DNA from: Angustibacter sp. Root456
Lineage (GTDB): Bacteria; Actinomycetota; Actinomycetes; Actinomycetales; Angustibacteraceae
Assembly (NCBI RefSeq): GCF_001426435.1
Contig: NZ_LMER01000003.1
Span: 1 to 40,774, forward strand
DNA: 40,774 bases
Direction: 5' to 3'
Shown in pieces: positions 1-40,774 of this stretch. Position 1 is the first letter of the stretch; every line of letters starts with the position of its first letter. The notes below the pieces were generated by a model that worked only from the letters and a program-made list of their open reading frames with translations, was not told where the DNA came from and did not search any database. The position numbers and the translations under genes were made by a program.

Positions 1-63
1 ACACCACGAGAGGGGTCCACTTTCACACGACGCCAGGGGGTCCGTTTTCACCCGTCGTTGACA
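1..63. mobile_element. Probable terminus of an IS21-like insertion sequence (cut by window edge)
   Basis: Two imperfect 21-bp direct repeats lie at 13-33 and 37-57, 24 bp apart. Each begins GGGGTCC and continues with a TTTCAC core, and about 17 of 21 positions agree. The sequence then ends in TTGACA at 58-63, so read from the other strand the terminus starts TGTCAACGACGGGTG. Multiple short terminal repeats of the GTGAAA-(n)-GGACCCC kind with a TG...CA edge are known from IS21-family ends. The transposase genes would lie left of the window, so the assignment rests on end structure only. Confidence 0.4.
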
Positions 64-87
64 CCAGCCACCGGCGCAGGTGGCGGC

Positions 88-597
88 ATGGTGAAGCGAG
101 GACGCCCGGTCGACCCCGCCGTCTACGCCGACGTCATGGCCGCCGCTCTCGTCGCCTACCGCGTGGACGTCGGCTACGCGGTCGCGATGGCCAGCCGGGC
201 GTCCGTGATCATCCGGAAGAGGCTCGTCTACGAGGTCCGGGCTCAGATCCGCGAAGCCGTCACCGGCGCCATCCAGGAGTGCTCCTGCCGCCCGCAGTTC
301 CGCTGCGACGTGCCAGAGGCGTGCGGTCTCGGTTCGTGCCCTTTCGCCTCTCCGGACTTCGCCGACGTCACCACCCCGGCGACCTCGGTGTCGGCCAAGA
401 GCGGCAAGACGTTCCACCGGCCGCAGCCCGGCCTGGGCCCCCGCTCGTTCGGCGTCGAGCCGCTCATCCGCGAGACGGCAGCCAAGCTGCTCACCAGCCA
501 CCTGAGGAACCCTGGCCGGGCGAGGGAGCGTGACGGCTCACCTGGGCCGCTCTCTGAACCCTCCGGAGGAGTTCAGCCCCTCGGCTGGGGGCAGTAG
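88..597 (+). CDS. Hypothetical protein, first gene after the IS end
   Basis: I do not recognise this 169-residue protein. Codon third positions are strongly GC over the first 130 codons, which supports real coding. I chose ATG 88, which has an AGGTGG ribosome site at 79-84. A TTG at 58 in the same frame lies inside the putative IS terminus, so the gene may have lost an original N-terminus when the IS inserted. Near the start is an RGRP motif (AT-hook-like, residues 4-7). The middle (about residues 65-85) holds five closely spaced cysteines, which could bind metal. The C-terminus is Gly/Pro-rich and looks poorly constrained. It belongs to the integrated element by position. Function unknown. 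Confidence 0.45.
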   Translation: MVKRGRPVDPAVYADVMAAALVAYRVDVGYAVAMASRASVIIRKRLVYEVRAQIREAVTGAIQECSCRPQFRCDVPEACGLGSCPFASPDFADVTTPATSVSAKSGKTFHRPQPGLGPRSFGVEPLIRETAAKLLTSHLRNPGRARERDGSPGPLSEPSGGVQPLGWGQ

Positions 598-649
598 GGT
601 CCAGCCGCCCGCTCCTGTAGGCGCTCAGGGGCGGCGCGCCCACCGACGT

Positions 650-874
650 TCAGCAACTGGTCACTCGTGTGCACTCGGTCGTCATCCACTCAGTCACGAG
701 CCAGCGCAGCGCGACCAGCACGAGAGCAAGGAGCGCGAGCACAACAACAACATGTATGAGAGCGCTAACGCCCATGCAAAGCGCTGACCAGAGTCGCGAC
801 CGCAGCCTCTTGGCTGACCGGCCATCTTGTGACCGACCTGACTCCTTGAGGCCAGTGCCATCCGCAACGCTCAT
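650..874 (-). CDS. Small single-pass membrane protein (candidate)
   Basis: This 74-residue frame reads on the minus strand from ATG 874 to TGA 650. A GAGG ribosome site lies 5 bases before the start on that strand. The N-terminal third is polar and basic (an AKRLRSR stretch just before the membrane). It is followed by one long hydrophobic helix that contains the run HVVVVLALLALVLVALRW, then a short tail with two cysteines. A basic flank followed by about 25 hydrophobic residues is typical of a real type II-like membrane protein and unlikely by chance in this composition. The plus-strand frame over the same bases has a Ser/Arg-rich, non-protein-like translation. Third-position GC is only moderate, as expected for acquired DNA. 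Function unknown; it could be a small inner-membrane partner of the element. Confidence 0.4.
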   Translation of the reverse strand: MSVADGTGLKESGRSQDGRSAKRLRSRLWSALCMGVSALIHVVVVLALLALVLVALRWLVTEWMTTECTRVTSC

Positions 875-1205
875 CGCGGCCTCGTCCAGATCGCTTCGCT
901 CGAGCCGATGTCCACGCATGCATGGGCCGGTGGCGTCCGATGCTTCGGCACTGGTCGGCTGTCGGCTGTCTGCCACGTTCGTGGATCGACCCATTCAAGA
1001 TGAACTTGAGTTCCAGTCAACGCGCCATTGCGGGCACCGATACGGATGGCTCCGCTGCCGATCCGCGGTGAGCGACCGCGCGGCTCGCGTCCAGCGCCCA
1101 CCCGCCATCGGCCTCGACGCCTCTGCGAGGTGCGCGGGTCGGTCGGCGCTGATGGAGCAGCACACACTCCGAGGTCTCGACGGGCCAGCATCCGATAGTC
1201 CCGGC
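875..1205. promoter_or_regulatory. Divergent intergenic region with two inverted repeats
   Basis: About 330 bases separate the minus-strand membrane gene from the plus-strand gene at 1206. Two compact inverted repeats stand close together: CCACG-TT-CGTGG at 973-984 and TCAAG-ATGAA-CTTGA at 995-1009. Both look like operator half-sites for a dimeric regulator. The stretch around 985-1025 is more AT-rich than its surroundings. I see no gene in it: the plus-frame translation is rich in Ser/Arg/Cys and not protein-like. Confidence 0.25.
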
Positions 1206-1436
1206 ATGACGCTCTGGCTCAACTCCGCAGCCCTTGCCCGCTCGCGCCTCTCCCGCCGCGACGTGCTGGCCCTGACGAGCGAGGGGTTCGGCAGCCGCGC
1301 CTACGAGCCCAGCGACGAGCCCGAACTCCTGTTGGCGGACCTCGGCGCGCCGACCGTCATCTACGTAAGCCAGCAGGTCGACCGCTACAGCGCCATGTGG
1401 CAGGCGCTCAACGGCCATCACCCGATGGACGACTGA
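1206..1436 (+). CDS. Hypothetical protein, 76 aa
   Basis: This short frame has codon use consistent with coding from ATG 1206 onward. The same frame is open upstream to about 669, but that part has a Ser/Arg/Cys-rich composition unlike a protein, so I take the internal ATG. The product begins with a helical segment containing LSRRDVLALTSEGFG, followed by an acidic stretch and a hydrophobic strand (PTVIYVS). This could be a small winged-helix or adaptor protein, but I do not recognise a family. Its stop at 1434-1436 is two bases from the ATG of the next gene, so the two are probably translationally coupled and belong to one small operon of the element. No strong ribosome site is visible. Confidence 0.45.
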   Translation: MTLWLNSAALARSRLSRRDVLALTSEGFGSRAYEPSDEPELLLADLGAPTVIYVSQQVDRYSAMWQALNGHHPMDD

Positions 1437-1438
1437 CC

Positions 1439-2059
1439 ATGTCCACGCCCTGCACCGTCTGCCGGCTTCCAGCCATCCCGCGAGCGCGGGTGGTCGAGCT
1501 GCACCGCAGCGGCGAGACCCTGCGGAGCATCGCGGCCACCATGACCGCCGAGGGCCACAGACTGTCGAAAGACGCTATTGCCAGACATATCGGGCGCTGT
1601 ACCGCACCGCATGATGAGGTCGACCTGGCACCGGACCCGGCTGGCCTCACGGTCGCTATCGCCGCCCGCGACGCCCTGAAGGGCTGGCCCTCGATCGCTC
1701 GCCGCCTCGCCGAACGGCTCTACGCCGACGGCGCGGACGCCGCCGCTGACATCGTCGCGTCATCGCTGCCGGAGACCATGCACTCCACCACCACGCGCAT
1801 CGTCGGGACGCCGGTCCAGCAGCGGCTGGAGGCTGAAGCGCTCGCTGCGTCGTGCGCCGCCGTGCTGGGGTCTCACCCACAGGTCGCTCGCGACATCGCA
1901 GCGAGCCTCCGCGCCCGTGGCGCCCTCGACCTGGCAGACGGCTTCCTGCGCCTCGCCAGCGACTCCGAACGTGCTCCGCGGCCCCCGGCGTCCGCCGACC
2001 TCAAGCCGAGGCCCGAGGGATCCGCCTCGCCACGGCCGTCCGCCCTCGGGCCTCACTAG
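1439..2059 (+). CDS. Hypothetical protein with zinc-finger-like and helix-turn-helix-like N-terminus
   Basis: The 206-residue product starts MSTPCTVCRLP, giving a Cys-x2-Cys pair at residues 5 and 8. It then has a segment (about 15-50) that reads like a resolvase-style helix-turn-helix (VVELHRSGETLRSIAATM, then a second helix ending in IARHIGRC). CxxC plus a later His/Cys suggests a small zinc site, so this may be a DNA-binding or regulatory protein of the element. The C-terminal two thirds is Ala-rich and helical. ATG 1439 was chosen because it follows the previous stop by two bases. An in-frame start at 1397 would overlap the upstream gene. Family not recognised; the DNA-binding role is inferred from the N-terminal pattern only. 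Confidence 0.5.
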   Translation: MSTPCTVCRLPAIPRARVVELHRSGETLRSIAATMTAEGHRLSKDAIARHIGRCTAPHDEVDLAPDPAGLTVAIAARDALKGWPSIARRLAERLYADGADAAADIVASSLPETMHSTTTRIVGTPVQQRLEAEALAASCAAVLGSHPQVARDIAASLRARGALDLADGFLRLASDSERAPRPPASADLKPRPEGSASPRPSALGPH

Positions 2060-2076
2060 ACACACAAGGAGCAGTC

Positions 2077-2517
2077 ATGACCAAGATCGCGCAGTCACAG
2101 GGCGAGACCGGGGTGATGGTGCACTTCCTCGGCACCGTCGCCGTCCACACAGGCATGGGACCGGCCCAGGTGTCCATCCTGTGCGAGCACGGCAGCGAAT
2201 TCCTTCTCACCGCCGAGATCATCGCCGCCAACCGGGGGAGGGATGGCCGCTGGCGTCTGCTTGAGCTGCTCGGAGACGACGAGGGCCAGCGACGAGAGTT
2301 TGGCCGAGTGTTGATGCGCCCCGGCCCGTGGCCGACCGGCGTGGAACGTATCGAGCCCGGCTCCTTCGCCTGGGACCAAGCACGCGCCGATGCCCGCGCC
2401 GCCGCCAATACCCTGCCGACCGAGCGCGAGCGCACCGAGGCCCTCGCCAAGGTGCGAGCGAAGTACGGCATCGACCCGTCTGCCTGCTCGCGCACGCTCG
2501 GCTACGTCAACCGGTGA
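2077..2517 (+). CDS. Hypothetical protein, 146 aa
   Basis: ATG 2077 has a clear ribosome site, AAGGAG at 2065-2070. The gene follows the previous stop by 17 bases and overlaps the next gene by four (GTGA at 2514-2517), so it is part of the same operon. The product has a beta-rich N-terminal half with a single Cys (VSILCEHGSEF) and a charged helical C-terminal half containing ARADARAAANTLPTERER and a short Cys-containing end. It is not a family I can name. An upstream in-frame extension to 1852 is rejected because it overlaps the preceding gene in full and its translation is Arg/Pro-rich. Confidence 0.5.
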   Translation: MTKIAQSQGETGVMVHFLGTVAVHTGMGPAQVSILCEHGSEFLLTAEIIAANRGRDGRWRLLELLGDDEGQRREFGRVLMRPGPWPTGVERIEPGSFAWDQARADARAAANTLPTERERTEALAKVRAKYGIDPSACSRTLGYVNR

Positions 2518-2966
2518 CTTCCAACAAGGCGGCCACGGCCCGCTTCCGAGACGACGTCATCGACTACCTGCGACGGCACGGCCATCCCGAGGCCGCCCGG
2601 CGACCCGAGCCCAAGGAGCCCACCCCCGCCGACCGCCTCGCTCTCCCGGCGGGTTCCATCGTCCTCGACGCACCATGGACGATCCTCGTCCGTAACGAGC
2701 GGACCATGGACCTGTCCGGAGCCCTGACCTCCGCAGCGAAGGCAGCAGCCCACGACGGCCACCAGTTGTACGGCTGCATCCAGCATCGCCGTGGCCGCTC
2801 GGTCGAGGACGCATACGTGACGATGCCGCTGCGCGTCTGGAGCGCGTGGACCAACGGGGTCATAGCGCAGGCCGCCGCCAACGCGCCGTCCTCGGTTCCG
2901 TGTCCTGCTACGCCACCAGCCACGGCAGCCCTGATCCGAGCGAGCGTTGCGCCTCCGCACTCCTGA
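2514..2966 (+). CDS. Resolvase/nuclease-like phage-type protein, possibly inactive
   Basis: This 150-residue product starts at a GTG that overlaps the previous stop (GTGA, 2514-2517). Its layout resembles the small Holliday-junction-resolvase-like nucleases of actinophages as I recall them: an N-terminal FRDDVIDYLRRHGHPEAARR helix, a strand region (GSIVLDAPWTILVRNER), a helix (LSGALTSAAKAAAHDG), and a final HRRGRSVEDAYVTM block. In those enzymes the strand region carries an Asp and an I-E-x-K motif. Here the corresponding positions look like Ser and V-R-N, so the catalytic residues appear to be missing. This is pattern memory, not an alignment. It may be a degenerate or repurposed nuclease fold, or only a look-alike. 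The C-terminal 30 residues are Ala/Pro-rich and unconserved in appearance. Confidence 0.4.
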   Translation: MTSNKAATARFRDDVIDYLRRHGHPEAARRPEPKEPTPADRLALPAGSIVLDAPWTILVRNERTMDLSGALTSAAKAAAHDGHQLYGCIQHRRGRSVEDAYVTMPLRVWSAWTNGVIAQAAANAPSSVPCPATPPATAALIRASVAPPHS

Positions 2967-3041
2967 ATTGGTGACCGCCGCGCTCATGTGAGACATGTTG
3001 CGCCAGTAAGGCTTTGGCGTACACAAGGCAACCAACGCGGG

Positions 3042-3047
3042 TAGAAT
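3042..3047 (+). promoter_or_regulatory. Possible -10 box upstream of the integrase
   Basis: TAGAAT at 3042-3047 stands in a locally AT-richer intergenic stretch (2967-3156) before the integrase. It fits the TAnnnT actinobacterial -10 pattern. No convincing -35 is seen at 16-18 bases upstream. The call rests on the hexamer and its position. Confidence 0.25.
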
Positions 3048-3052
3048 TGGTC

Positions 3053-3160
3053 ATGTACCGACTACTCACGATCAACCACCGCTCGCGCTGTCGGCCTAGC
3101 CTCGGCGGACAACTTCTCCGCTCATCGGTAGTAAGCAAGATGAGCGAGGAAACCGAGTGA
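3053..3160 (+). CDS. Possible 35-codon leader ORF overlapping the integrase start
   Basis: ATG 3053 opens a 35-residue frame (starts MYRLLTINHRSRC) whose TGA at 3158-3160 overlaps the integrase GTG at 3157-3159 in a GTGA junction. In many integrative elements a small xis gene overlaps int in this way, but this product is shorter than known excisionases and shows no helix-turn-helix. Third codon positions are not GC-biased. It could be a coupling leader or chance. Confidence 0.2.
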   Translation: MYRLLTINHRSRCRPSLGGQLLRSSVVSKMSEETE

Positions 3161-4287
3161 CCACCCCACGCAAGCGCCGACGCTTCGGCTCCGTCCGTCA
3201 GCAAGCCAACGGCCGATGGCAAGCCCGCTACAAGGGACCGGACGGCCGAGAGCGTCAGGCAGACCGCACCTTCCCGACCCGCCGCCAGGCCGAGGTCGAA
3301 CTCGACGCCATCGAGCAGCGCATGCGCACGGGCCGCTGGTTCGACCCCAAGGACCAGGCGACCCGGCTCTCCGAGTACGCCGAGCGCGTCATCGCTGGGC
3401 GGACCCTAGCCGTGCGCACTCGCGAGCTGTACGACGACCTCCTCCGGCTGCACATCGTGCCCGTGTTGGGCGACTACCCCATCGGGAAGGTGCGGCCAGC
3501 CGACGTTGAGCGCTGGCGCGCTGGCCGGCTCAAGGTGACAGGAAAGGCCCGTACCCGCCAGGCCTACGCGCTACTGCGCTCGGTGTTCCGCGAAGCGGTG
3601 GACGACGGCCTCGTCCCCAGCAACCCCTGCCGCATCCGTGGGGCCGGCGTCGCCAAGGCGCCCGAGCGCCCCTACGTCGCACCTAAGGAGGCCGCCGCGC
3701 TCATCGCCGCCATGCCCGCCCATATGCACGTGATGACCACCGTCACCCTGTTCGGGCACCTGCGGCTGGGGGAGGTGCTCGGGCTCCGCCGAGGTGACTT
3801 CAACCCGGACGCCCGCACCCTTCGCGTCGAGCGGCAGTTGGTCCGCCTCAAGGACGGGTCGACCCAGATCACCGACACCAAGACGGGGCAGGCTCGGACG
3901 GTCACGCTCCCGCCAGGAGTCGCCGCCGACCTCGCCGAGCACCTGGCCGCGAACCTCGCCCTGCCCTCGGCTCCGATGTTCACCCACCCGAGCGGCCTTC
4001 CACTGGCCCGCCATCACATCGGTCTCGCTTGGCGCAAGGCTCGCGCCGAGGTGGGTCTGCCGACCGTTCATTTCCACGACTTCCGGCACGCCGGACTGAC
4101 GTACGCCGCCCAGGCCGGAGCGACCCTCAAGGAGCTGCAGGCGCGGGCCGGGCACCGCACGGTCGCAGCGAGCATGGTCTACCAGCACGTTGCCGAGAGC
4201 CGTGACGTCGAGATCGCTAACCGGCTGTCCGCGTTCGCCGTGCCGCTGCCCAAGGCGGCCGGCTCGGAGGCGAACTCCACGCGTTAG
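3157..4287 (+). CDS. int: Tyrosine-type site-specific integrase
   Basis: The 376-residue product is a phage/ICE-type tyrosine recombinase. An N-terminal arm-binding region (about 8-60, with GSVRQQANGRWQARYKGPDG) is followed by a SAM-like core-binding domain (about 70-165) and the catalytic domain. The full active-site set is visible: R203 in GHLRLGE, K242 in DTKTG, H307 and R310 in HFHDFRH, H333 in ARAGHR, and the nucleophile Y342 in MVYQH. GTG 3157 is chosen because GAGGA stands 6 bases before it. The gene ends about 115 bases from the 3' end of tRNA-Gly, the classic position for an integrase that recombines within a tRNA gene. It should catalyse integration, and with an excisionase also excision, of the element that extends left of the window. 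It looks intact and functional. Confidence 0.93.
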   Translation: MTTPRKRRRFGSVRQQANGRWQARYKGPDGRERQADRTFPTRRQAEVELDAIEQRMRTGRWFDPKDQATRLSEYAERVIAGRTLAVRTRELYDDLLRLHIVPVLGDYPIGKVRPADVERWRAGRLKVTGKARTRQAYALLRSVFREAVDDGLVPSNPCRIRGAGVAKAPERPYVAPKEAAALIAAMPAHMHVMTTVTLFGHLRLGEVLGLRRGDFNPDARTLRVERQLVRLKDGSTQITDTKTGQARTVTLPPGVAADLAEHLAANLALPSAPMFTHPSGLPLARHHIGLAWRKARAEVGLPTVHFHDFRHAGLTYAAQAGATLKELQARAGHRTVAASMVYQHVAESRDVEIANRLSAFAVPLPKAAGSEANSTR

Positions 4288-4371
4288 TGGCTCTCCGGTG
4301 GCTCTGCCCCTGTCCGGCACCTCAGCCGCTCGACGGAGCCAAGCCACGGTTGCGCAGTGTTTGCCCAGGTG

Positions 4372-4411
4372 AGAGAGCGTGGGAGCAGCGTCTCCGATCA
4401 GAGAGCGGATG
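4372..4411. other. Probable attachment junction (att) at tRNA-Gly 3' end
   Basis: Between the integrase stop and the tRNA an 8-bp direct repeat AGAGAGCG occurs at 4372-4379 and again at 4400-4407, where it runs into the tRNA-Gly acceptor stem. An imperfect GGAG...CTCC inverted repeat lies between. Tyrosine integrases of such elements usually recombine in the tRNA 3' half, so the crossover core probably starts within 4404-4440. The matching copy at the other end lies outside the window, so the exact core cannot be set. Confidence 0.35.
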
Positions 4412-4474
4412 ACGGGAATCGAACCCGCGTAGCCAGTTTGGAAGACTGGGGCTCTACCATTGAGCTACATCCGC
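4404..4474 (-). tRNA. tRNA-Gly(TCC)
   Basis: The minus strand reads GCGGATG at the 5' acceptor arm (4474 down to 4468), pairing with CATCCGC at the 3' end. It has a D arm GCTC...GAGC, anticodon loop CTTCCAA (anticodon TCC, complement at 4440-4442), and a T arm with loop TTCGATT. The length is 71 without CCA, which is not encoded. It decodes GGA/GGG glycine codons. Its 3' end faces the integrase and probably serves as the integration target. It is transcribed away from tRNA-Pro, with 95 bases between them for two divergent promoters. Confidence 0.95.
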
Positions 4475-4569
4475 GTGCGGTCCGGTCGACGTCAGTCGTC
4501 GTCCGGAGCGGTCCGCCGTCCCAGGGTACCGGCCTCGCGGTCGGCTTCGGACGACGGTCGGCGCGCGGG

Positions 4570-4646
4570 CGGGGTGTGGCGCAGTTTGGTAGCGCGTCCG
4601 CTTTGGGAGCGGAAGGCCCCCGGTTCAAATCCGGGTACCCCGACCA
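4570..4646 (+). tRNA. tRNA-Pro(TGG)
   Basis: The acceptor arm CGGGGTG (4570-4576) pairs with TACCCCG near 4642. The anticodon loop TTTGGGA gives anticodon TGG at 4604-4606, and the T loop is TTCAAAT. The discriminator is A4643, and CCA is encoded at 4644-4646. The total is 77 bases, usual for this species. It decodes CCN proline codons, mainly CCA/CCG. A 14-bp tandem repeat starts at its 3' terminus. Confidence 0.95.
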
Positions 4647-4709
4647 GCACGACCCCAGCACGATCCGACCAGCACGATCCGACCAGCACGATCCGACCAG
4701 CACGATTGG
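4643..4709 (+). repeat. 14-bp tandem repeat growing out of the tRNA-Pro 3' end
   Basis: The unit ACCAGCACGATCCG is present at 4668-4681 and 4682-4695. A one-mismatch copy is at 4654-4667, a truncated copy at 4643-4653, and a diverged copy at 4696-4709. The first copy contains the discriminator base and CCA of tRNA-Pro, so the array looks like iterated duplication of the tRNA 3' terminus plus eight downstream bases. It lies between tRNA-Pro and tig. It forms no obvious hairpin. Confidence 0.75.
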
Positions 4710-4791
4710 GTGGGCGCGCGCGGCGCCGATAGCATGGTCGATCGCGTGCCCGATCCCGCCACGCCGATCGCAACCCCAGGAGACCAGCGCA

Positions 4792-6141
4792 GTGAAGAGT
4801 GCCGTCGAGAACCTCAACCCCACCCGGGTGAAGCTCACCGTCGAGGTGCCGTTCGACGAGCTCAAGCCGAGCCTGGACGCCGCCTACAAGACCATCGCGA
4901 CGCAGGTGCAGATCCCCGGGTTCCGTCGGGGCAAGGTGCCGGCGCGCATCATCGACCAGCGGGTCGGCCGTGGCGCCGTCCTGGAGGAGGCGATCAACTC
5001 CGCGCTGCCCACCTTCTACGGTCAGGCCGTCGAGGAGGCCAAGATCCGCCCCCTCGGCCAGCCCGAGGTCGAGATCACCGAGGCGCCCGACCCGGCGTCG
5101 GACGGTGACCTGAAGTTCAGCATCGAGGTCGACGTGCGCCCCGACGTGCAGGTGCCCGACTTCTCGACCCTCAGCGTCACGGTCGACGACGTCGCCGTGG
5201 CCGACGACGACGTCGACGCCGAGATCACCGCGCTGCGCCAGCGCTTCGGCACCCTCGTGGGTGTCGAGCGCGCCGCCGCTGAGGGCGACTTCGTCTCGAT
5301 CGACCTCAAGGCCGACATCGACGGCGACGAGATCGACGCCGTCACCGGGGTGTCGTACGAGATCGGCAGCAAGAACATGCTCGAGGGCCTCGACGAGGCG
5401 CTGGTCGGCATGAGCGCGGGGGAGACCAAGACCTTCACCGCGCCGCTCGCGGGCGGCGACCGCGAGGGTCAGGACGCCGAGGTCACCGTCACGGTGCAGT
5501 CGGTCAAGGAGCGCGAGCTGCCCGAGCTCGACGACGACTTCGCCCAGCTCGCCAGCGAGTTCGACACCCTCGACGAGCTCACCGCCGACATCCGCGGCCA
5601 GGTCGAGCGCGCCAAGAAGATGCAGCAGGGCGTGCAGGCCCGCGACAAGGTGCTCGACGCCCTGCTCGAGGCAGCCGACATCCCGGTGCCGCCGGCGCTG
5701 GTCGAGGCCGAGGTGCACTCGCACCTGGAGAACGAGAACCGGCTCGAGGACGACGAGCACCGCGCCGAGGTCAGCGAGAACGCCACCAAGGCCCTGCAGG
5801 CGCAGTTCCTGCTCGACGCCATCGTCGAGCAGGAGAAGGTCTCGGTGACCCAGCCCGAGCTCGTCGAGTACCTCGTGATGAGCGCCCAGCAGTACGGCAT
5901 GTCGCCCGACGCCTTCGCCAAGGCGGTCGACGAGGCCGGCCAGGTGCAGGCCATGGTGGCTGAGGTCGCCCGCCGCAAGGCGCTCGCCGTCGCGCTGGAG
6001 CAGGCCAAGGTCACCGACGAGAGCGGCAACACCGTCGACCTCGAGGCCCTGCGCCCGCAGGCCGACGAGGTGGCCGACCTCGAGCAGTCCGACGAGGAGT
6101 CCGACGAGGACGCCGACGAGGACACCGAGCACACGCACTGA
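4792..6141 (+). CDS. tig: Trigger factor, ribosome-associated chaperone and prolyl isomerase
   Basis: The product (449 residues from GTG 4792) binds the ribosome at L23 and shields nascent chains. Domains are in the usual order. The N-terminal ribosome-binding domain carries the signature loop PGFRRGKVP (about residues 43-51). The FKBP-type PPIase domain (about 155-240) includes EGDFVSIDLKADIDG. The helical C-terminal chaperone domain follows and ends in a very acidic tail. GTG 4792 is preceded by AGGAGA at 4778-4783. Longer in-frame starts would run through both tRNA genes and are rejected. The gene lies upstream of clpP1P2X as in most bacteria, but here a convergent MOSC gene stands between. 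A strong hairpin terminator follows. Confidence 0.97.
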   Translation: MKSAVENLNPTRVKLTVEVPFDELKPSLDAAYKTIATQVQIPGFRRGKVPARIIDQRVGRGAVLEEAINSALPTFYGQAVEEAKIRPLGQPEVEITEAPDPASDGDLKFSIEVDVRPDVQVPDFSTLSVTVDDVAVADDDVDAEITALRQRFGTLVGVERAAAEGDFVSIDLKADIDGDEIDAVTGVSYEIGSKNMLEGLDEALVGMSAGETKTFTAPLAGGDREGQDAEVTVTVQSVKERELPELDDDFAQLASEFDTLDELTADIRGQVERAKKMQQGVQARDKVLDALLEAADIPVPPALVEAEVHSHLENENRLEDDEHRAEVSENATKALQAQFLLDAIVEQEKVSVTQPELVEYLVMSAQQYGMSPDAFAKAVDEAGQVQAMVAEVARRKALAVALEQAKVTDESGNTVDLEALRPQADEVADLEQSDEESDEDADEDTEHTH

Positions 6142-6154
6142 GCATCACCGCACC

Positions 6155-6181
6155 AGGGCCCCGGACGACGTCCGGGGCCCT
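6155..6181. terminator. Bidirectional terminator between tig and the MOSC gene
   Basis: A perfect 12-bp stem (AGGGCCCCGGAC at 6155-6166 with its complement at 6170-6181) closes a GAC loop. It sits between two convergent genes, 14 bases after the tig stop and 26 before the MOSC stop, so it can serve both. It has only a short T run, as is usual in high-GC actinobacteria. Confidence 0.8.
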
Positions 6182-6206
6182 TCGCGCGTCCGCGGCTGGC
6201 GAGTGG

Positions 6207-6902
6207 TCAGTCGAGGAGCGTGACGGTGTCGCCCACGGCGAGGGTGCCTGCGGTGACGACGTCCGCCATCGCCCCGAGCCGGACGTCCCGGGCGCCGAGC
6301 GCCTTGAGGTAGCGGCTGTCGCGCGGGAGGCCGGGCTGGCCCGCGTTCACCATGACGCAGCGCGGCATGCCCGCCCCGATGGTCAGCTCGACGCCGCCGA
6401 GCCGCAGGCGACGGCCCTGCCAGGCGTCTTCGGCGAAGGTATCGCCCTCGACGTCCACCACGACGTTGGCGCGGGCCCGGCGGGGGTCGACGCCGTCGCC
6501 GACGAGGTCGCTCCAGGCCCGCAGCGACCCGGTCGTCACCACGTGCACCGGGCACTCGTCGTGGTGGCGCACCGTGGTCTCCTCGCGCACGGTCACGGGG
6601 GTGCCGAGCAGGTCGCTCAGGCGCGCCGCCGTGGCCGGGTCGTCTCCGGCCAGCTCCTCGCCGCCCGGCAGCACCACGACGAGTTCACCGTCGACCACCC
6701 GGGAGGCGAGGTCGAGCAGGCCGTCCACGCGGCGGAAGCGGCGCGTGGTCTTGCCGCTGCCGATGCCGCCGTCCTCCAGGTAGACCCCCCAGCGCCGGTC
6801 GTGCGCGAGCCCTCGCGCCGTGACGTCGGCGGCGTCGAGCGACTCTCCGCCGACCGACTTGAGGGGGTAACGGTGCAGGGAGAGCACGCGGCCGACGTCC
6901 AT
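6207..6902 (-). CDS. MOSC-domain protein (molybdenum cofactor sulfurase C-terminal type)
   Basis: This 231-residue protein has the MOSC N-terminal beta-barrel (about 1-95, starting VGRVLSLHRYPLKSVGGESL) and a C-terminal MOSC domain (about 115-230). The latter contains DPRRARANVVVDVEG and the conserved cysteine segment PRCVMVN. MOSC proteins such as YcbX/YiiM take part in reduction of N-hydroxylated compounds or in sulfur transfer to molybdenum cofactor; which of these applies cannot be told. It has no fused ferredoxin domain. On the minus strand a TAGGGT -10-like hexamer ends six bases before the ATG, so the mRNA may be leaderless. The gene is divergent from clpP1 and convergent with tig. Confidence 0.88.
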   Translation of the reverse strand: MDVGRVLSLHRYPLKSVGGESLDAADVTARGLAHDRRWGVYLEDGGIGSGKTTRRFRRVDGLLDLASRVVDGELVVVLPGGEELAGDDPATAARLSDLLGTPVTVREETTVRHHDECPVHVVTTGSLRAWSDLVGDGVDPRRARANVVVDVEGDTFAEDAWQGRRLRLGGVELTIGAGMPRCVMVNAGQPGLPRDSRYLKALGARDVRLGAMADVVTAGTLAVGDTVTLLD

Positions 6903-6935
6903 GGCAGGACCCTAGAGGCCCCTCCGGGCCTGCTG

Positions 6936-6949
6936 CGCTCACGGCGAAC
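6936..6949. promoter_or_regulatory. ClgR-type operator upstream of clpP1
   Basis: CGCTCACGGCGAAC on the plus strand reads GTTCGCCGTGAGCG on the minus strand. This fits the GTTCGC-N5-GCG box described for the ClgR activator of clpP genes in Streptomyces and the CGCYNANRGCG core reported in Corynebacterium, both from memory. It lies about 110 bases before the clpP1 start, upstream of a weak promoter (TAGGGT at 6989-6994). That is a good place for an activator. It would link clpP1P2 transcription to the ClgR proteolytic-stress response. Confidence 0.65.
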
Positions 6950-7060
6950 ACGCGGCCGTCCCGGGAGTGGACCGTCGGGGGGCGACGTTAGGGTCCATGC
7001 AGGACGGCGACGGAGCCACCGCTTCGAGCCGGCAGTCACTTTGAGGATCGGGAGAACAGC

Positions 7061-7681
7061 GTGAGCGAGTTCGGCACCGTCACGGCCCAGGGGCCCGCGC
7101 AGGGCATGGGCCTGGACGACTCCATCTACAACCGGCTGCTGAAGGAGCGCATCATCTTCCTCGGCTCCGAGGTGCGCGACGAGAACGCCAACGCGATCTG
7201 CGCCCAGCTGCTGCTGCTGGCGGCCGAGGACCCCGAGCGCGACATCTGGCTCTACATCAACTCGCCCGGCGGGTCGGTCACGGCCGGTATGGCGATCTTC
7301 GACACGATGCAGTTCGTCAAGCCCGACGTCGCCACCGTGGCGATGGGCCTGGCCGCCTCGATGGGGCAGTTCCTGCTCTCCGCGGGCACCCCGGGCAAGC
7401 GCTACGCGACCCCGCACGCGCGGATCATGATGCACCAGCCGTCCGGCGGCATCGGCGGCACCGCGAGCGACATCAAGATCCAGGCCGAGCAGATGCTGCA
7501 CATCAAGCGACAGATGGCCGACCTGATCGCCCAGCACACCGGCCAGACCCTCGAGCAGATCGAGCGCGACTCCGACCGCGACCGCTGGTTCACGGCCGAG
7601 CAGGCCAAGGAGTACGGCTTCGTCGACCACGTCGTCGAGAGCGCCAGCGAGGCCCGCGAGGGCGGCGGCACCGACCGCTGA
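7061..7681 (+). CDS. clpP1: ATP-dependent Clp protease proteolytic subunit 1
   Basis: This 206-residue serine peptidase forms one of the two heptameric rings of the actinobacterial ClpP1P2 barrel, fed by ClpX or ClpC. The catalytic triad is visible: S100 in GLAASMGQ, H125 in IMMHQPSGG, and D174 in the SDRDRW segment. The ring-forming NSPGGS turn and handle helix are present. The N-terminus (about 17 residues) is a propeptide candidate, since ClpP1 is usually processed. GTG 7061 has GGAG at 7051-7054. It is followed by clpP2 after 47 bases, presumably as one transcript. A ClgR-like box upstream suggests stress control. Confidence 0.97.
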
Positions 7682-7728
7682 CCCGCCCCTCGACCACACC
7701 CTTCGAACGATCAGGAGACTGAAGCGCG

Positions 7729-8409
7729 ATGAGCGTCCCCACCCCGTACGACGGCGGTCTGCGTCTGCCGTCCGGCCGACTGGCCGCCCCCGGCCCGAGC
7801 AGCCGCTACATCCTTCCCCAGTTCGAGGAGCGCACGTCCTACGGGATGAAGCGGCTCGACCCCTACACGAAGCTGTTCGAGGACCGCATCATCTTCCTCG
7901 GCGTGCAGGTCGACGACGCCTCGGCCGACGACATCATCGCCCAGCTGATCGTGCTGGAGTCGCAGGACCCCGACCGCGACATCCTCATGTACATCAACTC
8001 GCCCGGCGGATCGTTCACGGCGCTCACCGCGATCTACGACACGATGCAGTACGTCCGTCCCGACATCCAGACGTACTGCCTCGGCCAGGCCGCCTCGGCC
8101 GCGGCCGTCCTGCTCGGCGCCGGTGCCAAGGGCAAGCGCTACGCCCTGCCCAACGCCCGCGTGCTCATCCACCAGCCGGCGATGGCGGGCGGCGACTACG
8201 GCCAGGCGAGCGACATCGAGATCCAGGCCAACGAGGTGCTGCGCATGCGCACCTGGCTCGAGGACACCCTGGCGCTGCACACCGGCCGCACGACGGAGCA
8301 GGTGCGCACCGACATCGAGCGCGACAAGATCCTCACGGCCGACCTGGCCAAGGAGTACGGCCTCATCGACGAGGTGCTCGCGAGCCGCAAGGCCTCCGCG
8401 CAGGAGTGA
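7729..8409 (+). CDS. clpP2: ATP-dependent Clp protease proteolytic subunit 2
   Basis: This second ClpP paralogue has 226 residues. The triad is S123 in GQAASAAA, H148 in [10 protein letters not shown] and D199 in DIERDK. It has a longer N-terminus than ClpP1 (about 40 residues before [17 protein letters not shown]), consistent with a propeptide that is trimmed on maturation. ClpP1 and ClpP2 are both required for the active tetradecamer in actinobacteria. The ribosome site AGGAG lies at 7713-7717, eleven bases before ATG 7729, slightly far. The gene is co-oriented with clpP1 and clpX. Confidence 0.97.
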
Positions 8410-8585
8410 GCCGGCGTCCGGCGTCGGTCCCCGCGTGCGGTCGTCCGCTCTTGGCGTACACGGCTGACGCGGGGCCCGACACCAGGCTTCAATGAAGAGG
8501 GTGCCGCCCCGGGCGGGGTACCGTCGCTGGACCAAGCAGGACGTTCCGCCCGGGACGACAGCAGTGATCGAGGGAGGACCCCCAC

Positions 8586-9869
8586 GTGGCGCGCATCGGT
8601 GACGGTGGTGACCTGCTCAAGTGCTCTTTCTGCGGGAAGAGCCAGAAGCAGGTCAAGAAGCTGATCGCGGGCCCTGGGGTCTACATCTGCGACGAGTGCA
8701 TCGACCTGTGCAACGAGATCATCGAGGAGGAGCTCGCTGAGACCAGCGAGCTCGGCCTCGACGAGCTGCCCAAGCCGCGCGAGATCTTCGACTTCCTCGA
8801 GCAGTACGTCGTGGGCCAGGAGCCCGCCAAGAAGGCGCTGGCGGTCGCGGTCTACAACCACTACAAGCGCATCCAGGCCGGTGAGCCCGCCCGCAAGGGC
8901 GACGAGCCGATCGACCTGGCGAAGTCCAACATCCTGCTGATCGGCCCCACCGGCTGCGGCAAGACGTACCTGGCGCAGACCCTGGCGCGCATGCTCAACG
9001 TGCCCTTCGCCATCGCCGACGCCACCGCGCTCACCGAGGCCGGGTACGTCGGTGAGGACGTCGAGAACATCCTGCTCAAGCTGATCCAGGCCGCTGACTA
9101 CGACGTCAAGAAGGCCGAGACCGGCATCATCTACATCGACGAGGTCGACAAGATCGCCCGCAAGAGCGAGAACCCGTCGATCACCCGCGACGTCTCCGGT
9201 GAGGGTGTGCAGCAGGCGCTGCTGAAGATCCTCGAGGGCACCACCGCCTCGGTGCCGCCGCAGGGTGGGCGCAAGCACCCGCACCAGGAGTTCATCCAGA
9301 TCGACACGACGAACGTGCTGTTCATCGTGGGGGGTGCGTTCGCCGGGCTCGACAAGCTCATCGAGCAGCGCGCGGGAAGGAAGGGCCTCGGCTTCGGTGC
9401 CCAGTTGCACACCGCTGCAGACCCCACGGCCGACTCCTACGCCGACGTCATGCCCGAGGACCTCATGAAGTTCGGGCTGATCCCGGAGTTCATCGGCCGC
9501 CTGCCCGTCATCACGACGGTCTCGAACCTCGACCGCGACGCGCTGGTCAACATCCTCACCCAGCCGCGCAACGCGCTGTCGAAGCAGTACGTGCGGATGT
9601 TCGAGATCGACGGCGTCGAGCTGGAGTTCACCGACGACGCGCTCGAGGCGGTGGCTGACCAGGCCATCCTGCGCGGTACCGGCGCTCGTGGCCTGCGCGC
9701 CATCATGGAGGAGGTGCTGCTGCCGGTGATGTTCGACGTCCCCAGCGACGACGGCATCGCCCGCGTGGTGGTGACCAAGGAGGTCGTGCTCGACAACGTC
9801 AACCCGACGATCGTCCGGCGCGACACCCCGGAGCCGCGCAAGCGCACCCCGCGCGAGAAGTCCGCCTGA
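8586..9869 (+). CDS. clpX: ClpX, AAA+ unfoldase of the ClpXP protease
   Basis: The 427-residue protein has the N-terminal zinc-binding domain with C13, C16, C35 and C38 (substrate and adaptor recognition). The AAA+ module follows: Walker A GPTGCGKT at 120-127, with the Cys common in actinobacteria, and Walker [11 protein letters not shown] near 182. The ClpP-docking loop (GLGFGA) lies near 262. It unfolds tagged substrates and feeds them into ClpP1P2. GTG 8586 is preceded by GGGAGG. The 176-base gap after clpP2 contains no gene. It holds a short CTTCA-A-TGAAG inverted repeat at 8487-8497, so clpX may also have its own promoter. Confidence 0.97.
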
Positions 9870-9876
9870 GCCGGTC

Positions 9877-10560
9877 GTGACCCGCGTCGCCCTCGAACGC
9901 GGGCGGACGTGGACGTTCGCCGCCGCCCTCGACTGGCCCGGCTGGTGCCGTCGGGCCAAGACCCGCGACGGCGACGAGGCGGCGCTCGAGGCGCTGCTCG
10001 CCTACGCCGGCCGGTACGCGCTCGTCGTCGGCGAGGAGTTCGCGCCCGGTGACCTCGAGGTCGTCGGCGCCGTCGCCGGCGACACCACCACCGACTTCGG
10101 CGCCCCGGCCGTGGCCGGTCCCTGGGACGACGTCTCCCTGACCGGTGCGGACGCCGCGCGCCAGGCCGACCTGCTGCAGGCGTGCTGGACGGCGCTCGAC
10201 CACGTCGCCGAGAGCTCGCCGGAGGAGCTGGCCAAGGGTCCCCGCGGCGGCGGCCGCGAGCGCACCGCCATGCTCGACCACGTCCGCGAGGCCGAGCGCG
10301 CCTACGCGCGCAAGCTGGCGATCGCCGTCCCTCCTCGCACGCCCTGGCCCGAGCAGCGGGCGCTCGTCGACGCAGCGGTGCGCTCGGGCGGCACGGGCGG
10401 CGCGTGGCCCCTGCGCTACGGCGTGCGGAGGATCGCGTGGCACGTCCTCGACCACGCCTGGGAGATGCAGGACCGCACCCCCCCCATCCCCCGTGATCAT
10501 GCACGCCAGACCACCCCACCCGCCGTGATCATGCACGCCAGACCACCCCACCCGCCGTGA
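9877..10560 (+). CDS. DinB-like superfamily protein with repeat-derived C-terminus
   Basis: The 227-residue product resembles the uncharacterised DinB/YfiT-like four-helix proteins of actinobacteria. Helical segments include RTAMLDHVREAERAYARKL and WPLRYGVRRIAWHVLDHAWE, whose spaced histidines could bind a metal ion as in DinB-fold thiol-dependent enzymes. The function is otherwise unknown. It starts at GTG 9877, only 7 bases after clpX, and may be co-transcribed with it. The oddity is the end: after the conserved-looking HAWEMQDR the frame runs into 32-bp repeats of the neighbouring cassette. About 22 residues (RDHARQTTPP... to the stop) are encoded by repeat DNA, so the original C-terminus was probably replaced when the repeats arrived. 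Confidence 0.7.
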   Translation: MTRVALERGRTWTFAAALDWPGWCRRAKTRDGDEAALEALLAYAGRYALVVGEEFAPGDLEVVGAVAGDTTTDFGAPAVAGPWDDVSLTGADAARQADLLQACWTALDHVAESSPEELAKGPRGGGRERTAMLDHVREAERAYARKLAIAVPPRTPWPEQRALVDAAVRSGGTGGAWPLRYGVRRIAWHVLDHAWEMQDRTPPIPRDHARQTTPPAVIMHARPPHPP

Positions 10561-10576
10561 TCATGCACGCCAGACC
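10490..10576 (+). repeat. Left arm: three 32-bp units
   Basis: Units start at 10491, 10523 and 10555, exactly 32 bases apart. The first two are identical, and the third is a 22-base piece that ends at the stop codon of the nuclease gene (10577). Each contains TGATCATGCAC. Upstream is a C-rich run (10478-10490) that mirrors the G-rich run outside the right arm. Confidence 0.9.
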
Positions 10577-11509
10577 TCACCAGCGGCGCAGGACGATCTG
10601 CGGCTCCAGCCCGAGCAGCTCCCCGACCGTCCGCTCGAGCCGCAACGACTGACCCCAGACGTGACCCCGGTGGAAGCCGACGACCTGCCACCCGAACTCC
10701 CGGTGCAGTCGGTCGCGGCGCTCGCCGTCGGCCCGCTGCTGGGCGGCGGTGGAGTGGAACTCCTCGCCGTCGTACTCGAAACCCACCCGGCGCGCCGGGT
10801 CCCCGAGGTCCAGTCGGTACACCTGCCGCCCCGACGCGTCGAGGATCGGCACCTGGGCGCACGGTCGAGGGAATCCGGCGTCCAGGATGCGCAGACGCAG
10901 CCACGACTCACCGAAGGACTCCGTGAGCGGCTCGCCGTAGCCGATGAGCTCGCGCGCCTGCGCGGCGCCGCGGTGGCCGGCGAAGCGTTCGAGCTCGCAT
11001 GCGGCCTCGGCCAGGTCGACCAGCGCGAGGTGCGCCGCGCTGTCGATGGCCGCGAGGGCCATGGGCCGCGGCAGCCAGCGGGCCAGGTCGAGCACCGTCC
11101 GCAGGTCGCTCGTGCGCGGCAGCACGAGGTCGTCGACGACGTCGTGGGACGCCAGCGGCGCGGCGTAGCAGCGCAGGCCGGCTCGGCGCACCGGGGTGCG
11201 TCCGGCGGGAACGACGCACTCGACGACGGGCAGCGCGTCCTCTGCGAGGCTCCACACGCGCCCCATCCCGCGCAGCCAGGCCACGGTGCTGCGGCAGAGG
11301 ACGCCGCCCGGCGGCAGCACCAAGGCGGCCGCTGCCGCTCGGGTCTGGACGTCGTCCGGCGCGTTCGCGTCGACGTAGACGCGGTGCAGGACCTCGCGAA
11401 CGGTGCCGGCGGTCACGAGTCGGTGGGCTCGGCGTCCCGTCATCTCTCGGGCGCGCGCGGCGAGGAAGGGGTGTCCGTCATTGAGCACCCTGGCAGCGTC
11501 GTGCACCAC
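10577..11509 (-). CDS. DUF559-type endonuclease-fold protein with AbiEi-like N-terminal domain
   Basis: This 310-residue protein has an N-terminal region (about 1-80) like the winged-helix domain of AbiEi-family antitoxins (AGTVREVLHRVYVDA). A middle helical region follows, and then a C-terminal DUF559 domain related to very-short-patch-repair endonucleases. Candidate PD-(D/E)XK residues are E201 in FGESWLRLR, D234 in VYRLDLGD, and E245 and D247 in FEYDGEE. All are present, so it may cut DNA; no substrate is known. It starts at GTG 11509, and an in-frame stop just upstream limits longer starts. Its stop codon abuts the left repeat and its start lies 27 bases inside the right repeat, so gene and repeats form a unit. 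Such genes are common and multicopy in actinobacteria, but their role is unsettled. Confidence 0.75.
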   Translation of the reverse strand: MVHDAARVLNDGHPFLAARAREMTGRRAHRLVTAGTVREVLHRVYVDANAPDDVQTRAAAAALVLPPGGVLCRSTVAWLRGMGRVWSLAEDALPVVECVVPAGRTPVRRAGLRCYAAPLASHDVVDDLVLPRTSDLRTVLDLARWLPRPMALAAIDSAAHLALVDLAEAACELERFAGHRGAAQARELIGYGEPLTESFGESWLRLRILDAGFPRPCAQVPILDASGRQVYRLDLGDPARRVGFEYDGEEFHSTAAQQRADGERRDRLHREFGWQVVGFHRGHVWGQSLRLERTVGELLGLEPQIVLRRW

Positions 11510-11536
11510 GACGTCTGGCCGTGCGCGTCATCCACA

Positions 11537-11596
11537 GGGGTGGTCTGGCGTGCATGATCACGGCGGGTGGGGTGGTCTGGCGTGCATGATCACGGG
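11537..11596 (-). repeat. Right arm: two 32-bp-spaced units, inverted
   Basis: Two inverted copies of the same unit start at 11537 and 11569. Together they equal the reverse complement of 10490-10549 with no mismatch over 60 bases. Confidence 0.92.
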
Positions 11597-11637
11597 CGGG
11601 GAGGGGGCAGGCGGGGAGGGGGGCAGGGGGGAGAGGG
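11594..11637 (+). other. G-rich tract with G-quadruplex potential
   Basis: The plus strand carries at least seven runs of three to six G separated by one to four bases (GGGCGGGGAGGGGG, then further runs to GAGAGGG). This fits the intramolecular G-quadruplex pattern several times over. It lies between the right repeat arm and the stop of the GGDEF-EAL gene. It mirrors a C-run outside the left arm. Confidence 0.6.
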
Positions 11638-11640
11638 CGG

Positions 11641-13122
11641 TCAGGCGGGGAGGGTGGCCCCGTCGGTCGAGTCCTGGGTGTCGCTGGGGTCATCGGCGAC
11701 GGCGGGACGGCGCAGCCGGCCCGCCGCGTGCTCGCTGGCCCACTCGAGCACCTCGGCCGCCACCATGGGGCGGGCGAACCAGAAGCCCTGCAGGTCGTCG
11801 CAGTCCATCTCCGACAGCCGGCTCGCCGTGGCCTCGGTCTCGACGCCCTCGGCGACGATCGTGAGGCCGAGGCGGTGGCCGAGCTCGATGATCGAGGTGA
11901 CGACGGCGTCGTCGTTGGGGGAGCGCTCGAGCGCGGTGATGAACTGGCGGTCGATCTTCAGCTGGTGCACGGGGAGCCCGCGCAGCTGGCTCAGGCTCGT
12001 GTAGCCGGCGCCGAAGTCGTCGACCGACACCTGGATCCCGCGGTCGCGCAGTGCCTCGACGACGGCGCGTGCGGTCTCGGGGTTGTCGGTGACGGCGCTC
12101 TCGGTGATCTCGAGGACGAGCAGCTCGGCTGGCCAGCGGTGCAGGGCCAGCACCTCCTCGACGATGCCGAGCAGGCCGAACTCGAGCGACACCGGCGAGA
12201 TGTTCACGGCGATGGACGCCTCGAGCCCCTGCGCCCGCCACCGCGAGGCGTCGCGGACGGCGGTGAGCAGCACCCAGCGCGTGAGGGCGTGGATCAGGCT
12301 GGTGCGCTCGGCGATCGGGATGAACTCGGCCGGCAGCAGCAACCCGCGCTCGGGGTGCTCCCAGCGCAGCAGCGCCTCGAAGCCCGCGAGCTCGTGGCCG
12401 GTGGCCCGGATGACGGGCTGGTAGCGCACGTGCAGCTGGTCGTCGAGCATCGCCTCACGCAGGTGGGCGAGGGTCTCGAGCCGGTCGGTGGAGTGGTCGT
12501 CGTAGGCCGGGTCGTAGGTCGCGACACCGGACCGCGAGCGCTTGGCCTGGTACATCGCGACGTCGGCGTGCTGCATGAGGTCGTTGAGCGTGCGGCCGTC
12601 CTGCGGCGCCACCGTGACGCCGATGCTGGCGCGGATGTCGATCGAGACACCTCGCGTGCGGAACTCGTTGAGCGTCAGGGCGCCCAGGATCCGCTTGGCC
12701 CGCACGCTCGCGCCCGACATGTTGATCGGGCCGCGGATCAAGATCGCGAACTCGTCCCCACCCAGCCGGGTCACCAGCGAGTCGCTGCCTGCCCCGGCCA
12801 CCAGCTGATGGGCCACCTCCACCAGCACCTCGTCACCGGCGACGTGCCCCAGGGTGTCGTTGACGTCCTTGAACCCGTCCAGGTCGACCAGCAGCAGGGC
12901 GGGGCCGTGGCTGCCGTTGCCGTCGAGGTCGTCCAGCCCGGCGAGCACCTGCTCGGCCGCCTCCGCGAGCAGCGTGCGGTTACCCAGCTGGGTCAACGGG
13001 TCACGGCGCGCCACCCGCTCGCGTTCGCGGTCGCGCAGCACCAGCAGCACAGCAAGGGCAGCGGCGGACGCGACCGCCACGACCACGCAGACGGTCGTGA
13101 CGACCAGAGCGATCCCACCCAT
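11641..13122 (-). CDS. Membrane-anchored GGDEF-EAL protein (c-di-GMP synthesis and breakdown)
   Basis: The 493-residue protein has one N-terminal transmembrane helix (about 4-29), a diguanylate cyclase domain (about 38-205) and a phosphodiesterase domain (about 215-470). The GGDEF motif is intact at 121-125. The EAL side keeps E249 in FEALLRW, N307, E338 in LEIT, D368-D369 in DDFGAGYTS, K389 and the EGVE loop, so both halves look active. No RxxD inhibitory site precedes GGDEF, and there is no PAS or other sensory domain, so the signal input is not evident. ATG 13122 has GGAGGG nine bases before it on the minus strand. It would tune cytoplasmic c-di-GMP at the membrane. Confidence 0.92.
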   Translation of the reverse strand: MGGIALVVTTVCVVVAVASAAALAVLLVLRDRERERVARRDPLTQLGNRTLLAEAAEQVLAGLDDLDGNGSHGPALLLVDLDGFKDVNDTLGHVAGDEVLVEVAHQLVAGAGSDSLVTRLGGDEFAILIRGPINMSGASVRAKRILGALTLNEFRTRGVSIDIRASIGVTVAPQDGRTLNDLMQHADVAMYQAKRSRSGVATYDPAYDDHSTDRLETLAHLREAMLDDQLHVRYQPVIRATGHELAGFEALLRWEHPERGLLLPAEFIPIAERTSLIHALTRWVLLTAVRDASRWRAQGLEASIAVNISPVSLEFGLLGIVEEVLALHRWPAELLVLEITESAVTDNPETARAVVEALRDRGIQVSVDDFGAGYTSLSQLRGLPVHQLKIDRQFITALERSPNDDAVVTSIIELGHRLGLTIVAEGVETEATASRLSEMDCDDLQGFWFARPMVAAEVLEWASEHAAGRLRRPAVADDPSDTQDSTDGATLPA

Positions 13123-13282
13123 GAGCCCGGTCCCTCCGCAGGACGCGTCCGCGGGACGCTCCCGCCGACCTCCGGTGCATCGGCAGGCTCGATGGTGCTC
13201 TTGAGTGACGATCTCCAGTCACGTTGGGCCGTCCGAGTGATGACCGCGGGTGACGCGGTGAACGACCCGGTGACGGCCGGAC

Positions 13283-15871
13283 CTACAACGCGGCGCCCGA
13301 GCGCGAGCCGGCGTCCTGCTCACCGAGCTGGACGTCGGTCACCGTGGGCTCGCCCTCGCCGCTCACCAGCTCGAGCTGCTCGATGCGCCCTGTGGCCCGC
13401 AGGTCGGCCTCGGCCGCGCGCAGCCGGGGCAGATCGGCGTCCGTGGCGGCGATCACCGCTCGGGTCACCGGGGTGCGCTGCGAGACCTTGGCCTGCGACT
13501 TGGCACCTCGCACGCCCGCCAGCGCGGCCGACACGACGGTCAGCAGGGCGGCGTCGCCGTCCGTCACGGCGGGCACCGCGCGCTCGAGCTCGGCCACGGT
13601 CGGCCAGGCGCTGCGATGCACCGAGCCCTCCTGCCACCACGACCACGCCTCCTCGGTGACGAACGGCATGATCGGTGCGAGCAGGCGCAGCTGCACCGAC
13701 AGCGCGGTGGCGAGCGCGGTGCGCGCGGACGCCGCACCCGGCCCGTCGCCGTACGCGCGCTCCTTGACCAGCTCGAGGTAGTCGTCGCAGAAGGTCCAGA
13801 AGAAGCGCTCGGTGGTCTCCAGAGCCCGCGTGTAGTCGAAGGCGGCGAACGCCTCGCCGGTCTCGCGCACGACGTCGGCCAGCGCGGCCAGCATCGCCGT
13901 GTCGAGTGGCTCGGTGACCGGCCCGGCGTCCAGGCTCGCACCGGCGCCGAGCACGAACTTGCTGGCGTTGAGCACCTTGATGGCCAGGCGGCGGCCGACC
14001 TTCATCTGGCTCTCGTCGAACGGCGAGTCCATGCCGGGGCGGGCCATCGCCGCGCGCCAGCGCACCGCGTCGGTGCCGAACTTCTCGAGGATCTCGGTGG
14101 GCACGACGGCGTTGCCCTTGGACTTGCTCATCTTCTTGCGGTCGGGGTCGACCACGAAGCCGGAGATCATCGAGCGGGCCCAGGGCAGCGACCCGTTCTC
14201 GTAGTGGGCCCGCACCACCCGGGAGAACAGCCAGGTGCGGATGATCTCGTGGGCGTGGGTGTTGAGGTCCATCGGGAACGTGCGCGCGAACAGGTCAGGG
14301 TCACGCTCCCAGCCGCACGCGATGTGGGGCGTGAGGGACGACGTCGCCCAGGTGTCCATGACGTCGGGGTCGCCGACGAAGCCGCCGGGCACGCCGCGCT
14401 GGTCGTTCGTGAAGCCCGGTGCCGGGTCGGACGACGGGTCGACCGGCAGCGCGGACTCGTCGGCGACGATCGGCTCGGAGTAGTCGATCTCACTGGCCTG
14501 GTCGAGGCGGTACCAGACGGGGAAGGGCACGCCGAAGAAGCGCTGTCGGCTGATCAGCCAGTCGCCGTTGAGACCGCCCACCCAGTTCTCGTAGCGGTGG
14601 GCCATGAACTCCGGCACGAACTTGAGCTCGCGCCCGCGCTCGAGGAACGTCGCCTTCAGCTCGGGGTCGCGCCCGCCGTTGCGGATGTACCACTGCCGGC
14701 TGGTGACGATCTCGAGCGGCTTGTCGCCCTTCTCGAAGAAGTTCGCCATGCGCTGAGTGGGCGTCGGCTCACCCTCGAGGTCGCCGCTGTCGCGCAGCGC
14801 CTGCACCACGGCCTCGCGCGCCGAGAACGTCGTCCTGCCGGCCAGCTCGCCGTACAGCTCGCGGCCGGAGTCGGTGGGCAGCCACTGCGGCACGTCGCGC
14901 AGGATCCGCCCGTCTCGCCCGACCACCGCGCGCGTGGGCAGCTGCAGCTCGCGCCACCACAGGACGTCGGTCAGGTCACCAAAGGTGCAGCACATGGCGA
15001 TACCGGCGCCCTTGTCCATCTCCGCCGCGGGGTGCGCCAGCACGGGCACCTCGACGTCGAACAGGGGCGTGCGCACGGTGGTGCCGAACAGCGCCTGGTA
15101 GCGCTCGTCGTCCGGGTGGGCGATGAGCGCCACGCAGGCCGCGATGAGCTCAGGCCGGGTCGTCTCGATGTGGACGTCGCCGGCCGGGCCGTGGAAGGCG
15201 ACGCGGTGGTAGAAGCCGGGGTACTCGCGCGCCTCGAGCTCGGCCTGCGCGACCGCGGTCTGGAACGTCACGTCCCACAGGCTGGGCGCCTCGCTCTGGT
15301 AGGCCTCACCGCGGGCGAGGTTGCGCAGGAAGGCTCGCTGCGCCACCGCCCGGGAGTCGTCGCTGATCGTCTCGTACTGCGTCGACCAGTCGACCGACAG
15401 GCCGAGGTGGCGCAGCAGCTCCTCGAACGCCTTCTCGTCCTCGACGGTGAGGCGGCTGCACAGCTCGATGAAGTTCGGCCGGCTGATCGGCACCTGCTTC
15501 TTGGGGTCGGGCTTGGCCGGCGGCTCGAAGTCGGGGTCGTACGGCAGCGAGGGGTCGCAGCGCACGCCGAAGTAGTTCTGCACGCGGCGCTCGGTCGGAA
15601 GGCCGTTGTCGTCCCAGCCGATGGGGTAGAAGACCTGCTTGCCGGTCATCCGCTGGTAGCGCGCGATGAGGTCTGTGTGCGTGTAGCTGAACACGTGCCC
15701 GACGTGCAGGCTGCCGCTCACGGTCGGCGGGGGAGTGTCGATCGAGAAGACCTGCTCGCGCGGCGCCGTCCGGTCGAAGGTGTAGGTGCCCTGCTCGGCC
15801 CACGCGGCTACCCAGCGGCTCTCGAGTCCGTCGAGGGTCGGCTTCTCGGGCACCTGGGGCGTCGTCGGCAT
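13283..15871 (-). CDS. valS: Valyl-tRNA synthetase, type 2
   Basis: This class I aminoacyl-tRNA synthetase (862 residues) charges tRNA-Val. The HIGH motif is HVGH (56-59), and the KMSKS motif KKMSKSKGN lies near 580. The CP1 editing domain lies between them, and the anticodon-binding domain follows. The [20 protein letters not shown] segment and the lack of a C-terminal coiled coil match the type 2 ValS group of HAMAP as I recall it, not the E. coli-like type. ATG 15871 has GGGAGA nine bases upstream. The 160-base gap between its stop and the GGDEF-EAL gene (13123-13282) holds no gene I can support and probably carries the promoter of the latter. Confidence 0.96.
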
Positions 15872-15926
15872 GCGTGGGATTCTCCCAGATCGGCGCCGGT
15901 GCTCTCGACCCGGTTTGCCCGCGGGG

Positions 15927-16619
15927 TCAGGGGTGGAAGTCGATGACGTCCGCGAGGTCGACCCAGTCGTCGCCGACCTGCACCTGGGGCGGGCGGCCGT
16001 CGAGCTGGCGCAACGCCCCGAGGACGCCGGTGCTGCCGTCGCCGTTGCCGGTCAGCTGCTCGCTACCGGTCGAGGCGACCGCCACGACCAGGGCCCGGCT
16101 CCAGGCGTCCAGCTCATCGGACGACGGTGCCGCGGTCTTGCCGGACGCCGCCCCCGCCGCCTGCCCTGCTCCTGACGCTGCTGCTGCGCGTGTGGTGGCG
16201 AGCAGCGCCAGGTAGGCCTGCAGGACGGCGGCCCGGCTGCGCAGCTGCTCCTGCGTGGCGTCGGCGCGTCCGCGCACGTCGTTGGCGACGATGTAGGCGA
16301 TGCCGAGCACCACGGCGGAGGTGAAGACGGGCAGCCCGATGCCGACGCTGCGCTGCAGGATCTTCGGCAGCGCCTCGAACTGCGCGAGCAGGGCGGTGAG
16401 GGTGGCTGCCCCGACCCCGGCCGTCGACCACCACTTGGCTGCCGCGGACATGCCGGTCTTGATCACCGCCACGCTGTCGGGCGTCCCGCGGAGCGCGCCG
16501 ACCTGGTCCGCGCCCGCTGTCGGCAGCAGCTGCCAGAGCTTCAGCAGCTCGGCTGCCGGGCCGCCGACGTCCACCGCGTCGGCAGCGACGAACGAGCCGG
16601 GTAGCTGGGTGTCGGCCAT
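15927..16619 (-). CDS. Hypothetical membrane protein
   Basis: The 230-residue product is not recognised. Two hydrophobic segments are visible at about 63-82 ([19 protein letters not shown]) and 92-112 ([19 protein letters not shown]). A charged helical stretch and an Ala/Gly-rich linker follow. The last 25 residues contain [18 protein letters not shown], which looks like a small structured end. ATG 16619 was chosen because GAGGAGGT precedes it by five bases on the minus strand. An open frame continues to 17015 but would cross the divergent ileS T-box leader and is rejected. It lies 55 bases upstream of valS on the same strand and may share a transcript with it. Function unknown. Confidence 0.7.
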
Positions 16620-16787
16620 GCGGACCTCCTCGCCGGAGCGCAGGGTCGTCGTGTCGGCAGCCCGCTGCCGTCCGGTGTCGCTGACCGACGCTAGCGCCAG
16701 CGGATGGGCGGTGTCCGGCGTTCCGGGACATCCGAGGCACGCCGGATATGCCCGCGACGCCCCGCGCGGTCGCTCGCTACCATGGCG

Positions 16788-16793
16788 GGCAGG
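16788..16793 (+). promoter_or_regulatory. ileS: Probable -10 box of the ileS T-box transcript
   Basis: TACCAT at 16788-16793 stands just before the start of the conserved leader, placing transcription start near 16800. No strong -35 match is visible. Position relative to the T-box is the main support. Confidence 0.45.
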
Positions 16794-16795
16794 CG

Positions 16796-17017
16796 CTGAA
16801 CCGACCATCACCGGGGAGCCTCCGGAAGAACGGGCGCCGCCCCACCAGGGCGGCGCCTCACTAGACCCGGGCGGACCGGCCCGCACCCCAGCCGGCGAAC
16901 GAGCGGTCGGCCGTGGCTCGCCATCGGCCGGCAAGCGAGGTGGTACCGCGGTGCCGCCCGGGTTCTCCGGGTGACGTCGTCCTCGTGGTGGTAGCGACGA
17001 CCCCGCGAGAGGCACCG
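16796..17017 (+). promoter_or_regulatory. T-box riboswitch of ileS, translational type
   Basis: The T-box core AGGTGGTACCGCGG is exact at 16938-16951; UGGU in it pairs with the uncharged tRNA end. A short stem I region near 16800-16835 exposes ATC (16807-16809), the isoleucine specifier codon, as in the ultrashort stem I of actinobacterial ileS leaders. Just after the T-box, CGGTGCC (16949-16955) is exactly complementary to GGCACCG (17011-17017), which overlaps the ribosome site GAGAGG and touches the ATG. Pairing would hide the start. Uncharged tRNA-Ile binding should favour the antisequestrator and allow translation. No U-run terminator is seen, which fits control of translation rather than of transcription. 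Confidence 0.9.
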
Positions 17018-20000
17018 ATGACGTACCCCAAGGCCGGCTCTGACGCCCACGACGGCTCCGCGCGCTCCGACGTCCCCGCCGGCGTCCCCTCGAGCCCGCG
17101 CTTCCCGGAGATCGAGGAGCGGATCGAGCGCTACTGGGCCGCCGACGGCACCTTCCGCGCCAGCGTCGAGCAGCGGCCCGCGGGCGAGAACGGCAGCAAC
17201 GAGTTCGTCTTCTACGACGGGCCGCCGTTCGCCAACGGCCTGCCGCACTACGGCCACCTGCTCACCGGCTACGTCAAGGACGTCGTGCCGCGCTACCAGA
17301 CCATGCGCGGTCGCCGGGTCGAGCGCCGCTTCGGCTGGGACACCCACGGCCTGCCCGCCGAGCTCGAGGCCGAGCGTCAGCTCGGCATCAAGGGCCGCGG
17401 CGACATCCTCGAGCTGGGCATCGAGACGTTCAACGCCGCCTGCCGCGAGTCGGTGCTGAAGTACACCCGCGAGTGGGAGGACTACGTCACCCGCCAGGCC
17501 CGCTGGGTCGACTTCGAGAACGACTACAAGACGCTCGAGCTGCCGTACATGGAGAGCGTCATCTGGGCGTTCAAGACGTTGTACGACAAGGGGTACGTCT
17601 ATGAGGGCCAGCGCGTGCTGCCGTACTGCTGGGTCGACGAGACGCCGCTGAGCAACCACGAGCTGCGCATGGACGACGACGTGTACCAGCAGCGGCAGGA
17701 CCCGTCCGTCACCGTGTGGGTCGAGCTCGAGACCGGCGAGCGGCTCATGGCCTGGACGACCACGCCGTGGACCCTGCCCTCCAACGAGGCCATGGCCGTC
17801 GGCGTCGACCTCGACTACGTGGTCGTCGAGCACGAGGGCGCGCGTTACGTGCTGGCGGCCGACCGCCTGGCGGCGTACGCCCGCGAGCTCGGGGACGACG
17901 CCGCCGACCGCGTCGTGGCCCGGCTCAAGGGCTCTGAGCTCGTCGGACGCCGGTACACGCCGCTCTTCGAGTTCCTCACCGACACCGAGCGGTTCGGCAC
18001 GCAGAACGCCTTCCGCGTGATCGCCGCCGAGCACGTCACGACGGACGACGGCACCGGCGTCGTGCACATGTCGCCGGCCTACGGCGAGGACGACCAGATC
18101 GCCTGCGAGGCAGCGGGTATCCCCACGATCCTCACCGTCGACGACCGCGCGCGGTTCACCTCCATCGTGCCGGCGTTCGAGGGCCTGCAGGTGTTCGAGG
18201 CCAACCGGCCCATCACCCAGGACCTCAAGGCCCGCGGCCACCTGGTGCGCCAGGAGAGCTACGAGCACTCGTACCCGCACTGCTGGCGTTGCCGGAACCC
18301 GTTGATCTACAAGGCCGTCTCGTCGTGGTTCGTCGAGGTGACGAAGTTCCGCGACCGCATGGTCGAGCTCAACGAGCAGATCACCTGGGTGCCCGAGCAC
18401 GTGAAGCACGGGCAGTTCGGCAAGTGGCTGTCGAACGCGCGTGACTGGTCGATCAGCCGAAACCGCTTCTGGGGCAGCCCGATCCCGGTGTGGAAGTCGG
18501 ACGACCCGAACTACCCGCGGGTCGACGTCTACGGCTCGCTCGACGAGCTGGAGCGCGACTTCGGCGTCCGGCCGACCGACCTGCACCGGCCGTTCGTCGA
18601 CGACCTCACGCGGCCCAACCCCGACGACCCCACGGGCCGCTCGACGATGCGCCGGGTCACCGACGTCCTCGACGTGTGGTTCGACTCCGGGTCGATGCCG
18701 TACGCCCAGGTGCACTACCCGTTCGAGAACGCCGACTGGTTCGAGCACCACTACCCGGGCGACTTCATCGTCGAGTACATCGGGCAGACCCGCGGCTGGT
18801 TCTACACGCTGCACGTGCTGGCGACGGCGCTGTTCGACCGGCCGGCCTTCTCGTCGTGCGTGAGCCACGGCATCGTGCTCGGCGACGACGGCCAGAAGAT
18901 GTCGAAGAGCCTGCGCAACTACCCCGACGTCAACGAGGTGTTCGAGCGCGACGGCGCCGACGCCATGCGCTGGTTCCTCATGTCGTCGCCGGTGCTGCGC
19001 GGCGGCAACCTCATCGTCACCGAGCGCGGCATCCGCGAGGGCATGCGCCAGGTGCTGATCCCGCTGTGGAACGCCTGGTACTTCTTCTCGTTGTACGCCA
19101 ACGCGGTCAACGAGGGTGCGGGCTATGACGCGAGGTGGTCGACGGCGTCCACCGACGTCCTCGACCGCTACCTGCTGGCCAAGCTGCACGACCTCGTCAC
19201 CGACGTGCAGGCCCAGCTCGACGTGTACGACGTCAGCGCCGCCTGCCAGTCGGTGCGCGAGTTCTGCGACGTGCTGACCAACTGGTACATCCGCCGCTCG
19301 CGCGAGCGCTTCTGGGGTGAGGACGACACCGCGGCCTTCGACACCCTCTCCACGACGCTGGAGGTGCTCACCCGGGTCAGCGCGCCGCTGCTGCCGCTCG
19401 TCGCCGAGGACGTCTGGCGCGGGCTCACCGGTGGGCGCAGCGTGCACCTCACCGACTGGCCGGACGCCGACGACCTGCCGACCGACGCCGCGCTCGTCGC
19501 GGCCATGGACCGCACCCGCGAGGTGTGCTCGGCGGCGCTGGCGCTGCGCAAGGCCGAGGGCCTGCGCGTGCGCCTGCCGCTGCACTCGCTCACGGTGGTC
19601 GACGCCGACGCGAGCGCGCTGGAGGACTTCGCCTCGCTGGTGGCCGACGAGGTGAACGTGCGCGAGGTGCGGCTCGTCACGCTCGAGGAGTCCGGTGCGG
19701 GTGCGGAGCAGTTCGGGGTCTCGCGGCGGCTCACGGTGAACGCGCGCGCCGCCGGCCCCCGGCTCGGCAAGGACGTCCAGACCGCGATCCGGGCGAGCAA
19801 GTCCGGTGACTGGCAGGTCGCGGACGACGGCACGGTCAGCTCCGGCGGCATCGCGCTGGTCGAGGGCGAGTACACGCTCGACATGGTCGTCGAGGGTGGT
19901 GCCGACGAGCACCGGGCCGTCGGGGTGCTGCCCCGCGGCGGCTTCGTCGTCCTCGACACCGAGGTGACGCCCGAGCTGGAGGCGGTGGGGCTGGCGCGCG

Positions 20001-20260
20001 ACGTCGTCCGGGTGGTGCAGCAGGCCCGCCGGGACGCCGGTCTCGACGTCAGCGACCGCATCCGCCTCACCGTGGCGGCCGAGGGTGGGGTGGCCGCGGC
20101 GCTCACCGAGCACCAGGGCCTGCTGATGTCCGAGACGCTGGCCGTGCAGGTAGGCGTCGCCGGCGACCTCGACGCGCTACCCGTGGGCGACGGCGTCAGC
20201 GAGGCCACCGTCGGCGACAGCCTGAAGGTCCGCGTGCGGGTCGAGAAGTCGCAGGCCTAA
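17018..20260 (+). CDS. ileS: Isoleucyl-tRNA synthetase, type 2 (eukaryote-like)
   Basis: This class I synthetase of 1080 residues has HIGH motif HYGH (77-80), KMSKS motif KMSKS (627-631), a CP1 editing domain between them, and a long C-terminal anticodon-binding region. The sequence [20 protein letters not shown] and the overall length match the type 2 IleS group. Members of that group are typically less sensitive to mupirocin; that is family knowledge, not tested here. ATG 17018 is set by GAGAGG at 17007-17012 and by the T-box anti-start helix that ends on it. Longer frames begin inside the riboswitch. It is convergent with the following minus-strand gene, with 18 bases between. Confidence 0.96.
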
Positions 20261-20278
20261 CCAGAGCAGAGACGTGAG

Positions 20279-22006
20279 TCAGGCGGTGCATGCGGCGGGC
20301 AGCTCGAACCAGCGCAGCCGGTCGAACTCGTCATCCGGCCCCGAGCCCGGCGTGAGGTCCGGCTCGGGGCGGCTGGCGAGCAGGGCGCGCGCGTCGTCGA
20401 GGTAGCCCTGCAGCGTCGACTCCGGCGCGTGCTCGGCGTGGCTGTCGTAGCGCAGGACGCCGTCGGTGTCGTAGTGCAGGTCGCCCAGCCGCAGCGGCGG
20501 CTCGACCGGCCCGCCGCGGTGCCGCCACAGGCCGGTGGCCGGCTCGAAGCGGTAGTCGGGCAGCAGTCGCCAGCCGTCGCGCGCGACGACGTCGACGGCC
20601 GCGACGACGTAGTCGAACACGGCGTGCGACAGGAAGTAGTTGAAGTTCACCCGCACCCAGCCCGGCTTGATGCCCTCGCACCCGCGCGAGATCTCCTGCT
20701 CGAACTCGTGCGAGCGCTCGAGGTCGATGCCGAGCAGCCGGTGGCCGTAGGGGCCGGCGCACGAGCAGCCGCCGCGCGACTGGATGCCGAACAGGTCGTT
20801 GAGCACCGCCACGACGAAGTTGTGGTGCAGGTACTGGCCGCCCGGACGCCGGATGACGAACGACAGGATCGACAGCCGCTCGGCGTCGAGGTTTCCGAGG
20901 ATCTCGATCGCCGGGTTCTGCGACCACGTGCGCACCGCGCAGCGCAGGAAGTGCTCCTCGTGCGCGCGGATCACGTCGATCCCGACCGCCTGCTTGAGCT
21001 GGAACACCAGGCCGGCGCGGATCGACTCCACGATGGCGGGCGTGCCCGCCTCCTCGCGGTGCTCGGGGGAGTCGAGGTAGACGTGCTCGGCCGGGTTCAC
21101 GTAGGCCACCGTTCCGCCCCCGACGACGGCCGGAACTCGGTTGCGCAGCAACGACTTGCGGACGACGAGCACGCCCGGCGTGCCCGGGCCGCCGATGAGC
21201 TTGTGCGGGCTGAGGAAGATCGCGTCCTTGGCCGCGGCGGGGTCGTCGTCCGGCGTCATCTCGATCTCGACGTACGGCGCGGCCGCGGCGAAGTCCCAGA
21301 ACGCCAGCGCGCCGTGCTCGTGCAGCAGCCGCGTGACCGCGTGGGTGTCGGTGACGATCCCCGTGACGTTGCTGGCCGCCGAGAACGAGCCGATCTTGAG
21401 CGGGCGGTCGGCGTAGCGCGCGAGCTCGGCGGCGAGACGGTCGAGGTCGATGTGCCCGTTGGCGTCCTCGGGCACGGTGACGACGTCGGCGACCGACTCG
21501 CGCCACGGCAGCTCGTTGGAGTGGTGCTCGAAGGGGCCGATGAACACCACCGGACGCTGGTCGGCGGGGATCTGCGCCGACAGGTGCCAGCGGTCGTCGA
21601 GCTCGGACGGGATGCGCAGCCCCAGCACCGCCACCAGCTTGTCGATGGCCCCGGTGGTGCCCGAGCCGCAGAACAGCACCGCGCAGTCGTCGTCCGCGCC
21701 GACGGCCTCGCGGACGATGCGTCGGGCGTCCTCGCGCAGCCGGGTCGTCTGCAGCCCGGTGCCCGACGACTCGGTGTGCGTGTTGGCGTAGCGGGGGAGC
21801 ACCTCGTCGCGGATGAAGTCCTCGATGAAGGCCAGCGAGCGGCCGCTCGCGGTGTAGTCGGCGTAGGTGACCCGGCGGGGGCCGTAGGGGCCGGGCAGGG
21901 TGAGGTCGTCGCCGATGATGGACTCGCGGATGCGCTGCAGCAGGGGTGTGTCCGGCGGGCAGTCGCCCTGCGCGGTGGCTGCAGCGTCGACGTCGTCGGT
22001 CACCAT
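20279..22006 (-). CDS. Class V aminotransferase / cysteine desulfurase-like protein
   Basis: The 575-residue PLP enzyme has the fold-type I, class V pattern: a glycine-rich phosphate-binding segment (FCGSGTTGAID, 112-122), an FWDFAAAAPY segment carrying the PLP-pairing Asp, and the PLP lysine K269 in SPHKLIGGPG. The RGGCSCAGPYG loop has C414 and C416, where SufS/NifS-type enzymes hold the sulfur-accepting cysteine. It is longer than SufS (about 410) by an extra C-terminal region of unknown role. It may mobilise sulfur from cysteine or act on another amino acid; the exact substrate cannot be read. No SUF or tRNA-thiolation genes are adjacent. It is divergent from folC with 55 bases between, and no strong ribosome site precedes the ATG, so a leaderless mRNA is possible. 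Confidence 0.85.
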   Translation of the reverse strand: MVTDDVDAAATAQGDCPPDTPLLQRIRESIIGDDLTLPGPYGPRRVTYADYTASGRSLAFIEDFIRDEVLPRYANTHTESSGTGLQTTRLREDARRIVREAVGADDDCAVLFCGSGTTGAIDKLVAVLGLRIPSELDDRWHLSAQIPADQRPVVFIGPFEHHSNELPWRESVADVVTVPEDANGHIDLDRLAAELARYADRPLKIGSFSAASNVTGIVTDTHAVTRLLHEHGALAFWDFAAAAPYVEIEMTPDDDPAAAKDAIFLSPHKLIGGPGTPGVLVVRKSLLRNRVPAVVGGGTVAYVNPAEHVYLDSPEHREEAGTPAIVESIRAGLVFQLKQAVGIDVIRAHEEHFLRCAVRTWSQNPAIEILGNLDAERLSILSFVIRRPGGQYLHHNFVVAVLNDLFGIQSRGGCSCAGPYGHRLLGIDLERSHEFEQEISRGCEGIKPGWVRVNFNYFLSHAVFDYVVAAVDVVARDGWRLLPDYRFEPATGLWRHRGGPVEPPLRLGDLHYDTDGVLRYDSHAEHAPESTLQGYLDDARALLASRPEPDLTPGSGPDDEFDRLRWFELPAACTA

Positions 22007-22061
22007 GGTGAGGAGTCTGCCGTACCGTTGGCGGCGTGATCAGCGAGCGCGAGGACCTGTC

Positions 22062-23420
22062 GTGACGAGCGAGCAGCCCGAGGTCGTGTCCGCGCGGTTA
22101 GCGGAGGTCGAGCACGCGGTGCTGGCCCGCACGCCGGAGCACCACGTCGACCCGTCCCTCGACGCGATCCGCGCGCTCATGGACCTCATGGGCGAGCCGC
22201 AGCGGGCCTTCCCCGTCGTGCACATCACGGGCACGAACGGCAAGACGTCGACGTCGCGGATGATCGAGCGGCTGCTGCGCGAGCTCGGCCTGCGCACCGG
22301 CCGCTTCACCAGCCCGCACCTCACCGACATCCGAGAGCGCATCGCCTTCGACGGCGAGCCGATCAGTCCGGAGCGGTTCGTGGCGGCGTGGGACGACGTC
22401 GCGCCGTACCTCGAGATCATCGACGCCCGCGCGCGCGAGGCCGGTGAGCCGTTGATCAACTACTTCCAGGTGCTCACGGCCATGGCCTTCTCGGCGTTCG
22501 CGGACGCGCCCGTCGACGTGGCGGTGGTGGAGGTCGGCCTCGGCGGCACCTGGGACTCCACGAACGTCGCCGACGGTCAGGTCGCCGTCATCACGCCCAT
22601 CGGTATCGACCACGAGCGGCTGCTCGGGTCGACGGTCGAGCAGATCGCCACCGAGAAGGCCGGGATCATCAAGCCCGGTGCCGTCGCCGTGCTCGGCACC
22701 CAGAAGCGCGAGGCCGCCGAGGTGCTGCTGCACCGGGCGGGCGAGGTCGGCGCCGACGTCGTGGTCGAGGGCCAGCAGATCGGGTTGCTGTCGCGCGAGG
22801 TGGCCGTGGGCGGCCAGCTGGTCAGCGTGCGGGGCATCGGCGGCGACTACGAGGACCTGTTCCTGCCGCTGCACGGCGAGCACCAGGCGCACAACCTCGT
22901 GACGGCGATCGCGGCCGTCGAGGCGTTCGTCGGCGGGGGCACCGACCGGCTCGACCCCGAGGTGGTGCGCGTGGCGGTGGCCGACATGACGTCGCCAGGC
23001 CGGATGGAGGTCGTGCGGCGCAGCCCCACGGTGGTGGTCGACGCGGCGCACAACCCGGCCGGGGCGCAGGTGCTCGCGGCGGCGGTGGACGAGGCGTTCA
23101 GCTTCCGACGGCTGGTGGGTGTCGTGGCCGTGCTGTCCGACAAGGACCCGGAGGGCATCCTGGCCGCGCTGGAGCCGGTGCTCGACGAGGTGGTCGTGAC
23201 CCGCACGTCGTCGTCGCGGGCGATGAACCCCGACGACCTCGGCGAGGTGGCGGTGGAGGTGTTCGGTGAGGACCGCGTCCACGTGGTCGGCCGGCTGCCC
23301 GACGCGCTGGCCCGCGCGGTCGACCTCGCCGAGCAGGACGGCGACCTCGGCGTCGGGGTGCTGGCCACGGGCTCGGTGACGATGGCGGCCGACGTCCGGA
23401 CGCTGTTGGGGGTGCGGTGA
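22062..23420 (+). CDS. folC: Folylpolyglutamate synthase / dihydrofolate synthase
   Basis: This Mur-ligase-family enzyme (452 residues from GTG 22062) adds glutamate to folates, and often makes dihydrofolate from dihydropteroate. The ATP-binding loop VHITGTNGKTSTS lies near residues 54-66. The folate-binding segment FTSPHLTDIRERI follows, with later Mur-type motifs (EVGLGGTWDSTN, DAAHNPAG). The start is fixed by GAGGA six bases upstream. Earlier in-frame starts run back into the divergent neighbour. Its stop overlaps the start of the DUF4233 gene by four bases. This folC-DUF4233-ndk order is typical of actinobacteria. Confidence 0.95.
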   Translation: MTSEQPEVVSARLAEVEHAVLARTPEHHVDPSLDAIRALMDLMGEPQRAFPVVHITGTNGKTSTSRMIERLLRELGLRTGRFTSPHLTDIRERIAFDGEPISPERFVAAWDDVAPYLEIIDARAREAGEPLINYFQVLTAMAFSAFADAPVDVAVVEVGLGGTWDSTNVADGQVAVITPIGIDHERLLGSTVEQIATEKAGIIKPGAVAVLGTQKREAAEVLLHRAGEVGADVVVEGQQIGLLSREVAVGGQLVSVRGIGGDYEDLFLPLHGEHQAHNLVTAIAAVEAFVGGGTDRLDPEVVRVAVADMTSPGRMEVVRRSPTVVVDAAHNPAGAQVLAAAVDEAFSFRRLVGVVAVLSDKDPEGILAALEPVLDEVVVTRTSSSRAMNPDDLGEVAVEVFGEDRVHVVGRLPDALARAVDLAEQDGDLGVGVLATGSVTMAADVRTLLGVR

Positions 23421-23809
23421 GCGAGCGTCCGCCGCGGTCGCTGCGCCGCTCGTTCGCGGCCATGGTGCTCGTGGGTGAGGTGCTGGTGGTGGGCTTCGCC
23501 GCCCTGGTGGCCAAGGACCTCTCGGACGTGTCCGGCCGCACCGTGGCCCTCGCGGCCGGCGTCACCGCCCTGCTCGCCGTGCTCGCCGCCGGCCTGCTGC
23601 GCTCGCGCCTCGGGTACGTGCTCGGCTGGCTGGTGCAGGTCGTGCTCGTCGTGAGCGGTGTGTGGGTACCGATGATGTTCTTCATCGGGATCGTCTTCGC
23701 CGTCGTGTGGGGCTTCGTGCTCGTGGCGGGCGGTCGAGCCGACGCCGTCACCGCCCAGCGCCTCGCCGCCGCCCGTGCCGACGTTGGCCCCGTTGATCAC
23801 GTTCAGTAG
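23417..23809 (+). CDS. DUF4233 membrane protein
   Basis: This 130-residue protein has four hydrophobic segments (about 14-33, 41-60, 66-82 and 85-104). It matches the small DUF4233 family that almost always follows folC in actinobacteria; its function is unknown. Translation is coupled to folC by a GTGA overlap at 23417-23420. Its last four codons and stop (DHVQ, TAG at 23807-23809) lie inside the left arm of a palindromic element, so the native end has probably been replaced by the insertion. Confidence 0.85.
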   Translation: MSERPPRSLRRSFAAMVLVGEVLVVGFAALVAKDLSDVSGRTVALAAGVTALLAVLAAGLLRSRLGYVLGWLVQVVLVVSGVWVPMMFFIGIVFAVVWGFVLVAGGRADAVTAQRLAAARADVGPVDHVQ

Positions 23810-23977
23810 GTGACACTCCGCATGTCGAGGGGTGCATCCCTCGACAAGCGGGTGCAGACCTCGACAAGGGCGCAGTGCGCCGTCCCCGGACGACGGCCCG
23901 CGCTTCTCGAGGGTTCCGCCCACTTCTCGAGGGGTGCAACCCTCGGCAAGCGGAGTGTCGCCCACTTAACGTGATCA
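23794..23977. repeat. 184-bp palindromic element with TGATCACGTT ends
   Basis: The element starts TGATCACGTT (23794-23803) and ends with the exact complement AACGTGATCA (23968-23977). Over about 78 bases the two arms agree at roughly 80 percent by eye, including an exact GACACTCCGC block. Each arm also carries its own small palindrome, for example TCGAGGGGTGCATCCCTCGA at 23825-23844. Direct repeats of a CTCGACAAG/CTTCTCGAGG kind recur four times. The centre (about 23876-23895) is not repeated. It encodes no protein and could fold as a large cruciform or RNA structure. It lies between DUF4233 and ndk. Confidence 0.85.
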
Positions 23978-24079
23978 GCGGGACGACGGCGGCCGGCGGG
24001 GTGGCGGGTGCGGGCGGGGCCAACGCCTGGGTCGGTAGGCTGGCCGCGCCCCCGACGTCCGACCGGAAGGTCCACTCCT

Positions 24080-24514
24080 GTGAGCACGCCCGACCTCGAG
24101 CGCAGCCTCGTCCTCGTCAAGCCGGACGGCGTCCGGCGCGGCCTCACCGGTGAGGTGCTGCGGCGCGTCGAGGCCAAGGGCTACGTCCTGGTGGCCCTCG
24201 ACCTGCGCACTCCCGACCGCGACACGCTCGCCCGCCACTACGCCGAGCACGAGGGCAAGCCGTTCTACGAGCCGCTCGTGGAGTTCATGTCGTCCGGCCC
24301 GGTCGCCGCGGTCGTCATCGAGGGTCAGCGCTGCGTCGAGGGCTTCCGCTCGCTCGCCGGCGCCACCGAGCCCACGGCGGCCGCGCCGGGCACGATCCGC
24401 GGCGACCTCGGTCGTGACTGGGGGAGCGCCGTGCAGCAGAACATCGTGCACGGGTCGGACTCTCCTGAGTCGGCCGAGCGCGAGATCGCGATCTGGTTCC
24501 CGCACCTGGGCTGA
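24080..24514 (+). CDS. ndk: Nucleoside diphosphate kinase
   Basis: This 144-residue enzyme transfers the gamma-phosphate from ATP to NDPs through a phosphohistidine. The active histidine is H124 in QNIVHGSDS. The N-terminal SLVLVKPDGVRRGL strand and GLTGEVLRR helix are typical. GTG 24080 has GGAAGG nine bases upstream. A longer in-frame start at 24008 would add a stretch unlike the family. It lies 100 bases downstream of the palindromic element, which separates it from the folC operon, so it likely uses its own promoter. Confidence 0.95.
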   Translation: MSTPDLERSLVLVKPDGVRRGLTGEVLRRVEAKGYVLVALDLRTPDRDTLARHYAEHEGKPFYEPLVEFMSSGPVAAVVIEGQRCVEGFRSLAGATEPTAAAPGTIRGDLGRDWGSAVQQNIVHGSDSPESAEREIAIWFPHLG

Positions 24515-24554
24515 GCCCCCCGCGCGCCCCGGCCGAGACGCCGCTCGGGCCGCG

Positions 24555-24560
24555 TACGAT
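24555..24560 (+). promoter_or_regulatory. mreB: Probable -10 box of the mre operon
   Basis: TACGAT at 24555-24560 lies in the 99-base gap between ndk and mreB and fits the TAnnnT actinobacterial -10 pattern. The -35 region is not convincing. The 5' leader would be about 45 bases. Confidence 0.4.
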
Positions 24561-24613
24561 GGCGTCCGAAATCTCCCTTCGCTCGCGACCCGGAAGCCGT
24601 GGTACCCCCCCTC

Positions 24614-25642
24614 ATGAGCAGCCTGTCTTTCATCGGCCGAGACATGGCCGTCGACCTCGGCACCGCCAACACCCTCGTGTACGTGCGCGGTCGCGGTGTG
24701 GTGCTCGACGAGCCGAGCGTCGTCGCCATCGACGAGCACACCGGACGCCTCGTGGCGGTGGGCGCCGAGGCCAAGCGCATGATCGGTCGCACCCCGGGCT
24801 ACGTGCGCGCGATCCGGCCCCTCAAGGACGGCGTGATCAGCGACGCCGACACCACCGAGCGCATGCTGCGCTACTTCATCCACAAGGTGCACAAGCGCTC
24901 GCGCTTCGCTCGCCCGCGCATCGTCATCTGCGTGCCGAGCGGGATCACCGGCGTCGAGCGGCGGGCCGTCGAGGACGCCGCCAGCCATGCGGGCGCCCGG
25001 CGGGTCTACATCATCGAGGAGCCGATGGCCGCGGCGATCGGCGCGGGCCTGCCCATCGAGGAGCCCACCGGCAACATGGTCGTCGACATCGGTGGCGGCA
25101 CCACCGAGGTCGCGGTGATCAGCCTCGGCGGCATCGTCACCGCCCAGTCGATCCGCGTCGCCGGCGACGAGCTCGACAACGCGATCATCCAGTACGTGAA
25201 GAAGGAGTACTCGCTCATGCTCGGCGAGCGCTCCGCCGAGGAGATCAAGATGAGCATCGGCTCGGCGTTCCCGCTGAGCGACGAGCCCACGGCCGAGATC
25301 CGCGGCCGCGACCTGGTGAGCGGCCTGCCCAAGACCATCACGGTGGGCGCCGAGGAGATCCGCAAGGCCATCGAGGAGCCGGTCAACGCGATCGTCGACG
25401 CCGTGAAGTCCACGCTCGACAAGTGCCCGCCGGAGCTGTCGGGCGACATCATGGACCGCGGCATCGTGCTCACCGGTGGTGGCGCCGCGCTGCGTGGGCT
25501 CGACGAGCGCCTGCGGCACGAGACCGGCATGCCGATCCACGTGGCCGACGAGCCGCTGATGTCGGTGGCCCTGGGCTCTGGCCGCTGCGTCGAGGACTTC
25601 GACGCGCTGCAGCGGGTGCTCGTGCCCGAACGGCGCCTGTGA
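24614..25642 (+). CDS. mreB: Rod shape-determining protein MreB (bacterial actin)
   Basis: The product (342 residues from ATG 24614) is an actin-fold ATPase that positions wall synthesis. Phosphate-1 ([13 protein letters not shown], about 11-23), phosphate-2 ([15 protein letters not shown], near 157) and the adenosine loop ([15 protein letters not shown], near 287) are all present. The start [12 protein letters not shown] is the one usual in the family. A GTG at 24599 would add five residues and cannot be excluded. It is the first gene of mreB-mreC-mreD-mrdA-rodA, and its presence suggests lateral-wall elongation or at least a rod stage in the host. Confidence 0.96.
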
Positions 25643-25646
25643 CCGC

Positions 25647-26537
25647 ATGGTGCGCAGGTCGCCTCGCCGGTCCCGCACCGTCCTCGCCCCGCTGGTCGTG
25701 CTGACGGCCTGCCTGATCCTGCTCGACCTCGCTGCCGGGCCCGGCGGCTCCACCGACCGCCTGCGTGGCGCCGCGGCCGCCGTCCTCGGCCCGGCCGAGC
25801 GCCTGGCGTCCGGCACCTGGCGTGCGCTGTCGGACGCCGGGCAGGGCCTCACCGGCAGCACCCGACGCCAGCTCGACGAGCTGCGCCGCGAGAACGACGC
25901 GCTGCGCCTGGCTGCCCGCGCCTCCGACGACGACCGGCGCCGGGCCGGTGAGCTGGACGCGCTGCTGCACACCGCCGGGCTCGGTGGCTACCGCATCGTG
26001 CCCGCGCGTGTCGTGGCGCTGGCACCCCAGCAGGCCGCGCGTCAGGAGGTGACGCTCGACGCCGGGTCGCGCGACGGCATCCGGCGGGAGATGACGGTGC
26101 TGAGCGGTGACGGGCTGGTCGGGCGCATCGTGCGCGTCGCGCCGACGACGTGCGACGTCCTGCTCCTCACCGACCCGACGTTCTCGGTGGGGGTGCGGGT
26201 GGAGTCGACCGGCCTGGTCGGCGTGGCCACCGGAGCGGGGAGCAGCCCCATGCGGTTGCGGCTGCTCGACGCCCAGACCACCGTCGAGCCCGGCGCGCGG
26301 CTGGTGACGCTCGGCAGCGTCGGGGGCTCGCCGTTCGTCCCGGGCGTGCCGGTGGGCGAGGTGCAGTCGGTGCGGACGTCGCCCGGCACGCTGTCGCGCA
26401 GCGGCCGGGTGCGACCGTACGTCGAGCCGGCCACCACCGACCTCGTAGGCATCGTCGTGCAGCCGCCGCGCACCGACCCCCGCGATGCGGTGCTGCCGCC
26501 GCGGCCCCAGCCGTCGTCGTCGAAGGGCTCGTCGTGA
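25647..26537 (+). CDS. mreC: Rod shape-determining protein MreC
   Basis: The 296-residue protein is anchored by one N-terminal helix (about 12-30). A helical coiled-coil stretch rich in Arg/Glu (about 70-105) follows, and then the extracytoplasmic beta domain with GSRDGIRREMTVLSGDGLVGRI. MreC links MreB, MreD and PBP2 and activates the elongation machinery. It starts at ATG 25647, four bases after mreB. The tail (about 275-296) is Pro/Ser-rich. Its stop overlaps the mreD start (GTGA, 26534-26537). Confidence 0.94.
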   Translation: MVRRSPRRSRTVLAPLVVLTACLILLDLAAGPGGSTDRLRGAAAAVLGPAERLASGTWRALSDAGQGLTGSTRRQLDELRRENDALRLAARASDDDRRRAGELDALLHTAGLGGYRIVPARVVALAPQQAARQEVTLDAGSRDGIRREMTVLSGDGLVGRIVRVAPTTCDVLLLTDPTFSVGVRVESTGLVGVATGAGSSPMRLRLLDAQTTVEPGARLVTLGSVGGSPFVPGVPVGEVQSVRTSPGTLSRSGRVRPYVEPATTDLVGIVVQPPRTDPRDAVLPPRPQPSSSKGSS

Positions 26538-27046
26538 GCTCGGCGCGCGTGGTGCTGGCGGCCGGTCTGGTGGTGCTGGCGCGGCTGGTCGACGTCACGG
26601 TGCTCGCTCGCACGCACTGGCCGCTGGCGACGCCCGACCTCACGCTGCTCGTGGTCGTGGCCCTCGCCCTGCTCGGTGGCAGCCGATCGGGTGCCACCGT
26701 CGGCCTGTCGGCGGGGCTGGTCGCCGACCTCACCCCGCCCGGCGCGGGCCTGCTCGGCCTCACCGCGGTGGCCTACGGACTGGCTGGCCTGGTCGCCGGC
26801 CGCTACCACCGCCCCGGTGAGCGCTCGCTGGTGCTGCTGCTCGTGGCCGCGGGGGCCGCGGCTGCGACGTCGTCCGTCGTCAAGGCGCTGGCCGAGCTGG
26901 CCGGCGGCGACTCGCTCGCTCGCGCGCTCGAGACGGTCGTCGGAGGTGTCGGCTACGCCGTCGTGGCCTCGCTGCTCGTCGTGCCGCTCGTGATGGTGCT
27001 CGATCGGTGGGTCGAGGGCGAGCCGGCGGAGGTGGCACGGCTGTGA
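26534..27046 (+). CDS. mreD: Rod shape-determining protein MreD
   Basis: This small integral membrane protein (170 residues from GTG 26534) has about five hydrophobic helices and is typical of MreD in size and in position between mreC and PBP2. The segment PDLTLLVVVALALLGG and the later GLVADLTPPGAGLLGL are family-like. The start is set by the four-base overlap with mreC. Its stop again overlaps the next start (GTGA, 27043-27046), so mreC, mreD and mrdA are translated in a coupled series. Confidence 0.9.
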   Translation: MSSARVVLAAGLVVLARLVDVTVLARTHWPLATPDLTLLVVVALALLGGSRSGATVGLSAGLVADLTPPGAGLLGLTAVAYGLAGLVAGRYHRPGERSLVLLLVAAGAAAATSSVVKALAELAGGDSLARALETVVGGVGYAVVASLLVVPLVMVLDRWVEGEPAEVARL

Positions 27047-29211
27047 AGAGCAACGTGCGACTGCTGGCTGTCGCGGTGTTCGTGCTGTCGCTCATGGTGA
27101 CGCTCGTCGCGCGGTTGTTCACGGTGCAGGTCGTGGGCGCCGACGGCTACCGCGCCGCGGCGGCCACCAACCGCGAGCGCGAGATCATCACGCCCGCCGT
27201 GCGCGGCCTGGTGCTCGACGACCGCGGCCGGCCCCTCATCTCCAACCGCTCGGCGCTCGTGGTGTCGGTGAGCCGCACCGAGCTGCTCAACAGCGACGAC
27301 GAGGGGCGCGCGCTGCTGCACCGGCTCGCCGACGTGCTCGGGCTGCCGTTCGAGACCGTGTGGGGGCGCACGCAGCTGTGCGGCACCCCCGGGGCGCCGA
27401 AGGCACCGGTGTGCTTCAACGGCGCGCCGTACCAGCCGGTGCCGGTTGCCGAGGACGTCCCCGCGCGCGTCGCGCTGCAGATCATGGAGCGCAGCGAGGA
27501 CTTCCCGGGGGTGAGCGCCGAGCTGCAGGCGGTGCGCACCATCCCGGAGCCGTTCGGTGTGCAGGCTGCGCACCTGCTCGGCTACCTCGGACCGGTGACC
27601 GACGAGGAGCTCAAGGCCAGCTCGCAGGCGGCTCGCGACGGGCGCACCGAGCTGCAACGCACCGACCGGGTCGGTCGAGCCGGGCTCGAGGCGCAGTACG
27701 ACACCGCGCTGCGCGGGACGCCAGGGGTCACCACCGTGGGCGTCGACATCCGCGGCCGCGTGACGGGCACGCTCTCGCAGGTCGACCCGGACGCCGGCAA
27801 CCACCTCGTCACGAGCATCGACGCCAAGGTGCAGGCGGCCACCGAACGCGCGCTGCGCGACGGCATCCGGGCCGCCCGCACGCGCCAGGACCCCGGTGGT
27901 CGCGGGCGGCTGAAGGCCGACTCCGGCGCCGCCGTCGTCATGGACGTGCGCACCGGGCAGATCGTCGCGATGGCCTCGTGGCCGTCGTACGACCCGCGCG
28001 TGTGGCTCGGCGGCATCACCGACCGCGAGCTCGCGCGCCTGTCGGACGAGAAGGCCGGGACCCCGCTGGTGTCGCGCGCGACGCAGGGGCTGTTCCCGCC
28101 GGCGTCGACGTTCAAGGTGGTGTCGCTGCCGGCGGCGGTGCAGCACGGCTTCGACCTGCACGGCACCTACGACTGCGGCAGCTCCTACCAGGTCGGCAAC
28201 CGGGCCTTCCACAACTACGAGTCGGAGGCGTACGGGCGGATCGACCTGCACAAGGCGATCGTCGTGTCGTGCGACACGATCTTCTACCAGTTCGCCTACA
28301 AGACGTGGCTGCGGCTCGGTGGGTCGAAGGCGAAGAGCGACGCGCGCGACCCGTTCGTGAACATGGCGACGGCCTTCGGCCTCGGCAAGCCGACGGGCAT
28401 CGACCTTCCCGGCGATTCCGCGGGGCGCATCCCCGACCGCGCGTGGAAGCAGTCGTACTGGGAGTCGACCAAGGACTACTACTGCGGCAAGGCCCGCACG
28501 GGCTTCCCGGAGGTGGCCGGCAAGGATCCCAGCCGGGCGCGCTTCCTCACCCAGCTGGCCAAGGAGAACTGCGCCGACGGCAACGTCTTCCGCGCTGGCG
28601 ACGAGGCGAACTTCTCGATCGGGCAGGGCGACGTCAGCGTGACGCCGCTGCAGATGGTGCGCGTCTACGCCGCGATCGCCAACGGCGGCACCCTCTGGAC
28701 GCCGCACGTCGGCAAGGCGGTCGTCTCGCCGTCCGGCAAGGTCGTGCAGCGCATCGCCCCGCACGCGGCGGCGAAGGTGCCGGTGCGGCCGGACGTCCTG
28801 AAGTTCCTGCGCAGCGCGCTGCGCGGTGTCGTGACGTCGGGCACCGGCCGGGGCGCGTTCGCCGGCTTCCCGGTCGCCGTCGCGGGCAAGACGGGCACCG
28901 GTGAGGTCTACGGCAAGCAGGCGACGGCGTGGTTCTCGTCGTTCGCCCCGGCGGACCACCCGCAGTACGCGGTGTCGGTGGTGGTGAGCCAGGGCGGCAC
29001 GGGCGCCTCGACGGCGGCGCCGATCGTGCGCGCCATCTACGCCGCCATCTACGGCGTACGCGGGTCGAAGATCGTGCCGTCAGCCGCGGCCCTGCCGGGC
29101 GGGCGGCCTCCCGCGTCGCTGCCCCGCATCCGGCCCGACGGCACGATCGTGACGCCCGAGGGCGTCGTGCCGGCCACCGAGGGCCTGCCCGACCCGCGGG
29201 GACGTCGGTGA
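27043..29211 (+). CDS. mrdA: Penicillin-binding protein 2 (elongation transpeptidase)
   Basis: This class B PBP of 722 residues cross-links peptidoglycan with RodA. It has an N-terminal membrane anchor (about 5-25), a dimerisation/pedestal domain (about 50-270) and a transpeptidase domain. The active-site motifs are S355-x-x-K358 (ASTFK), S409-C-D (SCD, the usual variant of SxN here) and K616-T-G. The pedestal contains an unusual Cys pair (QLCGTPG...PVCFNG, about 112 and 124). It starts at GTG 27043 with GGAGG upstream, and its stop overlaps the rodA start. Confidence 0.95.
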   Translation: MKSNVRLLAVAVFVLSLMVTLVARLFTVQVVGADGYRAAAATNREREIITPAVRGLVLDDRGRPLISNRSALVVSVSRTELLNSDDEGRALLHRLADVLGLPFETVWGRTQLCGTPGAPKAPVCFNGAPYQPVPVAEDVPARVALQIMERSEDFPGVSAELQAVRTIPEPFGVQAAHLLGYLGPVTDEELKASSQAARDGRTELQRTDRVGRAGLEAQYDTALRGTPGVTTVGVDIRGRVTGTLSQVDPDAGNHLVTSIDAKVQAATERALRDGIRAARTRQDPGGRGRLKADSGAAVVMDVRTGQIVAMASWPSYDPRVWLGGITDRELARLSDEKAGTPLVSRATQGLFPPASTFKVVSLPAAVQHGFDLHGTYDCGSSYQVGNRAFHNYESEAYGRIDLHKAIVVSCDTIFYQFAYKTWLRLGGSKAKSDARDPFVNMATAFGLGKPTGIDLPGDSAGRIPDRAWKQSYWESTKDYYCGKARTGFPEVAGKDPSRARFLTQLAKENCADGNVFRAGDEANFSIGQGDVSVTPLQMVRVYAAIANGGTLWTPHVGKAVVSPSGKVVQRIAPHAAAKVPVRPDVLKFLRSALRGVVTSGTGRGAFAGFPVAVAGKTGTGEVYGKQATAWFSSFAPADHPQYAVSVVVSQGGTGASTAAPIVRAIYAAIYGVRGSKIVPSAAALPGGRPPASLPRIRPDGTIVTPEGVVPATEGLPDPRGRR

Positions 29212-30362
29212 GCGCCTTCGGCCTGCGCGACGCGCGCACCCGGCGCGCGCGCGAGCACGGGAGCGTGTGGGTGCGTCTTGACTGGGGCCTGCTCGTCGCC
29301 GCGCTCGGGTTGTCGCTGATCGGCGCGCTGCTGGTGTGGTCTGCGACGCGGCGCGGGTCCGGCGACGCCGTGCTGGTCAAGCACCTGGTGAACCTCGCGC
29401 TCGGGCTGGTGCTCGGCGGCGCCGTCGCCCTCGTCGACTACCGCGGACTGCGGGCGTACTCGCCGGTGCTGTACGTCGCCTCGATCGCCGGCCTGGTCGC
29501 CGTGCTGACGCCGCTCGGCTCCACGATCAACGGCTCGCACTCGTGGATCGTGCTGCCGGCTGGCTTCTCGGTGCAGCCGTCGGAGTTCGCGAAGGTCGCG
29601 CTCGTCGTGGCGCTGCCGCTGCTGCTCGCGGAGAAGCGCGACGCCGACGACACTCCCCGGCACGTCGACGTCGCGCTCGCGCTGGTGGTCGCGGCGGTGC
29701 CGATGGCGCTGGTGCTGCTGCAGCCCGACCTGGGCTCGGTGCTGGTGCTGGCGGCGCTGCTGGTCGGGGTCGTGGCGTCGTCCGGTGCGCCAGCGCGGTG
29801 GGTGGTGGGCCTCGTGCTCGTGGGTGCGGTGGGCGTGGGCGTGGCCCTCACGACCGACGTGCTCGACACCTACCAGAAGGACCGGCTGACGGCCTTCGCC
29901 GACCCCACGGTCGACCCGCGCGGCATCGGCTACCAGACCCGGCAGGTGCGCATCGCGATCGGCAGCGGTGGCGTCGAGGGGCAGGGGCTGTTCCAGGGCG
30001 CGCAGACCCAGGGCGGCTTCGTGCCCTACCAGCAGACCGACTTCGTCTTCTCCGTGGCCGGCGAGGAGCTGGGCTTCATCGGTGCCGGCGGGATCCTGCT
30101 GCTGCAGGGGTTCGTGCTCTTCCGCGGGTTGCTCGTCGCCTACCGCGCCGAGGAGCTCTTCGGGCGGCTGGTGGCGGTGGGGGTGGTGTGCTGGTTCACC
30201 TTCCAGGTGTTCGAGAACGTCGGCATGAACCTCGGGATCATGCCGGTGACCGGGCTGCCGCTGCCCTTCGTGTCGTACGGCGGGTCGTCGATGTTCGCGT
30301 CCTGGCTCGCGATCGGGCTGCTGCAGAACGTGCGTCTCGGCATGTCCGCTCGCTCCGCCTGA
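29208..30362 (+). CDS. rodA: RodA peptidoglycan glycosyltransferase (SEDS family)
   Basis: This multi-pass SEDS protein (384 residues from GTG 29208, about ten membrane helices) polymerises glycan strands with PBP2. Family blocks are clear: NGSHSWIVL, QPSEFAKVALV, LLQPDLGSVLVL, a large loop with QTRQVRIAIGSGG and YQQTDFVFSVAGEELGF, and a final LPFVSYGGSSM. The catalytic Asp lies in the loop region around residues 240-265. It closes the mre operon. It follows mrdA with a GTGA overlap. Confidence 0.95.
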   Translation: MSAFGLRDARTRRAREHGSVWVRLDWGLLVAALGLSLIGALLVWSATRRGSGDAVLVKHLVNLALGLVLGGAVALVDYRGLRAYSPVLYVASIAGLVAVLTPLGSTINGSHSWIVLPAGFSVQPSEFAKVALVVALPLLLAEKRDADDTPRHVDVALALVVAAVPMALVLLQPDLGSVLVLAALLVGVVASSGAPARWVVGLVLVGAVGVGVALTTDVLDTYQKDRLTAFADPTVDPRGIGYQTRQVRIAIGSGGVEGQGLFQGAQTQGGFVPYQQTDFVFSVAGEELGFIGAGGILLLQGFVLFRGLLVAYRAEELFGRLVAVGVVCWFTFQVFENVGMNLGIMPVTGLPLPFVSYGGSSMFASWLAIGLLQNVRLGMSARSA

Positions 30363-30562
30363 CCCTCACCGCCGGGCCGGGTGCGGGCCCGGGACGCTCG
30401 GTAGGGCACAATGGTGTCGGCAGGTGCGGACGTCGTCCGCCCTGCGGTCGAGTGCAGCGCCCGTCCCGTCTCGGGACGACGCCAGGTCTGCCGCGAGTGA
30501 TCGCGGGGTTGCCCATGCATCAGCGGCCACCCACGCATCGCTTGTCGAGAGGCTGTCTTCCC
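30363..30562 (+). promoter_or_regulatory. Leader region before the DEAD-box gene
   Basis: A GC-rich inverted repeat (GGGCC near 30375 with GGCCC near 30388) could end the mre transcript. A TAGGGCACAAT segment at 30402-30412 may hold the -10 box of the helicase gene. The resulting leader of roughly 145 bases is long, which is common for RNA helicase genes under cold or growth control. No other gene is seen here. Confidence 0.3.
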
Positions 30563-31972
30563 TTGTCCCAGAACGCTTCGTCCCCTGCTGCCACCACGTC
30601 GTTCGCCGACCTGGGTGTGCGGCCCGAGCTCGTCCGCTCGCTCGCCGAGCGCGGCATCACCGCTCCCTTCCCCATCCAGGCCGCCACGCTGCCGGACTCG
30701 CTCGCGGGCCGCGACGTGCTGGGCCGCGGGCGCACCGGCAGCGGCAAGACCGTCGCCTTCGCCCTGCCCACCGTGACGGCGCTGGCCGCGAGCGGTCGCG
30801 CGCGCCGTCCCGGACGCCCCCGTGCCCTCGTGCTGCTGCCCACGCGCGAGCTCGCCAACCAGGTCGCCGAGACCCTGACGCCGCTCGCGAAGGTGCTGGG
30901 GCTCAAGGTCACCACGGTCTTCGGTGGCGTCAGCCAGAACCCCCAGGTGACCGCGCTGCGTGGCGGTGTCGACGTCCTCGTGGCGTGCCCCGGCCGGCTC
31001 GAGGACCTCATCGGCCAGGGTCACGTGCACCTCGACGCCGTCGAGGTCACGGTGCTCGACGAGGCCGACCACATGGCCGACCTCGGCTTCCTGCCCGGCG
31101 TCAAGCGGCTGCTCGACAAGACGCCGAAGGGCACGCAGCGCCTGCTGTTCTCGGCGACGCTCGACAACGGCATCGACGTGATCGTCAAGCGCTACCTCAG
31201 CAACCCGGTGACGCACTCGGTCGAGCCGCAGAAGGCCGACACGGCGACCATGGAGCACCACGTGCTCGCCGTCGACAAGGCGCACAAGCCCGAGGTCGTG
31301 CGCTCGCTCGCCGGTGGGCAGGGCCGCAGCCTGCTGTTCATGCGTACCAAGCACACGGCGAAGAAGCTGGCCAAGCAGCTCACGGCGGCGGGCATCCCCG
31401 CGGTCGACCTGCACGGCAACCTCTCGCAGAACGCCCGCGAGCGGAACCTCGCCGCGTTCGGTGACGGCAGCGTCAAGGTGCTGGTGGCCACTGACATCGC
31501 GGCGCGCGGAATCCACGTCGACGACGTCAACCTCGTGGTGCACGTGGACCCGCCCGCGGAGCACAAGGCGTACACCCACCGGTCGGGACGGACGGCCCGC
31601 GCAGGCGCCAAGGGCGTCGTCGTCACGCTCATGACGCCGGACCAGCACGGCGACGTCCGCACCCTCACGCGGCAGGCCGGCATCAAGCCGCAGCAGGCGG
31701 TCGTGACGCCCGGGGACGCGCTGCTGTCCGAGCTCGCGGGGCCGCCGGCGCCGTACGTCGAGCCGCAGGCCGCCCAGCCGGTGACCCAGCCGGCCCGCGC
31801 CAAGCAGCCGCCGCGTCAGCGGCAGTCGGGACAGCCGGGACAGTCGGGGCAGGCGCGTCAGTCGGGTCAGTCGGGTCAGGCGGGTCAGCCGCGGCAGGGC
31901 GGCCAGGCAGGCCAGGCGCGGCCGGCCGGCTCGGGCCAGGGACGCCGGCGCCGTCGTCCGGCCGCTCGCTGA
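30563..31972 (+). CDS. DEAD-box RNA helicase (RhlE-like) with Gly/Gln-rich tail
   Basis: The product (469 residues from TTG 30563) has the Q motif (PFPIQAATLPD), motif I (GRTGSGKT), motif II (LDEADHMAD), motif III (SAT), and the C-terminal helicase domain with TDIAARGIHVDD and HRSGRTARAG. It unwinds or remodels structured RNA, possibly in ribosome assembly or in decay with RNase E. The tail from about residue 425 is built of SGQ/GQA-type repeats ending in a basic GRRRRRPAAR, a likely RNA-binding region. The start is uncertain: TTG has GAGAGG eleven bases upstream, and ATG 30515 in frame would add 16 residues. Confidence 0.92.
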   Translation: MSQNASSPAATTSFADLGVRPELVRSLAERGITAPFPIQAATLPDSLAGRDVLGRGRTGSGKTVAFALPTVTALAASGRARRPGRPRALVLLPTRELANQVAETLTPLAKVLGLKVTTVFGGVSQNPQVTALRGGVDVLVACPGRLEDLIGQGHVHLDAVEVTVLDEADHMADLGFLPGVKRLLDKTPKGTQRLLFSATLDNGIDVIVKRYLSNPVTHSVEPQKADTATMEHHVLAVDKAHKPEVVRSLAGGQGRSLLFMRTKHTAKKLAKQLTAAGIPAVDLHGNLSQNARERNLAAFGDGSVKVLVATDIAARGIHVDDVNLVVHVDPPAEHKAYTHRSGRTARAGAKGVVVTLMTPDQHGDVRTLTRQAGIKPQQAVVTPGDALLSELAGPPAPYVEPQAAQPVTQPARAKQPPRQRQSGQPGQSGQARQSGQSGQAGQPRQGGQAGQARPAGSGQGRRRRRPAAR

Positions 31973-31987
31973 CGGCCGAGGGACACC

Positions 31988-32003
31988 AGGGCCGTTCGGC
32001 CCT
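31988..32003 (+). terminator. Hairpin after the helicase gene
   Basis: A perfect 6-bp stem AGGGCC/GGCCCT with a GTTC tetraloop stands 15 bases after the stop, followed by TCCC. A modest terminator candidate. Confidence 0.45.
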
Positions 32004-32038
32004 TCCCGGTCGCCCGGCAGCGGGCTCAGCGTGAGGGC

Positions 32039-32413
32039 ATGAGCACTCGAGCCCGTACCCGAAGCGAAGCCGCCGAGCAGGCCTGGGCCGCGCTGCCGCA
32101 CGGTGGCCGCGACGCCGTCCGGCTGCAGGTGCAGTGCGCGCGCAGCCACCACGTCGCCACCGTCTACGACACCGGCGCGGGGCTGGTCTACGCCGCGCCG
32201 GTGCGCGACGTCTCGCACGGTGCACGCGACCTGCCCGACGAGCCGAAGGGCGACCAGCATCCGCACCGCTGGTACGACTGGCTGGCCGACGCACCCGGCG
32301 CTGCCGCTGACGACGCGCTGCCCGCCTGGTGCGACTGCGGGCCGCGCACCCTGTCTCGGCGCGCGGTGCGGCACTGGCTGGACGCCGGCGAGCACCGCGT
32401 CGTCGTCGACTGA
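32039..32413 (+). CDS. Hypothetical actinobacterial protein, 124 aa
   Basis: Not recognised. The product is soluble, with many His and Cys residues: QCARSHHVA (about 33-41), HPHRWYDWL (about 74-82) and WCDCGPRTLSRRAVRHWL (about 97-114). The CxC and adjacent histidines could form a metal site. The segment DTGAGLVYAAPVRD is strand-like. ATG 32039 has only a very close GAGGG before it, so initiation may be weak. It is co-oriented with the helicase but separated from it by a hairpin, and it is convergent with the acyltransferase. Function unknown. Confidence 0.65.
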   Translation: MSTRARTRSEAAEQAWAALPHGGRDAVRLQVQCARSHHVATVYDTGAGLVYAAPVRDVSHGARDLPDEPKGDQHPHRWYDWLADAPGAAADDALPAWCDCGPRTLSRRAVRHWLDAGEHRVVVD

Positions 32414-32424
32414 CCGAGTCGCGG

Positions 32425-32466
32425 CAGGATCAGGTCGGCGGGATCAGGTCGGCGGGATCAGGGGGC
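32425..32466. repeat. 14-bp tandem repeat, three units
   Basis: The units CAGGATCAGGTCGG (32425-32438) and CGGGATCAGGTCGG (32439-32452) are followed by a third, diverged copy at 32453-32466. The array lies in the gap between two convergent genes, and the stop codon of the acyltransferase (32458-32460) falls in the last unit. Confidence 0.7.
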
Positions 32467-33609
32467 GGCGGCCTCGGGTGCGCCGGCGCGGCGGCGGGTG
32501 CGCAGCAGTCGCCGGGCCGGCACCTCGACGATGCGGTGCATCGCCACGGCGGCCAGGCCCAGCAGTCCCGCGTACGTGGCCAGCACGAGGGTGCGCTGCG
32601 GCCAGCCGGACTGGTCGTACAGGTGCACCGGCAGCAGCGCGTGCAGCGACGGCGCCAGCAGCACGTGCGTCATGTACAGGCTGTACGACACCTCGCCCCA
32701 GAACACGAACGGCCGGCTCGACAGCACGCGGGCCAGCGGGCCGGCGTCGAGCGCGAGGCAGAGCACCAGCAGCCCCAGCGCCGGTGCGAGCCAGTAGCCG
32801 TGTCGCGCCGCCGGCACCAGCAGCACCACGAGCGTCACCGCGGCGGCCAGCGGCAGGGTGAGTCGGCCGAGCCAGCGCGGTCGGGAGCGGTAGACGCGCC
32901 ACATGAGCAGGCCGGCGCCGAACTCCGTCGCCAGGCGCAGCATGCCGGCGTGCGGGACGTTGCCGTTCGGCAGCGCCCACAGCGCGAAGATGGTGAGCAT
33001 CACGGCGTACAGGCCTGTCGCGAGCAGCGCGACCGCCGCCCGACGCCGGAGCCGCGCGAGCGCCACGAACAGCACTGGCGCCGCCAGGTACGCCGCCCAC
33101 TCGGCGCTGATCGACCAGGCGGGGGCGTTGAAGCTCGGCCGGTCGTTCCACCACGCGTGCGTCAGCGTGAGGTTCTCGACGTAGGCGCTCACGGTGCGCC
33201 GGTGGCCGCCTGCGGTGACGCCGAGAGTGCCGATCAGCGCGGCCTGCAGCAGGTCCAGGTTCAGCGTCACGACGTGCACCGGCCAGACCCGAGCGAGCCG
33301 GTTGCGCAGGAACCCGCGCGTGGCCCGCGCGTCCCAGTGGCCCATCGACTCGGCGTAGTTGTACGCGAGGACGAAGCCGCTGAGGGCGAAGAAGACGTCG
33401 ACGCCGAGGTAGCCGGCGTCCATGATCGGAGCGAGCGGTCGCAGGGACGGCGCGAGCGCCAGCACGTCGGAGCGGTAGTGGAACAGCACGACCCACACGG
33501 CGGCGACCGCTCGCAGGCCGGTGAGGGCGGTGATGAGCGGACGGCGAGGCGCGACGTCGGGGCGGCCGGACGTCGGCACGCCCGGCCGCGCCTCGAGCTG
33601 CGCGCTCAT
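32458..33609 (-). CDS. Membrane acyltransferase, OafA/acyltransferase-3 family
   Basis: The 383-residue protein has about ten membrane helices and the family signatures LTGLRAVAAVWVVLFHY (conserved His, about residues 29-45), GVDVFFALSGFVLAY (about 68-82), WSISAEWAAYL and FWGEVSYSLYMTH. Relatives O-acylate surface sugars, peptidoglycan or secreted lipids; the acceptor cannot be read. It has no SGNH domain. ATG 33609 has GAGGAG five bases upstream on the minus strand. A longer frame to 33723 exists but lacks support. It stands alone between convergent and divergent neighbours. Confidence 0.9.
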   Translation of the reverse strand: MSAQLEARPGVPTSGRPDVAPRRPLITALTGLRAVAAVWVVLFHYRSDVLALAPSLRPLAPIMDAGYLGVDVFFALSGFVLAYNYAESMGHWDARATRGFLRNRLARVWPVHVVTLNLDLLQAALIGTLGVTAGGHRRTVSAYVENLTLTHAWWNDRPSFNAPAWSISAEWAAYLAAPVLFVALARLRRRAAVALLATGLYAVMLTIFALWALPNGNVPHAGMLRLATEFGAGLLMWRVYRSRPRWLGRLTLPLAAAVTLVVLLVPAARHGYWLAPALGLLVLCLALDAGPLARVLSSRPFVFWGEVSYSLYMTHVLLAPSLHALLPVHLYDQSGWPQRTLVLATYAGLLGLAAVAMHRIVEVPARRLLRTRRRAGAPEAAAP

Positions 33610-33782
33610 GCGGCTCCTCGGGGAGCGGACGACGACGCCGGCCGGGACCGGCAAAGCGGACGTCCCACCGTAACCGCACCCGCCGCCTCTCGGCACGTCG
33701 GCGTCCAGCGCGCGGGAGAGCAAGGCGGCGGCCCCGGGTTACCCTGAGGAGTTGTTCCAGCCGCACCCGGAGGGTCTTCCGC

Positions 33783-35711
33783 ATGCCTGTCGAGTCCGTC
33801 TTCCCTGCGCTCGAGCCCCTGCTCGCGCAGGTGAGCAAGCCCATCCAGTACGTCGGGGGCGAGCTCAACTCGACGGTCAAGGACTGGGACGCCGTCGCCG
33901 TCCGCTGGGCGCTCATGTACCCCGACGCCTACGAGGTCGGTGTGCCCAACCAGGGCACGATGATCCTGTACGAGGTGATCAACGAGCGCGACGACGCCCT
34001 CGCCGAGCGCACCTACTCGGTGTGGCCCGACCTCGAGGCGCTCATGCGCACGCACGGCGTGCCGCAGTTCACCGTCGACGCGCACCGCCCGGTCGCCGCT
34101 TTCGACGTGCTCGGCGTGTCGTTCTCGACCGAGCTCGGCTACACGAACCTGCTCACGGCCCTCGACCTCGCCGGCGTCCCGCTGCACGCTGCTGAGCGCA
34201 CCGACGAGCACCCGATCGTGCTGGCCGGCGGCCACGCGGCGTTCAACCCCGAGCCCATCTCGATGTTCATCGACGCGGCGGTGATCGGGGACGGCGAGGA
34301 GGCCGTGCTCGCGATCACCGACGTCATCCGCGACTTCAAGGCCGAGGGCAGCCCGGGCGGCCGTGAGGAGCTGCTGCTGCGTCTCGCCCGGTCGGGCGGC
34401 GTCTACGTGCCGGCGTTCTACGACGTCGACTACCTGCCCGACGGGCGGATCAAGCGCGTGGCGCCCAACCGTCCCGGCGTGCCGTGGCGGGTCAGCAAGC
34501 ACACCGTGATGGACCTCGACCAGTGGCCGTACCCCAAGCAGCCGCTGGTGCCGCTCGCCGAGAGCGTGCACGAGCGGATGAGCGTCGAGATCTTCCGTGG
34601 CTGCACCCGTGGCTGCCGCTTCTGCCAGGCCGGCATGATCACGCGCCCGGTGCGCGAGCGCAGCATCCAGGGGATCGGCCAGATGGTCGAGAAGGGCCTG
34701 GCCGCAACGGGTTTCGAGGAGGTCGGGCTGCTCTCGCTGTCGAGCGCCGACCACAGCGAGATCGCCGACGTCACCAAGCAGCTCGCCGACCGCTACGAGG
34801 GCACCAACACCGGCCTGTCGCTGCCCTCCACGCGCGTCGACGCCTTCAACATCGACCTCGCGAACGAGCTGAGCCGGGGCGGGCGCCGCTCGGGCCTGAC
34901 CTTCGCGCCCGAGGGCGGCAGCGCGCGCCTGCGCCGGGTCATCAACAAGATGGTCAGCGAGGACGACCTGATCCGCACCGTCGCGGCGGCCTACGCCAAC
35001 GGCTGGCGCCAGGTGAAGCTGTACTTCATGTGCGGCCTGCCCACCGAGACCGACGACGACGTGCTGCAGATCGCCGACATGGCCGCCAACGTCATCAAGG
35101 CCGGGCGCGAGGCGAGCGGCCAGCGCGACATCCGCTGCACGGTGAGCATCGGCGGATTCGTGCCCAAGCCGCACACGCCGTTCCAGTGGGCGGCGCAGCT
35201 GGACGCCGAGACCACCGACTCCCGCCTGGCCAAGCTGCGCGACGCCGTCCGGGCCAACAAGCAGTACGGGCGCTCGATCGGCTTCCGCTACCACGACGGC
35301 AAGCCAGGCATCGTCGAGGGACTGCTCTCGCGCGGAGACCGCCGGGTCGGCCGCGTCATCGAGGCCGTGTGGCGCGACGGTGGTCGCTTCGACGGCTGGA
35401 GCGAGCACTTCTCCTACGACCGCTGGATGGCGAGCGCCGAGGCCGCGCTGGCCGACGAGCCGGTGGACGTCGCCTGGTACACCACCCGCGAGCGCGAGTT
35501 CAGCGAGGTGCTGCCCTGGGACCACCTCGACTCCGGTCTCGACAAGGACTGGCTGTGGGAGGACTGGCAGGACGCGCTGTCGGAGGTCGAGGTCGACGAC
35601 TGCCGCTGGACGCCCTGCTTCGACTGCGGCGTCTGCCCTCAGCTGGGCACCGAGATCCAGATCGGGCCCACCGGCAAGACGATGCTGCCGCTCACCGTCG
35701 CCGGCCGCTGA
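33783..35711 (+). CDS. TIGR03960-type radical SAM protein of unknown function
   Basis: This 642-residue protein has an N-terminal region (about 30-215) like a B12-binding/methylthiotransferase-type Rossmann domain. A radical SAM domain with the 4Fe-4S motif C274-x3-C278-x2-C281 (GCTRGCRFCQ) follows. The C-terminus carries a second cysteine cluster: C607, C612, C615, C618 (CRWTPCFDCGVC). This matches the uncharacterised TIGR03960 family that is paired with TIGR03936/DUF2344 proteins. Substrate unknown. The extra cluster may hold another Fe-S centre or zinc. ATG 33783 has GGAGGG upstream, and TACCCT at 33740-33745 could be the -10 box. The next gene starts one base after the stop. Confidence 0.9.
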   Translation: MPVESVFPALEPLLAQVSKPIQYVGGELNSTVKDWDAVAVRWALMYPDAYEVGVPNQGTMILYEVINERDDALAERTYSVWPDLEALMRTHGVPQFTVDAHRPVAAFDVLGVSFSTELGYTNLLTALDLAGVPLHAAERTDEHPIVLAGGHAAFNPEPISMFIDAAVIGDGEEAVLAITDVIRDFKAEGSPGGREELLLRLARSGGVYVPAFYDVDYLPDGRIKRVAPNRPGVPWRVSKHTVMDLDQWPYPKQPLVPLAESVHERMSVEIFRGCTRGCRFCQAGMITRPVRERSIQGIGQMVEKGLAATGFEEVGLLSLSSADHSEIADVTKQLADRYEGTNTGLSLPSTRVDAFNIDLANELSRGGRRSGLTFAPEGGSARLRRVINKMVSEDDLIRTVAAAYANGWRQVKLYFMCGLPTETDDDVLQIADMAANVIKAGREASGQRDIRCTVSIGGFVPKPHTPFQWAAQLDAETTDSRLAKLRDAVRANKQYGRSIGFRYHDGKPGIVEGLLSRGDRRVGRVIEAVWRDGGRFDGWSEHFSYDRWMASAEAALADEPVDVAWYTTREREFSEVLPWDHLDSGLDKDWLWEDWQDALSEVEVDDCRWTPCFDCGVCPQLGTEIQIGPTGKTMLPLTVAGR

Positions 35712-35712
35712 C

Positions 35713-36426
35713 GTGCCCCGCACCCCGGACGGTCCGCCCCCGCCGCCCGTCGTCCAGCGGCTGCGCCTGCGCTACGCCAAGCGCGGCCGGCTGCGCTTCA
35801 GCAGCCACCGCGACTTCCAGCGCGCGCTCGAGCGGGCGCTGCGCCGCGCCGACGTCCCCATGGCGTACTCGGCGGGGTTCCACCCCCACCCCAAGATCTC
35901 GTTCGCGAACGCCGCGCCCACGGGCACGGCCAGCGAGGCCGAGTACGTCGAGCTGGCCCTGGCCGAGCGCCGTGACCCCGACGCGGTGCGCGCGGCGCTC
36001 GACGACAGCCTGCCCGATGGCCTCGACGTGCTGCAGGTGGTGGACGCCGACGCCGGGGCGCTCGCCGACCGCCTGGAGGCCAGCGAGTGGCTGGTGGTGC
36101 TGCCCGGCGCCGACCCCGCCGCGGTGGGTGAGGCCGTGGCGGCGTTCCTGGCCGGCGAGGTCGTCGAGGTCGAGCGCCTCACCAAGAACGGGCCGCGTGC
36201 CCTGGACGCGCGCGCGCCGGTCGAGTCGCTCGCCGTCGAGGACGGCGATCCGCAGGGGCCGACGCTGCGGCTGGTCTGCCGCCACGTCACCCCCACCGTG
36301 CGCCCGCAGGAGGTGCTCGAGGCGCTGCGTCTGACGACCGGCTTCACCCCGCCGCGCCCGGCTCAGGCCACGCGTCTGCGGCAGGGGCCGCTGCGGGACG
36401 GCGTGGTCGGCGACCCCCTGGCCTGA
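35713..36426 (+). CDS. TIGR03936/DUF2344 radical SAM-linked protein
   Basis: The product (237 residues from GTG 35713) starts with a basic domain (VQRLRLRYAKRGRLRFSSHRDFQRALERAL) and an AYSAGFHPHPKISFANA segment typical of DUF2344. The family is found fused to, or next to, the TIGR03960 radical SAM protein, so the two probably act together. The basic N-terminus suggests RNA or nucleic-acid contact. The start is one base after the upstream stop, indicating coupling. The gene lies upstream of rne. Function unknown. Confidence 0.88.
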   Translation: MPRTPDGPPPPPVVQRLRLRYAKRGRLRFSSHRDFQRALERALRRADVPMAYSAGFHPHPKISFANAAPTGTASEAEYVELALAERRDPDAVRAALDDSLPDGLDVLQVVDADAGALADRLEASEWLVVLPGADPAAVGEAVAAFLAGEVVEVERLTKNGPRALDARAPVESLAVEDGDPQGPTLRLVCRHVTPTVRPQEVLEALRLTTGFTPPRPAQATRLRQGPLRDGVVGDPLA

Positions 36427-36815
36427 CCGCGGCCGGCGTCCATGGCGTGGCGCGCGCCGGGTGCGATCCGTCAGGTATGCGATACTGCGGGTGGTCGAGC
36501 TGCACACCACACCTGCAGCTCGCCCCGACGACGTACCTGCCGCGCCCGCGCGGTGGCCGACCTCGGCGAAGCCGTCACCATCCCAGGTGACGCCGCCCGC
36601 CAGGGTCGCCGCCCGCAGCGCGACACGGCACCGGCCCGCTGGCGCCGTCGCGTACGACGCCGACGTCCGATGGCCCACGCGCTGCGCGCGACACCATCGA
36701 ACGCAACGACACGACTTCCGTCGCCCTCGCAACCGCGGGGACGACGACGCAACCCGCTCCGTGCGGCGCTGGCAGGGTGTGGACGGCGCCCGGAGCCGAC
36801 GGGAGCACACCCCCG
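36427..36815 (+). promoter_or_regulatory. rne: Long rne leader with a 5' stem-loop
   Basis: These 389 bases hold no gene I can support; the open frames there have Arg/Pro-rich, non-protein-like translations. GATACT at 36481-36486 is a -10 candidate, which would start the transcript near 36493. A perfect 9-bp stem CGAGCTGCA (36496-36504) with TGCAGCTCG (36514-36522) around a 9-base loop would then sit at the very 5' end. The remaining leader of about 290 bases could serve feedback by RNase E on its own mRNA, as known for E. coli rne. Confidence 0.4.
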
Positions 36816-39668
36816 ATGACCGACATCACCCCCGAGGCAGGCCAGAGCGAGGGCACGCCGGCGGACGCCGTCACGCCCGCTGGGTCCGACGCCGCCGCAC
36901 CGGCCAAGAAGGCCGCGCGCAAGCGTGCACCGCGCAAGAAGGCGGCCGCGACGCGGACCCCAGCCGACGCGCCCGACGCGGCCGGAGCGCCCGACGCGAC
37001 CGCCACAGAGCCTGCCGCCGACGCCGCGCCCGAGCTCGCCGAGAACGACGCACCGGCCGCACCGGCCAAGAAGGCCGCCCGCAAGCGTGCCCCCCGCAAG
37101 AAGGCCGCTGCGCCCCAGGCCGAGCAGCTGGACCTCGAGGCGGCCGCCTCCGTCGCCGTCGCCGACACCGCGGGGCAGGCCCCGGCGACCGAGGCGACCG
37201 AGGAAACCGAGGCGATTGAGGCGGCCGAGGAAACCGACGAGACGGCCGACGAGACGGCTGACGAGACGGCCCGCCCGGGCGTGGCGGTCGTCTTCCAGGC
37301 CCCCGAGCCGGTGAAGGCGCCGCGCCGCCGCCGTCGGGCCCAGGCCCCCGAGGGGCCGCCGGCGCACGAGCAGGCACCGGCGGATGCCGAGACCCAGCCC
37401 AGCGCCAGCGCGCCGGCCGAGACAAGCGCCCAGACGAGCGCCGAGACGAGCGCCGAGCCGACCGCTGAGCCGGCGACCGATCAGCCCTCCGGTGAGGAGA
37501 CCGGCGAGGGCAGCGAAGGCGGGCGCAAGCGCCGCCGCCGCGGAGGTCGTGGGCGCAAGGGTCGAGGCGGCGAGGAGTCAGCCGAGCAGAGCGCAGACGA
37601 CACGACCGGCGGCCAGGGTGCCGCGAAGGCTGACACGGCCGAGAAGGCCGAGAAGGCCGACGAGGAGTCGGCGTCGAAGGGCGAGCAGGCCGAGGCCGAG
37701 GACGAGGGCGGTTCGGCGTCCAGCCGCCGTCGCCGCCGTCGTCGCCGTCGCGCCGGCTCGGGCGACGACACCCACGAGGACGAGCCCGGCACGGTCACCA
37801 AGGTGCGCCAGCCGCGCAAGGCTGAGGACGAGGTGGCCTCGGTCAAGGGCTCGACGCGCCTGGAGGCCAAGAAGCAGCGCCGCCGCGACGGCCGCGAGGC
37901 CGGCCGCCGCAAGCCGGTGATCACCGAGGCCGAGTTCCTCGCCCGCCGTGAGGCCGTCGAGCGCACGATGATCGTGCGCGAGCGCGAGGGCCGCACCCAG
38001 ATCGCCGTGCTCGAGGACGACGTGCTCGTGGAGCACTACGTCGCCAACGAGACCAACGCCTCGATGATCGGCAACGTCTACCTCGGTCGCGTCCAGAACG
38101 TGCTGCCGAGTATGGAGGCCGCGTTCATCGACATCGGCAAGGGCCGCAACGCGGTCCTGTACGCCGGTGAGGTGAACTGGGACGCCGCCGGCCTCGAGGG
38201 GCAGCCACGGCGCATCGAGGCGGCGCTGAAGTCCGGTGACCAGGTGCTCGTGCAGGTCACGAAGGACCCGATGGGTCACAAGGGCGCCCGGCTCACGAGC
38301 CAGATCTCGCTGCCGGGCCGCTACCTGGTCTACGTGCCGAACGGTTCGATGACCGGCATCTCGCGCAAGCTGCCCGACACCGAGCGGTCGCGGCTGAAGA
38401 AGATCCTCAAGGCCGTCGTCCCCGAGCACGCCGGCGTCATCGTGCGCACGGCCGCCGAGGGCGCGAGCGAGGAGGAGCTGCAGCGCGACGTCGAGCGCCT
38501 CACCGCGCAGTGGGCCGACATCGAGAAGAAGTCCTCGTCGTCGTCCGGCGGCTCCGCGCCGAAGCTGCTGCACGGCGAGCCCGACCTCACCGTGCGGGTG
38601 ATCCGCGACGTGTTCAACGAGGACTTCAAGAGCCTCGTGGTGAGCGGGCGCAGCGCCTGGGACGTGGTGCAGCCTTACCTCGCGTCCGTGGCACCCGATC
38701 TCGCCGAGCGCGCCTCGCGCTGGACGGCGGAGGGCGACGTCTTCGCCGCGCACCGGGTCGACGAGCAGCTGGCCAAGGCCATGGACCGCAAGGTCTGGCT
38801 GCCCAGCGGGGGCTCGCTGGTGATCGACCGCACCGAGGCGATGACGGTCGTCGACGTCAACACCGGCAAGTTCACCGGCAGCGGGGGCAACCTCGAGGAG
38901 ACGGTGACCCGCAACAACCTCGAGGCCGCCGAGGAGATCGTTCGCCAGCTCCGGCTGCGCGACATCGGCGGCATCATCGTCGTCGACTTCATCGACATGG
39001 TGCTCGAGACCAACCGCGACCTCGTGCTGCGCCGGCTGCTGGAGTGCCTCGGGCGCGACCGCACCAAGCACCAGGTGGCCGAGGTGACCTCGCTGGGACT
39101 GGTGCAGATGACGCGCAAGCGCGTCGGCCAGGGCCTGCTCGAGGTGTTCAGCGAGCCGTGCGAGCACTGCAACGGCCGCGGCATCGTGGTCCACGCCGAG
39201 CCGGTGCAGGCCAGGGGCAACGGCGGGGGCAACAGCGGGGGCAACAGCGGCGGCAACAGCGGGGGCAACAGCGGCGGGAAGGCCGAGTCGAAGAGCGATG
39301 GCGGCTCGAGCGGCTCCGGCCGGTCGCGCCGCGGTCGGGGCAAGAGCAGCGAGCCGGCGGAGCCGGCGGCCGCCGCGCCGCCGCGCCAGCCGATCCCGGC
39401 CGGCCTGGTCGCCTCTCTGGCCCACCACCACGACGAGCACCACGAGCACGCCGGCGCGGTGCACGAGCACGCTGAGGCTGAGCAGGTCGAGGCCCAGCAC
39501 GCTGTGGCCGAGCAGGTCGAGGCCCAGCACGCGGTGGCCGAGCAGGCTCCCACGGGCCAGCCCGCAGAGCCCGAGCAGACCGCAGAGCCCGAGCAGCAGC
39601 CCGAGAAGCCGGCCCGCCGGCGTCGCCGGGCGTCCGCACCCGCCGGTCCGCCGACCGCCGCCTCCTGA
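36816..39668 (+). CDS. rne: Ribonuclease E/G family endoribonuclease
   Basis: This 950-residue (from ATG 36816) single-strand-specific RNase acts in mRNA decay and rRNA maturation. The catalytic part is central: an S1 domain (about 419-515, GNVYLGRVQNVLPSMEAAF), the 5' sensor region, the metal-binding D680 (TVVDVNTG) and D724 (IIVVDFIDM), and the zinc link C782-x2-C785 (PCEHCNGRG). An N-terminal extension of about 380 residues is acidic/Lys/Arg-rich and carries two copies of PAKKAARKRAPRKKAAA (29-45 and 83-99). The C-terminus has GGNS repeats (about 803-820), a His-rich stretch and AEQVEAQHAV repeats. Such flanking disordered arms are usual in actinobacterial RNase E and may anchor partners. 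ATG 36816 has GGGAG eleven bases upstream. Confidence 0.94.
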   Translation: MTDITPEAGQSEGTPADAVTPAGSDAAAPAKKAARKRAPRKKAAATRTPADAPDAAGAPDATATEPAADAAPELAENDAPAAPAKKAARKRAPRKKAAAPQAEQLDLEAAASVAVADTAGQAPATEATEETEAIEAAEETDETADETADETARPGVAVVFQAPEPVKAPRRRRRAQAPEGPPAHEQAPADAETQPSASAPAETSAQTSAETSAEPTAEPATDQPSGEETGEGSEGGRKRRRRGGRGRKGRGGEESAEQSADDTTGGQGAAKADTAEKAEKADEESASKGEQAEAEDEGGSASSRRRRRRRRRAGSGDDTHEDEPGTVTKVRQPRKAEDEVASVKGSTRLEAKKQRRRDGREAGRRKPVITEAEFLARREAVERTMIVREREGRTQIAVLEDDVLVEHYVANETNASMIGNVYLGRVQNVLPSMEAAFIDIGKGRNAVLYAGEVNWDAAGLEGQPRRIEAALKSGDQVLVQVTKDPMGHKGARLTSQISLPGRYLVYVPNGSMTGISRKLPDTERSRLKKILKAVVPEHAGVIVRTAAEGASEEELQRDVERLTAQWADIEKKSSSSSGGSAPKLLHGEPDLTVRVIRDVFNEDFKSLVVSGRSAWDVVQPYLASVAPDLAERASRWTAEGDVFAAHRVDEQLAKAMDRKVWLPSGGSLVIDRTEAMTVVDVNTGKFTGSGGNLEETVTRNNLEAAEEIVRQLRLRDIGGIIVVDFIDMVLETNRDLVLRRLLECLGRDRTKHQVAEVTSLGLVQMTRKRVGQGLLEVFSEPCEHCNGRGIVVHAEPVQARGNGGGNSGGNSGGNSGGNSGGKAESKSDGGSSGSGRSRRGRGKSSEPAEPAAAAPPRQPIPAGLVASLAHHHDEHHEHAGAVHEHAEAEQVEAQHAVAEQVEAQHAVAEQAPTGQPAEPEQTAEPEQQPEKPARRRRRASAPAGPPTAAS

Positions 39669-39677
39669 GGGCGGCGG
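39655..39677. terminator. Hairpin overlapping the rne stop
   Basis: The stem CCGCCGCC (39655-39662) pairs with GGCGGCGG (39670-39677) around a 7-base loop that contains the rne TGA. It lies between two convergent genes and could terminate both. Confidence 0.5.
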
Positions 39678-39689
39678 CCGGCCCGGCGC

Positions 39690-40658
39690 TCAGTAGCCGG
39701 CGATCGGCCGCGGGGCGTACGGCGCGGCCAACCGCGCCAGCTCGTCGTCGCTGAGCCGCAGGTCGACGGCGGCGACGGCGTCGGCGAGGTGCTGGGCCTT
39801 GGTGGCGCCGACGATCGGCGCCGTGACGACCGGCTGCTGCAGCAGCCAGGCCAGGGCCACCTGCGCCTGGCTCACGCCGCGCTCGCCCGCCACGGCCGCG
39901 ACCTGCTCGACGATGGCGCGGTCCTGCTCGCCGTAGAGGGTCTTGCCGAACTCGTCGGTGCGGCTGCGGGCGGTGGCGGTGTCCCACGGGCGGGTGAGCA
40001 GCCCGCGGGCGAGCGGGCTCCAGGGGATCACGCCGACGCCCTGGTCGGCGCACAGCGGCAGCATCTCGCGCTCCTCCTCGCGGTAGACGAGGTTGTAGTG
40101 CGGTTGCATGCTCACGAACGGCGTCCAGCCCTCGCGCTCGGCGACGTGCTGGGCCTTGGCGAACTGCCACGCTGCCATCGACGAGGCGCCGAGGTAGCGA
40201 GCCTTGCCCGCTCGCACGACGTCGTGCAGCGCCTCCATCGTCTCCTCGATCGGCGTGTGGGCGTCCCACCGGTGGATCTGGTAGAGGTCGACGTAGTCGG
40301 TGCCGAGGCGGCGCAGGCTGTGGTCGATCTCGGTGAGGATCGCCTTGCGGGACAGGCCGGCGCCGTTCGGCCCGGGGCGCATGCGCCCGTGCACCTTGGT
40401 GGCGATGACGACGTCGTCGCGGTCGGCCATCTCGGCGAGGGCGCGGCCGACGATCTGCTCGCTCGTGCCCGCTGAGTACACGTTGGCGGTGTCGAAGAAC
40501 GTGATGCCCGCCTCGAGCGCCTGCCGGATGAAGGGACGCGACGTCTCCTCGTCGAGCGTCCACTCGTGGTTGCCGGCGTGCGGGTCGCCGTAGCTCATGC
40601 AGCCGAGCGCGATGCGCGAGACCTGCAGTCCGGTGCGACCGAGCGGGACGTACTCCAC
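39690..40658 (-). CDS. Aldo/keto reductase
   Basis: This 322-residue NADPH-dependent oxidoreductase of the (beta/alpha)8 type has the catalytic tetrad D56 and Y61 (FFDTANVYS), K88 (IATKVHG) and H129 (LYQIHRWD). The ending (LSDDELARLAAPYAPRP) is like the YhdN/AKR11-type group; the substrate is unknown. GTG 40658 has GGAGGT upstream on the minus strand. It is convergent with rne, in a place where many actinobacteria have rplU-rpmA-obg directly after rne, so it is probably a local insertion of accessory DNA. Confidence 0.93.
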   Translation of the reverse strand: MEYVPLGRTGLQVSRIALGCMSYGDPHAGNHEWTLDEETSRPFIRQALEAGITFFDTANVYSAGTSEQIVGRALAEMADRDDVVIATKVHGRMRPGPNGAGLSRKAILTEIDHSLRRLGTDYVDLYQIHRWDAHTPIEETMEALHDVVRAGKARYLGASSMAAWQFAKAQHVAEREGWTPFVSMQPHYNLVYREEEREMLPLCADQGVGVIPWSPLARGLLTRPWDTATARSRTDEFGKTLYGEQDRAIVEQVAAVAGERGVSQAQVALAWLLQQPVVTAPIVGATKAQHLADAVAAVDLRLSDDELARLAAPYAPRPIAGY

Positions 40659-40748
40659 GGGCTACCTCCGAGCACTGGCGCACCCGGGTGGTGCGCGACC
40701 CGTCCAGGCTGCCACCCAGCGCCGACACCCGCCGTCCGAGCCCCCCAC

Positions 40749-40774
40749 CGTGCACTTCGGGTCCGAAGTGCACG
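40749..40774. repeat. Perfect palindrome at the window end
   Basis: CGTGCACTTCGG (40749-40760) pairs exactly with CCGAAGTGCACG (40763-40774) around GT, a 12-bp stem that ends on the last base of the window. It is preceded by a C run. It may continue or be repeated beyond the edge. Confidence 0.8.

Follow-up and report, generated by a model that had tools for sequence, protein, structure and literature searches.

The locus described here raises the question of how a single nuclease gene is related to the perfect inverted repeats that box it in. The window that we analysed is a stretch of 40,774 nucleotides from Angustibacter sp. Root456 (own genome, G000; the sister species is G001). Two 60-bp arms, at 10490-10549 on the forward strand and 11537-11596 on the reverse strand, point inward at one gene. 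They are identical over exactly 60 bases, where the identity ends, and their inverted-alignment score was 60, compared with 15 for the best of 100 shuffles. Coordinates and inverted alignment thus confirm the first-pass annotation, which had described identical arms in inverted orientation with one gene between them.

The repeat unit is 32 bp long with a 13-base core, GTGATCATGCACG. The left array (10493-10576, forward strand) consists of two full units and a partial third, with cores at 10493-10505, 10525-10537 and 10557-10569. The right array and arm (11537-11596, reverse strand) hold two units running inward to the gene, with cores at 11549-11561 and 11581-11593. The tandem 32-bp organisation described before held for both arms; the partial third left unit had been overlooked. 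Between the arrays lies the cassette gene (10577-11509, reverse strand; 310 aa), which encodes an AbiEi-like part and a Vsr-type PD-(D/E)XK nuclease domain. Both of its ends were as reported: the stop adjoins the third left unit (10576/10577), and 27 bases separate the GTG start from the right array. Allowing up to two mismatches, the core motif occurred five times in the window (0.13 expected). Chance as the source of the repeats was ruled out by the motif counts, a reversed-core count of 0 and the flanks of control genes (see below). No Rfam match was found at gathering scores in positions 10000-12000.

A neighbouring gene at 9877-10560 (forward strand, no Pfam match) has its predicted stop codon, 10558-10560, within the third left unit. 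The repeat units encode its predicted C-terminus as well as the stop codon, so array growth may have altered the end of the neighbour protein. Also nearby are clpX (8586-9869, forward strand) and a gene for a valS-like class I tRNA synthetase (13283-15871, reverse strand; Pfam tRNA-synt_1 and Anticodon_1, the name valS being a reading), together a cassette neighbourhood conserved in two other families.

The encoded protein was compared with known structures using a predicted model (mean pLDDT 88). Residues ~1-193 were AbiEi-like (6y8q, Z 8.1; Foldseek E 1.3e-5). Since a Z near 8 can reflect a common arrangement, this call also leans on PADLOC, where the window protein matched AbiEi at 1.5e-7, and on Pfam matches of relatives. 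For residues ~196-301 the best structural match was the catalytic domain of I-Bth0305I (Z 10.3); NGO0050 gave Z 9.8 and Vsr (1cw0) gave Z 9.0 over 98 residues. Pfam found only MTES_1575 in the window protein itself, at a sub-threshold E of 0.0018, and the best match in a sequence search of the PDB had an E of only 0.26. Among 24 family members including the window protein, 22 matched MTES_1575, 16 AbiEi_1, seven DUF559 and five AbiEi_4 (E ≤ 0.01). With these matches and the PADLOC result, the earlier call of a PD-(D/E)XK nuclease with an AbiEi-like N-terminus is reasonable. Residues E197, E201, D234, E245, D247, H252 and D261 were invariant across 19 core members, and these acidic and histidine residues of the nuclease domain are probably catalytic. 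dN/dS was 0.05-0.40 for homologue pairs of 62-95% identity, some gene starts and identities being approximate. The six neighbour genes scanned with Pfam comprised ClpX, EAL/GGDEF, a tRNA synthetase and MOSC, the other two having no match at all; none of the six matched an AbiEii toxin or a methylase.

Whether the unit also occurs away from the cassette, a question raised by the first-pass annotation, was answered in the own genome, where solo copies, pairs and arrays were all found. GTGATCATGCACG has 99 copies (49 and 50 by strand) in 3.84 Mb, and the reversed control has 0. The surroundings of all 99 copies were included in the analysis. With a slightly looser core, 54 of 57 repeat clusters were intergenic, as placed by a home-made gene caller based on codon usage. 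These 54 clusters lie in 22 convergent, 24 tandem and 8 divergent gaps, compared with 40, 134 and 56 in a background of 230 gaps that includes the repeat-bearing ones. Units beside a gene end ran in the sense direction in 43 cases and otherwise in 25, and in eight cases the TGA inside the unit's GTGATC is the predicted stop of the gene. The arrangements comprised head-to-head pairs ~36 bp apart, tail-to-tail pairs, tandem arrays (period ~32-34) and solo units.

The unit had been said to form no hairpin by itself, and this was borne out for a single window unit (-0.6 kcal/mol, no fold), which rules out the single unit as a terminator. Paired units do fold: two intact head-to-head pairs form hairpins, one of 21 bp (-28.7 kcal/mol, z -11) and one of 23 bp (-28.9 kcal/mol, z -9), and a third pair forms a 19-bp hairpin with a mismatch. 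Paired units could therefore act as transcription terminators. We also observed a conserved element of ~100 nt that begins TGGGGAGGATCACTNCA and contains GGGGCACCC and GGGTGCC. It follows nine unit clusters of the own genome, directly after the last unit (L044, L055, L057, L063, L065, L070, L072, L076 and L086), and occurs without a unit at L060:4797 and L070:13487. The L065 copy had no Rfam match, and the pattern used found no copy in the fetched G001 stretches.

Other genes of the family, across Actinomycetota, turned out to be boxed in the same way. Among 29 homologous genes, 23 had inverted flanks scoring at least 20 (350-base flanks). A scan of named genomes (91 relatives, 80 loci kept, five of them with flanks that were too short) left 75 loci, 50 of which scored at least 20 and 60 of which beat all 60 shuffles (450-base flanks; in both sets the shuffles preserve base composition only). 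None of 224 other genes on 21 stretches, drawn from the window's relatives and the own genome only, reached 20 (350-base flanks). The two fractions are not independent because nine places occur in both sets (L093=L143, L095=L142, L099=L156, L101=L191, L102=L170, L110=L141, L112=L168, L113=L175 and L114=L140). L102 and L113 scored low in the smaller set because the match started inside the gene; the same places (L170, L175) score 31 and 32 in the larger one. A second measure, repeated units on both sides, was applied to 89 loci after removal of L168 and L191. It reached at least 70 at 43 of them and at 1 of 204 control genes, and at least 60 at 53 loci and 4 controls; the control was unclean at 40-44. 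At loci scoring at least 54, copies were as numerous 3' of the gene as 5' of it (206 and 206).

The unit itself varies. Many loci of the window's order have GTGATC-type units, mostly of period 26-45 (16 in G077), and the same order also has other words (L103, period 22; L105, period 19). The period is mostly 21-22 in Nocardioidaceae and Williamsia loci and 18 in one Georgenia locus. Scores below 20 were found at 25 of the 75 loci overall, and at seven of the eight Kribbella-titled loci. One Kribbella homologue, L145, has a weak inverted pair (2920-2948 and 4023-4051, beginning TGTGATCATTCGCC) that the flank score did not detect, hinting at decayed arrays. Of 12 more distant homologues (from G017, G034, G049, G078 and G092), five had inverted flanks of at least 20, from G034, G049 and G092. 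At L258, L260, L266 and L268, also more distant homologues, the inverted flanks read as near-complete palindromes on a side, which by eye looks like a variation on this arrangement. The own genome has three distant paralogues of the cassette gene (29-35% identity), with inverted-flank scores of 23, 22 and 10 and no GTGATC-type unit within 1.5 kb of any of them.

We then compared gene and repeats among genomes. The cassette gene was found at E ≤ 1e-20 in 19 of 119 genomes (the own and 118 relatives), with 1-4 matches each. A GTGATC-unit pattern, GTGATCWWGSAM, which was designed after viewing units of gene-bearing genomes and whose counts include cassette copies, had 37-375 copies in 13 genomes and at most 15 in the other 106. 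The gene is present in 12 of the 13 many-copy genomes and in 7 of the 106 others, leaving 99 gene-negative genomes below a cut-off of 20 copies that was picked after the counts were known (12/7/1/99, one-sided Fisher p 6.5e-11, uncorrected for phylogeny). The seven gene-bearing genomes with 0-10 copies have flanking repeats of another form, or none seen. In G034, which has 151 dispersed GTGATC units, the gene search gave no match at E ≤ 1e-20. Around the five more distant homologues present there no array of GTGATC units was seen, one lone GTGATCAAG match apart, and the palindrome flanking one of these homologues (L266) contains GTGATCATC. The G034 units (places in L270-L272) are either an orphan repeat population or the sign of an assembly gap.

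Similar differences were seen within genera. In genus g16, G077 carries the gene and 123 copies, and genomes without the gene have 2 (G016), 2 (G033), 7 (G048) and 6 (G105); G091 has the gene with another unit, GTGATCTTCCAC, and 10 copies of GTGATCWWGSAM. Counted together with the copies at the cassettes, a Williamsia unit pattern occurred 16 times in the genome of L200, 36 times in that of L212 and 43 times in that of L213. The genomes of L204 and L209, which are Williamsia with a different cassette unit, gave 1 and 0 copies, and the Gordonia genome of L199 gave 0. For the second cassettes of two genomes, the unit pattern turned up just 8 copies in G009 and 4 in G100, and in either genome three of these belong to the cassette itself. 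In 12 random 20-kb stretches of gene-bearing genomes, two contained units (4 and 1), all of them intergenic and cassette-like. The first-pass annotation had named outcomes fatal to its idea, namely a repeat found nowhere else, random flanking of unrelated genes, or all related strains having the gene at this locus without repeats; none of these turned up. The repeats flank other genes of the family, in the overlapping sets given above.

Units followed their own gene. Unit similarity was 14.1 for cassettes at the same site in another genome (13 pairs) and 8.6 for those at another site in the same genome (9 pairs). Unit similarity was correlated with protein identity across 53 cassettes (rho 0.32, reached in 0 of 2000 label permutations), with some gene starts, and protein identities resting on match starts, being approximate. 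G018 has three cassettes with three different units. Of 35 GTGATC sites sampled there, on 18 stretches outside the cassettes at the first listed of 95 places, 27 differed from one of the three cassette units at no more than three positions (16, 3 and 8; chance 0.4%). The other eight fitted none of the three, and by eye some are chance or genic. A fourth unit form in G018, near GTGATCATGSAATCCCGCCA (L281, L290, L297), resembles the G004 cassette unit; no cassette for it was found in the fragmented assembly. Gene-unit covariation partly reflects shared descent, but the presence of several units within one genome weakens descent as the sole cause of the match there; elsewhere it may suffice.

The sister species made change at dispersed sites visible. 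In G000, 83 of 94 dispersed units were nearer the G000 cassette unit than that of G001, and in G001, 75 of 78 were nearer the G001 cassette unit, 68 of them being identical to it over 20 bases. Only 2 of the 94 units in G000 had such 20-base identity with their cassette unit; the commonest dispersed suffix there, CCAGCGC (52 of 94), is two bases off the cassette's CCAGACC. Orthologous gaps held units in both species in six cases, in G000 only in two, in G001 only in two and in neither in 31; these counts give no rates because the stretches were chosen for unit presence in one species. One such gap has 1 base in G000 and, in G001, spans 61 bases that include a unit pair. All six gaps filled in both species had the suffix of each species' own type. 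That common sites carry different suffixes suggests that the repeat population was converted as a whole, and repeated insertion at preferred sites is a possible alternative to conversion. As a separate observation, the L240 gap, orthologous to L051:3022-3093, has a unit pair in G000 and 62 bases of a different hairpin-like sequence, with no unit, in G001.

At the loci compared, the cassette itself mostly does not move. clpX and valS also flank the gene in G004, G009 and G072, and both recur at a Quadrisphaera granulorum locus (among the rows listed). The window cassette lies at an old site near clpX/valS, common to two other families, and the units of cassettes at this site differ from family to family. 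In G001 the cassette is at another position, where one neighbour looks by eye like a P450 gene and the other like a Rieske oxygenase gene. G001 showed no clean empty site for the cassette, because the window site is a synteny breakpoint there, the region being rearranged. Units border the cassette gene, but a filled/empty pair for the gene was not found. No target duplication was seen at the cassette, and empty sites were found for dispersed units only. The self-spreading cassette put forward by the first-pass annotation is therefore unsupported: the paralogues are distant and without GTGATC-type units, and the cassette occupies the old clpX/valS site.

Most of the sampled members of the gene family, then, are boxed by inward repeats whose unit differs by lineage and, in genomes with several cassettes, follows the gene, not the genome. 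Close variants of the unit are dispersed, mainly intergenically, in the genomes covered; orthologous gaps may be filled or empty, and sites shared between the sister species have the own-species suffix. It is these dispersed variants, together with the related genes' own repeats, that make gene and repeats look like a matched pair. We consider it probable that the cassette encodes the enzyme dedicated to a dispersed family of repeats, acting through a nuclease-repeat mechanism. Weighing against this are the G034 units without a matching cassette, the loci with low flank scores, the difference between the commonest dispersed suffix and the cassette unit in G000, the low copy numbers in G009 and G100 and the small number of random stretches with units. 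The AbiEi-like part would bind the unit and the Vsr/homing-endonuclease-like domain would nick or cut at it, possibly at the GTGATC start that units share or in the hairpin of head-to-head pairs. Repair templated by another unit would place new units at gene ends and convert old ones to the current sequence, so that the repeat population would evolve with its enzyme. The enzyme gene would be mostly vertically inherited. The broader proposal is evenly balanced in our judgement: a widespread class of actinobacterial repeat systems, REP-type but HUH-free and of independent origin, in which a Vsr/homing-endonuclease-like PD-(D/E)XK nuclease with an AbiEi part seeds, maintains and rewrites its intergenic repeats, some hundred sites changing sequence together as enzyme specificity drifts. 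On the evidence at hand we rate the real and recurrent association as a new kind of enzyme-repeat pair.

A rival reading is a regulon that serves the host. The protein would then be a DNA-binding factor and the units bidirectional terminators or hairpins at mRNA ends, with selection rather than conversion by the nuclease matching the sites to the protein. Many units occupy convergent gaps and units often directly follow a stop codon; when paired, they fold into strong hairpins. The cassette gene is under purifying selection, and AbiEi proteins bind inverted repeats, according to the relevant part of PMC7319586. However, ~80-90 sites that differ as a group in suffix between sister species are hard to achieve site by site, and the filled and empty orthologous gaps and the conserved acidic residues of the nuclease domain also weigh against a regulon, which we regard as unlikely. 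More doubtful still is a self-regulated toxin-antitoxin or defence gene, with the arrays as operators of the AbiEi-like regulator and the dispersed units as decoys or self-marks. It would account for the AbiEi part, but 3'-side arrays are as common (206 and 206 copies), Pfam gave no AbiEii toxin or methylase match in the six neighbours and divergent genes flank only 8 of 54 intergenic clusters. Finally, the cassette might be an insertion sequence with array-like ends, and the solo pairs MITEs derived from it by internal deletion. Head-to-head pairs do resemble the cassette minus its gene, and the cassette is at a different place in the sister species. Such a transposon is nevertheless hard to credit with a cassette at conserved sites across families (rows listed), 1-4 gene matches per gene-bearing genome at E ≤ 1e-20 and no target duplication seen.

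Returning to the enzyme-repeat pair, we looked for comparable systems in the literature. No open PMC paper combined 'DUF559' with 'inverted repeats', and none tied DUF559 or MTES_1575 to flanking or dispersed DNA repeats in its title or the start of its abstract. The passage concerned of a paper on tandem repeats in Borg elements has MTES_1575 merely in a protein table. Further searches of open PMC papers gave no comparable system among the matches listed, and the letters of the unit motif led to an ArgR site table and to matches unrelated by title. In the papers covered, the one enzyme class linked to REP-type repeats is RAYT with its tyrosine-transposase kin, some REPs having no known enzyme (part of PMC3733652). 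A second, unrelated enzyme class would, if true, mean that enzyme-driven repeat populations arose more than once. It would also give DUF559/AbiEi fusion genes a role and account for one source of the intergenic hairpins that these actinobacteria have. The many natural pairs of enzyme and lineage-specific site would lend themselves to the study of how DNA specificity evolves.

Several known systems share single features with the window cassette. The Vsr endonuclease and the Caulobacter DUF559 protein VsrA have a nuclease fold like that of the C-terminal domain; Vsr is not known to include an AbiEi-like part. Among structures, the homing endonuclease I-Bth0305I matches the catalytic domain best (Z 10.3). 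Enzymes of that kind propagate the gene that encodes them, whereas in the present system it is the repeats that are scattered, and the gene mostly keeps its place. The passage on VsrA in PMC12907096 links this Vsr-like protein to the SOS response and mentions no repeat association. AbiEi type IV antitoxins have a fold like residues 1-193 (Z 8.1) and bind inverted repeats (PMC7319586, in the part concerned), but the window protein is fused to a nuclease domain and an AbiEii match is absent among its six neighbours. Terminal inverted repeats are common to the cassette and to insertion sequences and MITEs. TIRtrons likewise have a gene between terminal inverted repeats, and some of these repeats make up a dispersed family as well; their enzyme, unlike the PD-(D/E)XK protein of the window, is a tyrosine transposase (sections of PMC3733652).

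The closest likeness is to RAYT (TnpAREP) and its REP/REPIN sequences. As set out in parts of PMC8266576 and PMC3733652, in REPtrons the enzyme gene is likewise boxed by the repeat, extragenic copies are dispersed, often as inverted hairpin pairs, and the repeats are enzyme-specific and co-evolve with the enzyme. The REPtron feature of repeats that both flank the enzyme gene and are dispersed extragenically was found here too. The analogy with REP/RAYT drawn in the first reading of the locus fits in anatomy and co-evolution, but the enzyme is unrelated: RAYT is an HUH Y1 transposase and the window enzyme PD-(D/E)XK/AbiEi. Y1_Tnp (PF01797) had 0 matches in the own genome and was found in 5 of 14 control genomes. 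REPs have a GTAG or CGTC tag and a palindromic single unit (same part of PMC3733652), whereas the window unit starts with GTGATC and forms no hairpin alone. By this comparison, the system would work like a REPtron without being one.
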